Positions 1 through 64,000 are shown, counted from the first letter of the stretch. The stretch is 64,000 bases of DNA from Rhodobiaceae bacterium (GCA_009885825.1 VFJY01000065.1:1-64000); one strand, 5' to 3'. Numbers and translations are program-made. Notes: generated by a model from the letters alone, not told the origin.

Positions 1-355
1 GGTGCTCGCGGTAGACAAGGTTCAGCGTCCACACGGCAATACACTTACAGAAATTATTACGGCGATAACTCGCGACGTCGAGAGCATTGATCCCTCTACT
101 ACCCTGGACTGGGATTTCCATCTCGCGGATACAGGATACGATGCGAACCATGATTACTCATCTTGGCGCTGGATCGTTTCGGCACCTGAATTCCATATTG
201 TGAAAGAAGGCTTTCCGCGAATTGCCTCGCCAGTTTCGCTCGGCATTTCGGGGCTCACATATTCGATTTCGCTCTCCGCTTGCTCGCCTTACCTGACTGA
301 AACTACGCTCGCGAAATCAATTATCTTCAAGGAAGTTGGCAGTGAATCAGCTTGA
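1..355 (+). CDS. PD-(D/E)XK motif protein, DUF4420-like (C-terminal part; 5' end outside window)
   Basis: ORF open at left edge; tail EFHIVKEGFPRIASPVSLGISGLTYSISLSACSPY resembles the DUF4420 C-terminus (VREGFPR..GV.D.RYSI..ACRPF); overlaps the next ORF, an AIPR gene. Confidence 0.72.
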   Translation, partial: VLAVDKVQRPHGNTLTEIITAITRDVESIDPSTTLDWDFHLADTGYDANHDYSSWRWIVSAPEFHIVKEGFPRIASPVSLGISGLTYSISLSACSPYLTETTLAKSIIFKEVGSESA

Positions 356-2411
356 GGAATATCATCAGAACCTCATGACCGACATCCGTCGCGAGGCTGA
401 TGTTAGTGGAATTCTGATGGTGGAAGCATTCTTTGATCGGATGGCAGAACGACTCACCGGAGCTGGAGAACTTGAAACTGCAGATCGCGCATTTTTCCAA
501 AGCGGCGAAGGCGCTCAGAAACTTCGGGTCGATGGCTATGCTGGCGATCCACGCGATAGCCAAGGACTCCTTGGCCTTGTTATCTGCGACTTTGTAGATT
601 TCGGCGAAGTGAGGACCTTCGGAAAAGGTGATCTCGGTCCAATCCTCAACCCACTCATACGGTTCTTCAAGAAAGCCCGAACCACCGAATTTCGTGATAG
701 TTTGAATGAAGTGAACCCGGCATTCCAGCTGTCCGATCTGATAATCATCACTTGGTCGCAGATTTCCAAGATCAAACTCATTCTCATTTCTAACCGGCAA
801 TACATTGGTCGCGATGATGCAGTGAAGCTCGCTGATGCGGGCGGTATCCCGATCACCTACTCAGTATGGGACCTGTCAAGGTTTGAGAAATTCGACCGTT
901 CGGGTCAAGAGCGAGAGGACATGACCATCGATTTCGCCAATGATTTTGGTGGACCACTGCCTGCACTAAGGGCGTCTCAGACAGGTGCTGCACTTGATAG
1001 TTATCTCATGATCGTACCGGGTCAGCAATTGGCTGAAATCTACGACAAATGGGGGCCGAGACTGCTGGAAGCGAATGTTCGTTCGTTTTTGCAGGCGAGG
1101 GCAAAGACCAACAAAGGCATCCAGAAAACGATCAAAGAAAATCCTGAACTGTTCTTTCCTTACAACAATGGTTTATCAGCTACAGCAGATGCCGTGACCT
1201 GTGTGCCAAGCGCAAATGGGCTTGCAATCTCAGAGATAAAAAATCTGCAAATTGTGAACGGAGCACAAACTACCGGCTCAGTTCATTCAGGGTTGAAGTC
1301 AGCCAAAGAACAGCTGCTCAATGTCTACGTACAGATGAAATTGACTGTCGTACCGCCTGAAAGGTCCGAAGAGATCGTTCCAAGGATATCGGAATTTGCA
1401 AACACTCAGAACAAAGTGAATGCCGCAGATTTCTTCTCAAATCATCCATTTCACGTCCGTATGGAACATTTTTCGCGAAACGTGCTCTTTGCCCGGAAAG
1501 AGGGAGAACGACATGATAGCAAGTGGTTCTACGAGCGTTCACGCGGTCAGTTTATCAATGCCCGAAGTAAACTGAGTGCTGCACAGCTAAGAAAGTTTGA
1601 CCTCGAATATCCAAAAACTCAGCTTTTCACAAAGACAGATTTGGCAAAGTTCGAACTCTCGGCTGATGGATCCCCACATGTTGTATCACGCGGTGCACAG
1701 AAGAACTTCGCGGAGTTTGCAAAGAGCATCGGTGATGCGTGGGCCAAGGGCGAGGCAAAATTTGACGAACTATGGTACAAGCGATTGGTTGCAAAGGCTC
1801 TGATCTTTCGAAAACTGGAAGCCGAGATTCCAAGGCAAAGTTGGTATGAAGGTGGTTATCGGGCAAACATTGTTACCTATGCAATGTCAAAGGTCTTCCA
1901 TGATGCAAACGATGACAAACAGGTTCTCGATCTCGATACAATCTGGCGATATCAGTTGGTATCCGAGGCTCTGTTGGCGGCGCTTCTTGTAGCTGCTGCC
2001 GGAGCACATGATGCCATTACTCACCCTCCGCAAGGAGTTCGCAACATGTCTGAATGGGCGAAGCAGCAGGGCTGCTGGCACGCCTTCAAATCTCGCCAGC
2101 TTGACTATAGTGAAGGGTTTGATGACATCCGGGTTCCTGTCGAAGACGCGCGCTCAAGTGTGCGAGAGGCGCGCGGTGAGAAGAGTATTGCCGATGGCAT
2201 TGCCGCTCAGTCAAAAGTCGTCAAACTCGGTGCAGATTTTTGGCGTCAAGTGTTGGATTGGGGACGTGCACAAAGAAGAGTGACCCCCAAGGAATTGCTG
2301 CTACTTAATGTGTGCGCATCAATGCCACGCCAATTGCCGACAGAATTTCAAGCGCGGCAAGCACTTATTGTGTTTGAACGATTGAAGGGGCAAGGGTTCG
2401 CATTGTTGTGA
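336..2411 (+). CDS. AIPR-family abortive infection phage resistance protein
   Basis: 691 aa; hallmark AIPR segments FFPYNNGLSATADAV, IKNLQIVNGAQTTGSVH and ISEFANTQNKVNAADFFSNHPFHVRME; start (TTG 336 or GTG 342) overlaps the upstream ORF. Confidence 0.9.
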   Translation: MAVNQLEEYHQNLMTDIRREADVSGILMVEAFFDRMAERLTGAGELETADRAFFQSGEGAQKLRVDGYAGDPRDSQGLLGLVICDFVDFGEVRTFGKGDLGPILNPLIRFFKKARTTEFRDSLNEVNPAFQLSDLIIITWSQISKIKLILISNRQYIGRDDAVKLADAGGIPITYSVWDLSRFEKFDRSGQEREDMTIDFANDFGGPLPALRASQTGAALDSYLMIVPGQQLAEIYDKWGPRLLEANVRSFLQARAKTNKGIQKTIKENPELFFPYNNGLSATADAVTCVPSANGLAISEIKNLQIVNGAQTTGSVHSGLKSAKEQLLNVYVQMKLTVVPPERSEEIVPRISEFANTQNKVNAADFFSNHPFHVRMEHFSRNVLFARKEGERHDSKWFYERSRGQFINARSKLSAAQLRKFDLEYPKTQLFTKTDLAKFELSADGSPHVVSRGAQKNFAEFAKSIGDAWAKGEAKFDELWYKRLVAKALIFRKLEAEIPRQSWYEGGYRANIVTYAMSKVFHDANDDKQVLDLDTIWRYQLVSEALLAALLVAAAGAHDAITHPPQGVRNMSEWAKQQGCWHAFKSRQLDYSEGFDDIRVPVEDARSSVREARGEKSIADGIAAQSKVVKLGADFWRQVLDWGRAQRRVTPKELLLLNVCASMPRQLPTEFQARQALIVFERLKGQGFALL

Positions 2412-2857
2412 CGGCCATTTGACAATAGCCTGAGCCCAGTCGCCACCGCATCTTATCTAGTTCCGTGCCGTCGTCCTCGATCGCAACCCACATGAGTCAG
2501 GTTCTGGCAAAGAATACAGTATGCATGTTGTGAATTTTGTTCAACCAAAACCTGAATCAAGCGCATTCTCCACATTCTCCACGTGCATTCCGACCCTTCG
2601 GGTGCGGGCTGCGGGCGTCGGACATTTGAGCTTTGAATAGCGCTTGAACGGCGTAAGGTGCGGTCAGTGTTTTCGCCGCGTACAAAGTTTTTCTCTTGCG
2701 TCCAACGATGTAATTTCTTCGCTTTTAGACTCGAATGTTGTGATGAACTCCCCGATTTCAGCCGCGCGAAAAGCGTAAATGTCGCTGCGGACCGCGTTCG
2801 ATTCGGATTGCAGAATTGACATTCAAACCCGCAATCGTGTTGCTCCATCAATGTTCA

Positions 2858-2882
2858 ACGTGAATTTCCGTGAAGTTCACGT
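2858..2882. repeat. Inverted repeat ACGTGAA-N11-TTCACGT upstream of relaxase
   Basis: Perfect 7-bp arms 2858-2864 and 2876-2882; a further CGTGAA lies in the spacer (2869-2874). Confidence 0.6.
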
Positions 2883-3183
2883 AGCTGAAGCAGTCAGAGA
2901 AAAAATTGGAATGGCAGTGAAGTCCAGAGAAATACTCAGCACGCGGATCAAAGTGGGGAGTAAAGCAGGATTAAAGCAATGGTGACAAGTTGGTACCAAA
3001 GTCGCCGAAAGTGATGGAAGTAGAATGACTTATGATACCAGCACATTTTGGCCGTGACGGCATGATGTGGACAACATCGATGTAAACAGTTGAAACACTT
3101 GATGTCTGCGGACAGCACCTTGCAATTCGGATAATTCAACACATCTGACAATGCGGGACGCCCCATCTGGAGTTTGCATTGTA

Positions 3184-4920
3184 ATGTCAGAGCAAGAGTT
3201 CGAACCGCGACTGGGCAGGATTGGTCACGAGAAGTCAGCACGTCCTAAGCCCTTTGTCCGTCAGGTGCTGGATGTTGCCTACAAGAGCGGGTTCAAGACG
3301 CGGAAGAAGTCATCGTTCACCGGACAGCGCATTGGGCGTGGTGCGGCATGGGGCACGCTGACGTCAGCGGGCCTGATGAACAGAGGGGGTCGCCGCGCTG
3401 TGGTGAAGGTCCGCATAGCTAAGTTGAGACCTGGCAACTTCGCTGCACCCCGTGCCCATCTGCGCTACATCCAGCGCGACGGTGTTGATCGGTCCGGTGA
3501 ACCGGGGAAACTCTATGGGCCGGAATTGGATGAAGTTGACGGTGGCGCATTCACCGACAAATGCGATGGCGACCGGCACCAGTTTCGGATAATTGTGTCA
3601 CCAGATGACGGCGACAGGCTCGCGGAGCTCAAACCCTTTGTCCGGGACTTGATGCAGGACATGGAACATGACCTCGAGACCAAACTCGATTGGGTCGCCG
3701 TTGATCACTACAACACTGGCCATCCCCATTCCCATATTGTCATCCGGGGCAAAGCTGAAGACGGCAAAGACCTGATCATGGCCCGAGACTACGTCACCCA
3801 CGGGATCAGGGCCAGAGCAGGCGAATGGCTTACATTGGAACTTGGGCCGGAGGACGAATTTGAAAAATGTATCAAGCTCGCCCGCGAAGTGGAGACGGAT
3901 CGCTTCACCAAGCTCGACAGATCAATCCTGAAGCATGTGGATCAGAACATTCTGACGATCAGCGCCATGCCGCCATCCGAGCCGCTTGTGCATACTTCGC
4001 ATATGAGGAGGCTCAAGCATCTGAGCAATTTGGGCTTGGCCACAGAACTACAAACAGGCGTCTGGGAGATTGATCCGGACATCGAACGCAAGCTCAAAGG
4101 CTTGGGCAAGCGCAACGACATCATCGCTACGATGCACCGGGCTATGCGGGAAGCGAAGATTGACCGTCCGGCTGGCAGCTTCGCTATCTTCGACGGCGAG
4201 AACTTACTTAAGCCCGTTATTGGCCGTATCGCCGCAGTGGGACTCACAGACGAAATCAATGACCGTCACTTCGTCGTTGTTGATGGCATCGACGGCAAGG
4301 TTCACTACGCTGATATAGGTCTCATCAGGCCAGAGGCACTGCCAAGCAAAGGCATGATTGTTTCCCTTGAAACAGCAGAACAAGAAACGGGCAGCTCCCA
4401 ACAGACACGACTGCGGATTCTGTCTTACCTGAACCTGGAAAAACTCGTGGCCACGGATGGCGCGACTTGGCTTGATCGTGAGCTTGCCAGCAAAACCCCA
4501 ATGCACCTCGGAGATCGAGAATTTGGCACGGACGTCAAATCAGCATTGCGCAATCGCCTGCAATGGCTGACAGAGCGGGGAATGGTTGAACCAGCGCCAG
4601 ATGGCGGTGTCCGCCCTGCCGCCGCTGCCATGAAAGCGCTGACCCGCAAGGAGATGAACCAGGCCGTTGCCAACCATTCTGCAGCTTCTGGCTTGCAAGC
4701 AGCCCGGCTGGTGGACGGTCAACGATTTGAAGGGGCCTACATGCGTTCAATTCCACTCGCCTCAGGAAAGCTTGCTGTCTTCGAGAACAGCAAAGAGTTT
4801 ACGCTTGTTCCTTGGCGACCAAGTTTCGAAGACATCAGAGGCAAGTCTGTCACGGGAAAAGTGAGCGGGTCGACTATAGCTTGGGAGCTGGCTGGGCGCA
4901 CGAAGGGTTTGGGTATCTGA
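3184..4920 (+). CDS. Relaxase/mobilization nuclease, VirD2-like with DUF3363
   Basis: MSEQEFEPRLGRIGHEK.. start, HLRYIQRDGV, HQFRIIVSPDDG, HUH-type HPHSHIVIRG, ARDYVTHGIRARAGE, and the typical C-terminal ending GRTKGLGI, so the protein appears intact. Confidence 0.9.
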   Translation: MSEQEFEPRLGRIGHEKSARPKPFVRQVLDVAYKSGFKTRKKSSFTGQRIGRGAAWGTLTSAGLMNRGGRRAVVKVRIAKLRPGNFAAPRAHLRYIQRDGVDRSGEPGKLYGPELDEVDGGAFTDKCDGDRHQFRIIVSPDDGDRLAELKPFVRDLMQDMEHDLETKLDWVAVDHYNTGHPHSHIVIRGKAEDGKDLIMARDYVTHGIRARAGEWLTLELGPEDEFEKCIKLAREVETDRFTKLDRSILKHVDQNILTISAMPPSEPLVHTSHMRRLKHLSNLGLATELQTGVWEIDPDIERKLKGLGKRNDIIATMHRAMREAKIDRPAGSFAIFDGENLLKPVIGRIAAVGLTDEINDRHFVVVDGIDGKVHYADIGLIRPEALPSKGMIVSLETAEQETGSSQQTRLRILSYLNLEKLVATDGATWLDRELASKTPMHLGDREFGTDVKSALRNRLQWLTERGMVEPAPDGGVRPAAAAMKALTRKEMNQAVANHSAASGLQAARLVDGQRFEGAYMRSIPLASGKLAVFENSKEFTLVPWRPSFEDIRGKSVTGKVSGSTIAWELAGRTKGLGI

Positions 4921-5199
4921 GACAAAAATCGACATCATGAACACCGCTCGCGGAGTGGGCGGTCGCTCCCTCCTAGGCCCGCTGCGGCGTGCCGCAACTG
5001 CGCAAGCACTCATGGTCATCGACGAACAACAAAGCCCACATCCCGCGCAGTCCTTCGCCTTGCTACGGCCTGCGGTGCGGCCCGCCTCCTTCAGCGAACC
5101 TATCCGTCGCTCTTGCCGCCCACCTCGCTTGCTGGGTTCATTTGTGTGAAGGAAGAAGGGAGACCGCGCGTAAGCAAATTGGAGCGTGACGAAGCGAAT

Positions 5200-5262
5200 T
5201 TTCGTGTTCAGAAATTGCATTCACGAAATTGTGAAACATGCTTGGTTGCTAGTTGGTTGCTA
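5200..5262. repeat. Cluster of short repeats adjacent to tRNA-Ala (possible att-region sites)
   Basis: Inverted repeat TTTCGTG (5200-5206)/CACGAAA (5222-5228) and tandem TTGGTTGCTA (5242-5251, 5253-5262). Confidence 0.45.
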
Positions 5263-5309
5263 AGGTACCTTTGCCGCTTACGCACCAGCCGCTAAGCTAT
5301 TGAAAGGAT

Positions 5310-5385
<76 letters not shown>

Positions 5386-5453
5386 ACAGGTCTTCAAATC
5401 TTAAAAGGCGGGCGGAACCTAGTTCCGCGCCCGCCAACAATCAAGCGAAACTT

Positions 5454-5879
5454 CTAAACCTCTTCCTCGCCTTCCTTGGCCCCCGGGCCGCTGTCGAGCA
5501 GGCCGGAAACATTGTCGCCGTCTTCTTCCTCGACAACGAGGAAGGTGTCGTCCTCTTCGCCGTCGGCGGGCTCCGCGTCTTCGCCCAGATCGACATCCTC
5601 GATGCCGGCGGTCTCGTCATCGTCCTTGCCGTCCTCCTCGACGTCCTCGAGGCTGATGAGCTCCACATCGGCGTTCTCGCCCTCCTCCACCTCTACCTTT
5701 TCGCGGGGCTTGGGCGCGGGCGGAGCGGCGCCCGGATAATCGCCCTTGGAGGGCAGAATGGGTGCTGCGATGAAATTGGCGTTGCACTTCGGGCAAACAA
5801 TCGGATTTTTCAGCAAGTCATAGAACCGTGTCGCGCATGACGGGCATGTCCGCTTGGTTCCGAGTTCAGCATTGACCAC
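5454..5879 (-). CDS. TIGR02300 (FYDLN acid) family protein
   Basis: MVNAELGTKRTCPSCATRFYDLLKNPIVCPKCNANF followed by an acidic tail. Confidence 0.92.
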   Translation of the reverse strand: MVNAELGTKRTCPSCATRFYDLLKNPIVCPKCNANFIAAPILPSKGDYPGAAPPAPKPREKVEVEEGENADVELISLEDVEEDGKDDDETAGIEDVDLGEDAEPADGEEDDTFLVVEEEDGDNVSGLLDSGPGAKEGEEEV

Positions 5880-5918
5880 GGGTTGATCCTTTCGAGATCG
5901 CGATTAGAGATGATTTAA

Positions 5919-7945
<2,027 letters not shown>

Positions 7946-7957
<12 letters not shown>

Positions 7958-8143
7958 ATTCTTCGGCCAAGCGAGCAGGAACGTCCAGAGGGAAATGACA
8001 AGAACGCCCCCCCCGATCGTCATCCAGAAGGGATCCCTGGTGTAAAACGCCTCAAAAGCCGCCCAGCCCGCCACGACCGCGACAATCGCGATCCGGCGCC
8101 ACAGGGGCTTGTAGAAGGGATGGCTCTGGTCAATGATTTTCAT
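7946..8143 (-). CDS. Small membrane protein, hypothetical
   Basis: 65 aa with two hydrophobic stretches (IAIVAVVAGWAAFEAF, FWMTIGGGVLVISLWTFLLAW). Confidence 0.6.
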
Positions 8144-8418
8144 GGACGTTTACTAGGCGAACAGCCCCCCCAAGTCGAGGCCAAATCAGGCGGTTGCCCT
8201 GCCCTCGGGATTGAGCTATAGCGGGCGCCGTTGGAGGCCGCCTGCTTCACGCAGGTGAACATAATCGGGGTGCCGGACTGTCGCCAGTTCGCGTGCCCTT
8301 AATTGTTTCAGAATCTGCGCATTTCGTTAAGCCTCCGAGCTTCGCTGCAGGGCCTGGAATTTTCCCCGTGGGCATGTCACGCATGACTTGCCCCGTAACC
8401 TTAGGACTTAACCCCGCC

Positions 8419-10137
8419 ATGGCGAAATCCGTCGCTTCCATGAACCCCACCCGCGAAGACTTTGAAGCCCTCCTCACCGAAAGCTATCTCGACAATCCCG
8501 CCACCGAAGGCGTCGTCGTCAAGGGCCGGGTCGTCGCCGTGGAAAATGATTTTGTGATTATCGATGTCGGCCTGAAAACCGAAGGCCGCGTGGCGCTGAA
8601 GGAATTTTCCCAGCCCGGCAAGGATATCGCCATCAAGGCTGGCGACACGGTTGAGGTTTATCTCGAGCGCATTGAAAACGCGCTGGGCGAAGCGGTTCTC
8701 TCGCGCGACAAGGCCCGCCGCGAAGAGGCCTGGACCCGCCTTGAGGAAATGAGCACCAAGAACGAACGCGTCGATGGCGTGATCTTTGGCCGCGTCAAAG
8801 GCGGCTTCACTGTTGATCTCGGCGGCGCCGTGGCGTTCCTTCCCGGCAGCCAAGTTGACATTCGCCCCATCCGGGACGTGGGCCCGCTCATGCATGTGGC
8901 CCAGCCCTTCCAGATTCTCAAGATGGATCGCCGCCGGGGCAACATTGTCGTGTCGCGCCGCGCCATCATGGAAGAAACCCGCGCCGAGCAGCGCTCGGAG
9001 CTCGTGCAGAACCTGGCTGAAGGCCAGATCGTTGACGGGGTGGTCAAGAACATCACCGACTACGGCGCCTTCGTTGACCTGGGCGGCATCGATGGCCTCC
9101 TGCACGTCACCGACATTGCCTGGAAACGCGTCAATCACCCCTCCGATGTCCTGGCTGTCGGCCAGACCATCAAGGTGCAGATCGTCCGCATCAACCCCGA
9201 CACCCAGCGCATATCCCTTGGCATGAAGCAGTTGGACAAGGACCCATGGGAACTGGTTGCCGGCAAATATCCAATCGGCGCAAAGGTCCGCGGCAAGGTC
9301 ACCAACATCACCGACTATGGCGCATTCATCGAACTGGAAGATGGCATCGAAGGCCTCGTCCATGTCTCCGAGATGAGCTGGACCAAGAAGAACGTGCATC
9401 CCGGCAAGATTCTCTCAACCTCGGAAGAAGTTGATGTTCAGGTTCTCGAAATCGACAGCTCCAAGCGCCGCATTTCGCTTGGCTTGAAGCAGATTCAGGA
9501 CAACCCATGGGAAACCTTCACCACGAAATATCCCAACGGCGCCATTGTTGAAGGCGAGATCAAGAACATCACTGAATTCGGCCTGTTCATTGGCCTCGAT
9601 GGCGATGTTGATGGCATGGTCCATCTCTCTGATCTCGACTGGAAGCGCAGCGGCGAGGAAGCCATCAAGGATTACAAGAAGGGCGATACCGTCAAGGCCA
9701 TCGTTCTCGATGTTGACCGCGAGAAGGAACGCATTTCGCTGGGCATCAAGCAGCTCTCCGGCGATCAGCCAAAGTCTGCCGCTGGTTCCGGCATCAAGAA
9801 GGGCGACACGGTGACCTGCGAGGTGACGAAGGTTGAGGAAGCCGGTCTCGAAGTCAAGATCGCCGGTTCCGACATGACAGCCTATGTCAAGCGCGGCGAT
9901 CTGGCGCGCGACCGTTCAGAACAGCGCACCGAGCGTTTTGCCGTCGGCGAAAAATTCGATGCCAAGGTCACGGTGTTCGATGCCAAGGCCCGCAAGATGA
10001 ACGTCTCCGTCAAGGCGCTCGAAATTTCTGACGAGAAGGAAGCCGTCGCCCAGTATGGCTCCTCCGATTCGGGTGCATCCCTCGGTGATATCCTTGTCGC
10101 GGCGCTGAAGAAAAAGGACGCCGAGGGCAAGGAATAG
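8419..10137 (+). CDS. rpsA: 30S ribosomal protein S1
   Basis: Multiple S1 repeats (VVKNITDYGAFVDLGGIDGLLHVTDIAW, VTNITDYGAFIELEDGIEGLVHVSEMSW); start MAKSVASMNPTREDFEALL. Confidence 0.97.
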   Translation: MAKSVASMNPTREDFEALLTESYLDNPATEGVVVKGRVVAVENDFVIIDVGLKTEGRVALKEFSQPGKDIAIKAGDTVEVYLERIENALGEAVLSRDKARREEAWTRLEEMSTKNERVDGVIFGRVKGGFTVDLGGAVAFLPGSQVDIRPIRDVGPLMHVAQPFQILKMDRRRGNIVVSRRAIMEETRAEQRSELVQNLAEGQIVDGVVKNITDYGAFVDLGGIDGLLHVTDIAWKRVNHPSDVLAVGQTIKVQIVRINPDTQRISLGMKQLDKDPWELVAGKYPIGAKVRGKVTNITDYGAFIELEDGIEGLVHVSEMSWTKKNVHPGKILSTSEEVDVQVLEIDSSKRRISLGLKQIQDNPWETFTTKYPNGAIVEGEIKNITEFGLFIGLDGDVDGMVHLSDLDWKRSGEEAIKDYKKGDTVKAIVLDVDREKERISLGIKQLSGDQPKSAAGSGIKKGDTVTCEVTKVEEAGLEVKIAGSDMTAYVKRGDLARDRSEQRTERFAVGEKFDAKVTVFDAKARKMNVSVKALEISDEKEAVAQYGSSDSGASLGDILVAALKKKDAEGKE

Positions 10138-10159
10138 TTCTTCCGATTTTTGGTATCTT

Positions 10160-10184
10160 CGCCCGGCTGATGACCGGCCGGGCG
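10160..10184. other. GC-rich stem-loop between rpsA and sppA
   Basis: CGCCCGGC (10160-10167) / GCCGGGCG (10177-10184), 9-nt loop; no T-run follows. Confidence 0.5.
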
Positions 10185-10206
10185 GCGCAAGCCTTGGAGT
10201 AATGCG

Positions 10207-11148
10207 ATGTCAGTGAGCCAGGCAGAATTGATCGTGGACCGCAGGCGAATGAAGGCCCGGCTGTTCCGCTGGCGCATCGCTGCGGTTATAGCGGTATTTG
10301 TGGCCCTCGCCTCCCTGTTTTGGACGGGTGGCGATTTCAAGAAATATACCAGCCATATCGCCCGCGTGCGCATTGACGGCCTGATCACCGGCGACCAGGC
10401 AACGCTCAATCTGCTGGATGAGATCGCCAATTCGGAAAAGGTTGCCGCCGTCATTATCCGCATCGATAGCCCGGGCGGCACAACCGCAGGCTCCGAAGCC
10501 ATCTATGAAAAGATCAGGGTGATCGCCAAGGACAAGCCGGTGGTGGCCGTCATGGATACGGTGGCGGCATCGGGTGGTTACATCACGGCGATCGCCGCTG
10601 AATATATTGTGGCCCGCGGCAATACAATTACCGGCTCGATTGGCGTCATTTTTTCCTTTCCCGAAATATCCAAGCTGCTTGATACGCTTGGCATCAAGAT
10701 GGAGGAGATAAAGTCCGGCGAGTTGAAAGCCGAACCATCGCCCTACAAGCCCGTGACCGACAGGGCCCGCCAGGTCTCCAATGAAATGGTACAAGAGTCT
10801 TTTGGCTGGTTCACCGGGCTGGTGGCCGAGCGCCGCAATCTTTCCATCGAGCGCGTCAGAGTTCTGGCCGATGGCCGTGTCTACACGGGCCGTCAGGCGG
10901 TCACGGCGAAACTCATTGACGCGGTGGGTGGCGAAGAAGTGGCCCTTGAATGGTTGCAAACCAGGAAGAGCGTCTCGAAAGACCTGGAAGTTCTCGATTG
11001 GGTCAATCCCATAAACGCTGATCCAACGGGCCTTGGCTTTTCAGTGGCGGACACGGTGATCCAGCTATTGGGCTTCGGCGGGTTAAAACGGCAGGTTGAG
11101 AGCGCAAGGCTTGACGGCTTGCTCGTGCTTTGGCACCCTCAGCTTTGA
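10207..11148 (+). CDS. sppA: Signal peptide peptidase SppA
   Basis: IRIDSPGGTTAGSEAIYE, DTVAASGGYITAIAAEYIVARGNTITGSIGVI. Confidence 0.93.
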   Translation: MSVSQAELIVDRRRMKARLFRWRIAAVIAVFVALASLFWTGGDFKKYTSHIARVRIDGLITGDQATLNLLDEIANSEKVAAVIIRIDSPGGTTAGSEAIYEKIRVIAKDKPVVAVMDTVAASGGYITAIAAEYIVARGNTITGSIGVIFSFPEISKLLDTLGIKMEEIKSGELKAEPSPYKPVTDRARQVSNEMVQESFGWFTGLVAERRNLSIERVRVLADGRVYTGRQAVTAKLIDAVGGEEVALEWLQTRKSVSKDLEVLDWVNPINADPTGLGFSVADTVIQLLGFGGLKRQVESARLDGLLVLWHPQL

Positions 11149-11174
11149 CGCCCCAAGACAGATAGGTCAAAATC

Positions 11175-11462
11175 ATGATCAAATCCGAACTCGTGCAAAA
11201 AATCGCCGATGGCAACACCCATCTATATCACCGCGACGTCGAACGCATCGTGAACAAGATTCTGGATGAAATCATCCGCGCCATGAAAGATGGCGAGCGC
11301 GTGGAACTCAGGGGTTTTGGCGCGTTCTCGGTCAAATCCCGCAACGCCCGCACGGGCCGCAATCCGCGCACGGGTGGCGCCGTCGAAGTCACACCCAAGC
11401 GCGTTCCTTTTTTCAAGACCGGCAAGGAACTCAGGGCGCGATTGAACGCCAAGCCCGAATGA
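11175..11462 (+). CDS. ihfB: Integration host factor subunit beta
   Basis: [54 protein letters not shown]. Confidence 0.95.
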
Positions 11463-11779
11463 TGCTGCAGCGTATTCTTCGCTGGACAGTCGGATTGCCC
11501 ATCGCATTGGTTGTGATTTCATTTGCCGTCGCCAACCGGCAATGGATCACCGTGTCGTTTGATCCCTTCTCCAAGGACACACCGTTTGCAACCGTTGATG
11601 TTCCACTCTGGGTGCTGTTCTTCTGCGGTGTTTTTTTTGGCCTGATTGCCGGATGGATCGCCTGCTGGATAGCCCAGGGCAAATGGCGCCGCTCCGCCAA
11701 GGAGGCGCGCCGCGAGTTGAAGCTGACGCAGGCCCAGTCCCGAGACACGGTCGCCTTCTCCGAAGAAAGCATTTCATGA
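11459..11779 (+). CDS. LapA-domain membrane protein
   Basis: Two TM segments separated by a [25 protein letters not shown] motif; downstream of ihfB. Confidence 0.75.
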
Positions 11780-12699
11780 AACTCATATCGGCAGCGGAAT
11801 TTGCGGGCGTTGCGGATTACAAATCAATCGTCGAGGCCCTGCGCGAGGGGTTCAGGACAGATATTGAATCGCCGGTTCGCCATTTTCATGACACGTCAAG
11901 TGTCGCGAAACTCATGCTCATGCCCGCCTGGTCGAAAGCCTGGACGGGATTGAAAACAGTCGTCGTGAAATCCGACAACGCGGCCCAGGGCCTGCCAACG
12001 GTCCAGGCGAGCTATCTCCTCATTGATAATGAGACAGGCGCTCCCGTTGCCGTCATGGATGGCACCGAATTGACCCGCAGGCGCACCGCCGCCGCATCAG
12101 CGCTTGCCGCCGATTATCTGGCAAGGCCAGATGCCTCGCATCTGGCGCTTGTGGGCGCCGGCGCGTTGGGCGCGCATTTTGCCCGGGCCCATGCCGCCGT
12201 GCGCCCCATCAAAAAAATCTCGATTCATAACTGCACCCACGACAAGGCCGAAAAACTTGCGGTCGAATTGCGGGGCGAAGGGCTTGATGCCGTGGTTGCG
12301 GCCGATCTGGAAACAGCCGTCAGACAGGCCGATATCGTGAGCAGCATCACCAGTTCCACAAAGCCCGGCATCAGGGGGCAATGGCTGAAGCCCGGAACCC
12401 ATGTTGATCTCGCTGGCGCGTTTACGCCGCAAATGCGCGAAACCGACGGCGACGTTGTGGCGAAGTCACGGGTCTTTGTTGATACCAGGCATGGCGCAGA
12501 GGCCGAAGCCGGCGATCTGCTGCAGGCAAGAGACGAGGGCAAATTTGATTTCAAAAATATTCAGGCTGACCTCCACGAGCTCTGTCGGGGCACTGTAAAA
12601 GGCCGCAAAACCGCCGCGGAAACCACCCTGTTCAAGTCCTGCGGCTCAGCCGTTGAAGACCTGGCGGCTGCCATCATGGTGTATTTGCGCTGCAAATGA
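11776..12699 (+). CDS. Ornithine cyclodeaminase / mu-crystallin family protein
   Basis: MLMPAWSKAWTGLKTVVVKSDN, TRRRTAAASALAADYLARPDASHLALVGAGALGAHFARAH. Confidence 0.9.
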   Translation: MKLISAAEFAGVADYKSIVEALREGFRTDIESPVRHFHDTSSVAKLMLMPAWSKAWTGLKTVVVKSDNAAQGLPTVQASYLLIDNETGAPVAVMDGTELTRRRTAAASALAADYLARPDASHLALVGAGALGAHFARAHAAVRPIKKISIHNCTHDKAEKLAVELRGEGLDAVVAADLETAVRQADIVSSITSSTKPGIRGQWLKPGTHVDLAGAFTPQMRETDGDVVAKSRVFVDTRHGAEAEAGDLLQARDEGKFDFKNIQADLHELCRGTVKGRKTAAETTLFKSCGSAVEDLAAAIMVYLRCK

Positions 12700-12719
12700 T
12701 TTGCGGCTAACGAAGGCCC

Positions 12720-13424
12720 ATGAAGCCCTCAAACCCCATCTGTGTGGCCCTCGACACGCCCGAAATCGACAAGGCCCGCGCACTCGCGAAGGCCTTGGCT
12801 CCCCATGCGGGCTACTTAAAAATCGGCATGGAATTTTTTTATGCCCACGGTGCCAGGGGCTATGAAGCGGTGGCGGCGCAAGGCCTGCCGATTTTTCTTG
12901 ATCTCAAGCTTCATGACATTCCAAACACGGTGGCCTCAGCCATGAAAGCCCTGATGCAGCTCTCGCCCCGGCCGGCGATCGTCAACCTCCATGCGCAAGG
13001 TGGATTGGACATGATGAAGGCCGCAGCCGATGCTGTGGCCGGTCGTTCCAAGCTGATCGCCGTTACGATTCTGACCAGTCTTTCGAATATGGATATCTGG
13101 GCCGCCGGATTTGACCGCGCGCTTGAAACTGAAGGCCACGCCATCGCCTTGGCCAAGCTTGCAAAGCTCGCCGGGCTCGACGGTGTCGTTTGCAGTCCCC
13201 ACGATCTCGCGGGCATACGCGCCGCGGCAGGCGCTGATTTTCTGACCGTGGTCCCCGGCATTCGCCCCGCCGCCACATCTGCGGGCGATCAAAAGCGCAT
13301 TGCCACGCCCCGTTCGGCGATGGCCTCCGGCGCGGATATTTTGGTGATTGGACGCGCCGTGACAAGCGCTGCCGATCCTGTAGCCGCCGCGCAAAAAATC
13401 CTGGGCGAACTCAGCCATGGTTAA
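12720..13424 (+). CDS. pyrF: Orotidine-5'-phosphate decarboxylase
   Basis: CVALDTPEIDKARALAKALAPHAGYLKIGMEFFYAHG, FLDLKLHDIPNTVA, VVPGIRP. Confidence 0.95.
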   Translation: MKPSNPICVALDTPEIDKARALAKALAPHAGYLKIGMEFFYAHGARGYEAVAAQGLPIFLDLKLHDIPNTVASAMKALMQLSPRPAIVNLHAQGGLDMMKAAADAVAGRSKLIAVTILTSLSNMDIWAAGFDRALETEGHAIALAKLAKLAGLDGVVCSPHDLAGIRAAAGADFLTVVPGIRPAATSAGDQKRIATPRSAMASGADILVIGRAVTSAADPVAAAQKILGELSHG

Positions 13425-14055
13425 AGTCAAAATTTGCGGACTGTCAACTTTGGAGGCCGTGGACACGGCGATTGATGCTGGCGCCGATTTTATCGGCCTG
13501 GTGTTCTTTGCCAAAAGCCCGCGCAACGTATCCTTGCCAAAGGCCCGGGAACTGGCGGGTCGCGCCAGGGGCCGGGTCAAGATTGTGGCTTTGATCGTGG
13601 ATGCCGACAACGCCGCCATCACGTCCATCGGCGACATGGTGAGGCCCGATTATTTTCAGGCCCATGGTTCTGAGACACCCGAACGGGTGATGGAAATTCG
13701 AAACCTCGCCAACAAGCCCGTGATCAAAGCCATCAAGGTGGCCGATGCGGCGGATGTCTCACAAGCCGCCGGTTACGAAGGAAAAGCCGCCCTCATTCTC
13801 TATGACGCAAAAGCCCCGGAAACGCTTCTGAATGCCTTGCCCGGCGGCAACGGCATTGCCTTTGATTGGGGGCTTTTGGCCAACTCCACGGATTTCATGC
13901 TGTCCGGCGGCCTCAATCCGGAAAACATTGCGAATGCCATCAGGACAACCGGGGCTCCCATTGTCGATGTGTCCTCAGGCGTTGAATCAGCGCCGGGCAT
14001 AAAGGATTTGACGCTCATTCGGAAATTTATTGAGCGCGCGAAGTCTGCCAGCTAA
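13417..14055 (+). CDS. trpF: Phosphoribosylanthranilate isomerase
   Basis: VKICGLSTLEAVDTAIDAGADFIGLVFFAKSPRNV..FMLSGGLNPENIANAI. Confidence 0.95.
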   Translation: MVKVKICGLSTLEAVDTAIDAGADFIGLVFFAKSPRNVSLPKARELAGRARGRVKIVALIVDADNAAITSIGDMVRPDYFQAHGSETPERVMEIRNLANKPVIKAIKVADAADVSQAAGYEGKAALILYDAKAPETLLNALPGGNGIAFDWGLLANSTDFMLSGGLNPENIANAIRTTGAPIVDVSSGVESAPGIKDLTLIRKFIERAKSAS

Positions 14056-14078
14056 ACTTGGATTGAAAGAGAGTTTTT

Positions 14079-15296
14079 ATGACTAAGCCACTGGTCAATT
14101 CTTTCCGGACAGGCCCAGACGAAAAGGGCCTGTTTGGAATCTATGGCGGCCGCTTTGTGGCCGAAACCCTGATGCCGCTCATTCTTGAGCTGGAGCAGGC
14201 CTATAAGGACGCCAAGGCCGACCCATCATTCCAGGCCGAACTTGATTCGTTTCTGGAGCATTATGTGGGCCGCCCCAGCCCCCTCTACTTTGCCGAACGC
14301 CTGACCGAACACCTGGGTGGCGCGAAAATCTATTTCAAGCGCGATGAGCTCAACCACACGGGCGCCCACAAGATCAACAATGTGATGGGCCAAATCCTGC
14401 TGGCCCGCCGCATGGGCAAGAAGCGCATCATCGCTGAAACCGGCGCTGGCCAGCATGGCGTCGCAACCGCCACGGCCTGCGCCCGCTTTGGCTTGGAATG
14501 CATCGTCTATATGGGTGAAGTCGATATTGAGCGCCAGAAGCCCAATGTGTTTCGCATGAAGCTGCTGGGCGCTGAAGTGGTGCCAGCGCTCTCGGGCTCC
14601 CGCACATTGAAGGATGCGCTGAACGAGGCGCTCAGGGATTGGGTGGCCAATGTCGAGGACACTTTCTATTGCATCGGCACCGTCGCAGGCCCCCACCCCT
14701 ATCCTGAAATGGTGCGGGATTTTCAATCCATCATCGGTGTGGAAACCAGGCGTCAGATGCAGGCCCGCGAAGGCCGCCTGCCGGATTCCCTTGTGGCGGC
14801 CATTGGCGGCGGCTCAAACGCCATGGGGCTTTTTCATCCCTTTCTTGATGATGCAAGCGTTGAAATCATCGGCGTGGAGGCGGCAGGCCTCGGGCTTCGC
14901 ACCAAGAAGCACGCGGCCTCGATCACTGGCGGCAGGCCCGGCATTCTCCATGGCAACCGGACTTATCTGTTGATGGATGACGATGGCCAGATCACCGAAG
15001 GCCACTCCATATCAGCGGGTCTTGATTACCCCGGCATCGGCCCCGAGCATTCCTGGCTCCATGACATGAAGCGGGTGGAGTATGTGTCCGCCACCGACAA
15101 GGAGGCCTTGGAGGCCTTCCAGCTCTGCTGCAAGCTTGAAGGCATCATCCCCGCCCTCGAGCCATCCCATGCATTGGCCCATGTCATGAAAATTGCGCCG
15201 ACAAAACCCAAGGACCATTTGATGGTGATGAACATGTGCGGCCGCGGCGACAAGGATATTTTCACCGTGGCCGACATTCTGGGAGTAACCTTGTGA
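14079..15296 (+). CDS. trpB: Tryptophan synthase beta subunit
   Basis: [50 protein letters not shown]. Confidence 0.97.
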
Positions 15297-16111
15297 GTGG
15301 TCGCATCGAAAAATGTTTTGCTGGTCTTAAGGAGCAGGGCAGGGCAGCACTCGTCACCTTTGTGACCGCGGGTGATCCCGATTACGAGACCTCGCTCAAG
15401 ATCATTCAGGGCCTGCCCAAGGCGGGCGCGGACATCATTGAATTTGGCATGCCCTTCACCGATCCCATGGCCGATGGGCCCGCCATTCAGGCCGCAGGCC
15501 TTCGTGCCCTTCGCGCGGGCCAAACCATGAAGAAGACCCTGAAGCTGGTGAAGGCCTTCCGCGCGGGAGATAAGGAAACCCCCGTCGTGCTGATGGGCTA
15601 TTACAATCCCATCTATGTCTATGGCGTCGAAAAGTTTTTGACCGATGCCAAGGTTGCAGGTGTGGATGGCTTGATCGTCGTTGATTTGCCGCCTGAGGAA
15701 GACGATGAGCTGTGCCTGCCCGCCATGAAAATGGATATCAATTTTATCCGCCTGGCCACGCCAACCACCGACGATAACCGCGCGCCTGTGGTTTTCAAGA
15801 ACACCAGCGGCTTTGTCTACTATGTCTCGGTTCTTGGCATCACGGGCACCAAGGCGCCTGACCTGAAAAGCGTGCAGAAAAATGTCAATCGCCTGCGCCG
15901 GCACACGAAGCTTCCCATCGCCGTAGGCTTTGGCGTGAAGTCCGCCGAGCAGGCCCGCGCCATCACCAGGAGCGCCGATGGCGTTGTGGTGGGTTCGGCC
16001 CTTGTGAGCGCCGTGGGCAACAGCCTTACAAAGGCCGGAAAGCCCACGTCAAAGACCGTGAAGGCGGTTCATTCCCTCGTGAGTGAAATCGCCAGCGGCG
16101 TGAGGAGCTGA
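15293..16111 (+). CDS. trpA: Tryptophan synthase alpha subunit
   Basis: [48 protein letters not shown] start overlaps the trpB stop. Confidence 0.96.
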
Positions 16112-16117
16112 AGCCAA

Positions 16118-17026
16118 GTGAACTGGATTAAGAATTTCGTCAGGCCAAAAATCCGCTCCATTCTGGGCGTCAAGCGCGACGTGCCGGAAAACATGTGGAT
16201 CAAGGATCCCGAGTCCGGCCAGATGGTTTTTTACCGCGATCTCGAGGCTAACCAGTTTGTGTTTCCCGGCTCCGGCCACCACCACAGGCTGGCGCCCGAC
16301 CTGCGGCTGAAATCCATGTTCGACAACGGCGAGTATGAACCCGTGGAATTTCCGGCAGTCCCGCCAGACCCGTTGAAATTCCGCGATGAGCGGAGATATG
16401 TGGACAGGCTGAAGGAAGCCAAGCAAAAATCCGGCAGCGAGGACGCCATTCACGCGGGCTTCGGTGCAATTGATGCCCTGCCTGTGGTGATGGCAGTGCA
16501 AGACATGGGTTTCATCGCAGGCTCACTGGGTACGGCAGCTGGCGAAGCGATCATTACAGCCATGCGTCTTGCCGTTGCCAGGAAATGCCCTTTTGTATTT
16601 TTTGTGGCCTCTGGCGGAGCGCGCATGCAGGAAGGAATTCTCTCCCTCATGCAGATGCCCAGAACCACGGCCATGGTTCAGGAAATGCGTGAGCACAGGA
16701 TTCCCTATATCGTCGTGCTCACCAACCCGACCACCGGCGGCGTCACCGCCTCCTATGCCATGTTGGGTGATTTCCACATCGCCGAACCCAAGGCGCAAAT
16801 CGGTTTTGCCGGCGCCCGCGTGATCGAGCAGACCATTCGCGAAAAACTTCCCGAAGGTTTCCAGCGCGCCGAATATCTGCAGGACCACGGCATGGTTGAT
16901 CTCGTCGTCCACCGCCACCAGATGCGCGAGACCGTGAGCCGGATTGCGCGCATATTGATGAAGTCGCAGGCGGCGCCCGCGCCCATGTCAAACAGCGGCG
17001 CTCTGGTGCCAATCAGCGCCGAATAA
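16118..17026 (+). CDS. accD: Acetyl-CoA carboxylase carboxyltransferase subunit beta
   Basis: [15 protein letters not shown].., [37 protein letters not shown]. Confidence 0.95.
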
Positions 17027-17030
17027 AATC

Positions 17031-18359
17031 TTGGCCCAAAGTGACGCCATTCTAAACCGCCTGTTGCGGCTCCACCCCAAGATCATCGATCTGGGCCTGG
17101 ACCGCATGAACCATATTCTCGGACGCCTCGGCCAGCCCCAGGAAAAGCTGCCGCCGGTCATTCATGTGGCGGGCACCAATGGCAAGGGCTCAACCGTTTC
17201 CCTCATCCGCTCCATCCTCGAGGCAGCGGGCCTCAAGGTTCACTGTTATACCTCGCCCCATCTCGTCAAGTTCCATGAACGGATTTATGTGGCGGGCCAG
17301 TTCATATCGGAAGACCGGCTTTCGGAACTCCTGGAGGAATGCGAGAAAGCCAATGGCGAGGCGCCGATCACCTTTTTTGAAATTACAACCGCTGCCGCCT
17401 TCCTCGCATTCGCGCGAACGCCAGCCGATTATCTCGTCCTCGAAGTTGGCTTGGGCGGCAGGCTTGATGCAACCAACGTGATTGACAGGCCCGCCCTCTC
17501 GGTGATCACCACAATTGACTATGACCACCAGCAATACCTGGGCGATACGCTCACCGCCATCGCCCATGAAAAGGCGGGCATCTTGAAACCCGGCGTTCCA
17601 TCTGTCGTAGGGCCGCAGCCGGATGAAGCGCGCGCTGAAATCGAGAAGGTGGCCGAAACCAAAGGCTCGCCCCTCGCCATCGCCAATCAGGATTGGCAGG
17701 CCTATGAGCAGCATGGCCGTCTGGTCTTTCAGGATGAGGCGGGGCTGCTCGATCTCAACATGCCCCAGCTCAAAGGCCGCCATCAGGTTGACAACGCGGG
17801 CAACGCCATCGCCGCCATCCGGTTGCTCGGCGATGGCAGGGTGACAGAGGCCCATATTGAACAGGGCCTGAAATCCGTGGCGTGGCCCGCCCGCATGCAG
17901 CGCCTGGGGCCTGGCGTTCTCTCGAACTACATTCCCAAGGACGCCGAGCTGTGGCTTGATGGCGGACACAACCCATCCGCAGGCCGCGTCATCGCCAGGG
18001 CCTTTTCCGATATCAATGACCGCCACTCGCGGCCGCTGGTGCTGATCTGGGGGATGCTGAACAGCAAGGACGCCGGAAGTTTCATTGAAGCCTTCGCCGG
18101 ACTGGCCCAGCGGGTTGTGACCTTGGCAATTCCGGGCGAACCCAATGCCGTCCCGGCTGACCAGCTCGCCGAAGCCGCGCGCGCCCACAATCTTCCGGCT
18201 GAAACCGCTGCTTCACTGACCAAGGCCCTGGAACAGGCATCGCTCATCAGGCCTGCCCCCCGGATCCTGGTCTGCGGCTCGCTTTATCTCGCGGGCCACG
18301 TCCTCAGCACCCATGAACGCACGCCTATGTCCGGCGTATCGGGAGCGGCCCGGCGTTAA
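17031..18359 (+). CDS. folC: Bifunctional folylpolyglutamate/dihydrofolate synthase
   Basis: [51 protein letters not shown]. Confidence 0.95.
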
Positions 18360-18676
18360 AGCGATTGCTCAATCCACGACTGCAGCTGGCCCTTGGGAGC
18401 AGCCCCAACCTTGGTGGCGGCAACCTCACCACCCTTGAACATCATGAGCGTTGGAATGCCGCGAACCCCATATTTGGACGGGGTTTGCGGGTTTTCATCG
18501 ATGTTGATCTTGACGATCTTGACCTTGGGGCCCATGGCAGCGGCGATTTCTTCCAGCGCCGGGCCGATCATCTTGCAGGGGCCACACCATTCCGCCCAGA
18601 AATCAACGACAACAGGCGCATCTGATTTGAGCACATCGAGGTCAAACGACGCGTCGGAAACTTTATGGGTGGCCAC
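18356..18676 (-). CDS. trxA: Thioredoxin
   Basis: [37 protein letters not shown]. Confidence 0.97.
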
Positions 18677-18751
18677 TGTGATTCTCCTTGACTGCGGTGA
18701 GTTGCACGCAAGGTAGGTACCCGCAGGGCCGCGGTCAAGGGAACAACACGC

Positions 18752-21700
18752 TCATGTGATGGCTGCCATGTGCGAAATGGCGTTCTGGATCATGTCTTGC
18801 GGCACCCAGGTCAATCGTGGCACCGAGGTCCACAGGAGCGCCGCCCGGACCGGCCGGTTTTCATAGGCCAGTTTCAGCGCCATCACATAGGATGCCATCT
18901 GCGCCACATAGGGGTGATCGGGCTGCAGCTCAACCGGCGCGTCCCAGTCAGTCTTGTAATCCAGCACCAGGATTTCTTTTTCGCGAACGGCCAGCCGGTC
19001 GATTTTTCCAGTCAGGCGCCGGCCATCGGGCAGTATCGCGCCGATGGCGACTTCCGGCTGGCTTTCGGGACCAAAAAAGTCCCGGTAGTCCGGATGGCCA
19101 AGCAGGCCGACAACTTTGTCTGCCAACCCCAAATCCAGACTGTTTCGCGCCAGAATCCGCTGCGCAAATTCCAGCTGTTTTTGTGGCTCCAGACGCGGCA
19201 GCTCCTGCAGGATCTTGTGAATGATCCGGCCACGGCCAAGCGCTGCCGTGGAACCAGCCGGATGCGGCGAAGCCATGCGCGTCGGCGCAAAGGTCTTTTG
19301 AACTGTGTCAGGAAATGCCGGAGCGCTCCCCAGCCACGTCGGCATATCTTCGGCCTCTTTCACTTTTACGGGGGAAATCGCGCCGTGGAGGGCTTCCGGC
19401 CCGAAGCGCCATAGGTCCATTCCGTCCTGTGGCAACTGCAACGACTCCAGCACCATGGCGTACCAGCTGTTCTCGCTGAGCTTGTTCCTGTTTTGACACC
19501 CGCAGACATAAAGCTCGTCGCGCGCCCGCGTCATCGCCACATAGAGCAAGCGCCGGTATTCCTCCAAGGCCGTATCCTTGACCGCGTTTTTCCATTTATC
19601 GATGACGGGTGACTGGGAAAGCCGCGAAAGCCGCCACAGGGGCAAGCTGGGCTTGTCCGGTCCCATGTCAACAAACATGAGGCTCGAGTTCTTCCTGTCA
19701 TCGGGTGGCGTGGTGGTGTCCGGCAGCATCACAATGCTGGATTCAAGCCCCTTGGCCCCGTGGATGGTCATGAGCCTGACCTCGCCCCGGCCGCTTTCCA
19801 TGTTGCGCTTGATCTCGGCGTCTTCCGAATGAAACCAGTCGGCAAAACCGCCAAGCGAAGAAGAACAAGTCTCCTCATAAGTCAGGGACGCTTCGAGCAG
19901 CGCATCAAGCGCATCGCCGGCCTCGCTTCCCAGCCTGGCCAGGATCGCCTTCCGGGTTTTGATGAGCACGGCCGAGAGAAATTCAAAGGGCCGGGAATAT
20001 TTGGAAAGTCGCAGCCAATCCTTCAGTGTGCGGAATGCCTCCATGCAGCGGGCGTCATTCGACACGGAGAGCCTGGCCCAAAGCGTTGCGCGTCCGCGCC
20101 CGTTCGCCAGTTCAAACAGCATGTCCTCTGAAATTGGCGCCGGCGCCAAGGGGCTTTTGAGAATGCAGGCCAGTGAATAGTCATCTTCCGGCAGCAGCAC
20201 AAACCGCACCAGCGCCATCATGTCGAGGACAGCGATATTCTTTGAAAGCTTGAGGCGGTCAGCGCCTGCGACAGGCACGCCCAATTTGCGCAGCTCGCTG
20301 ATGAGAGCGTCAAACAATATGCTGCGTGTCCGGAACAGGATGAGAATGTCGCCGGGCTCCACAGCTCTTCCAAGGGCCGCGATGTTTCGCCTGCCCAGCC
20401 AGGATTTGATGGTGAGCGCGATTTGCCGGGCCAGCAGGCGCTTCGGTGACTTCGCGGGCTCCCGGTCAACCGGAGCCTGCCAGGGCTCGGGCTCGGGCTC
20501 CTCCCCGGGGCGGATCAGGGGCCATAGTTCAAAAAGCCCCGGCGCGCTTTTTCGGTTGGACTCATGATGCAGGGCGCGCGGGATCACTCCATCAAGACCA
20601 ATGCGCGCCCGGGTTCCCTCGGCGAAAACCCTGTCAACAATCGCCAGGACTTCCGCCGTCGAGCGGTAGGAAATCGTCAGGTCGACGTCGTGGAAGGCCT
20701 GGGCAGCAGCCAGGATCTGCGCGCGGAATTTCACCCGCGAGAGTTCGAAGGCGGCAGGATCAGCGCCTTGAAAACTGTAGATGGACTGCTTGTGGTCTCC
20801 CACCACAAAAAACGTGCGGCCGGATTTTTCCAGGGCGCCTTCGCCGGAGAAGAATTCCTCCGTCAGCGCGTTGACAATCTGCCATTGCGCCAGGCTGGTG
20901 TCCTGGGCCTCGTCCACCAATACATGCTGAAACCCCCGGTCAAGCTTGTAGAGCACCCATTGTGCCGCGCGCCTGTCGGTCAGGAGATCGCGTGTCCTGA
21001 GAATGAGATCCTCAAAATCATAGGCGCCGCGCCTTTGTTTTGCGATTTCGAATTGCGCGATGATTCTGTCCGCCAGCAGCAAAAGCGCAAGAGTTGCGTC
21101 AATGCGGATGAGACTGTCTTCCGCTTGAACAAGCGAAATCGCCCGGTCATATTCCGCTTGAAGCCAGTCCAAGAGCCACGGGTTGCTGTCCCGCAAGTCC
21201 TTTGTGGCGATTGAGGTGAGAAGTTTTGGCTCGTCAAACTTCGAGGTGTAGAAAATCTTGCGGTAGCTTAGCGCGGCGGCCTGCCCGTCTGCCGCACTTG
21301 CAAGGCTCAGCAACCGCGCGCCAGTGTCCTGGTCGCGCTTTCCGGAAGCCAAAAATTCGGCGGCAACGCGCTCGACCATGGCGCGGTCAAAATTCAAGAA
21401 TTGCTGGCGGATAGTTTCAGCCGTCTGGCCGGGCTTGACGCCGAGTTGCTTTCGCATGTCGGTCTCGATGTTCTCGAGCGTCTTGTAATGGGCCAGCGAG
21501 TCCTGCAAATCCTGGCGTTTGGCGATGAGGCTGTCCAGCAGTTCATCGAAGGCATCGGTTTGCGCATGCCGCGCGATGGTTGCGAAAGCCTTGGCCAGCG
21601 GGCTGTTTTCGTCCCTTTGGGCGTCAAGCAAAACCATGTCGCGGGAATTGTTCAGGAGTTCCGCCGCCTGGCTTGCTTCAAGCACTTCAAATCCGGGCGC

Positions 21701-22108
21701 CACGCCGGCTTCAATGGGAAAAAGCTGCAAGATGCGCTCGCAGAAAGCGTGGATGGTTTGGATCTTGAAGCCGCCGGGAGTTTCGAGAGTTGCGGTAAAC
21801 AGGCGGCGCGCCCGGCCGCGAAGCCTGTCATCGATCCTTTCGCAGCCGATGCTGGCAAGCTGCGAGGTCAGGTCAGGGTCATCAATGCCGATCCACTCGC
21901 TTAAGCGTTCATGCAGCCGGTTGGCCATTTCAGTGGCCGCAGCCTTGGTATAGGTGAGGCACAGGATGGTCGAGGGGTCCACACCTTCCAGCATGAGCCG
22001 AATGACCCGGTCGACCAGAACATGGGTTTTGCCCGACCCCGCATTGGCGCTGACCCAGGCGGAAGCCGCGGGATTGGACGCCCTTTTCTGTTCGGGCGTG
22101 GCGCTCAT
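18752..22108 (-). CDS. addA: Double-strand break repair helicase AddA
   Basis: ASAWVSANAGSGKTHVLVDRVIRLML, VDEAQDTSLAQWQI, MTIHGAKGLESSIVMLPDT, C-terminal nuclease LDYKTDW; ATGA overlap with addB. Confidence 0.95.
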   Translation of the reverse strand: MSATPEQKRASNPAASAWVSANAGSGKTHVLVDRVIRLMLEGVDPSTILCLTYTKAAATEMANRLHERLSEWIGIDDPDLTSQLASIGCERIDDRLRGRARRLFTATLETPGGFKIQTIHAFCERILQLFPIEAGVAPGFEVLEASQAAELLNNSRDMVLLDAQRDENSPLAKAFATIARHAQTDAFDELLDSLIAKRQDLQDSLAHYKTLENIETDMRKQLGVKPGQTAETIRQQFLNFDRAMVERVAAEFLASGKRDQDTGARLLSLASAADGQAAALSYRKIFYTSKFDEPKLLTSIATKDLRDSNPWLLDWLQAEYDRAISLVQAEDSLIRIDATLALLLLADRIIAQFEIAKQRRGAYDFEDLILRTRDLLTDRRAAQWVLYKLDRGFQHVLVDEAQDTSLAQWQIVNALTEEFFSGEGALEKSGRTFFVVGDHKQSIYSFQGADPAAFELSRVKFRAQILAAAQAFHDVDLTISYRSTAEVLAIVDRVFAEGTRARIGLDGVIPRALHHESNRKSAPGLFELWPLIRPGEEPEPEPWQAPVDREPAKSPKRLLARQIALTIKSWLGRRNIAALGRAVEPGDILILFRTRSILFDALISELRKLGVPVAGADRLKLSKNIAVLDMMALVRFVLLPEDDYSLACILKSPLAPAPISEDMLFELANGRGRATLWARLSVSNDARCMEAFRTLKDWLRLSKYSRPFEFLSAVLIKTRKAILARLGSEAGDALDALLEASLTYEETCSSSLGGFADWFHSEDAEIKRNMESGRGEVRLMTIHGAKGLESSIVMLPDTTTPPDDRKNSSLMFVDMGPDKPSLPLWRLSRLSQSPVIDKWKNAVKDTALEEYRRLLYVAMTRARDELYVCGCQNRNKLSENSWYAMVLESLQLPQDGMDLWRFGPEALHGAISPVKVKEAEDMPTWLGSAPAFPDTVQKTFAPTRMASPHPAGSTAALGRGRIIHKILQELPRLEPQKQLEFAQRILARNSLDLGLADKVVGLLGHPDYRDFFGPESQPEVAIGAILPDGRRLTGKIDRLAVREKEILVLDYKTDWDAPVELQPDHPYVAQMASYVMALKLAYENRPVRAALLWTSVPRLTWVPQDMIQNAISHMAAIT

Positions 22109-25100
22109 GAGCTCTCTCCCGAGAGAACCCATTCCCGGTAGCGCGACAGGTGGTCATAGGGCGCCACCTCGTCTTCATTCTGAACCGCGAAGCGCGGAAT
22201 ATAGGCTTGGCCCGCGTCCTGGTATTTTTCCAGCAGGCCAATGAGGTTTTCGAGATGGCGACGCGCCGTTTCGGCGACATTGATGTCAACGGGTTTCAAC
22301 AGGCCGGGAGGCACGCCACCCGTAATCTTGATGTAGAGAAGTTCGCTGGCGTCATGCGGACCCAGTCCTTCAAACGCGCCATGCGAAAGCATCGCCGCCT
22401 GCAGGGTCAGTTGCGGAGAAAAACCCGCCTCGACTCTTTTGGCGCTTGGCGGTTCTCCGGTTTTGAAATCAATGATCCGTGCCGTTCCATCCGTCAGCAA
22501 ATCAATCCGGTCAGCCCGCGCGCTCAGCATAAACTTTGCAGCGCCGGTTTGCAGTTCCAAAATGCCGCGCGTTTCCGCCAGAATCCTGCGGGTGCCGGTG
22601 CGCAGCGAAACCTCATTTTCAATGATCCAGGCGGCAAGCCGCGCAAACCTGTTCCACCAGAACCCCATGATTTCCGCATTGTCCTTGAAGGCCAGGAAAT
22701 GCAGCCGCCCCAGATTGATCAGTTCATCCAGGGCTGCGGCAGGAAGAGTCAGCGGATATCTGCCAAAAAATTCGCCGATCACCGTGTGGAAAAGCGTTCC
22801 CCTCAGCGCCGCATCGGGCCGCGCCGAAATTTCGGCGAGCGGCTCCAGTCCCAGCACGGAGCTTGCATAGATGGCATAGGGGTCGCGAATGAGCGTTTCA
22901 ATGCGTGTGACACTGAGGCGGCGGGGCCTGGCAAATACGGGAGGACGCGGCAGCGGCTTCGGCAAAGGCGAAATTGCAGGCGGCTCATCCAGCCGCCCCG
23001 CCCATGTCTGCCATGGCTCCGCCGCAAGCTTTGCCATATCCAGACCCGCCGCCTTGGCGATCGTCTGCAGGCGCAAGATCCACCGGGATGGAATTGCAGG
23101 TTCCATGCCGTCGCGCCGTGACCATGTGAGGAATACTTTCTGCGCGCCAAAGGCCTGGATGAAATCATGGGCCGACTGGCCGATCTGCCGCTCCGGCTGG
23201 TGCATGCCGAAAATATCGCGCATGGGCCGGTTGAGCCACGGTCCCGGCTGCGCCTGCCGCGGCCAATTGCCTTCATTCAGGCCGCCGAGAATGACAGTTT
23301 GCGGGGCCACCAGCCGGGCTTCCAAAAGGCCAAGGATCGAAAGCCGCGCTGTTTGGATATTGGCGTTTCGCAAGGGAATCGATTGCAGGTGGTGGCGTAT
23401 GGTGATTGCCGCGCGGTTGAAATCGCAGGCGGGAAACCGCCGGGCCTCCTGTCGCAGCGTCTCTATCAACAGGCGCAGTGTTTCCGCCTCGACGCCCAGC
23501 CAGAATTCCGGCCCCGCAATGTTTTCAGCGACTGAGATGAGATTCTCCAGATGCAGGGAAAATGTGTTTAGAGCGGGCTGTGAGAGCGGCAACAGTATTT
23601 CTGCGATGTGTTGAAGGCCGGTTCTGGCGTTTTGCCAGTCACTGTCTTCCAGCCTTCGGACGGAAGGATGCGGGTGAGCATCTTCAGCACTGGTATTCGC
23701 GCACCGGTCAAACAACGCCACAAGCTGGCCAACGCCACCGCTCACCGGAAGCGAGCGAAACAGGGTGAGTTCGAGATGCATGGAAAAACGCCGAAATGCA
23801 TCGCGCTCAAACCCAAATCTGGCGAGCGGATGGCCAAGCAGGGCAACCAGCGCTGGCGCCGAAAATTCATGCCTGACGGCATCCATCAGCAGCCCCATGA
23901 GCGAGGCGGCGCCGAAATGAATGAGCGGTTCACCGGCTGAATCATCAACGCTGATGTTCCAGCGCGCCAGCGCCGATTTGACCCGCCGGGCCAATCCCCG
24001 GTCAGGCGTCACCAGTGCGATTTCGCCCGTGGGCTTTTCAAGTTCACGCCGCATGACAAGCGCGATGATTGAAGCCTCGTCATTTTTGTCTTTGGCCTCG
24101 ATGAGCGAGACACCGGCGAGACCGTCGCGCACCTGTGCCTGGCCATCGGCAAGGATCACCCGCCATTTGTCGGCGACATCCGAGGGCCGCATGAGTTCGC
24201 TGGCAAGCCAGCCCCGGCTGCCGGCACGCGCGCCCAGAACCGGAACGCCGCCGCGCTCCACATCCAGTTCATCGATCAACTGCTTCAGCGTGTACTGGGG
24301 ATGCTGTGGCGTCACACTGTCCCAGCTCTCGGCATCCATCTGCTGGTCCAGCCCCGGCAAGATCACCGCGCCATGCGCAAGCCTGGAAATGGCCTTGAGC
24401 AACTCCCGCGTGGCATGGATTGTGCCTGTCGAACCTGCCGCAATGATCGGCCCGCGTGGCGGATGTTCACCCAGCCGGCTGGCTTCCAGCCGTAGCAGCC
24501 CTCCCCGGCGCTCCTTGGCCCCCATGATGTTTTCACGGACATAGAGAGCAGGCAGTCTTACGCGGATGAGGTCGAGGAGGCTGAGGATGGCTTCCCGGTG
24601 CACGGCGAGATCAACCTGATAGGCTTCGGGTATGCGCTCCAGGGAAATCTCCTCGGTTTCCAGGCTGTCGACAAGCTCTGCGAGGCTTGCGGCCAGCGAC
24701 TGGGCTTGGCCGGGCGAGGCGGCGATTTCCTGCGCCAGAGCCAGATGCGGATTTTCCTGCGCCCATTCATCAACGAAAGACACCAGCGCAAACGCCCGCC
24801 CGATGGGCGGAATTTCCGGCGGCAATTGCAAATCCATTGGCTGGATTTCAAGCAGGTCCTCATCCACATCCCCAATGGGCCGGATGCTGGGCAGGAGCAA
24901 CGCGGATTTTCCGCTGTCCGCCAGCAGCCTGAATTGCAGTTCCCGCGCCGCCCGCCGTGTGGGAACCAGGATGGTCCACGCCGCGAGGTCGCCAGCCATG
25001 GTGCCCTTGGAAAACGGAAACCCGGTCAGGATTGTTTTTGACAGGATATCCAGGAATGGCGCGTCGCACGGTATGGTGAATACGTTTGCGTGGCTTTTAT

Positions 25101-25125
25101 GCATGGCCAAGGCGGAGGTTCCCAA
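22105..25125 (-). CDS. addB: Double-strand break repair protein AddB
   Basis: ~1000 aa upstream of addA; ILGGLNEGNWPRQ, SVTRIETLIRDPYAIYASSVLGLEPL, RIIDFKTGEPPS. Confidence 0.93.
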   Translation of the reverse strand: MGTSALAMHKSHANVFTIPCDAPFLDILSKTILTGFPFSKGTMAGDLAAWTILVPTRRAARELQFRLLADSGKSALLLPSIRPIGDVDEDLLEIQPMDLQLPPEIPPIGRAFALVSFVDEWAQENPHLALAQEIAASPGQAQSLAASLAELVDSLETEEISLERIPEAYQVDLAVHREAILSLLDLIRVRLPALYVRENIMGAKERRGGLLRLEASRLGEHPPRGPIIAAGSTGTIHATRELLKAISRLAHGAVILPGLDQQMDAESWDSVTPQHPQYTLKQLIDELDVERGGVPVLGARAGSRGWLASELMRPSDVADKWRVILADGQAQVRDGLAGVSLIEAKDKNDEASIIALVMRRELEKPTGEIALVTPDRGLARRVKSALARWNISVDDSAGEPLIHFGAASLMGLLMDAVRHEFSAPALVALLGHPLARFGFERDAFRRFSMHLELTLFRSLPVSGGVGQLVALFDRCANTSAEDAHPHPSVRRLEDSDWQNARTGLQHIAEILLPLSQPALNTFSLHLENLISVAENIAGPEFWLGVEAETLRLLIETLRQEARRFPACDFNRAAITIRHHLQSIPLRNANIQTARLSILGLLEARLVAPQTVILGGLNEGNWPRQAQPGPWLNRPMRDIFGMHQPERQIGQSAHDFIQAFGAQKVFLTWSRRDGMEPAIPSRWILRLQTIAKAAGLDMAKLAAEPWQTWAGRLDEPPAISPLPKPLPRPPVFARPRRLSVTRIETLIRDPYAIYASSVLGLEPLAEISARPDAALRGTLFHTVIGEFFGRYPLTLPAAALDELINLGRLHFLAFKDNAEIMGFWWNRFARLAAWIIENEVSLRTGTRRILAETRGILELQTGAAKFMLSARADRIDLLTDGTARIIDFKTGEPPSAKRVEAGFSPQLTLQAAMLSHGAFEGLGPHDASELLYIKITGGVPPGLLKPVDINVAETARRHLENLIGLLEKYQDAGQAYIPRFAVQNEDEVAPYDHLSRYREWVLSGESS

Positions 25126-25402
25126 ATTAGACGTTTCCAGTCACGCCGTGTCTGTTTGTATCCTGACTGTACCAGCAGTTCGCCGGACCGTTAACCATAA
25201 GCGCATATTTTATCCAATTATTTCGGCCCTGGGCGCCGGCGGCCCCAAGCGAATGATTGACTGGAAATTTTGACTGTGCAGTATGGCGGCGGGACTAAAG
25301 ACAGCCTTTAAGTGGAAGCGGTGCGCGGATATTCAGATGTTCGCGCATTCTCTGAATGCGACGCGGGGTATTCTTCGCGGAAAAGGACTTGGCCCAACCA
25401 AT

Positions 25403-25427
25403 TTGAAAATTGAGTTGATTGAAAATT
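25403..25427. repeat. Direct repeat TTGAAAATT x2 upstream of luxR-type gene
   Basis: TTGAAAATT at 25403-25411 and 25419-25427, 16-bp spacing. Confidence 0.4.
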
Positions 25428-25559
25428 CTGTGCCCGCGTTGGGGGCGGCTGTCCTTTGCCAAATGAAGAATTGAATGATCTGCGGGTCTGCTTCAGCGGT
25501 TTTGCCATTTGCTTAAGGGATGCGGAAATCTGTCTGGTGGCGTTGCGTGGGAGTTGGGT

Positions 25560-26375
25560 ATGCACATAGATGAGATCGTGGCCGTCTCGCCAGGAATTGA
25601 CTCGCCTGCAGGCGAGTATGGTTGTTCCGGCTCTCCGGATATCCCGCCAGTCGGGGAAGCCGCGCAAACCGCGCGTGTGGCCGTCGTTGATTCACGCAAT
25701 CTCCTGCGGGAATGCATCGTGCGTCACATCGCGGCATGCGGCGATTTTGTGGCGATGGGGTATGATTGCGTGGATGAGGTTTTCCATCCCGAAGGATCAC
25801 ATGATCATTCCATTGTCGTGCTGTGTTCAATCACTGAAACACGCAAGGCGGCTCTCGGCGAGCTGGCAAGGCTGCGAAACCGGAATTCATCTTGCCCCGT
25901 CGTGATCCTGACCGGCGTCAATGATCATGATTTGACCGCTGATTTTTTGCGCCATGGCGCCCGGGGCGTCATTCCCCTGGCGTTTCCGGCAGACAGCGTT
26001 GTTGAGGCATTGCGGTTTGTCCTTGCCGGGGGAACATTTGTTCCCTCTGAAAGCCTTCCCCCAAAACCCTGGATCACCGCCCGGCACGCATTGCCGGGAA
26101 ACTGCGCGTTGACCACAAGGGAAGAGCAGGTCGTGGCGCTTCTGCGGTCTGGCAAGCAAAACAAGCAGATTGCCCATGATATGGGCCTTGCAATCGGCAC
26201 GGTGAAGGTTCACCTGCACAATATCATGAACAAACTGGGTGCCCGCAACCGGATACAAGTGTTGGCCTGCAGGGGCCTGATTGCTGGATCCAAGCAGACA
26301 GCTACCGGCCATCCACCCCCTGTGTCGGCTGACACGGGAGCCATCGCTGGCCTTGTTCGTTCAGCCACTGCTTAA
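25560..26375 (+). CDS. LuxR/NarL-type transcriptional regulator with degenerate receiver-like domain
   Basis: C-terminal HTH CALTTREEQVVALLRSGKQNKQIAHDMGLAIGTVKVHLHNIMNKLGARNRIQ; N-terminal receiver-like fold lacks the phosphoacceptor Asp (HSIVVLCSITET). Start could be earlier, at 25509. Confidence 0.85.
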   Translation: MHIDEIVAVSPGIDSPAGEYGCSGSPDIPPVGEAAQTARVAVVDSRNLLRECIVRHIAACGDFVAMGYDCVDEVFHPEGSHDHSIVVLCSITETRKAALGELARLRNRNSSCPVVILTGVNDHDLTADFLRHGARGVIPLAFPADSVVEALRFVLAGGTFVPSESLPPKPWITARHALPGNCALTTREEQVVALLRSGKQNKQIAHDMGLAIGTVKVHLHNIMNKLGARNRIQVLACRGLIAGSKQTATGHPPPVSADTGAIAGLVRSATA

Positions 26376-26586
26376 GCAGATAATTGTCGCTGAAGCCGGT
26401 TCCGTTGCCGTTGAAGTTGTCGTTGTTTCCGTTGCCGTTGAAGCTTCCAGAATTTCCATTGCCATTGAAATTGCCGCCCCCCTGTCCGGGGCACAGGTCA
26501 GCCGGCGCCTTGTCAGGTGGGAGCGGCAGCAGGAAGCTTGTGCCAAGCAGGGCGGCAAAAACGACGCTTTTAGCGGTGATAGACAT
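26302..26586 (-). CDS. Small secreted Asn/Gly-repeat protein (9-residue period)
   Basis: N-terminal hydrophobic segment; repeats NGNGNSGSF-NGNGNNDNF-NGNGTGFSD; AGGAG Shine-Dalgarno just upstream of ATG. Confidence 0.72.
   Translation of the reverse strand: MSITAKSVVFAALLGTSFLLPLPPDKAPADLCPGQGGGNFNGNGNSGSFNGNGNNDNFNGNGTGFSDNYLLKQWLNEQGQRWLPCQPTQGVDGR
26386..26466 (-). repeat. 9-residue (27-bp) coding repeats
   Basis: Three units in the 94-aa ORF. Confidence 0.65.
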
Positions 26587-26617
26587 GGCTCCTGCTCCTC
26601 AAATTATAGAAATGTCA

Positions 26618-27043
26618 TCAGGGATTGCCATTGAAATTTCCGTTGAAATTGCCAGCATTGTTGTTGCCGTTGAAGGACCCGCCGTTGAAGTTTCCATTTG
26701 AAAACCCCTTGTTGCCATTGCCGTTGAAACCGCCGGTGTTGCCGTTGCCATTGAAGGCGCCAACATTGTTGTTGCCGTTGCCTGGCCCCGTGTTGTCGTT
26801 ACCGTTGAAAGCGCCGACATTCTGGTTGCCGCTTGATTTCATCTTGTTGTTCCGGCCATTGAAGGCTCCAAGATTTTGGTTTCCGCCGTTGAATGCGCCA
26901 ATGTTTCCCTCGCCGGTGTTTTGATATCCAATGTTGTCTTGGTCGCCAAAGATCACCTCGCGGATTTTGTCGTCGAGCGCGTCAGCGAGGCTTGTTGTTG
27001 TCAAAAGGCCGAGCAGGGCCGCCGTGGTCAAAAAAAGTCTCAT
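26618..27043 (-). CDS. Small secreted Asn/Gly-repeat protein (10- then 18-residue period)
   Basis: Signal peptide MRLFLTTAALLGLLTTTSLADA; repeats NIGAFNGGNQ / NVGAFNGNDNTGPGNGNN / NVGAFNGNGNTGGFNGNG; CAGGAG Shine-Dalgarno. Confidence 0.8.
   Translation of the reverse strand: MRLFLTTAALLGLLTTTSLADALDDKIREVIFGDQDNIGYQNTGEGNIGAFNGGNQNLGAFNGRNNKMKSSGNQNVGAFNGNDNTGPGNGNNNVGAFNGNGNTGGFNGNGNKGFSNGNFNGGSFNGNNNAGNFNGNFNGNP
26660..26875 (-). repeat. Four 18-residue (54-bp) coding repeats
   Basis: NLGAFNGRNNKMKSSGNQ, NVGAFNGNDNTGPGNGNN, NVGAFNGNGNTGGFNGNG, NKGFSNGNFNGGSFNGNN. Confidence 0.75.
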
Positions 27044-27133
27044 TTTAAACTCCTGGATGAAGATGTGGTTTGGGGCGCCTGGGCTGGCCACTGCGCAAGC
27101 CCAGGGCTCCTTCATTTTACTGTCATGGAACGG

Positions 27134-27580
27134 CTAGCAAAGGTACAGGCAAGAAGGCACGTTGCCGTTGCCGTTATCGTTTCCGTTATAGCTGCCATAA
27201 TTCCAGTTGCCGTTGCCGTTGCCGTTGTAACTGCCATAGTTGCCATTGCCGTTGTAGTTGCCATTGTCATAGCCATGGTTCCAGTTGCCATTGTAGTTGC
27301 CGTTGCCGGAACCATAATTGGCGTTTCCATTGGCGTTTCCGTTGCCGGAACCCGTGTTGTAGTTGCCGTTGTAGTTGCCGTTGCCGGAGCCAATGTTGCC
27401 ATTGCCATTGCCATTGCCATTGTAGGATCCGGCATTGGCATTGCCATTTCCATTGCCGTTGTAGCTGCCGACATTGCCGTTGCCATTGCCATTGCCGTTG
27501 TTGTTCCCGCCGGTGACTGTCGCCTGCGCGAACGTCGCCATGGCCGCCAACAAGGCCGACGCGATCAAAAGTTTCTTCAT
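27134..27580 (-). CDS. Small secreted Asn/Gly-repeat protein (exact 13-residue period)
   Basis: Signal peptide MKKLLIASALLAAMATFAQA; eight consecutive 13-mers G-x-x-N-G-N-x-N-G-N-x-N-x, then PSCLYLC; GAGGAGGT Shine-Dalgarno. Confidence 0.83.
   Translation of the reverse strand: MKKLLIASALLAAMATFAQATVTGGNNNGNGNGNGNVGSYNGNGNGNANAGSYNGNGNGNGNIGSGNGNYNGNYNTGSGNGNANGNANYGSGNGNYNGNWNHGYDNGNYNGNGNYGSYNGNGNGNWNYGSYNGNDNGNGNVPSCLYLC
27158..27469 (-). repeat. Eight 39-bp (13-residue) coding repeats
   Basis: GSYNGNGNGNANA/GSYNGNGNGNGNI/GSGNGNYNGNYNT/GSGNGNANGNANY/GSGNGNYNGNWNH/GYDNGNYNGNGNY/GSYNGNGNGNWNY/GSYNGNDNGNGNV; 8 x 39 = 312 bp. Confidence 0.9.
27396..27422. repeat. TTGCCA hexanucleotide tandem tract (4.5 copies) inside the 13-mer repeat gene
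   Basis: TTGCCATTGCCATTGCCATTGCCATTG read directly. Confidence 0.85.
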
Positions 27581-27777
27581 GATAGACCTCCTCAGTGCAA
27601 AGACGATCACTGCCGCTTGACTTATCTGGTGTCGCTGTTTCCAGAAGCTGCCCTATTCTTTGCCTTTTCAACAAACGCGACGATTGGCTTGTCGCATGGG
27701 GTAGGCGGCGCCCGCAATTCAGCCAATGGGCATATTGCGAAGGGCATATAACTATAGGTTTAACGCTACTTGGATTG

Positions 27778-29622
27778 TCAAAAGGGGATATCGAGCTTCA
27801 CACTGCCGGAAGCGGTGAGGCCGCCTTCGGTGTCGTAGCCAAATTCGGCCACTGATCCAAGCTGCCACCCTGCATCGGCTGTGTAGCGGCTTTCAAAACC
27901 CGCGAAACCGCGGGCGCCGACCCCCGGCCCACCTGCCTCAAAGCTCAGGGTTTGGCCAAGCAAGACCGCGTCCACTGACTGGCTGTCCGTGAAATATCCC
28001 TCGGCGCCAAGGCGGAGCGCATGGGTGATGGTCCCGCCGGACAACTCGTAAGGCGCCGTGGAAGCGGCAAGTTGCGCCCGTACTTCAAGGGCGTCAACGC
28101 GGCGGCCATGGACATCCAGGTTGGCTGCCGACCCATGTTCCGCGTGGTTTTCGATAAAGAGGGCGGCATAGCGCAGGCGGACGCTAGGTGTCAGCGTCGC
28201 ATCGCCCGCCAGGATATCCGTTCCCAAGGCAAGTGAGGGGTTGAACAGTGCGCCGAGATAGTTTGCCTCGGCATGTTCCAATCCACCAGCCGCAAGGTTG
28301 TTGGCAACGCGCCGGTCACTGTCAAGCTTCGCGATGCCCGCTGCGACCCCAAGGTCGAAGAATACCCCAGCTCTTGTGAAGCTGGCATAGCCGCCGGCGA
28401 AATAGCTCTGCATGTCGATGGCTTGTGAGTCCGTGGCTGTTTCCATTTTGCCAAAGGTCGCGCCGCCAAAGAATCCGGCGCGGGCGGAATAATGGACGGG
28501 CTGGTCAACGCCAATCATTGCGCCGCTGAACAGGCTGTCAAAGCCCACGCTGGGGCCGTCGTCTTTGGCATGGCGATAGCCGCCGATTGATTTGAGCCAC
28601 GCCGAGTCGCCGGCGCCACGCCCTGCGCGGCTCCCGGCGAAGCGTTCGTCCAGCGCACCGGCGATTGCTCGCGTCACATCGGACAGCATCTCATCGTGGG
28701 CAGAAAATCCAGTTGGATCGACGACAGCAAGGAGATTGTCCGCCGTCGCCGCGTAGGGCGAGCCAAACGTGTGCAAGTCGGCAATATTTGGCAGATTGAA
28801 TTGCAGCGCCGTGTTCATTCCGTTGGCGACGTTCACCGTTCCATTGGTGCCGGCAAAATTGATGGCGCCCTGGATCACGGAGCCGCTGCGCAGGTTAAGT
28901 ATCACGCCGTCCGCGAGTGAGGAAACCCCGATGGCCTGGCTCGCGCCATCGAGAGGGACAGCTATTGAACCTGAATTTGTTATTGTGGCTCCATCGCCGT
29001 TGTCGCCAATGATCAGGCCGGAAGACGCAAGCCCGGTGGTTTCGATTATGCCAAGGTTTTCAAACAGGCCGTCGGCGCCATCCAGGATAACACCGGATGC
29101 GCCATCGCCCGATGCCAGGATTGATCCCCCATTTCGACTGCGGCTGCCCACCCCAGCGGCAATGAGTCCCGCAGCGCCATCTCCCCGTGTTTCCAGGGAA
29201 CCCCGATTGGTGATGATGGCATCATCGCCAATTGATACAATGGAGTGGGCGCCGTCAGCGGTCGTCATGATGCTGCCGGAATTTTCAATCTCTGCAGCGA
29301 GGCCAGTGGACATAATCGCTGCCGCCTTGAACCCTTCCTGCAGAAGCGAGCCGCCCCACTGGTTTTCAAAGCGCTGGTTGTCATCTGCCATGGCGATAGC
29401 GTCAACACCATCAACCCGCGCCGTCAATGATCCACCGGATACAATCGTTCCAATGTCATTCGGATGCGCCACGATCAGATTGCCAATGAAAGCCTGGCCA
29501 CTGTCGATGGTGAAACTTTGCGAAAAGACCTGGCCGGGAAAAAACAGGGCTGCCCCGGCGGCGGCTCCCCGAAGCGAAACTCCAAACTTACGCATACACA
29601 CAACCATGCCCAGGCTATGCAA
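27778..29622 (-). CDS. Classical autotransporter (type Va) with repetitive passenger and C-terminal beta-barrel
   Basis: N-terminal signal MRKFGVSLRGAAAGAALFFPGQVFSQ; ~25-aa passenger repeats; barrel from ~AWLKSIGGYRHAKDDG ending ..GSVKLDIPF (terminal Phe). Confidence 0.85.
   Translation of the reverse strand: MHSLGMVVCMRKFGVSLRGAAAGAALFFPGQVFSQSFTIDSGQAFIGNLIVAHPNDIGTIVSGGSLTARVDGVDAIAMADDNQRFENQWGGSLLQEGFKAAAIMSTGLAAEIENSGSIMTTADGAHSIVSIGDDAIITNRGSLETRGDGAAGLIAAGVGSRSRNGGSILASGDGASGVILDGADGLFENLGIIETTGLASSGLIIGDNGDGATITNSGSIAVPLDGASQAIGVSSLADGVILNLRSGSVIQGAINFAGTNGTVNVANGMNTALQFNLPNIADLHTFGSPYAATADNLLAVVDPTGFSAHDEMLSDVTRAIAGALDERFAGSRAGRGAGDSAWLKSIGGYRHAKDDGPSVGFDSLFSGAMIGVDQPVHYSARAGFFGGATFGKMETATDSQAIDMQSYFAGGYASFTRAGVFFDLGVAAGIAKLDSDRRVANNLAAGGLEHAEANYLGALFNPSLALGTDILAGDATLTPSVRLRYAALFIENHAEHGSAANLDVHGRRVDALEVRAQLAASTAPYELSGGTITHALRLGAEGYFTDSQSVDAVLLGQTLSFEAGGPGVGARGFAGFESRYTADAGWQLGSVAEFGYDTEGGLTASGSVKLDIPF
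28873..29433 (-). repeat. ~25-residue passenger repeats in autotransporter
   Basis: GSLLQEGFKAAAIMSTGLAAEIENS/GSIMTTADGAHSIVSIGDDAIITNR/GSLETRGDGAAGLIAAGVGSRSRNG/GSILASGDGASGVILDGADGLFENL (each 25 aa), then 27- and 29-aa variants. Confidence 0.8.
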
Positions 29623-29839
29623 CTTGCACAGCGTTACCCCGTCCCTTCAGGAATAATCACTTGCTCGGTTCCGGATGCTGTGATGCCAGTTGATCTCATC
29701 ACGGCCCCACGATTGGAACGCCGGGATCACCACATCACGTGGCAGGTGACCTCTCAAGTAAATTCTAAAACGTCAGTAAAATTTTAGTTAAATTTTCAAC
29801 AACGCACCGTCATAGCGTCATTTCAAAAACCACTTCCGG

Positions 29840-30568
29840 CTAGGCCGTCGCGAGTTCGGCTTCGGCAAGCCCAATCGCGCCGGGCGTTCCCACGTGCAGC
29901 CATTTGCCATGATGGGCGAGGCCGTGCAGCCGTTCGCCTGCGATGGACCGGTCCCACAATGCGTTCATCGAAAACTTGCCGTGAGGAGCGTCTTCAAGGA
30001 GACGGGGGTGCATGAGGTAACATCCAATATAGACAAGTGATGAGCCGCCGCGTTTTCGAACAATGCGTCCATCCTCTTTGACATCAAAGTCGCCATTGCC
30101 ATCATAGCCAACTGTTTTCTCAATCGGACACAGCAGGAGCAGGCAATCCATGGTCGTGTCGTTCCAGGCAGCGCACAGGAGACTCAACGCTGGCACGCCT
30201 TCATCGATCCAGAAACTGTCACTGTTGAGAACGAAAAACGGCTGCTGGCCCAAATGGGGAAGGGCTTTTGCAACGCCGCCACCCGTATCGAGCAGCTCAT
30301 TGCGTTCATCGGACAAGGTGATGGCGGGGTTGGTTTTGTCTTCAGACCACGCGACGATTTTCTCGGCCCGGTGGTGCATGTTGACAACAACATTGTTAAT
30401 CCCCGCCGCCTGCAACTTGTCCATTCCATAATCGATTAAGGCTTTCCCGGAAACCTTGATCAGGGGCTTTGGCAAATGATCTGTCAGGGGCCGCATGCGC
30501 AAGCCCAGGCCTGCCGCGAGAACCATCGCGTGGGTTGGTTTCAGGCTCATTCGTCCGTCTTGTCCCAA
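29840..30568 (-). CDS. murU: N-acetylmuramate alpha-1-phosphate uridylyltransferase-like nucleotidyltransferase
   Basis: AMVLAAGLGLRMRPLTDHLPKPLIKVSGKALIDY..LLDTGGGVAKAL..FFVLNSDSFW; next to the AmgK-like domain. Confidence 0.88.
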   Translation of the reverse strand: MGQDGRMSLKPTHAMVLAAGLGLRMRPLTDHLPKPLIKVSGKALIDYGMDKLQAAGINNVVVNMHHRAEKIVAWSEDKTNPAITLSDERNELLDTGGGVAKALPHLGQQPFFVLNSDSFWIDEGVPALSLLCAAWNDTTMDCLLLLCPIEKTVGYDGNGDFDVKEDGRIVRKRGGSSLVYIGCYLMHPRLLEDAPHGKFSMNALWDRSIAGERLHGLAHHGKWLHVGTPGAIGLAEAELATA

Positions 30569-32064
30569 AGCGCGGGAAAATGCCGCTCATACCACACCTT
30601 CAGCCGCGCCAGGTCCGGGTGCTCCAGGTTGCGCAAGAGATAGCGCGAAACCCGGGGCAGATGCTTGAGGTAAATATGCTTTCCGTCGCGCTTGGAAAGC
30701 CGCGCGAAGATGCCAAGAATTTTCGTGGCGCGCTGGGCGCCGAAAATGGCAAAGGCCCGTCTGAAGTCCTCGGTGTCAAATCCCGCTGTTGCCGACCGCA
30801 AGTCACAGTAATAGCCAAAGAGCTCATCGGCAAATTCAGATCCGACATCGACGCGCGCATCCTGCAGCAATGAAACAACATCATAGGCCGGATGGCCCAT
30901 CAGGCAATCCTGCGTGTCAATGATGCCCACACGGCGAAGGCCAGATCGCTCCGGCATCCACAACAGGTTTGGCGAATGAAAATCTCGCAGTGTCCAAACC
31001 GGATTTTTCGTTGCAACCTGTGCCAAGGGCTCTCGCCAAAGAGCCAGAAAATCCGCGGCAACCTCCGGATCGGAGGTGTTGTTTTTGACAGAGGGCCAAT
31101 ACCACGAAAGCAGGAGGTCAATCTCTATCGCCAGAGCGTCGAAATCATATTCGGGCAAATGATAGGTCGCGCCGCCCCTCAGGGGAACAGAGCGCGGCCA
31201 AACCCTTCCGGCCATATCCGCGAGAACCTCTATTGCCGCCCGCATGGACTCGCGCATATCCTGGCCTGCGGCAGTCATTTTTCCAAACACGTTGCCGCCG
31301 AGAGACTCAATGAGCGCCAGGCCATTTCCAAGGTCCAGGTCGTGGATTTCAGCCGTGCTGTAGCCAAGGCCGAAGAGATAGTCGTTGATGGCGGCAACCG
31401 CGCCCATGCCTTCCGCCAGGTGGGCGATTGCGCTGTAGGTCCTGTTGTTTTTGACAATTGGCCCGTCGGGACGATGCGGCATATCCATCAGCAGCATGGA
31501 TTTTGAATCAAGTGTCAAGTTCTCATAGCGGCGCGCAGACGCATCCCCCTCAAAAAAAGATCGCGCCCCGTTTCTGAAGGAAGAGGTTTTGATGAAGTCA
31601 TTGATAAGGGCGTTTCGCTCGAGACAGGTGACCCAGCGCCCTTGCGCTTGCAGTTTCAGCAGGCGGTTTTGGCCAGTGCCGGAAAACGAAATTTCAAGAC
31701 AGTCGATGCAGATCTTGCGTTCCAGGTTCTCGGGCCATTCAACCATGAGCACATTTCTGGCGACCAAGTCATCAAGCCCCAGTTCCTCGATTTCCGGGGC
31801 AGAGCGCAGGCGGTAAAGGTCGGCGTGAACCACGGGAACACGCGTATTGTCGTAGGCCTGGAGCAGGGAAAATGTCGGGCTTGGAATATCAAATTCCTGC
31901 TGGCCAATGGCAAGCGCCCGGATAAAGGCCCGGGCAAAAGTGGATTTCCCCGACCCCAGTTCGCCCGAAAGCAGGATGCATTGGCCCGCCCTCGCCCACA
32001 GGGAGAGCTCTGCTGCCAGGCCTTCGGTGGCGGCTGGCGAAGAGGATTTGAATTCAACACTCAT
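30547..32064 (-). CDS. Fusion: TsaE (tRNA t6A ATPase) + AmgK-like sugar/aminoglycoside phosphotransferase
   Basis: N-term ILLSGELGSGKSTFARAFIRAL..SPTFSLLQAY..HADLYRL..VEWPEN (TsaE); C-term WTLRDFHSPNLLWMPERSGLRRVGIIDTQDCLMGHPAYDVVSLLQDAR (APH fold). Confidence 0.9.
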   Translation of the reverse strand: MSVEFKSSSPAATEGLAAELSLWARAGQCILLSGELGSGKSTFARAFIRALAIGQQEFDIPSPTFSLLQAYDNTRVPVVHADLYRLRSAPEIEELGLDDLVARNVLMVEWPENLERKICIDCLEISFSGTGQNRLLKLQAQGRWVTCLERNALINDFIKTSSFRNGARSFFEGDASARRYENLTLDSKSMLLMDMPHRPDGPIVKNNRTYSAIAHLAEGMGAVAAINDYLFGLGYSTAEIHDLDLGNGLALIESLGGNVFGKMTAAGQDMRESMRAAIEVLADMAGRVWPRSVPLRGGATYHLPEYDFDALAIEIDLLLSWYWPSVKNNTSDPEVAADFLALWREPLAQVATKNPVWTLRDFHSPNLLWMPERSGLRRVGIIDTQDCLMGHPAYDVVSLLQDARVDVGSEFADELFGYYCDLRSATAGFDTEDFRRAFAIFGAQRATKILGIFARLSKRDGKHIYLKHLPRVSRYLLRNLEHPDLARLKVWYERHFPALWDKTDE

Positions 32065-32075
32065 TGCCGGAAAAC

Positions 32076-34586
32076 TTAAGCAACACGCTTAGGCGAATTT
32101 TGGCCAATCACCAAATCATATTGAGTTTGCCGCACAGGCCCGGAAACGGGCAGGGTGCAGACCACAGTGGTTCCCTGGTTCGGCTTGGAAACAAGCGAGA
32201 CATTGCCGCCATGCAATTCGGTGAAGCTTTTGACGATCGCAAGACCAAGCCCCGGCCCCCTGTGGCCGCCGGGGAGCGGTTTTGATTGAAATCTCTCGAA
32301 CACCTTTTGCTGAAACTCCGGATCAATGCCGCGTCCGGTGTCCGCCACCCAGATCTGCACAAACGATCCCGAACGCCGCGCTCCCATGCGGATTTCCCCG
32401 CCGCGCGCCGAAAACCCGACGGCGTTGGAGAGGAGATTTGTCAGGATCTGTTCGATGCGTTGCGGATCGCCCACGATCTCAGGGGTGCCATCGGCAATTT
32501 CAACGTGGAGCGTCTGCTCTCGGTTGGCTACCACAGGCGACAGTTTTGCGGCAACCGACTGGAGTATGCCAGCAACATTTACATCCGCGAGCTTGAGCTC
32601 CATCGCCCCGGCATCGATTGCGGAAAGATCAATGATGGCATCAATGATGTCTTTGAGGTCCTCCGATGATTTCTTGATGTGCAGCACATATTCGCGCTGC
32701 TTTGGCTCCAATTCGCCGGCCAGCCCCAGGCCCAAAGTCTCCGCAAAGCCGAGAATGCTGGTGAGGGGTGTTCGAATTTCATATGAAACATTGCTGAGAA
32801 AGGAGTTTTTGAGGCGGTCCGCCGCCTCCAGGGCTTCCGTCCGGTCTCGCAAAGCCTTCTCCATCTTCGCCGGATCTGAAATATCCGAGAATGTCAGAAG
32901 CGTATTGCCATCAGGCAGGGGCACGGAACTGTACTGCAGAATGCGGTCACTGGCATTGAGGCGGCCACGCATGGCTTTGCGCTGTGATTCAAGTCCCGTC
33001 ACCCCGAACTTGATTTCTTGCCAGGCCGCACCCGATCCTCTGGTTGCGACGGGGTCGTCTGCAAGTTGGTCGACATGGGGCTCCTTCAACAGGAATTCTG
33101 GATTGAAGCTCCAGAACCTGGAAAATGCCGGATTGAAAAGTTTCAACCGGCCATCGGAACCAAAGAGCGCGATTGCCTCGTCGAGGTTGTCCAGTGTCTC
33201 GCGCTGAACGCCGATGAGTTCATTGTAGCGGCTTTCGAGCTGCATTTCCTTCGTCACATTTTCATAGAGATAGGTGACGCCGCCAAACGGATGCTGCTCG
33301 CACACCACATGCAACGAGCGCCCGTCGGGCAGATACCACCAGCTTTCACGCATTTCGAGTGTTGTGTAGGACGAAAGCTGCCGTGCCCGCCAGTCGCGGT
33401 AGTTTGCCTGTTCAGGAATGCAGCGCAGCGAGCGAAGCCGGTCAAGAATTTCCCCGTCGGTTGGCCTGAGATCAAGCCACTGGCTATCCAGGGGCCAAAG
33501 CTGCGCGAAAGCCATGTTGTAGAACCGCAACCGTTGATCCGGCCCGAATATGGCAATTGCGGTCACCAGTTTGTTGAGGGTTGAGGCGTGCGCCTTGATG
33601 TGCCTGTCGAGTTCTTTTTCCGTTTCCTCAAGGGCTGATACATCGACGGCAAATCCGGCCATGCCATCCTGCAATCCGATTTCATGGATGTTGAGAGCCC
33701 GCATGGCGCCAGCGAACACCGCATGGGTCCGCCCAAGCAAACCGGCCTTGGGGTCAGCCCTCGTCGCATCAATGCGGTCAAGTGCGGCGACTTCGATATT
33801 GGACCTGAGAACGGCTTCGCTATCCGGCATTTCAACAGCCTTGACATAGGCCCGATTGACCCAGCTCAGCTTGCCATCCTTGTTGCGCAGCCAGATTGGC
33901 AGTGGCGCTGAATCAAGCACGGCGCTCAGGCGCTGCACCTGCATGCCAAGCTTGCGCGCGTCATAGTTGAGCTCGGTGATTTGCTGGCGCTCGCCCGAAA
34001 GCGGCCGGAACCGCAAAGTCGCCATGCCGCCGGCGGCGCGCCCATCCGCCTCGAGCAGCTCGTTGTATTTGGTCCTGACCCCGATGTTAAACGCTTTGCC
34101 GGCCTCGCGCAGGGTTCTGATGCCGGTTTCAATCATGCTGCTTGAATCGGGCTCAAGCCAGGCCGGGAAATCCAGAAGCTCGCCGACTTTTTCCGGCACC
34201 GTGGCGCTGCCATGCATGTTTCCGATAATGCGCTTGGGCACATCGGTTTTTCCGCGCCAGACAACCATGACATGGGCTTCCGCGGCAAAGGCCGACTCGG
34301 CTTCATTGAGCCGAAGTTCCAGCTCGGAAAGTCTTTGCCGCGCCCGGGATTCGCTGCGGCCCATTTTGCGCAAGGCGATGATTGCCCAAACGAAAACCGC
34401 CATGGCCCCGATTGTTAAGGTGCTTGCGAACGGTTCAATAAATGGGTCGGCGTCCGAAGCCGCACTGGCGGCGCTGCAGGATAAAAATATAGAAGAAACA
34501 AACGCCGCACCACGCACAGTTGCGTACTTCATGCTGCTTGCCCGCATTCCATCTCCGGTCAAAATACCAGATGTCGCCCGAATCAC
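32076..34586 (-). CDS. divL: PAS-containing sensor histidine kinase-like protein, DivL type (Tyr in place of H-box His)
   Basis: H-box reads NSFLSNVSYEIRTPLTSILGFAET with Tyr codon at 32781-32783; intact HATPase region; located between tsaE and ahcY. Confidence 0.83.
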   Translation of the reverse strand: MIRATSGILTGDGMRASSMKYATVRGAAFVSSIFLSCSAASAASDADPFIEPFASTLTIGAMAVFVWAIIALRKMGRSESRARQRLSELELRLNEAESAFAAEAHVMVVWRGKTDVPKRIIGNMHGSATVPEKVGELLDFPAWLEPDSSSMIETGIRTLREAGKAFNIGVRTKYNELLEADGRAAGGMATLRFRPLSGERQQITELNYDARKLGMQVQRLSAVLDSAPLPIWLRNKDGKLSWVNRAYVKAVEMPDSEAVLRSNIEVAALDRIDATRADPKAGLLGRTHAVFAGAMRALNIHEIGLQDGMAGFAVDVSALEETEKELDRHIKAHASTLNKLVTAIAIFGPDQRLRFYNMAFAQLWPLDSQWLDLRPTDGEILDRLRSLRCIPEQANYRDWRARQLSSYTTLEMRESWWYLPDGRSLHVVCEQHPFGGVTYLYENVTKEMQLESRYNELIGVQRETLDNLDEAIALFGSDGRLKLFNPAFSRFWSFNPEFLLKEPHVDQLADDPVATRGSGAAWQEIKFGVTGLESQRKAMRGRLNASDRILQYSSVPLPDGNTLLTFSDISDPAKMEKALRDRTEALEAADRLKNSFLSNVSYEIRTPLTSILGFAETLGLGLAGELEPKQREYVLHIKKSSEDLKDIIDAIIDLSAIDAGAMELKLADVNVAGILQSVAAKLSPVVANREQTLHVEIADGTPEIVGDPQRIEQILTNLLSNAVGFSARGGEIRMGARRSGSFVQIWVADTGRGIDPEFQQKVFERFQSKPLPGGHRGPGLGLAIVKSFTELHGGNVSLVSKPNQGTTVVCTLPVSGPVRQTQYDLVIGQNSPKRVA

Positions 34587-34663
34587 TGCGCACCCGTCCC
34601 AGCGATGGATATAGACTCAAATAGGCGGATCCGTGAACCTACTTCTGGCTGGCGCCTGGCGAA

Positions 34664-36070
34664 CTAGTAGCGGTAGTATTCCGGCTTGAATGGCCCCTTT
34701 TGGGCAACGCCGATATAGGCGGCCTGATCATCGCTCAATGTTGTCAGCTTGACACCCAGTTTTTCCAGATGGAGACGGGCAACTTTTTCATCAAGATGCT
34801 TTGGCAGCACATAAACTTCATTCTTGTATTTGCCGGTCTTGGCATTGGTGAACAGCTCGATTTGCGCCAGGGTCTGATTGGTGAACGAGGCTGACATGAC
34901 AAAGCTCGGATGACCGGTGGCGTTTCCAAGGTTGACGAGACGCCCTTGCGATAGAAGGACGATGCGGTTGCCTTTTGGAAAATGCACCAGATCAACCTGG
35001 GGCTTGATGTTGGTCCATTTGAAGTTCTTGAGTTCAGCCACCTGAATTTCATTGTCGAAATGGCCGATGTTGCAGACAATTGCCATGTCCTTCATCTGCT
35101 TCATATCGTCAATGGTGATGACATCCTTGTTGCCAGTGGCCGTTACAAAAATATCCGCGTCCGCCACAACATCAGAAAGCGTCTGAACCGAATAGCCATC
35201 CATGGCCGCCTGAAGCGCGCAGATCGGGTCAACTTCAGTCACCACAACGCGGGCGCCCGCACCCCGGAGCGACAGGGCTGAACCCTTGCCCACGTCACCA
35301 TAGCCGAAAACGACCGCAACCTTGCCAGCCATCATCACATCCGTGCCACGGCGAATGGCGTCAACCAGTGATTCACGGCAGCCATATTTGTTGTCAAACT
35401 TGGACTTGGTGACACTGTCATTGACGTTGATGGCCGGGAACGGAAGCTCGCCCTTTTTCTGCAACTCATACAGGCGGTGCACGCCCGTTGTTGTTTCTTC
35501 TGAAACCCCAATGATCGCAGCACGGACTTTGGAAAACCAGCCGGGACTGGATTTCAGCCGCTTGGCAATCTCGGCATAGAGGCACTCTTCTTCCTCGCTC
35601 TTCGGGTAGGCGATGAGTTTGGGATCGGTTTCAGCCTTGGAGCCCAGCAGAATGTAAAGTGTGGCGTCCCCGCCATCATCAAGGATCATGTTGGTCGGCT
35701 GTCCATCGGGCCATTCAAAGATCTTTGCCGTATAATCCCAATATTCCTTCAGGCTTTCGCCCTTGAAAGCAAACACCGGAATGCCAGCCGCGGCAATTGC
35801 CGCTGCCGCATGATCCTGTGTTGAATAAATGTTGCAGGAAGCCCAGCGAATATCAGCCCCCAGCGCCTTGAGCGTTTCGATCAGAACCGCCGTCTGAATG
35901 GTCATGTGGAGCGAGCCCGATATGCGCGCTCCCTTTAAAGGCTGGGCCGCCGAATATTCGGCCCGGGTTGACATCAGGCCCGGCATTTCAACTTCTGCCA
36001 TGTCAAGCTCCTTGCGGCCCCATTCGGCCAAAGAAATATCAGCAACATGGTAGTCATTAAATGCCGGCAT
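34664..36070 (-). CDS. ahcY: Adenosylhomocysteinase
   Basis: [53 protein letters not shown] end. Confidence 0.97.
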
Positions 36071-36142
36071 GGGGAACTCCAAAATCTTGATTCAGCTATT
36101 ATCACTGAGCCTATAGCAGGCTCATTCCCGTGTGGCAAGAAT

Positions 36143-36164
36143 CATATAAGGATTTCTTTATATG
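36143..36164. promoter_or_regulatory. Palindrome CATATAAGGATTTCTTTATATG upstream of ahcY, candidate SahR-type operator
   Basis: Near-perfect 22-bp palindrome ~75 nt upstream of the ahcY ATG, overlapping the moeB stop. Confidence 0.5.
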
Positions 36165-36967
36165 TAGTTTCGAGCCTCGAGCGAAGTAATGCTGGGCACC
36201 CGCCCGTTGAGGGGATTGGCCGGATTCCAGGTCAGGTTTGTCTCGTAAAACCGGGTTGCCAGCGCGTCATACATGAGCAGCCGTCCCGCCAGGCTATCCC
36301 CAATTCCAAGGATTTCCTTGATCACTTCCATGGCCTGCATGGAGCCGATAATTCCCGGCAGGGCCCCAAGAATACCAACTTCCTCGCAAGCGGGGAATAA
36401 ACCGCGCGCCGGCAGATCGCCAATAAAGCAGCGATAGCTTGGCCATGGTTCGCCGCTGGGTGATATTTCATGGGGCTTGAATGTTGAAATCTGTCCGTCA
36501 AATTGCCCCACAGCCGCCGATACCAAAGTCTTTTTGGCAAAGTAGCAAGCATCGCTGACCAGGAAGCGTGTCGAAAAATTATCGCATCCATCCGCCACAA
36601 TATCATATTGCGTGATGACATCGAGTGCATTGGAAGCATCAAGGCGCAGGCTGTGTTCAATAATCCGGGGATGTGGATTAAGCGCCGTCAATGTCGCTTT
36701 GGCGCTTGCTGTCTTGAGGTCTCCAATGCGGGACGTGGTATGAACGATTTGCCGCTGGAGGTTGGAAAGGCTCACCACATCATGGTCACAAACCCCGATG
36801 GTGCCAACTCCTGCCGCTGCGAGATAGAGGAGAAGGGGCGCACCCAGTCCGCCAGCACCGATGACCAGAACTTTTGCGTTGATGAGCTTCGCCTGGCCCT
36901 GCCCACCCACTTCAGGCATCACGATGTGGCGGGCATAGCGCTCAATCTCTTCGGGCGGGCGGGTCAT
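36158..36967 (-). CDS. moeB: MoeB/HesA/ThiF family adenylyltransferase
   Basis: RYARHIVMPEVGGQGQAKLINAKVLVIGAGGLGAPLLLYLAAAGVGTIGVCDHDVVSLSNLQRQ. Confidence 0.92.
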   Translation of the reverse strand: MTRPPEEIERYARHIVMPEVGGQGQAKLINAKVLVIGAGGLGAPLLLYLAAAGVGTIGVCDHDVVSLSNLQRQIVHTTSRIGDLKTASAKATLTALNPHPRIIEHSLRLDASNALDVITQYDIVADGCDNFSTRFLVSDACYFAKKTLVSAAVGQFDGQISTFKPHEISPSGEPWPSYRCFIGDLPARGLFPACEEVGILGALPGIIGSMQAMEVIKEILGIGDSLAGRLLMYDALATRFYETNLTWNPANPLNGRVPSITSLEARNYI

Positions 36968-37407
36968 CAGCGCAGTCCTGACGAGCCAAACCCGGAGCCA
37001 CCGCGCCCAGTTTCGGTGAGTGTCTGGGCTTCGGAAAGCATCGCCCGCACCACCGGCGCCATCACCATCTGGGCAATCCGGTCACCCCGTTTGATCACAA
37101 AGTCGGTTGCCCCGTGATTGATCAAGGGAACCTTGATCTCGCCCCGATAGTCGCTGTCAATGGTGCCCGGTGAATTCAAAACCGTGACGCCATATTTGAC
37201 CGCAAGCCCGGAGCGCGGCCGCACCTGAATTTCAAAACCAGATGGAATAGCCACCGCAATTCCGGTGGGCATCAGAACGCGCTCGCTTGGCTTTAACATG
37301 GCGTTCTCCGCTGCCCGCAAATCCATGCCCGCAGCACCTTCAGTTTCATAGGCCGGGAGTGGCAGGTCTGCCCCATTTGCCAACCGCATGATTTGCAAGG
37401 CGGTCAC
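36967..37407 (-). CDS. dut: dUTP diphosphatase
   Basis: [57 protein letters not shown]. Confidence 0.96.
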
Positions 37408-38618
37408 GGTTGTCCCTTAACAAGGCTGGCAAGTCTGCCCATCAGGCGCTGGGCCACGTCGTGTTTTGAAAGCGGCCCCCAGTTGTCAACGCCAGAAGCC
37501 GTCACCAGGTGAACCGAATTCTGGTCGCCGCCAAATACATTTTTGTCCTTGCTCACATCATTGGCAACGATCAAATCACAGCCCTTCTTTGAAAGTTTAT
37601 CCCGCGCGTTCTCGATGAGATTTTCCGTTTCCGCCGCAAACCCCACGACCAGTCCAGGCCGCTGCGAGCCACGCTTGGCGATAGTTTTCAAGATATCAGG
37701 ATTTTCCACAAACTTCAGCGCAGGCACTCCCTTGCCGTCTTTCTTGATTTTTTGTGTGGCTTCATCTGCAACCCGCCAATCCGCAACTGCTGCCGCAAAA
37801 ATGGCAATGTCGCAGGGCAATTCCCGTTCACAGGCGGCCAGCATGTCAACGGCACTTTGAACCGCAACCATGCGCACGCCGGCAGGAGCCGGAACCTCAA
37901 CTGGACCAGATACCAGAGCAACGTCAGCGCCAAGTCTGGCAGCAGCTTCAGCGATTGCATAGCCTTGCTTGCCGGAGGAATGATTTGAAATGTAGCGAAC
38001 CGGATCAATCGCTTCACGTGTGGGGCCAGCAGTAATCAAAACTTTCTTGCCAACCAGCGCACCGGTTTTTGATGTCAAAGCCGTTTCGATCGCCACCACA
38101 ATTTCGGCGGGCTCTGCCATGCGCCCCGGGCCAAATTCACCGCATGCCATTTCCCCCTCATTGGGACCAATAACCAGCGCGCCATCCCGCTTGAGTTTTG
38201 CCAGATTTCTGGCGGTTGCCGCATGTGTCCACATGCGGACATTCATGGCAGGCGCAATGAGAACTTGCTTGTCAGTCGCAAGCAAGGTCGTCGACGCTAG
38301 ATCATCAGCATGGCCATGCGCCATTTTTGCCATGAGGTCAGCCGTCGCCGGAGCCACCACCAGCAAATCCGCCGCGCGGGACAACTCAATATGGCCCATT
38401 TCAATTTCATCGGTGAGATTGAAAAGTTCGTCATGAACTTTTTCACCCGTGAGGCTGGCCACTGTCAGGGGGCTCACGAATTCCTTCGCTGCCCGTGTCA
38501 TGATCACGCGAACCCGCACACCGGCGGTCTTGAGCAGCCGGATCAATTCAAGCGATTTATAAGCGGCAATGCCACCGCTGATGATGAGAAGTATGGTTTT
38601 ATCCGCGAGCTTGGACAT
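37404..38618 (-). CDS. coaBC: Bifunctional phosphopantothenoylcysteine decarboxylase/phosphopantothenate-cysteine ligase
   Basis: [68 protein letters not shown]. Confidence 0.96.
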
Positions 38619-38649
38619 GGGGTGAGCCTAACAGATTTTCCAGCCAGGG

Positions 38650-40203
38650 TTAAAGCACGAGTTTCGCGGCAATGACGACAAGCGCCACCGCACACGTAAT
38701 AATGGCATAACGCTGAAACCTGTTTGAATGGTTTTGCGCCTTGGTAAACGAATTCAACGTGTCCTGATCGAGCTTGACGCCACCGGATTGCACAATTTCA
38801 TTAACCATATCGGGAAACATCAGGGCCAGTTTGCCCAGCGATGCAGCACCCTCCACAGCGCCTTCAATTTTGCCAATGGGGCCCAGCTTCCTCTCAATCC
38901 AGCTCCGAACCACTGGTTCCGCCGTGGCCCACATATTGAGGTCAGGGTTCAAGGTGCGCGCCACGCCTTCAACCACCACCATGGTTTTTTGCAGCATCAG
39001 CAATTGCGGCTGGGCCGCCATGTTGAATTGCCCGGTCACCTCGAAAAGCTGAGTCAGCAATCGCGCCATGGAAATCTCATGGGCAGTCAATCCAAATGTT
39101 GGTTCGCCAATGGCCCGCAAGGCTTGTGCAAAATCAGTGGGGTTCTGGTCGCGTGGCACATAACCCGCATCAAAATGAACCTGCGAAACGCGCATGTAGT
39201 CGCGTGTGATAAACCCGTAAAGAATTTCGGCCAGAAACAAGCGCTCCTTTTCATTCAGCCGGCCGGTGATGCCGAAATCAACGGCAACAAGCTTGCCTCT
39301 GGCATCGACGAAAAGATTGCCCTGATGCATGTCCGCGTGAAAAAAACCGTCGCGAATGGCATGCCGCAGAAAACTCTGGATCAATGTATCAGCCAGTGCC
39401 TTGAGGTCAAAGCCCTTTGCCCTCAATGCAGCGATGTCAGACAAGGGCGTTCCGTCAATCCATTCTGTTGTAAGAATCTGCCGCGAGGTCCGCGCCCAGT
39501 CGACTTTCGGCAATCGAAAATCCGATTCATTTTCGGTGTTCTGCGTCATCTCGGAAATCGCCGAGGCCTCCAGCCGCAAGTCCAGCTCGAGCTTCATGGA
39601 ATGTTCAAGCATCTCAACGGCCGCAACGGGCCGCAGGCGCCGCGCCTCGCCAGAAAAAAATTCCATCAACCGCGCTGCAAATGCAAAACTCTTGAGATCA
39701 TCAGCAAATCGTTTCTCAATGCCGGGCCGCAATATCTTGACGGCAGCGTCCTTGCCCTCCGTCGTGCGCGCCCTGTGCACCTGGGCAATCGATGCAGCCG
39801 CCACCGGTTCGCCAAATTCCGGGAATAGCTGTTCAACATCTTTTCCAAGATTGTTGTAAACAGCCGTGCGCGCTTCTGCCATGCTGAAGGGCGGCAATTT
39901 ATCCTGCAGCGCCCGAAGTTCGAAAGCCCGCTTGACGCCGATAATATCTGGCCGCGTCGCCAGGAACTGGCCGAGCTTGATATAGCTTGGTCCCAACGAG
40001 GAGAGTGCAGCAATAATCTGGGACTGGGTATTTTCAGGAGGAACCGCCGCGCCAAATCTTGCAATCAGCAACCCCGTTCTGGCAAACCACGGCAGCTCGG
40101 CAACCTGGGTGGCTTGCATGAAAAAATTATATCGCGCCAGCGTCTGTCCAGCTCGCAACAGCCGCCAGGTATTTTTGAGCGTTGAAAACATTAAATGCGC
40201 CAA
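38650..40203 (-). CDS. ubiB: Ubiquinone biosynthesis kinase-like protein UbiB
   Basis: [60 protein letters not shown]. Confidence 0.95.
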
Positions 40204-40955
40204 CCCGAATGGATGGCAACAATGCCGCCGGAGAGATTGCGAAAGCTAGTGCGCGCAAACCCTGCGGCATCCAGCATGGATTTGAACTGCTCCTGCTTTG
40301 GAAAGGTGCGGATGCTTTCGACGAGATAGCGGTAGGGTTGCCCGTCGCCGGTGACTGCCTTGCCGACGGCTGGAATGACAGTGAAGGAAAACGCGTCGTA
40401 GGTTTTTTGCAAAATTTCTGCGTCCACATGGGAAAATTCCAGGCACAGAAACCGCCCGCCCGGTCTCAAGACCCGGTAGGCCTCAGCCAGCGCCCTGTCG
40501 ATATGGGTCACATTGCGAATGCCGAAGGCGATTGTATAGGCGTCAAAACTCTTGTCAGGGAAAGCCAGGCTCTCGGCATTGCCGACGGTAAAGTCGCAGC
40601 GCTGCGCCAGTTCCTCCCGCAGCGCCCGGGCTTGCCCCTCGCCCACCATCTCCGGTGAAATATCGGCGATTGTCACACGGGTGCCAGCGCCCCCTGCGCG
40701 CGCGATCCGGAAGGCGATGTCGCCCGTGCCGCCAGCCACATCCAGCACATGGAACGCCCTTGAGCTTCGCGGCGGATTGAGAAGTGTCACGAAATCATCC
40801 TTCCACAGCCGGTGCAGGCCGCCGGACATCAGGTCGTTCATCTGGTCATAGCGCGCGGCGGCCTTGGAAAAGACCTCGTTCACCAGCCCCTGCTTGTCCG
40901 CCTCGCGGACGTTGCGAAAGCCAAAAGCCACATCTTTTTCAACAGGTTCAGCCAT
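40191..40955 (-). CDS. ubiE: Ubiquinone/menaquinone biosynthesis C-methyltransferase
   Basis: [52 protein letters not shown]. Confidence 0.95.
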
Positions 40956-41031
40956 GATGGCCGACTTTAAACCAAACCCCTTAAAACTTCTATTGCCACT
41001 CTGGCCACACCAACCCTATGAAGTGTGCGCC

Positions 41032-41919
41032 ATGCCGGAGCTGCCAGAAGTTGAAACCGTTATGCGGGGGTTGTCGCCCGTGCTCATGGGTCGGCGAATT
41101 GCCAAGGCCGAAGTTCGAAGATCGGGCCTGCGCTTTCCCTTTCCCGCGGATTTTGCGGCGCGGTTGCAAAACCGGCAATTCACCGGTCTCCGTCGCCGCG
41201 CCAAATATATCCTGGCGACCCTTGATGATGGCAACTGCCTTCTCATCCACCTCGGCATGACGGGAAGGTTCACCGTAATGAACAAATCCGCAGTTCCCAA
41301 TTCTTTGGGTGAGTTCTATTACCATTCCGCCGAAACAGGGTCCGGCGCCCATGACCATCTGGTGCTCACCCTCGACACTGGAACCCAGGTTGTTTACACC
41401 GACCCGCGCCGCTTCGGCATCATGGACCTGTTCCATGAGTCAGAAAGCCAAACCCACAAGTTGCTGAAGGATATAGGCGTTGAACCCCTTGGCAATGAAT
41501 TCAATGGGGCCTATCTGGCAAAGCATTTCAAAGGGAAATCAGCGCCCCTCAAAGCGGCTTTGCTGGATCAGCAGATCATTGCGGGCCTCGGCAATATCTA
41601 TGTGAGCGAAGTCCTGCACCGCGCGGGCCTTTCGCCCAAACGCGCCGCCAAAACCCTGGCCGGCAAGCGGGCTCAAGATATCCGGCTGGACCACATTGCC
41701 CGCCATGTGCGGGAAGTTCTGGGCGAGGCAATTCTCGCTGGTGGCTCCACCTTGCGGGATTTTGCCGGCGCTGACGGCAATGAGGGAGCCTTCCAGCAAA
41801 GGTTTGCCGTCTATGACCGCGCAAATGAAAATTGTGAGAAGACCGATTGCCACGGTGTCATCCGCCGGATCGTGCAATCCGGCCGGTCGACCTTTTATTG
41901 CCCGAAATGCCAGAAGTAG
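41032..41919 (+). CDS. mutM: Formamidopyrimidine-DNA glycosylase
   Basis: MPELPEVETVMRGLSPVLMGR, QQIIAGLGNIYVSEVLHRAGLSP, zinc-finger-like terminus GRSTFYCPKCQK. Confidence 0.96.
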   Translation: MPELPEVETVMRGLSPVLMGRRIAKAEVRRSGLRFPFPADFAARLQNRQFTGLRRRAKYILATLDDGNCLLIHLGMTGRFTVMNKSAVPNSLGEFYYHSAETGSGAHDHLVLTLDTGTQVVYTDPRRFGIMDLFHESESQTHKLLKDIGVEPLGNEFNGAYLAKHFKGKSAPLKAALLDQQIIAGLGNIYVSEVLHRAGLSPKRAAKTLAGKRAQDIRLDHIARHVREVLGEAILAGGSTLRDFAGADGNEGAFQQRFAVYDRANENCEKTDCHGVIRRIVQSGRSTFYCPKCQK

Positions 41920-41923
41920 AAAA

Positions 41924-42484
41924 TCAGACGGGCCTGACTTCACTCACTTCCGGCACAAAATGGCGCAGCAAATTCTCAATGCCATGCTTGAGGGTGGCTG
42001 TGGAACTCGGGCATCCCGCGCAGGAGCCCTTCATGTTGAGATAGACCACGCCTTCCTTGAAACCATGGAAAGTGATGTCGCCGCCGTCCTGGGCCACCGC
42101 GGGGCGGACCCGGGTCTCCAGCAATTCCTTGATGGTGCCAACAATGGCCGTGTCAGCCTCGTCAAAAAACTCGCCGCTGTCTGGCGGGCTTTCAGTCTTT
42201 TCGCCCATCAGCATCGGGATGTTTGAAAGATAATGGTCCATGATGTGGCCGAGAATGGCGGGCTTCAAATGCTGCCATTCGCCGTGGGATTTGGTCACCG
42301 TGATGAAATCCTGCCCCAGAAATATCCCGGAAACGCCCGAAACTGTGAACAATTGCTGGGCCAGCGAACATTCGGCGGCCTGGTCGGCGGCGCGGTATTC
42401 CCGCGTTGAACCCGGCAGCACGGGCTTTCCCGGAATGAACTTGAGGGTGGCAGGGTTGGGTGTGGCTTCGGTCTGAATGAACAT
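41924..42484 (-). CDS. NifU-family Fe-S scaffold protein
   Basis: MFIQTEATPNPATLKFIPGKPVL, GSCAGCPSSTATLKHGIENLLRHFVPEV. Confidence 0.93.
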   Translation of the reverse strand: MFIQTEATPNPATLKFIPGKPVLPGSTREYRAADQAAECSLAQQLFTVSGVSGIFLGQDFITVTKSHGEWQHLKPAILGHIMDHYLSNIPMLMGEKTESPPDSGEFFDEADTAIVGTIKELLETRVRPAVAQDGGDITFHGFKEGVVYLNMKGSCAGCPSSTATLKHGIENLLRHFVPEVSEVRPV

Positions 42485-42716
42485 GATTTATCCTCTGGCC
42501 ACTATATAGGCGCAGTCTGGAATCATTTCAAACTTTGACTTGCGCGCAGTATCGGATTCTGCAATCTGAAGTAGAATTTAATCCTATGACCTCTGGAGGC
42601 GCCCTGGGCCGGAATCAACCCCTCCCTAGCCCGCCACGCCCGGAACACGCTGTAGGGGGTCCTGAATGCGTTTAAAAGCCTAGTGATGGTGTATAATCCC
42701 AAATATTTCGTCCCCG

Positions 42717-43754
42717 CTAGAAAACCACAAATCCGGCGATTTTCCTCACCTCCCGCATAATCGGCCTTGCAATGGCCCGGGCGCGCCTCGAACCGTCCGC
42801 CAGAATCCCTTCAACATGGCCGGGATCCGCCTGCAATCGCTTGGTTTCCTGGCCAATGGGGCCAAGCCTGGCAACCGCAAGTTCAGCCAGCGCATCCTTC
42901 AGTTTGGAAAACTGCCCCCCGCCGAACTGGGCCAAAACCTGGTCCACCGAACTCCCGGCCAGCGCCGCGTAAATCCCCGTCAGGTTATCAGCCTCCGGCC
43001 GCCCCTTGAGGCCAGCGCTTTCCGATGGCAGGCTATCCGCATCCGTCTTGGCCTTGCGGATTTTCCGGGCAATGGTGTCGGCGTCATCGGTCAAATTAAG
43101 CCGCGACAGGTCGGAAGGGTCCGACTTCGACATTTTCTTGGTTCCGTCCCGGAGCGACATCACCCGTGTGGCAGGCCCCATGATAAACGGCTCCGGCTGC
43201 GGGAAGAAATCACCCTCATGGCCTGCCTCGCGAATGGCGTCGGCGAAATCCAGATTGAATTTCCCCGCGATGTCCCGCGCCAGTTCCAGATGCTGTTTCT
43301 GGTCCTCGCCGACCGGCACATGGGTTGCCTTGTAAGCCAGGATGTCGGCCGCCATCAGATTGGGATAAACATAGAGCCCGACGGAAGCCTGTTCCTTGTC
43401 CTTGCCGGCCTTTTCCTTGAACTGGGTCATCCGGTTCAGCCAGCCCATGCGCGCCACGCAATTGAATATCCAGGCAAGCTCCGCGTGCTCGGGAACCTGG
43501 CTCTGGTTGAAAATAATGGAGCGCGAGGGATCGAGCCCGCAGGCCAGATAGGCGGCGGTGACGTCAAGGATGGCCTTGCGCAGCTCTTTCGGGTCCTGCC
43601 AGACAGTGATGGCGTGCATGTCGACCACGCAATAAATGCACTCGTGGGTTTCCTGCAATTTGATCCAGTTCAGCATGGCGCCCAGATAATTGCCGAGGTG
43701 CAAATTGCCCGTCGGCTGCATGCCGGAAAAAACCCGGGGAGTGAATGAAGACAT
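42717..43754 (-). CDS. trpS: Tryptophan--tRNA ligase
   Basis: [33 protein letters not shown]. Confidence 0.96.
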
Positions 43755-43815
43755 CTGGTGATCCCTGCCGATTGGAAAAACGCCTTATGCCCGCAATTTC
43801 AAGGCTTGAAAAGAC

Positions 43816-45372
43816 TCAGCGTTTGAAGGCGGCGCGAAACTCCGAAAGCCTCAGGGCTCCGGTGAAATGCCCCATGGCGAAATAGCTCGCAATCCCGCCG
43901 CCCACCAGAACCAGAAGCCCCCACAGCGAGCTGAGGAAAGACGCATCGCCGATGAAGTTGCCGTTCAGGTAGAACACGCCAATAAGCAGCAGGCCGCCCA
44001 TGGCCAGCGCCGATAGAATCATCGGCGGCAATCTCTTCTTGACGCGGTCGTCGACCCTGTAGTGCCCCCGAGCCGCGAGCGCCATCGCCAGCATGATGGC
44101 ATTGGCCCAGGCGGCGATCGAGGTTGCGATCGCGATCCCCACATGCCCATACCACCGCGACAAGAGCAAGCTCGCCGCGATATTGATGGCAACCGAGATG
44201 AGGGCGAAGCGCATGGGCGTTTTGGTGTCCTCGCGCGCGTAAAAGCCCGGTTGAAAAACCTTGGTCATGGCGAAAGCCGGAAGCCCGATGGCGAATGCCA
44301 GAACGGCGGGCGCCACCGCCAATGTGTCGGCGTTGGTGAACGCCCCATGCTCGAAAACCGTGCGCAAGATTGGAATGGGAATGGCCATCAGGGCGACCGC
44401 CGATGGAATGGTGAGAAAGAGCGAAAGCTCAAGCGCCCGGTTCTGGCTGTTCATGGCGGCGGCGTCATCGCCCGCCCGAAGCTTGCGCGACAGGTCCGGA
44501 AGCAGCACCACGCCAATCGCCACGCCAATCACGCCGAGCGGCAATTGGTAAAGCCTGTCCGCGTAATAGAGATAGGCCACGGCCCGGTCGATGCTGGTGG
44601 CGATGATCGTCGCGATCAACAGGTTGATCTGCATGATGCCGCCCGAAATGATTCCGGGAACAGACAGCGTCAGAACCCGTTTTACGTCGGCTGAAAATCG
44701 CGGCATCCTGGGAACAAGCGGCATGCCCGCCCGCCTGCAGGCGATCGCCAAAAGCGCAAATTGCGCAACACCCGCGATCGAAACACCCCAGGCGAAAATA
44801 TAGCCCGTGGCCGGCGTATTGCCGGTCTGGAAAACCCAGGCCGCGATGTTGGAGGAGATCATCACGATGTTGAGCAGAATGGGGGCCGCCGCCGCCGCCG
44901 TGAACCGGTTGAGGCTGTTGAGCACGCCGGATTGCAGGGCGGTGAGCGACATGAAGAGCAGATAGGGAAAACAGATCCGCGTGAGGTCGACGGCCAGCTG
45001 AAACTTGTCAGCGTCGCCTGAAAACCCCGGCGCTATGACGATCATCAGCCACGGCATGGCGATCATCGCAGTGGCGGAAAACAGCAGCAGCCACGCCAGC
45101 AGCGCCGAAAAGATTTCACTTGCGAAGGCGTGCGCGGAGCTGTGGCCTTCGCCCTCGATGCGCCGCGCGAACTGCGGCACGAAGGCGGCGTTGAAAGCGC
45201 CTTCGGCGAACAGGGCGCGAAACAGGTTGGGAAACCGCTGGGCCACAAAAAACGCTTCCGCGATGGGGCCGGTTCCCAAGGTGAACGCCACAAGCTGGTC
45301 CCTGAGGAAGCCCAGCAGGCGGCTGGCCATGGTCAATCCGCCAACCGTTGCCGCCGATTTCAGAAGCGACAT
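43816..45372 (-). CDS. murJ: Lipid II flippase MurJ
   Basis: LLKSAATVGGLTMASRLLGFLRDQLVA, FFVAQRFPNLFRALFAEGAFNAAFVP. Confidence 0.95.
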   Translation of the reverse strand: MSLLKSAATVGGLTMASRLLGFLRDQLVAFTLGTGPIAEAFFVAQRFPNLFRALFAEGAFNAAFVPQFARRIEGEGHSSAHAFASEIFSALLAWLLLFSATAMIAMPWLMIVIAPGFSGDADKFQLAVDLTRICFPYLLFMSLTALQSGVLNSLNRFTAAAAAPILLNIVMISSNIAAWVFQTGNTPATGYIFAWGVSIAGVAQFALLAIACRRAGMPLVPRMPRFSADVKRVLTLSVPGIISGGIMQINLLIATIIATSIDRAVAYLYYADRLYQLPLGVIGVAIGVVLLPDLSRKLRAGDDAAAMNSQNRALELSLFLTIPSAVALMAIPIPILRTVFEHGAFTNADTLAVAPAVLAFAIGLPAFAMTKVFQPGFYAREDTKTPMRFALISVAINIAASLLLSRWYGHVGIAIATSIAAWANAIMLAMALAARGHYRVDDRVKKRLPPMILSALAMGGLLLIGVFYLNGNFIGDASFLSSLWGLLVLVGGGIASYFAMGHFTGALRLSEFRAAFKR

Positions 45373-45373
45373 G

Positions 45374-48130
45374 CTATTTGTTCCCCTCAGGCGCCGGTTC
45401 CAGGACTTTCATCAGTTCCTTTTCAATCTGCTGGTGCCGGGCCGGGCTCACAATCTTGCCGCCCGTCAGATCGGTCACATAAAATACGTCTATTGCTTTC
45501 TCGCCAAAGGTGGTGACATGGGCCGAAGCGATATTGAGGCTCAAGTGAAACAGGCTGTCCGTCAAATGATAGAGCAGGCCGATGCGGTCCAGCCCGTTGA
45601 TTTCAATGACGGTGAAGCGGTTGGAGGATTGGTTGTCGATGATGACGCGTGGCGTCACCGAAAACGCCTTGATGCGCGGGCGGTTCTGGCCGGCGCTGGC
45701 CACCGCGTCCCTGAGCCGCAACTGGCCATGCAGCGATTTTTGGATGATTTCGGCCACCCGCTCGGCGCGGCGCTGCTCGTCGTCCTCGGTTGAAAATTCC
45801 CGCTGGATGAGAATGGTGTCAAGCGCCATGCCATCGGTTGTGGTGAAGATCTGCGCGCCAACGATATTGGCGCTGGCCGCGGCGCAGGCGCCCGTGATCA
45901 GCGCCAGCAACCGCGGATGGTCCGGCGCATAGATCGTAAGCTCGGTGATGGCGGTGAATTCATCCGTGTGGATTTTGGTCAGGACCGAGCGCGGCTCGGC
46001 GCTCTCAATCAGCGCCTGATGGGTTATTTGCTTCTGCAAATTCACATTCAGCCAATAGGCATCATAGTGCCTTGAGGTTGCTGTCTTGACCTGCTCTTCG
46101 GACCACTGGGGAAAATGCGACAGAAAAAGATTCTGCGATTCTGTCACCCGAATCTTCCGCGAGCTTCCCGTGTGCCCGCCGGTGAGCACGGGTTCAGCTT
46201 CCGAGTACAGGTTCCGCAGCAACTGGCCCTTCCAGCCATTCCACACGCCGGGGCCAACGGCGCGAATATCAACGACCGTCAGGATCAGCAGCAGCTTCAG
46301 CCGCTCCGGGCTTTGCACGATCGCCGTGAAATCCAGGATCGTCTTGAAGTCATTGATATCGCGCATCTGCGCCGTTTCGCTCATCAGCAGATGGTGGCGG
46401 ACGAGCCAGGCCGTCGTCTCTGTTTCTTCCGGCGTCAGCCCCAGCCGCGGGCCCAGCGACCTGGCGATGCGTTCGCCCGCGATGGAATGTTCCTCCGTCC
46501 GGCCTTTGGCGATATCATGCAGCAGCGCTGCCAAATAAAGCGGCCGCCGGCTCTTGAGGGTTGGAAATATTCCGGCGGCCAGAGGATGTTCTTCCGAGAG
46601 ACTGCCTTTTTCAATCGCGGCCAGCGCCCCCACCGCCCGGATGAGATGCTCGTCGACCGTGTAGTGGTGATACATGTTGAACTGCATCATCGCCACGATG
46701 CGGCCGAACTCCGGAATGAACCGGCCCAGCACGCCGGCTTCATTCATCATGCGCAGAAGTGTTTCGGCGGTTTCACTGTTGGTCAGCATGTCAAGAAACA
46801 AGCCGTTGGCTTCCGGGTTGCCGCACACCGCCTTGTCGATCAGGGGCAGCGACTGGCGCACGGCCTTGAGCGCATCGGGGTGAATTTCGGCCCCATGGGC
46901 GCTGGCGACTGAAAACAGGCGGACGAGATTGACGGGGTCATCATCAAAGGCCCGAGGGTTTGCCAGGGCGATGCGGCCGCTTTCAAAACGGAAGTTCCGG
47001 TTCTCCAAGCCTTTCCCGGCCGCGCGCGACTTGAGCCTCCCCATCATGCGGCTCAGCATCGGCACATCCTTGACCTGCCGCGCCTCAAGGCTGGCGCAAA
47101 AGATGCGGGTCAAATCCCCCACTTCCTTGGCGATCAGGAAATAATGCTTCATGAAGCGTTCGACATTTTTGAGGCCTGCGTGCGACTGATAGCCCAACCT
47201 CGCAGCCAGCTCTGACTGGCGATCGAAACTCAAGCGGTCCTCGCCGCGTCCGGAAACGAAATGCAACTGGCAGCGCACCGCCCAGAGGAAATTCTCGCAT
47301 TTCTGAAACCGCGCCAGTTCTTCCGCCGTGAAAGCGCCCTTTTCGGCAAGCTCATCGGGAGAGTTGGCGTCGTGAATAAACTTGGCGATCCAGAACAGCG
47401 TGTGAAGATCGCGAAGCCCTCCCTTGCCATCCTTCAAATCGGGCTCAACCATATAACGGCTCTCGCCGCTCTTGGCCAGCCGGGCATCCCTTTCCGCCAA
47501 TTTGTCAGCCACAAATTTCCGCGCCCCCGCCTGCACAATGTCGCGGCGGAAGGCCTGCTGCATCTGATCGCTCAGCGCCCGGTTGCCGCAAATAAGCCGC
47601 GCCTCCAGGATAGAAGTCAGAATGGTGTTGTCGGTCTTGGCCAGCCGGATGCATTCCTCGGTGCTGCGGGTGGCATGCCCAACCTTCAGCCGCAAGTCCC
47701 ACAGGGTGTAGAGGATGAATTCGATGATCCGGCCCGTTCGCTCATCCTGTTTTCCGCGCAGCAGAAACAGCAGGTCGATGTCCGATCCCGGCGCCAGCGT
47801 GCCGCGGCCATAGCCGCCGGTTGCGATAATGGCCAATTCCTGCGCCACGCCTGCATGGATTTTGCCGTGCAAAAATTCATAGAGTGTATGGATGATTTCA
47901 TCCTGGATATAGGAAAGGTGCTTGGCGCATTGGGTTCCCTTGCCATCGCTCAGCAGGCGCCGCTCCGCTTCGGTTCTGCCCGTGTTCAAATATTCCTTCA
48001 GAATGCCAACCAGCGTCGGGCGCAGCTTCACGAGGTCAGAGCCTGAAGCGGCAAAGCTTTCACTGAAGGCCGCTTGCAAAGTGGCCACATCAATCAGCCT
48101 TTCGGGGTGGGAAATGGACCTGGCCTTCAT
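45374..48130 (-). CDS. glnD: [Protein-PII] uridylyltransferase/uridylyl-removing enzyme
   Basis: ATGGYGRGTLAPGSDIDLLFLL, HD-domain HDIAKGRTEEHS, C-terminal ACT regions. Confidence 0.96.
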   Translation of the reverse strand: MKARSISHPERLIDVATLQAAFSESFAASGSDLVKLRPTLVGILKEYLNTGRTEAERRLLSDGKGTQCAKHLSYIQDEIIHTLYEFLHGKIHAGVAQELAIIATGGYGRGTLAPGSDIDLLFLLRGKQDERTGRIIEFILYTLWDLRLKVGHATRSTEECIRLAKTDNTILTSILEARLICGNRALSDQMQQAFRRDIVQAGARKFVADKLAERDARLAKSGESRYMVEPDLKDGKGGLRDLHTLFWIAKFIHDANSPDELAEKGAFTAEELARFQKCENFLWAVRCQLHFVSGRGEDRLSFDRQSELAARLGYQSHAGLKNVERFMKHYFLIAKEVGDLTRIFCASLEARQVKDVPMLSRMMGRLKSRAAGKGLENRNFRFESGRIALANPRAFDDDPVNLVRLFSVASAHGAEIHPDALKAVRQSLPLIDKAVCGNPEANGLFLDMLTNSETAETLLRMMNEAGVLGRFIPEFGRIVAMMQFNMYHHYTVDEHLIRAVGALAAIEKGSLSEEHPLAAGIFPTLKSRRPLYLAALLHDIAKGRTEEHSIAGERIARSLGPRLGLTPEETETTAWLVRHHLLMSETAQMRDINDFKTILDFTAIVQSPERLKLLLILTVVDIRAVGPGVWNGWKGQLLRNLYSEAEPVLTGGHTGSSRKIRVTESQNLFLSHFPQWSEEQVKTATSRHYDAYWLNVNLQKQITHQALIESAEPRSVLTKIHTDEFTAITELTIYAPDHPRLLALITGACAAASANIVGAQIFTTTDGMALDTILIQREFSTEDDEQRRAERVAEIIQKSLHGQLRLRDAVASAGQNRPRIKAFSVTPRVIIDNQSSNRFTVIEINGLDRIGLLYHLTDSLFHLSLNIASAHVTTFGEKAIDVFYVTDLTGGKIVSPARHQQIEKELMKVLEPAPEGNK

Positions 48131-50820
48131 CCCCTGACCTGCAGCTTGGCCTTAAGCGCATAGAGAAACGCCAGCGCATCGCGCGGTGTCAATTCATCGG
48201 GTGCAACACCCGCCAGCATCGTTTCAATCTCGCTGGGCCCCGGTTGGCGACTGGCTTCGTGATGCGGCCGCGCTGCAGAAAACAGCGGCAGATCGTCAAT
48301 CAGCGTTTCCCGCTTGATGGCGCGGTCGCTCTTTTCGAGCTGGGCCAATATGGTGGAGGCCCGCTGGGTGACGCTTTGCGGCAACCCGGCGAGTTTGGCC
48401 ACCTGAACGCCATAGGAACGGTCTGCCACACCGGCCACAACTTCATGCAGGAATATCACATCCCCATGCCATTCGCGCACCTTCACCGTGGCGTTTGAAA
48501 GGCCTGCGAGCTTGGAAGCAAGCGCCGTCAACTCATGATAATGCGTGGCGAACAAGGCCCGGCACTGATTGACCTCATGCAGGTGCTCGACCGTGGCCCA
48601 GGCAATGGAAAGCCCGTCGAAAGTTGCCGTTCCGCGCCCGATCTCATCCAGAATGACCAGCGAATGCCGCGTGGCCTGATTGAGAATGGCTGCTGTCTCA
48701 ACCATCTCGACCATGAATGTCGAGCGCCCCCGCGCCAGGTCATCGGCAGCGCCCACCCGGCTGAACAGCCGGTCAACAACCCCGATGTGGGCGGAGGTTG
48801 CCGGAACATAGGAACCCATCTGGGCCATAATGACGATCAGCGCATTCTGCCGGAGGTAGGTGGATTTGCCCGCCATGTTTGGCCCCGTCAAAAGCCAGAG
48901 CCTGCGGGCATCCGCCGAAAGATCGCAATCATTGGCGATGAACGGGCTTTCCGCCTTTTTCTGCAGGACTTGCTCGGCGACCGGATGGCGCCCTCCCGCT
49001 ATTTTGAACGCGCGGGAATTGTCAATCCGGGGCCGCGCGTATCTCTGCCGCGACGCCAGCTCGCTCAAGGCGGAAGCCACATCAATGGCGGCGAGCGCTG
49101 CCGCGATTTTCGAAATCGCCTCTTTGGCGCCCGCGACACCCGCCGCAAACTCATTGAATATTTCCAGCTCAATGGCCAGCGCCCGTTCCGCCGCTGAGGC
49201 GATGCGCTGCTCAAGCTGTGAGAGTTCGACGGTTGTGAACCGCATGGCGTTGGCGACCGTCTGGCGATGGATGAATTCACCCATGAATTTTTCGCCTTGC
49301 AGGCTGGCGGCGTTCTGCGCCGCAACCTCGATGAAATAGCCAATCATGTTGTTGTGGCGGATTTTCAGATTCTTGACCGCTGTTTTTTCCGCGTATTGGG
49401 TTTGCAGGTCAGCGATGATCCGCCGCGTGTCGTCCCGCAGAAGCCGCGCGCTGTCCAATTCCGCATGAAAGTCTTTCCGGATGAAATTTCCGTCCCGCGC
49501 CAGCAGCGGAAGCTCATCGGCGAGGCCCTGCGTCAGGCGGTGAACAACCTGATGCGGAATGTCCTTGATGAGTGTTTTGGCAGCCGCGAGATTTGCCGGC
49601 AATTGATCCACATCGCGGTCAGCGTTCAGCATCCCGCCTATTTCATCGGCGCAATTCAACCCGTCGCGAATGGCCGCCAGATCGCGCGGACCGCCCCTTC
49701 CCAGCGACAAGCGGCCGAGCGCCCGCTCAAGATCAGGCATGGCCTTGAGTCTTTTCCTGGCGTTTTCCCGGAGGTCTGGGGCGTTTCCAAAAAAACCAAT
49801 CTCGTCCAGCCGCGCTTCGATGGCCGGAACCTGATCCAGCGGCTGTCCCAGCCGGCTGGCCAGCAGCCTGGCGCCTGCGGCAGTCACCGTCAGGTCAATG
49901 ACGGAAAGCAGGCTGCCGTCTTTTTCGCCCGAGAGCTTGCGTGTCAGCTCAAGATTGGCCCGCGTTGCCGCGTCAATCAAAAGGCCGGTCCGCCCGTCCA
50001 GCTTTGTGGGCTGGCGAAGATAAGGCGCGTTTCCAACCTGGGTCAGAAGGATGTAATCGAGAAGTCCGCCTAAGCTCGCGATCTCGGCCCGTGAAAAATT
50101 TCCAAACGCATCCACCGCCGCCACGCCAAAATGTTTATTCAGCCGCCGCTCAGCGGAAGCGCTGTCAAAGCGCGAGTTGGAAAGGCCGGTGATCGCGGCG
50201 CCTGTTGACTCGAGCATCCCGTTGACCGCGCCGTCGCCCCGCAGGCTTTCGGCCACGATGATCTCACTGGGCTCCAGCCGCGCCAGCTCGGCGGGCAAGC
50301 GCTTGGCATCCGTCAACACAACGGAAAACTCGCCCGAAGAAATATCAGCCCAGGCGAGCGCCATTTCCTGGTCGCCCCTGATGGCAGCCAGCGCCGCCAC
50401 ATAATTATTGGCCCGCGATTCAAGCAGGGTGTCTTCGGTGAGTGTTCCCGGTGTGACCAGGCGCACCACGCTGCGGCGAACCACAGACTTGCTGCCCCGC
50501 TTCTTTGCTTCCGCCGGATCCTCCATCTGCTCGCAAACCGCGACCCGGTGCTCCAGCCTGATGAGTTTCTGCAAATATTGATCAGCCGCGTGAACGGGAA
50601 CGCCGCACATGGCGATGTCAGCGCCCAGGTGCTTTCCCCGCTTGGTGAGCGCGATTCCCAGGGCGCGCGAGGCAGTTTCCGCGTCCTCAAAGAACAGCTC
50701 GTAAAAATCTCCCATGCGGTAGAACAGCAGATAACCCGGATAGGCCGCCTTGATTTCAAGGAATTGCGCCATCATGGGCGTGGGCGCGTTTTCCTGGGGA
50801 GCTGTCGTCATGTCGTTCAT
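48127..50820 (-). CDS. mutS: DNA mismatch repair protein MutS
   Basis: [56 protein letters not shown]. Confidence 0.97.
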
Positions 50821-50944
50821 GGCCCGTCTATATCAGATATCGCCGCGAATCCGACATACCCCCTGTCATGAATTTAGAGGCTTGAGGATTGTAGGCTGCG
50901 CCCCTAGTCTAACCCGCTACAAACAGGTCCAGAACAGGTGGTTG

Positions 50945-53224
50945 ATGTCCAACGATATGAAGATCAGCAAACGGCCATCGATTACCGATGAAGAAGCGCT
51001 CGAGTTTCACAGCCGCGGCAAGCCCGGAAAGCTGGAAATCAATCCGACCAAGCCCATGGCAACGCAGCGCGATTTGTCATTGGCTTATAGCCCCGGCGTG
51101 GCCGTGCCCGTGCGGGCCATCGCTGATAATCCGGATGCAGCCTATGACTATACTGCCAAGGGAAACCTCGTGGCGGTCATCACCAATGGCACGGCTATTT
51201 TGGGCCTGGGCGATCTTGGTGCGTTGGCTTCAAAGCCGGTGATGGAGGGGAAAGCCGTTCTCTTCAAGCGCTTTGCCGATGTCGACTCCATTGATCTGGA
51301 AGTCGACACCAGGGACGTTGACGAATTTATCGGCGCCGTGCGCTATCTTGGACCCTCGTTTGGCGGCATCAATCTTGAGGACATCAAGGCGCCCGAATGC
51401 TTTATGATTGAGCAGCGGTTGCGCGAACTCATGGATATTCCGGTTTTTCATGATGATCAGCACGGCACGGCGATTATCGCGACCGCCGGCCTCATCAATG
51501 CTCTCCATATTACCAAGCGCGACATCAAGAATTTCAAGCTGGTTTGCAATGGGGCTGGTGCCGCGGCGATTGCCTGCGTTGAACTGATAAAATCCATGGG
51601 TGTGCCAGCCGAAAACATCATTCTCGCTGATTCCAAGGGCGTGGTTTACCAGGGCCGCACCGAAGGCATGAACCAGTGGAAATCCGCCCATGCGACGCCC
51701 ACCAAGGCCCGCAGCCTGGCGGACGCCATGGCAGGTGCGGATGTTTTCTTTGGCCTGTCCGTTGCCGGCGCCTTGACGCCCGCCATGGTGAAAAGCATGG
51801 CGAAGAACCCGATTATTTTTGCCATGGCAAATCCCGATCCGGAAATCCTGCCGGAGGAAGTTTCAAAAATAAGGTCAGACGCCATCATGGCCACGGGCCG
51901 CTCGGACTATCCCAACCAGGTGAACAACGTCCTGGGCTTTCCCTATATCTTCAGGGGTGCCCTGGATGTTCGCGCCCGCACCATCAATGAGGAAATGAAG
52001 ATCGCGGCGGCCCATGCGCTGGCCAGCCTTGCCCGCGAGGATGTGCCCGATGAAGTGGCCGCCGCCTATCACGGCTCGCGCCTGACATTTGGCCCGGAAT
52101 ATCTGATCCCTGTGCCGTTTGATCCCCGCCTGATTTCAACCATTCCGGTGGCGGTCGCAAAAGCCGCCATGGAAAGCGGCGTGGCACGCAAGCATCTGGC
52201 GGACTTGACCGAATACGCGGCCCAGCTGTCCGCCCGGCTCGATCCAATAGCTGGAACACTGCAGGCGGTTTTTGATCAGGTGAGATCCAAGCCCAAGCGC
52301 GTCGTCTTTGCCGAGGGCGAGGAAGACCGCATGATCCGCGCCGCCAACAGTTTTGCCCATGCGGGCCTTGGCAAGGCCATTCTCATTGGCCGGGAAACCG
52401 AGATCGCCAACACCCTCAAAGCCAGTGGCCTGGAGCTTCACGAAGACGTTGAAATTCTCAATGCCCGCATAACCGATCGCAACGTCGATTATGCCAATTA
52501 CCTCTATGAGCGCCTGCAGCGCATCGGTTTTTTGTTTCGCGACTGCCAGCGCTTTGTCAATCAGGACCGCAACGTCTTCGCCGCCTGCATGGTGGCCTTG
52601 GGCGACGCCGATGCGCTGGTGACCGGTCTCACGCGCAATTTCTCGGTGGCTCTCGATAACGTGCGCCGCGCCATTGATAACCGTCCCGGTCACAGGCCCA
52701 TAGGCGTGTCCATGGCGCTGGTGCGCGGCCGCACGGTGTTCATTGCCGATACGTCAATCCATGAACTGCCAACAGCCGATGAACTGGCCGACATCGCCCA
52801 GGAAGCCGCAGGCGTGGCGCGCCGCTTTGGCTACGAGCCGCGAGTCGCTTTCCTGTCCTATTCCACCTTTGGCTACCCAAGGGGCGAGCGTGCCGAATAT
52901 GTGAGAAACGCCGTTGCCATACTCGACAGGCGAAATGTTGATTTCGAGTATGATGGGGAAATGGCAGCCGATGTCGCCCTTTCGAGAGACGCCATGGCCC
53001 AATACCCATTCTGCCGCTTGACGGCGCCTGCAAATGTGCTGGTGATGCCGGCAGCCCATTCCGCCTCGATCTCGACCAAAATGTTGCAGCAGCTGGGGGG
53101 CATCACGGTTGTGGGACCACTCCTCACAGGCCTGGCCAAGCCGGTTCAGATCGCCTCCATGTCGGCCACAACCACCGATATCGTAAATCTTGCAGCGATA
53201 GCCGCCTTCGATATCAACCGGTGA
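50945..53224 (+). CDS. maeB: NADP-dependent malic enzyme with C-terminal phosphotransacetylase-like domain
   Basis: [57 protein letters not shown]-term [31 protein letters not shown]. Confidence 0.95.
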
Positions 53225-54089
53225 TGGCTTCGTCGGGCTGGCCAAAATGCGCGAAATAGCGTGGGCTGATATTTGCGACAGGCAGAATGATGAGAACGTC
53301 AGTGGTATTGAACTGCCAGTCTATCACCGCCCCTTCACCGATGTAGCATCCCAGGCGGAGATATCCCTTGATCAGGGGTGGAAGGGTCTTCAAGGCCGTT
53401 TTGGCGTCCAACCCATTCGCGCCCTCTGATTTCATTTCAACATAACGCTCCGGCAGGGCGCGCGCATTCCATTCCGGCGGTGCCTTGCAATTTCGCGCCA
53501 GAAAATCCAGTGTCAGCGCATGTTGCGCCACGTCAACACCATCGAGACTGGCGCAGCCCAGCATCACGTCCAGCCCATGCTGCCTGACATAGTTCCAAAT
53601 CCCCTGCCACAGCAACTCAACCACAGGCTTTGTGCGGTATTCCTTCAGCACGCAGGATCTTCCAAGCTCGAGAAAGCTCAGCTCCGGTTTTGAGGCCAAA
53701 AGAGGCGCGAGATCAAATTCACTCTGCGTGTAAAAACCACCATTTTCCTGCGCAACATCCTGCCGCAACAGGCGGTAAGTCCCCACCATTTCACCATCAT
53801 GAACCGCGAACCGCGATTGTTGGCCGACAGGTGTCTGGTTTACGACAACAAGGTGATCGCAGATATCATCAAAGTGATCGGCATCCATCCGTGATTGCGA
53901 GGCGCTTTCGCTGGGAGACGCGCTCAATTCCTCGTAAAAAACCTGGTAACGCAGCCTTTGCGCGATGGCAACCTCTCCGCTTGATTGGGCCAATCGCACG
54001 CACAAGCCGCTGCGGCCTCCCAAGACATTCAAAGCTGGCTGCTGATAGTTCACTAGATAGGGCTCCCTGATCTTCCCATATCTTGCCAT
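53214..54089 (-). CDS. olsB: OlsB-like ornithine-acyl-ACP N-acyltransferase (ornithine lipid synthesis)
   Basis: [61 protein letters not shown]; next to maeB as in rhizobial genomes. Confidence 0.82.
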
Positions 54090-54123
54090 AAACCGGCCAA
54101 TTGTGAAAGTTCTGTAACGACGC

Positions 54124-56055
54124 TCAGGCGGCGGTTTTCAGCCTGAGCAGCTTTGCCATGGCGTCTTCCAGGTCATGCTGGTCAAATGGCTTGGAAAGAT
54201 GTCCATCCATGCCTGCGGCAATGCATTCCTCATAATGCTCGCGCCGTGCGTTTGCCGTAAGCGCCAGAATAGGCAGTCTTTTCTTGGGCTTTTGTTTCAG
54301 TTCCTGGGCGCGCACCCTTTTTGTTGTCTCAAGCCCGTCCAGATCCGGCATTTCGACGTCCATCAACGCCAGATCGAATGGGCCCTTTTTATCCAGCGCC
54401 TTGAGAAACTGCTGCCCCGAGGTCACGTGGTGAACATTGTGTCCGGCCTTTTCCAGTATCGTTTTGGCAAGTACCGCGTTGACGGGATTATCTTCAGCAA
54501 GAATGATTTTGAAGCGGTGTCGCGCATCAGGGGTCTTCACGATATTGCGGAGTTTACGCACCGCCGTGTCGATCACGCGAAAATCCGGTGAAGTGAGTTG
54601 ACGAACAACAGTTGCCTTTCGAATTGGCTTGAGCAGGTAACCCGCAAACGGACGCTCGAGGAATTCCTTCGAATTCCGCCGCTGCTCGGCCTGCATCAAG
54701 ACCCAAACCTGCTTGGCGCTTCCGTTGTCTTTTTTCAAGCGCTTGGCCCACCTCCGAAGCTCGCTTGCAAAACATAAGTCGCAAATGATCGTGGCTTTCT
54801 GGCGTTGCGGCTTTGCGGCCAACGAAGTTTTCACGTCCGCCGGAGCCGGCAATATCTTCACGGTGGCGCCAAGTTCCACCAGCAGCGCCTTCAAATGATC
54901 ACGGGTGGGCCCAGCCAATAGCGCCAGTTCGTAAGCTTGCCCCCGCAAAGAAGCAAGACCGGCCGCAGGGCTGGCTGCATCGTGACACGGAAGCTTGACC
55001 ATGAACGTGGAGCCTTGTCCAGGCTTGCTCGAAACAGAGATTTTTCCTTTCATCCCGACGACAATCTTTTTTGTGATCGAGAGGCCAAGGCCGGTGCCCC
55101 CAAACAATCGTTTGGTTGCGTTGCTGGCCTGGGCGTACTCATCAAAAATTCGGGCGATTTCCTCTGAAGTCATGCCAATTCCCGAATCCGCGACTTTGAC
55201 CAAAAGGGAGCGCGAAGCGCCATCATAGTCGACTTCCAACGCGACGCCCCCCCGCTCAGTGAATTTGATCGCGTTGCCGCATAAATTGAACAGGATTTGC
55301 CGCAGCCTGAATTCATCACTCGTGAATGTTGAAGGAACAGCCGGCGTGACCCGGCAAGAAATCTCGATGCCCTTGGCATGGGCGCGGGGCGCCAGCAGTT
55401 CGGTGACGCCTTCTATGAGTTCCAAAAGATCAAAGGGTTTGCTCTCGAAGTCAAAATGACCTGATTCAATTTTCGAAGTATCCAGAATCTCGTCGATGAT
55501 TGACAGGAGAGTTCGCCCTGAGGCATCGGCGGCCCGCGCGTAGCTTTCCTGCTCAGGCGTCAATTGTGTTTCGCGCAGCAGCCCCAGCATGCCGATGACG
55601 CCATTCATCGGGGTGCGCAACTCATGGCTCATTGTCGCAAGAAATTTGGATTTCACGCGGCTTGATGTTTCCGCCTGCGCCCGTGCCTGCTGCAGGGCGG
55701 TGATTGTTGTCGCAAGCGCCAGCATCCTGCGTTTTGTGACGCGCTGCCAAACAATTGTTCCATACAATACAGCCGACGTCAAAACCAGGGCAGCCAGACT
55801 GAGGTAATGAAGATACGTATGAACAAATGGCGAGTGCTTCCAGACAAGGAGTGCACAAACAGAAAAAACAGCAGCGACCGCGGAAGCCCACAGGACATGT
55901 TGATTAGATTGCGGCGGTTTGAAGCGCTTGTTAAGCTGCATTTCTTCCAACAGCGACGGCTCAAGCCGTTCTGATTTTACGTCCTTGGGGTTGTTTTTTT
56001 GACCGCTTGTTTGCATGTCCGGACAATGCCCGAACTTGGTTGATTGATCCTGCAA
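54124..56055 (-). CDS. Hybrid sensor histidine kinase with receiver domain
   Basis: [34 protein letters not shown]-terminal [47 protein letters not shown]. Confidence 0.93.
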
Positions 56056-56128
56056 AGTATCGGAACATTCTTAAAGAGGTAAATCATTGGTAAAAATTGG
56101 CTACAATTTTAACTGAATTGCCAGGACG

Positions 56129-57172
56129 TCAACACTTGTTGAGGGCAGGTTCCCCGTCAAGATAACGCCGCACTTCTTCCCCAGCCTGTTCAGCCGCATG
56201 GCGAACGGTCTTGACAGAGGCGCCGGCGATATGCGGTGTCAGTGTTACATTGGGAAGCTGCAACAGTGGCCAGTCCATGGGCACAGGTTCTATGGCGAAA
56301 GTCTCCAGCATGGCGCCGCGCAAGTGATTGCTGGCCAAGGCGTCATGCAAGGCATCATAGTCAAGCAGCGGCCCCCGCGCCGTGTTGATGAAATAGGCTC
56401 CCTTCTTCATTTGGGCCAGGGTTTGCCGGTTGATCATCCTTGTCGTTTCCGGAGTAACGCGAGGATGCAGTGAAATCACATCGGATTCCGCCAGAACGTG
56501 TTCCAGGGAAACCTGCAGGACTCCCTCCTTCAAATCATCCACGGCCAACTGCACATAGGGGTCACTCACCAAAATGCGGCACCCGAACGCTTTCAGTAGC
56601 TTAACAACACGTCTGCCGACTTCCCCATAGCCAATCAGGCCGACAGTCAATTCGCTGAGTTCTTCTCCAGCAAGGTCAGCCCTGTAGAGATCGCCGCGCC
56701 ATTCCCCCCGGCGAATTGCGTCATGTCCCCGGGTGATGTTGCGCGTTTCCGCCAGAATGGCGCCAATAGTAAATTCCGCGACGGCCGACGCATTGCGGCC
56801 CGGCGTATTGACCACGGTGACGCCGCGCGCGCGCGTCGCCGCCATGTCGATGTTGACAGGACCGCCCCGCGACACAACCACAAATTTGAGGTTGGGCAAG
56901 CGCTCCAATATGCTGGCAGAAATGGGAGCCAGTTGTGTGACCAGCATTTCCGCATCGCCAGTGAGCGCCACAACGTCGTCCGCCGTGCCGAAATACTCCT
57001 TCAACCCTTCCATGCCATCAACGGCATAGCCGTGCTCCATGGGCACATCGGGCCAGGGAAAATCATGCTTGGCAATTTCAAGCTGATGCAATTTGCAGCG
57101 TTGCAGAATGGCCTGCTCAAACATGTCGGACAGCATGAAGAGATCGCCGATGATCGCAAGCTTACGGGGCAT
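56129..57172 (-). CDS. D-isomer-specific 2-hydroxyacid dehydrogenase
   Basis: TVGLIGYGEVGRRVVKLLKAFGCRILVSDPY, FINTARGPLLDYDAL, LTPHIAGAS. Confidence 0.9.
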   Translation of the reverse strand: MPRKLAIIGDLFMLSDMFEQAILQRCKLHQLEIAKHDFPWPDVPMEHGYAVDGMEGLKEYFGTADDVVALTGDAEMLVTQLAPISASILERLPNLKFVVVSRGGPVNIDMAATRARGVTVVNTPGRNASAVAEFTIGAILAETRNITRGHDAIRRGEWRGDLYRADLAGEELSELTVGLIGYGEVGRRVVKLLKAFGCRILVSDPYVQLAVDDLKEGVLQVSLEHVLAESDVISLHPRVTPETTRMINRQTLAQMKKGAYFINTARGPLLDYDALHDALASNHLRGAMLETFAIEPVPMDWPLLQLPNVTLTPHIAGASVKTVRHAAEQAGEEVRRYLDGEPALNKC

Positions 57173-58763
57173 GGGAGTTTTCCTTGCGATTGGCCATCAT
57201 GGCCCGCCACACGGGTCCCATCCTTTGGCGGATTTCTTTATAGATTTGGAATGTCCCATCATAGGTTTTGGCCAGCGGCCCATCGGGCAGTATTGCCTCC
57301 CCGAGCAGCGGATCAACCCATCGGCCAGCGCATGCCGCCATGTCCGGATAGAGCTTCTGCTGAACGGCGGCCATCATCGCCGCACCCGCAGCTCCCGCCT
57401 CATCGCGGTTCACATAACGGACCTTCGCGTTCAAAGTGCTGGCAAGAATGAGCCGCAAAGCTTTTGAGCGCGCCGCCCCGCCGGTCACGCGGATTTCGTC
57501 GGGAACCTCGCCCATGGCAGAATAGCAGTCGCGCGCCGCCAGACACAGGCCTTCGAACACGCCCCGCATGAGGTCGCCAAAATCCTGGCCAAGTTCCAGC
57601 CCCGAAAACATGGCGCGCGCATTGGCATCAAGAAATGGCCCCCGCTCGCCCGCCTGCGAAATGTAGGGATGATACATGATGCGCGACGCCTGCCTGGCCA
57701 AAACCCTGTCATCCATTCCTTTGAGCAGATCGCTCCTCGAACGGTTAACCCCTTCATCTTTCAAGATGCCGCTTGCCAGGTCGAGCAGCCAGTCGATGTT
57801 GAGGGTGGAAGCCATGTTCGACTGGATCATGGCATACATGCCAGGCGCCGGAAACGCCATGGTGTAACCCGACATCTCCGAATTCAGCTTGACTTCAGAC
57901 GCTGCAGGCGCAACGCGCATGTGCATGCCTGTCGAGCCAACGATGGTGCAGCCGGATTTGCCCAGCGGGTCATAAAGGCCACCGCCAAGACCGGTGCAAA
58001 TGACATCAACATAGCCCAAGACAACTGGCGCGCCACTTTTGAGGCCCGTCAGTTTTGCGGCATGGGGTGAAAGCCCGTGGCACGTCTCGGTTCCTTCAAC
58101 GATGGGCGGCAAAAGCCTCGTGGCATCGGATGCTCCGAGCAGATCAAGAATATGGGGCGCATACTGGCGTGAACGAAATTCCCCAAAGGTAAAATTCGCC
58201 TCTGAGGGATCAGCGGCGCGCGCTCCCGTGAGTTTGAAATAGAGCCAATCCTTGCAGTGAAAGGCCGTGGCGGCCCTGGCCAGAAGCGCCGGTCGGTGGC
58301 GTGCCATCCAGGCCAAATGGATGCTCATCTGGCAGGCGTTTACGCCCGTGCCCGTGCGTTGATAATGCGCGGCGTAATCCGCGCTTTGGGTAAATTCTTC
58401 CGCTATGGGCGCCGCCCGCGCATCAAGCCACAGCCAGGCTGGAGCCACAGGTTCTCCGGCCCCGTCCGCGAGCCACATGCCATCGCCTTGCCCCGTAACT
58501 GAAATGGCAATCAGCCGCGCGGCAAGATTTGGAATTTTGTCCACAAGCTGTTTCAAAGTTTCAGCCGCATCCCGCCAGGTGCGTGCCATATCCTGCTCTA
58601 CGCCGCCATCCTGCAATGTTTCGTAGTTATTGGCTATGGCCGCAGCGGCAATTTGTTCGCCCGCGGTCGTGAAGGCCACTGATTTGATGATCGAGGTGCC
58701 CGCATCAATTCCAATGAGCACGCCATCTTTGATGCTACCCGCTTCCATATGTTGTTGATTCAT
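57162..58763 (-). CDS. FGGY-family carbohydrate kinase, erythritol kinase (EryA)-like
   Basis: VLIGIDAGTSIIKSVAFTTAGEQIA, ISVTGQGDGMWLADGAGEPVAPAWLWLDARAAP, FHCKDWLYFKLTGARAADPSEANFTFGEFRSRQY, IRVTGGAARSKALRLIL resemble recalled EryA sequence. Confidence 0.85.
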   Translation of the reverse strand: MNQQHMEAGSIKDGVLIGIDAGTSIIKSVAFTTAGEQIAAAAIANNYETLQDGGVEQDMARTWRDAAETLKQLVDKIPNLAARLIAISVTGQGDGMWLADGAGEPVAPAWLWLDARAAPIAEEFTQSADYAAHYQRTGTGVNACQMSIHLAWMARHRPALLARAATAFHCKDWLYFKLTGARAADPSEANFTFGEFRSRQYAPHILDLLGASDATRLLPPIVEGTETCHGLSPHAAKLTGLKSGAPVVLGYVDVICTGLGGGLYDPLGKSGCTIVGSTGMHMRVAPAASEVKLNSEMSGYTMAFPAPGMYAMIQSNMASTLNIDWLLDLASGILKDEGVNRSRSDLLKGMDDRVLARQASRIMYHPYISQAGERGPFLDANARAMFSGLELGQDFGDLMRGVFEGLCLAARDCYSAMGEVPDEIRVTGGAARSKALRLILASTLNAKVRYVNRDEAGAAGAAMMAAVQQKLYPDMAACAGRWVDPLLGEAILPDGPLAKTYDGTFQIYKEIRQRMGPVWRAMMANRKENSHAP

Positions 58764-58862
58764 TTAAGAGCCGCGCAACATTGTCAATAAGAATAAAGGC
58801 AACGGGCTGGCCGCAAAGTGGCATTTTCCCTTTGGGCACGCTCCAATCCTTCGGTGTTTGAC

Positions 58863-59894
58863 CTAGGGGCCCGCCAGAAACTGGAAATTGGCTGGGTCCG
58901 CGCCGTCAATCCAGGCCATCACGGCGCGCGCCAGGTCGTGGCCCGCGGCGCGGAAACTCTCATTGATGTAGATGATTTCCGGCCTCAGCAGGTTCAAAAG
59001 CCGCGAAGACTCCTTGGTGACAAGATCGATATCCCGTCCAATGCGCAAGCCGCTTTCAGTGAGTCCCGCAGCTATCGCCATGGCGGAAATGGCGGCGCTG
59101 CAGACAATGCCGTCGGGTCTTGCGGCATCCCGCGCCATTCTGCGCCCCCGTTCAAAAATTTCCGCAATCTCCGTATCAATGTCGATGTCACCCAGCCCAT
59201 ATTCCCGCAGGTCAAAGGCCCGCAATCCCGCCTCAAACCCTGCGCGCGTATGCCGTTGATACAGCAGAGTGGGGGGCGGCCCCAGCAGCGCGATGTTTTT
59301 GCGTCCCCGGCCGTGGAGAATTTTCACCGCCTCAAGGGCGAAAGCCTGGTTGTCGAAATCATGATAGGGATGGACAACACCCATGTTGGTGCGCCCATGG
59401 GTGGCAAATGGCATGCCATGGTCCAAGAGGTAGCTCACGCGGGGATCATCCGGCTGGGTGCGCGAAATGATGATGCCATCGGCTGAACCCGTCTCGACGA
59501 TATAGCGGATAGGCTCCATCGGGTCTGACAGCGAGTAGGGCGTCACAACCAAGTGGTATGATGTGCCCGAAAGCGCGTCCGATATGCCGTAAACCATTTC
59601 GGAAACCAGCCCCATGCTTTCCTCCTTGGTGTTGAGGACAAGCGCGATGACATTGGTTTTGCCGGTGCGCAGGCGAACCCCTGCCCGGTTGGGCCGGTAG
59701 CCAATTTGCTTGGCGATGAGCTGCACCCGCTGCCTGGTCGCCTTGCTGATGTCAGGCCCATTTTTGAGGGCCTGTGACACTGTGGAAATGCCCAGGCCCG
59801 TCATGAACGCAATGGTCTTGAGCGTCGGGCGACCGCCGATAGACTGGTCGTCATTGGTCATGAATCCCACGTCCCAAATGTGCTGTCCGCCCAA
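58863..59894 (-). CDS. LacI-family transcriptional regulator
   Basis: PTLKTIAFMTGLGISTVSQALKNGPDISKATRQRVQLIAKQIGYRPNRAGVRLRTGKTNVIALVLN. Confidence 0.95.
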   Translation of the reverse strand: MGGQHIWDVGFMTNDDQSIGGRPTLKTIAFMTGLGISTVSQALKNGPDISKATRQRVQLIAKQIGYRPNRAGVRLRTGKTNVIALVLNTKEESMGLVSEMVYGISDALSGTSYHLVVTPYSLSDPMEPIRYIVETGSADGIIISRTQPDDPRVSYLLDHGMPFATHGRTNMGVVHPYHDFDNQAFALEAVKILHGRGRKNIALLGPPPTLLYQRHTRAGFEAGLRAFDLREYGLGDIDIDTEIAEIFERGRRMARDAARPDGIVCSAAISAMAIAAGLTESGLRIGRDIDLVTKESSRLLNLLRPEIIYINESFRAAGHDLARAVMAWIDGADPANFQFLAGP

Positions 59895-59929
59895 ACGCTA
59901 TCATTCAAAATGCAAAATACCTAGAATTT

Positions 59930-59943
59930 CTGTAACGATTCAG
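59930..59943. promoter_or_regulatory. LacI-type operator candidate O1 CTGTAACGATTCAG
   Basis: Imperfect palindrome with central CG in the divergent intergenic region. Confidence 0.65.
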
Positions 59944-59996
59944 GTCCTTGATTTACGTTGCAATGCAATATCTATTTCCGTCATCCGATTTGGAAA

Positions 59997-60010
59997 CTGA
60001 ATCGTTGCAG
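59997..60010. promoter_or_regulatory. LacI-type operator candidate O2 CTGAATCGTTGCAG
   Basis: Reverse complement CTGCAACGATTCAG differs from O1 at one base. Confidence 0.65.
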
Positions 60011-60069
60011 AAAATTCTATTTTGAATTACCTTTGAGTCGCAAACTATAAAAAACGGGAGGATTACCAC

Positions 60070-61317
60070 ATGCGTTACAAGTCAATGGTTGCGGCTTTGG
60101 CCGCCACTGTTTCAATGGCTTTCATCGGTTCGGTCAAGGCCGCTGATGTTGAAGTTACCCACTGGTGGACATCGGGCGGCGAAGCCGCTGCCGTTGGTGA
60201 ATTTGCCAAGGCCTTTGATGCCACGGGCAACAAGTGGGTGGATGGCGCCATCGCCGGTTCGGGCGACGTGGCCCGCCCGATTATCATTTCACGCATTTTG
60301 GGAGGCAATCCAATGGGTGCCACCCAGCTCAACCCCGGCAAGGACGCCGACGATCTGGTGAAGGCCGGATTGATGCTTGACCTGACGGAGCTTGCCGCTA
60401 CGGAAAAATGGGATGAGATTTTGCGTCCCAAGTCGCAGCTGGCTTCCTGCACCATCGATGGCAAGGTCTGGTGCGTACCGGTGAACCTGCATTCAGGCCA
60501 ATGGATGTGGACTAACCGCAAGGTATTCAAGGATGCGGGCTTGGAGCCGCCAAAGAACTGGCATGAACTCGTCGCAGCAGCGCCCGCATTGCAAGCCAAG
60601 GGTATCATTCCATTGTCAGCAGCCGAAGGCTGGCCGGTCCGGATATTGCTTGATGACATTGCGGTAGCCGTTGGTGGTGCGGACTTGAAGGTCAAGATTT
60701 ACAAGGGTCGTGATCTCGAAGCCGCCGCAGGCGCAGAAATGCTCAAGGTCTTCCAGGCCATGGACGCGGCGCGCAAGCTGGTTGACCCCAAGACCATGGT
60801 TCCCCAGTGGAACGAAGCGGTTGGACTCGTGATCAGCGGCAAAGCTGCTGCCAACGTCATGGGCGATTGGGCCGGCGGTGAATTCCAGGTTGCCGGCATG
60901 AAGGCTGGCGAAGACTATGACTGCCTGCCGGGACTTGGCCTGGACGATGTGCTTGATACGGGTGGAGACGTGTTCTACTTCCCGAAGAACGCAGATCCTG
61001 CAGTGACCAAAGCGCAGATGGAAATGGCTTCGATGATGGTCTCAAAGGAAGTCCAAGTGGCTTTCAATCTCAAGAAAGGCTCATTGCCCATGCGCGCAGA
61101 CGTGGACCTTGCGGCCGCCAATGACTGCATGAAGAAGGGCCTGGCGATTCTTGCAGATCCAAGCAAGGTATTCCCAGGCGAAATCCAGATGATTGACCGC
61201 GATACACTCAACCAGATTCGCGACAACTACAACGAGTTCTTTGCCAACCCGGCGGTTACACCGGAAGCGGCCCAGGCCAAGTTTGTGGAAATCATCAAGA
61301 ACGCGCCTCCACTTTAG
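60070..61317 (+). CDS. Carbohydrate ABC transporter substrate-binding protein (CUT1-type)
   Basis: Signal peptide MRYKSMVAALAATVSMAFIGSVKAADVEVTHWWTSGGEAAAV; extracellular solute-binding family 1 pattern. Confidence 0.92.
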   Translation: MRYKSMVAALAATVSMAFIGSVKAADVEVTHWWTSGGEAAAVGEFAKAFDATGNKWVDGAIAGSGDVARPIIISRILGGNPMGATQLNPGKDADDLVKAGLMLDLTELAATEKWDEILRPKSQLASCTIDGKVWCVPVNLHSGQWMWTNRKVFKDAGLEPPKNWHELVAAAPALQAKGIIPLSAAEGWPVRILLDDIAVAVGGADLKVKIYKGRDLEAAAGAEMLKVFQAMDAARKLVDPKTMVPQWNEAVGLVISGKAAANVMGDWAGGEFQVAGMKAGEDYDCLPGLGLDDVLDTGGDVFYFPKNADPAVTKAQMEMASMMVSKEVQVAFNLKKGSLPMRADVDLAAANDCMKKGLAILADPSKVFPGEIQMIDRDTLNQIRDNYNEFFANPAVTPEAAQAKFVEIIKNAPPL

Positions 61318-61335
61318 GACGTTCGCAAAACGACA

Positions 61336-61375
61336 CGCCACTCATCTTCCCCTTCACGGGAGAAGATGGGTGGCG
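61336..61375. other. Strong intercistronic hairpin after substrate-binding protein gene
   Basis: CGCCACTCATCTTC (61336-61349) pairs with GAAGATGGGTGGCG (61362-61375) with one G-T wobble; no T-run. Confidence 0.75.
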
Positions 61376-61478
61376 CTTGCCTGCGCAGATCGGACGGGGG
61401 GCGTTCGGGTGGGGCGTTGCTGTTGTAACCAACCCAGGTGAATTCAGAGAGAGAGACTCAGGGAAAGAAACGCAGGGG

Positions 61479-62381
61479 ATGGACCGGCCAAATCCGTATT
61501 TTCGCAATTTGAACTCAAAATTTGCGTCGTTGCCGATGGTCTTTATCGTGCTGTTCGTGTTCATTGGCGGCACGTTCTGGACGGTGGCTTCCTCCTTCAC
61601 CAACATCAAAACACTGCCGATTTTTACACCAGCGGAATTCTATGACGCTTTTGTGGGGATGGCCCAATATCAAAGGCTGTGGCGCTCGTCGCGCTGGATA
61701 ATTTCAATCACCAATCTTGGCATTTATGGTTCGCTCTACACGATTTTTGCCTTTGTCATCGGTTTCTGGCTGGCGGTGCTCATGGACCAGAAAATCCGGC
61801 TTGAGGGCGTGTTCCGCACCATCTACCTCTATCCATTTGCGCTCTCATTCATCGTCACCGGCCATGTGTGGGCATGGATCATGAATCCGGCCTTTGGCCT
61901 TGAAGCAACAGTGCGCGGCCTCGGCTGGGAGACTTTCTCATTTGATTGGCTGACCAATCGCGAAATGTCGATTTACGCCGTGGTGATAGCGGGCCTGTGG
62001 CAGGGCACCGGGCTGGTGATGGCGCTGATGCTGGCGGGCTTGCGCGGCATTGATGATGAAATCTGGCGCGCCGCCCGCATTGACGGCATTCCCAAGTGGC
62101 GCACCTATATTCAGATTGTCCTGCCTATGATGCGCCCTGTGCTGGTCACCACATTTGTGATTGTCGCTTCGGGCGCGGTTCGCGTTTACGATCTCGTGAT
62201 CGGGTTGACCCAGGGCGGCCCCGGCCTCTCGTCGCAAGTGCCAACGATTTATGTCTACGAGACCATGTTCGTGGGTGCGCTTGCCCAAGGCACGGCGGCG
62301 TCCACCATCATGCTGCTTGCGACGGCCGTCATCCTCATTCCGTGGGTGGTTGTTGAATTTGGCAAGAAGCAACAGGCTTGA
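61479..62381 (+). CDS. Sugar ABC transporter permease
   Basis: MDRPNPYFRNLNSKFASLPMVFIVLFVFIGGTFWTV; EAA-like loop GLRGIDDEIWRAARIDGIPKWRTYIQIVLPMMRP. Confidence 0.92.
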   Translation: MDRPNPYFRNLNSKFASLPMVFIVLFVFIGGTFWTVASSFTNIKTLPIFTPAEFYDAFVGMAQYQRLWRSSRWIISITNLGIYGSLYTIFAFVIGFWLAVLMDQKIRLEGVFRTIYLYPFALSFIVTGHVWAWIMNPAFGLEATVRGLGWETFSFDWLTNREMSIYAVVIAGLWQGTGLVMALMLAGLRGIDDEIWRAARIDGIPKWRTYIQIVLPMMRPVLVTTFVIVASGAVRVYDLVIGLTQGGPGLSSQVPTIYVYETMFVGALAQGTAASTIMLLATAVILIPWVVVEFGKKQQA

Positions 62382-62388
62382 GGATAAC

Positions 62389-63291
62389 ATGGCAAAGCCA
62401 GATACATTGACGATTGAACCATCGGGCCCGCTCCCGAGGCCGATGTTTGCGCCCGGCCGGGTGATGATTTATGCGGTGCTCATTCTGACATCGCTATACT
62501 ATCTCATTCCGCTTTATGTGATGATCATCACCTCGGTCAAAGACCTGGACGCCATCCGCTATGGCAATATTTTCATTCCGACCGCCAATCCCACGTTCGC
62601 GCCATGGGTAAAAGCCTGGTCAGAAGCCTGCACGGGCCTCAAATGCAGCGGGTTGGCACCCGGCTTCTACAATTCGGTCAGCATCACGGTGCCCAGCGTC
62701 ATCGTGTCGATCGCGGTTGCCTCGGTATCTGGATATTCACTGGCCAACTGGCCGTTCAAGTTTGGCGAGTTTTTTTTCACAGTGCTGCTGGTTGGATCGT
62801 TTGTCCCCTATCAGGTGATGCTTTATCCCCTTGTCATCATCACCCGCGAAATGGGAATCTACTCAACCCTGTGGGCCGTGGTCTTCGTGCACACCGTCTT
62901 TGGCCTGCCCATTCTCACGCTGCTTTTCCGCAATTATTTCTCCTCACTGCCGCCCGAACTGTTCAAGGCCGCGCGTGTCGATGGGGCGGGGTACTGGCGC
63001 ATCTTCTTCCAGGTGATGATGCCCATGTCGGTGCCGATTTTCACGGTCGCCGTCATCCTGCAAGTGACCGGCATCTGGAATGATTTTCTGTTCGGCGTGA
63101 TTTATGCGGGGCCCACCAACTATCCCATGACCGTGCAGCTCAACAACATCGTGAATTCATTGCAGGGCGTGAAGGAATATAATGTCGACATGGCGGCAAC
63201 TATCCTCACCGGCATTGTGCCGCTCGCAATTTATTTCTTCTCAGGCAAATATTTTGTGCGCGGCATCGCCGCGGGCGCAGTGAAGGGTTGA
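62389..63291 (+). CDS. Carbohydrate ABC transporter permease
   Basis: MAKPDTLTIEPSGPLPRPMFAPGRVMIYAVLIL; EAA loop LPPELFKAARVDGAGYWRIFFQVMMPMSVPI. Confidence 0.92.
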   Translation: MAKPDTLTIEPSGPLPRPMFAPGRVMIYAVLILTSLYYLIPLYVMIITSVKDLDAIRYGNIFIPTANPTFAPWVKAWSEACTGLKCSGLAPGFYNSVSITVPSVIVSIAVASVSGYSLANWPFKFGEFFFTVLLVGSFVPYQVMLYPLVIITREMGIYSTLWAVVFVHTVFGLPILTLLFRNYFSSLPPELFKAARVDGAGYWRIFFQVMMPMSVPIFTVAVILQVTGIWNDFLFGVIYAGPTNYPMTVQLNNIVNSLQGVKEYNVDMAATILTGIVPLAIYFFSGKYFVRGIAAGAVKG

Positions 63292-63295
63292 TCCG

Positions 63296-64000
63296 ATGGC
63301 CATGAAATCTCCCAGCGTTTCCATCAGGGGGCTTGCGCTGAGTTATGGAGCGGTCTCGGTGCTCCAGAACCTTGATCTGGATATCGCCCAAGGGGAGTTC
63401 ATTGTGCTCCTCGGGCCATCGGGATGTGGAAAGTCGACCCTCCTGAATTGCATCGCGGGTCTTCTCGAACCGAGTGAAGGGCAGGTCTTCATCAACGGCA
63501 AGAATGTCACCTGGGAAGAACCCAAGGACCGCGGCATCGGCATGGTGTTCCAGTCCTACGCCCTCTATCCGCAGATGACAGTTGAAAGAAATCTCTCCTT
63601 TGGCCTGCGCGTCAGCGGTCTGCCCAAGGATGAAATCGAAAAACGCGTAAAGCGCGCAGCGGAAATGTTGCAATTGGGAGAATTGCTCCACCGCAAGCCC
63701 ACAGCGCTCTCCGGTGGCCAGCGCCAGCGCGTGGCCATTGGGCGCGCCCTGGTGCGCGATGTTGATGTCTTCCTGTTCGATGAGCCGCTCTCAAATCTCG
63801 ATGCCAAGCTCCGCGCTGAACTGCGCGTTGAAATCAAGCGCCTGCACCAGAAGCTTGGCAACACCATGATCTATGTGACCCATGACCAGATTGAGGCATT
63901 GACCTTGGCGGATCGCGTAGCCGTCATGAAAAGCGGCGTCATCCAGCAGCTCGACGATCCCCATGCGATCTACAACCAGCCAAGAAACCTCTATGTCGCA
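63296..64000 (+). CDS. Sugar ABC transporter ATP-binding protein (3' end outside window)
   Basis: MAMKSPSVSIRGLALSYGAVSVLQNLDLDIAQGEFIVLLGPSGCGKSTLLNCIAGLLEPSEG..LSGGQRQRVAIGRALVRDVDVFLFDEPLSNLDAKLRAELRVEIKRLH, open at right edge. Confidence 0.95.
   Translation, partial: MAMKSPSVSIRGLALSYGAVSVLQNLDLDIAQGEFIVLLGPSGCGKSTLLNCIAGLLEPSEGQVFINGKNVTWEEPKDRGIGMVFQSYALYPQMTVERNLSFGLRVSGLPKDEIEKRVKRAAEMLQLGELLHRKPTALSGGQRQRVAIGRALVRDVDVFLFDEPLSNLDAKLRAELRVEIKRLHQKLGNTMIYVTHDQIEALTLADRVAVMKSGVIQQLDDPHAIYNQPRNLYVA

Follow-up and report, generated by a model that had tools for sequence, protein, structure and literature searches.

A recurrent cluster of three Asn-Gly repeat genes, often near a LuxR-type regulator, in Alphaproteobacteria and several phages

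Introduction

A 64,000-nucleotide stretch of DNA from a Rhodobiaceae bacterium (GCA_009885825.1, VFJY01000065.1:1-64000), called the window here, contains a 4.7-kb block that encodes a regulator, three short proteins dominated to differing degrees by Asn and Gly, and an autotransporter. The locus raises the question of which of these genes belong together and what their products might build. The three short genes, named A, B, and C, form a module that is found again in alphaproteobacteria from soil and plants and in several phages.

An inserted block between addB and murU

The accessory block occupies positions 25126..29839, with no strand of its own, and is bordered by addB (22105-25125, minus strand) on one side and murU (29840-30568, minus strand) on the other. 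It holds a LuxR-type gene on the plus strand and then C, B, A, and the autotransporter gene on the minus strand, so that the short genes are read in the order A, B, C. The block's coordinates and gene content agree with the original prediction for this DNA, which had further proposed that murU and addB are normally neighbors and that the block is an accessory gain between them. Sister genomes bear out both proposals. The murU gene could be located in 34 of 37 genomes of the genus, and in all 29 of the sister loci inspected it directly abuts addB, with no counterpart of the block, so the 4.7 kb represents a gain in the window's species. The GC content of the block differs little from the window's (56.1% versus 57.3%), and foreign origin is therefore not shown by composition; it is synteny that shows the gain. 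No repeat of at least 9 bp common to both block edges was found, and no phage genes were seen within the block. The description of the block as lineage-specific holds as long as only the genus is considered, whereas the module as such occurs widely in Hyphomicrobiales and extends to a few Rhodobacterales and to phages.

Beside murU, a 505-aa ORF (30547-32064, minus strand) resembles by eye a TsaE-AmgK-type kinase fusion.

Three Asn-Gly repeat genes in the window

Gene A (27134..27580, minus strand) encodes an exported-type NG-repeat protein of 148 aa with 13-residue repeats, and its DNA is periodic at 39 bp. Gene B (26618..27043, minus strand) encodes a second exported-type NG-repeat protein, of 141 aa, whose sequence contains NxGAFNG repeats and an SSGN motif. 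The product of gene C (26302..26586, minus strand) is a short exported-type protein of 94 aa with FNGNGN repeats in its center. The combined share of Asn and Gly falls from 58% in A to 48% in B and 31% in C, which makes C only partly a repeat protein. The motif [FY]NGNxNxGx[FY]NGN occurs four times, spread over A, B, and C, and was absent from 100 dinucleotide shuffles.

Each gene is preceded by a clear Shine–Dalgarno sequence (GAGGAGG for A, CAGGAG for B, and GAGGAGCAGGAG for C), and the signal peptides, judged by eye, are canonical in A and B and less typical in C. The earlier statement that all three ORFs have a signal-like start, a Shine–Dalgarno sequence, and a dominance of Asn and Gly is accurate for A and B; for C it is accurate as to the Shine–Dalgarno sequence and partial in the other two respects. 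Gene C is called on the basis of that Shine–Dalgarno sequence and its third place in the A-B-C order, as in relatives.

The LuxR and C genes overlap by 74 bp tail to tail (26302-26375); in Kaistia (locus L111) the two are likewise convergent, with a short gap instead. Antisense to A and B runs an open frame (26876-27751, plus strand) of the VAVAIAVAV type, which mirrors the NG codons and is unlikely to be coding.

Relatives and conservation of the module

Relatives were sought with the motif written as a degenerate DNA pattern of ~45 bits, for which an estimated ~0.015 chance matches were expected, in a collection of one genome per species covering 84,980 species. The pattern found 53 stretches, and all those with a named group are from Alphaproteobacteria, with one MAG labeled Proteobacteria only. 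Carriers include Mesorhizobium, Methylobacterium, Labrys (in L. okinawensis, at locus L064), Aureimonas, Kaistia, Bradyrhizobium, Afipia, Roseiarcus, and Rhodobacteraceae, among others. Matching contig positions of the cluster in the L. okinawensis genome (G063) and in a genome of the window's order (G169) suggest that Labrys is of the same order as the window's genome. The order and strand of A-B-C are identical in most of the 53 stretches. In these relatives, A has 13-residue repeats, B has NxGAFNG repeats and a TSGN motif, and C is short with GNGN repeats. In alignments, window A is 55–68% identical to 23 homologues and the repeat core of window B is 40–54% identical to 29 homologues, both ranges being inflated by composition bias. 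The window has the same arrangement, with A, B, and C in order on the same strand, signal-peptide-like starts, and a LuxR-family gene nearby. The original prediction placed the LuxR gene and the three NG-repeat proteins in one module and proposed a search of the repeat proteins and their neighborhoods across Alphaproteobacteria. The clusters found in many genera, with A-B-C order and LuxR linkage kept, support this part of it.

Asn-Gly codon repeats can come from slippage, and the strand opposite the repeats is also open (26876-27751, plus strand), as could be expected if the ORFs were nonfunctional low-complexity sequence. This reading is already contradicted by the conservation data and can be given almost no credence. 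The three-gene order is shared by many genera, and Shine–Dalgarno sequences and signal peptides accompany the ORFs. The dN/dS values in Mesorhizobium (A, 0.14; B, 0.26; C, 0.24) point to protein-level constraint on the repeats rather than to simple-repeat drift, and in gene A changes at the third codon position are ~4 times as frequent as those at the first or second.

Several shorter matches were rejected as relatives. Matches to FNGNGN in two sister genomes (G035 and G029) are due to chance, falling in an ORF that resembles a porin and in a region that resembles a ribosomal protein, and matches to GNGNGNxG across the order are mostly unrelated GN-rich tails, with the 39-bp period in only a handful. 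A tblastn search of B against plasmids returned no matches, for which the low-complexity filter is the probable cause.

A fourth gene, D, was found at L104:6195-6818, L109:3033-3629, and L110:10168-11007. It joins a short NG stretch to a conserved cysteine-containing domain with the motif APGL..G...CLGS.S.G, and neither Pfam nor NCBIfam has a family that matches it above cut-off. A Paracoccaceae NG-repeat protein (L105:8957-10189) ends in VPLPASVLLMLGAIASLILTRRRR, which by eye resembles a VPLPA-CTERM sorting signal.

A LuxR-type regulator with a degenerate receiver

The regulator gene of the block (25509..26375, plus strand, with a probable ATG start at 25560) encodes a LuxR/NarL-family protein that matches PF00196 at 60.8 bits. 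Its Response_reg match is weak (19.1 bits, below cut-off), and in the alignment its receiver lacks the phospho-acceptor Asp, the position reading ...VVLCS.... No homologue was found within the genus at E ≤ 1e-20.

Across the related loci (n = 56, comprising 53 genomic and three phage loci), a LuxR-family gene is present at 34 versus an expectation of ~1.3, derived from the density of GerE genes in 14 of the carrier genomes (207 in 72.9 Mb). Because many loci share ancestry, these are not 34 independent events; the linkage nevertheless recurs in some twelve genera or lineages. A pseudo-receiver without the phospho-Asp is found in the window's LuxR and in eight others. In Mesorhizobium, Aureimonas, and further carriers, a NarL-type regulator has a HisKA_3 histidine kinase as its partner. 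The idea of one orthologous LuxR shared by the loci was rejected. The LuxR tree contains at least three lineages, with the window's protein not clearly orthologous to the rest, indicating that the association is with a kind of regulator and not with one orthologue.

Similar degenerate-receiver LuxR proteins with a KVHxRNIM-type HTH are encoded on Sinorhizobium, Mesorhizobium, and Agrobacterium plasmids (L155, L156, L157, L158, and L160), and in A. pusense a degenerate-receiver LuxR gene adjoins polysaccharide export genes.

Predicted structure and comparison with curli

An AlphaFold2 model of A, built from 24 sequences, has a mean pLDDT of 65.8 and strands spaced 13 residues apart. This modest-confidence model suggests a beta-repeat fold for protein A; the model of B is weaker (pLDDT 60.3). 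A Foldseek search of PDB folds and a PDB sequence search gave no usable relative of the modeled proteins, and NCBIfam, Pfam, and PHROG hold no family above cut-off that would name A, B, or C, with no PHROG assignment for the window's three proteins at E ≤ 0.1.

A LuxR-family regulator beside small putative secreted repeat proteins is a likeness between the window and the curli system (CsgDEFG–CsgBAC). By extension, A and B might be functional amyloids that polymerize outside the cell as curli-like cross-beta fibers, with C nucleating or anchoring them and the LuxR protein acting like CsgD. The short, regular N/G-rich repeats, the three related subunits, and the beta-repeat in the model of A all suit such fibers. 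So does a LuxR-family regulator with a degenerate receiver that has VpsT and CsgD among its matches; the CsgD model scores 39 bits against a 250-bit cut-off. However, the repeats lack the curlin motif, as had been predicted, with no match to PF07012 at E ≤ 1 in the window's A, B, and C or in their relatives. The predicted lack of csgEFG genes holds for CsgG (PF03783), which is missing from the window's genome (98% complete; an E. coli control was positive) and present in only 2 of 13 other genomes tested. Where curli would have these parts, the window has three Asn-Gly repeat proteins, and a MacAB-type pump stands in at some related loci. We regard curli-like amyloid as unlikely.

A regular Asn-containing beta-repeat, as predicted for A, could also serve in binding. 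Plant ice-recrystallization inhibitors use xxNxVxG repeats, and the three proteins might be ice-, water-, or glycan-binding beta-solenoids secreted against desiccation or freezing stress and not structural subunits. This explanation is quite improbable: no protein of this kind matched in sequence or fold, and it leaves unexplained both the exporter genes and the phage carriage described in the following sections.

Phage copies

Complete A-B-C sets are present in three IMG/VR phage contigs. In L099, a 44-kb contig with a terminase gene, A-B-C and D (7472-8776) are near genes for a DNA polymerase exonuclease subunit and ribonucleotide reductase. L101 is a 43-kb contig that also has a terminase gene; its A-B-C and D (2559-4313) are beside genes for a gp2.5-like SSB and an exonuclease. 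The A-B-C set of L100 (3675-5083) immediately precedes the genes for head closure, neck, tail terminator, and tail spike proteins, which lie downstream of it. Gene D in L101 and L099 resembles D of some bacterial loci. The three contigs make phages a plausible vehicle for the window's gain, and they raise the question of why a phage carries apparent bacterial surface proteins. Phage carriage had no place in the original prediction.

One answer would be that A-B-C(-D) is primarily a phage module, acting in superinfection exclusion or surface masking or as an accessory of the virion or of lysis, and that bacteria took it over. Its position among phage genes in L099, L100, and L101 is what this origin would produce, but at the loci examined most copies are in bacterial genomes beside LuxR, kinase, or exporter genes and not beside phage genes. 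Purifying selection in Mesorhizobium and a block in the window where no phage genes were seen also weigh against it, and we consider a primarily phage function improbable.

MacAB-type exporters and a proposed route to the surface

Genes for MacA (HlyD_3), an ABC ATPase, and MacB_PCD/FtsX adjoin the cluster at roughly ten loci, which come from six lineages (Methylobacterium, Bradyrhizobium, Afipia, Roseiarcus, a Xanthobacteraceae MAG, and Aureimonas), a feature that was likewise missing from the original prediction. Such genes are absent beside the clusters of the window, Mesorhizobium, and Kaistia. The window's genome has one MacB-like gene (39% identity), which is common to most sisters without the cluster. 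MacB-family pumps move periplasmic polypeptides outward, including the ~10-kDa coat proteins dispersin and CexE (PMC8277102), and by analogy a pump of this type would fit Sec-exported proteins of the size of A, B, and C. In the dispersin and CexE systems, with their Aat/Cex pumps, surface proteins that are small and exported by Sec are served by a MacB-like pump (PMC8277102), and the ~ten related loci with pump genes may have the same combination. Unlike in those systems, the window's cluster has no adjoining pump gene, and no sequence relation between the two sets of proteins is established. The A-B-C module would work like the curli or dispersin systems at most by analogy.

We place about even confidence in the interpretation that the LuxR gene and A-B-C together form a conserved and mobile module whose products build a regulated coat or matrix outside the cell, exported in some cases through a MacAB-type pump. 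The LuxR-family regulator would turn on the A-B-C operon, and the three small proteins would cross the inner membrane via Sec. Passage through the outer membrane would use a tripartite pump of the MacAB type. Some species encode such a pump next to the cluster; in others, including the window's, it may be encoded elsewhere. Once outside, we infer, the proteins would fold or assemble on the cell or around it as beta-repeat structures rich in Asn, with A as a long repeat subunit, B as a variant repeat, and C as a short partner.

The module probably represents a surface-coat or matrix system that is still undescribed; a literature search, in which few subscription papers were covered, found no account of anything similar. 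If this is correct, rhizobia, methylobacteria, and their relatives have an undescribed secreted-protein module, probably part of a surface coat and easily missed because its genes are short and of low complexity, and the A-B-C proteins become candidate substrates for MacAB-type pumps. A bolder proposal, possible but doubtful, is that they represent a new class of extracellular assembly, a LuxR-controlled, MacAB-exported coat of 13-residue Asn-Gly beta-repeats, and that phages encode this coat so as to reshape or mask the cell surface of the alphaproteobacteria they infect.

Autotransporters

The remaining gene of the block (27778..29622, minus strand) encodes a classical (type Va) autotransporter with a C-terminal PF03797 beta-barrel, which scores 97.9 bits against a 26-bit cut-off. 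The original prediction made it part of the system, and here the prediction fails. The autotransporter is rejected as a module member, as none of the 53 genomic and three phage loci (0 of 56) has a homologue, and it has five distant relatives in 298 genomes of the order. It is an unrelated neighbor of the module.

The NxGxx-type repeats of B recall Pentapeptide_2 and the mycobacterial PPE-MPTR proteins (PF01469). Window B scores 19.9 bits, which is under the 26.4-bit cut-off, and the window's proteins differ from that family in having no PPE domain, a classical signal peptide, and, in A, a period of 13 residues. A score of 30.8 bits is reached by a protein of Aureimonas Leaf324, encoded near A-B-C (L103:5096-6658), in which B-like Pentapeptide_2-type NG repeats are fused to a YadA head and anchor. 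The window differs in that its A, B, and C are free small proteins and its autotransporter is of the classical type, without the NG repeat. The fusion to a YadA-type trimeric autotransporter places such repeats at the surface in Leaf324, which speaks for the coat or matrix reading of A-B-C.
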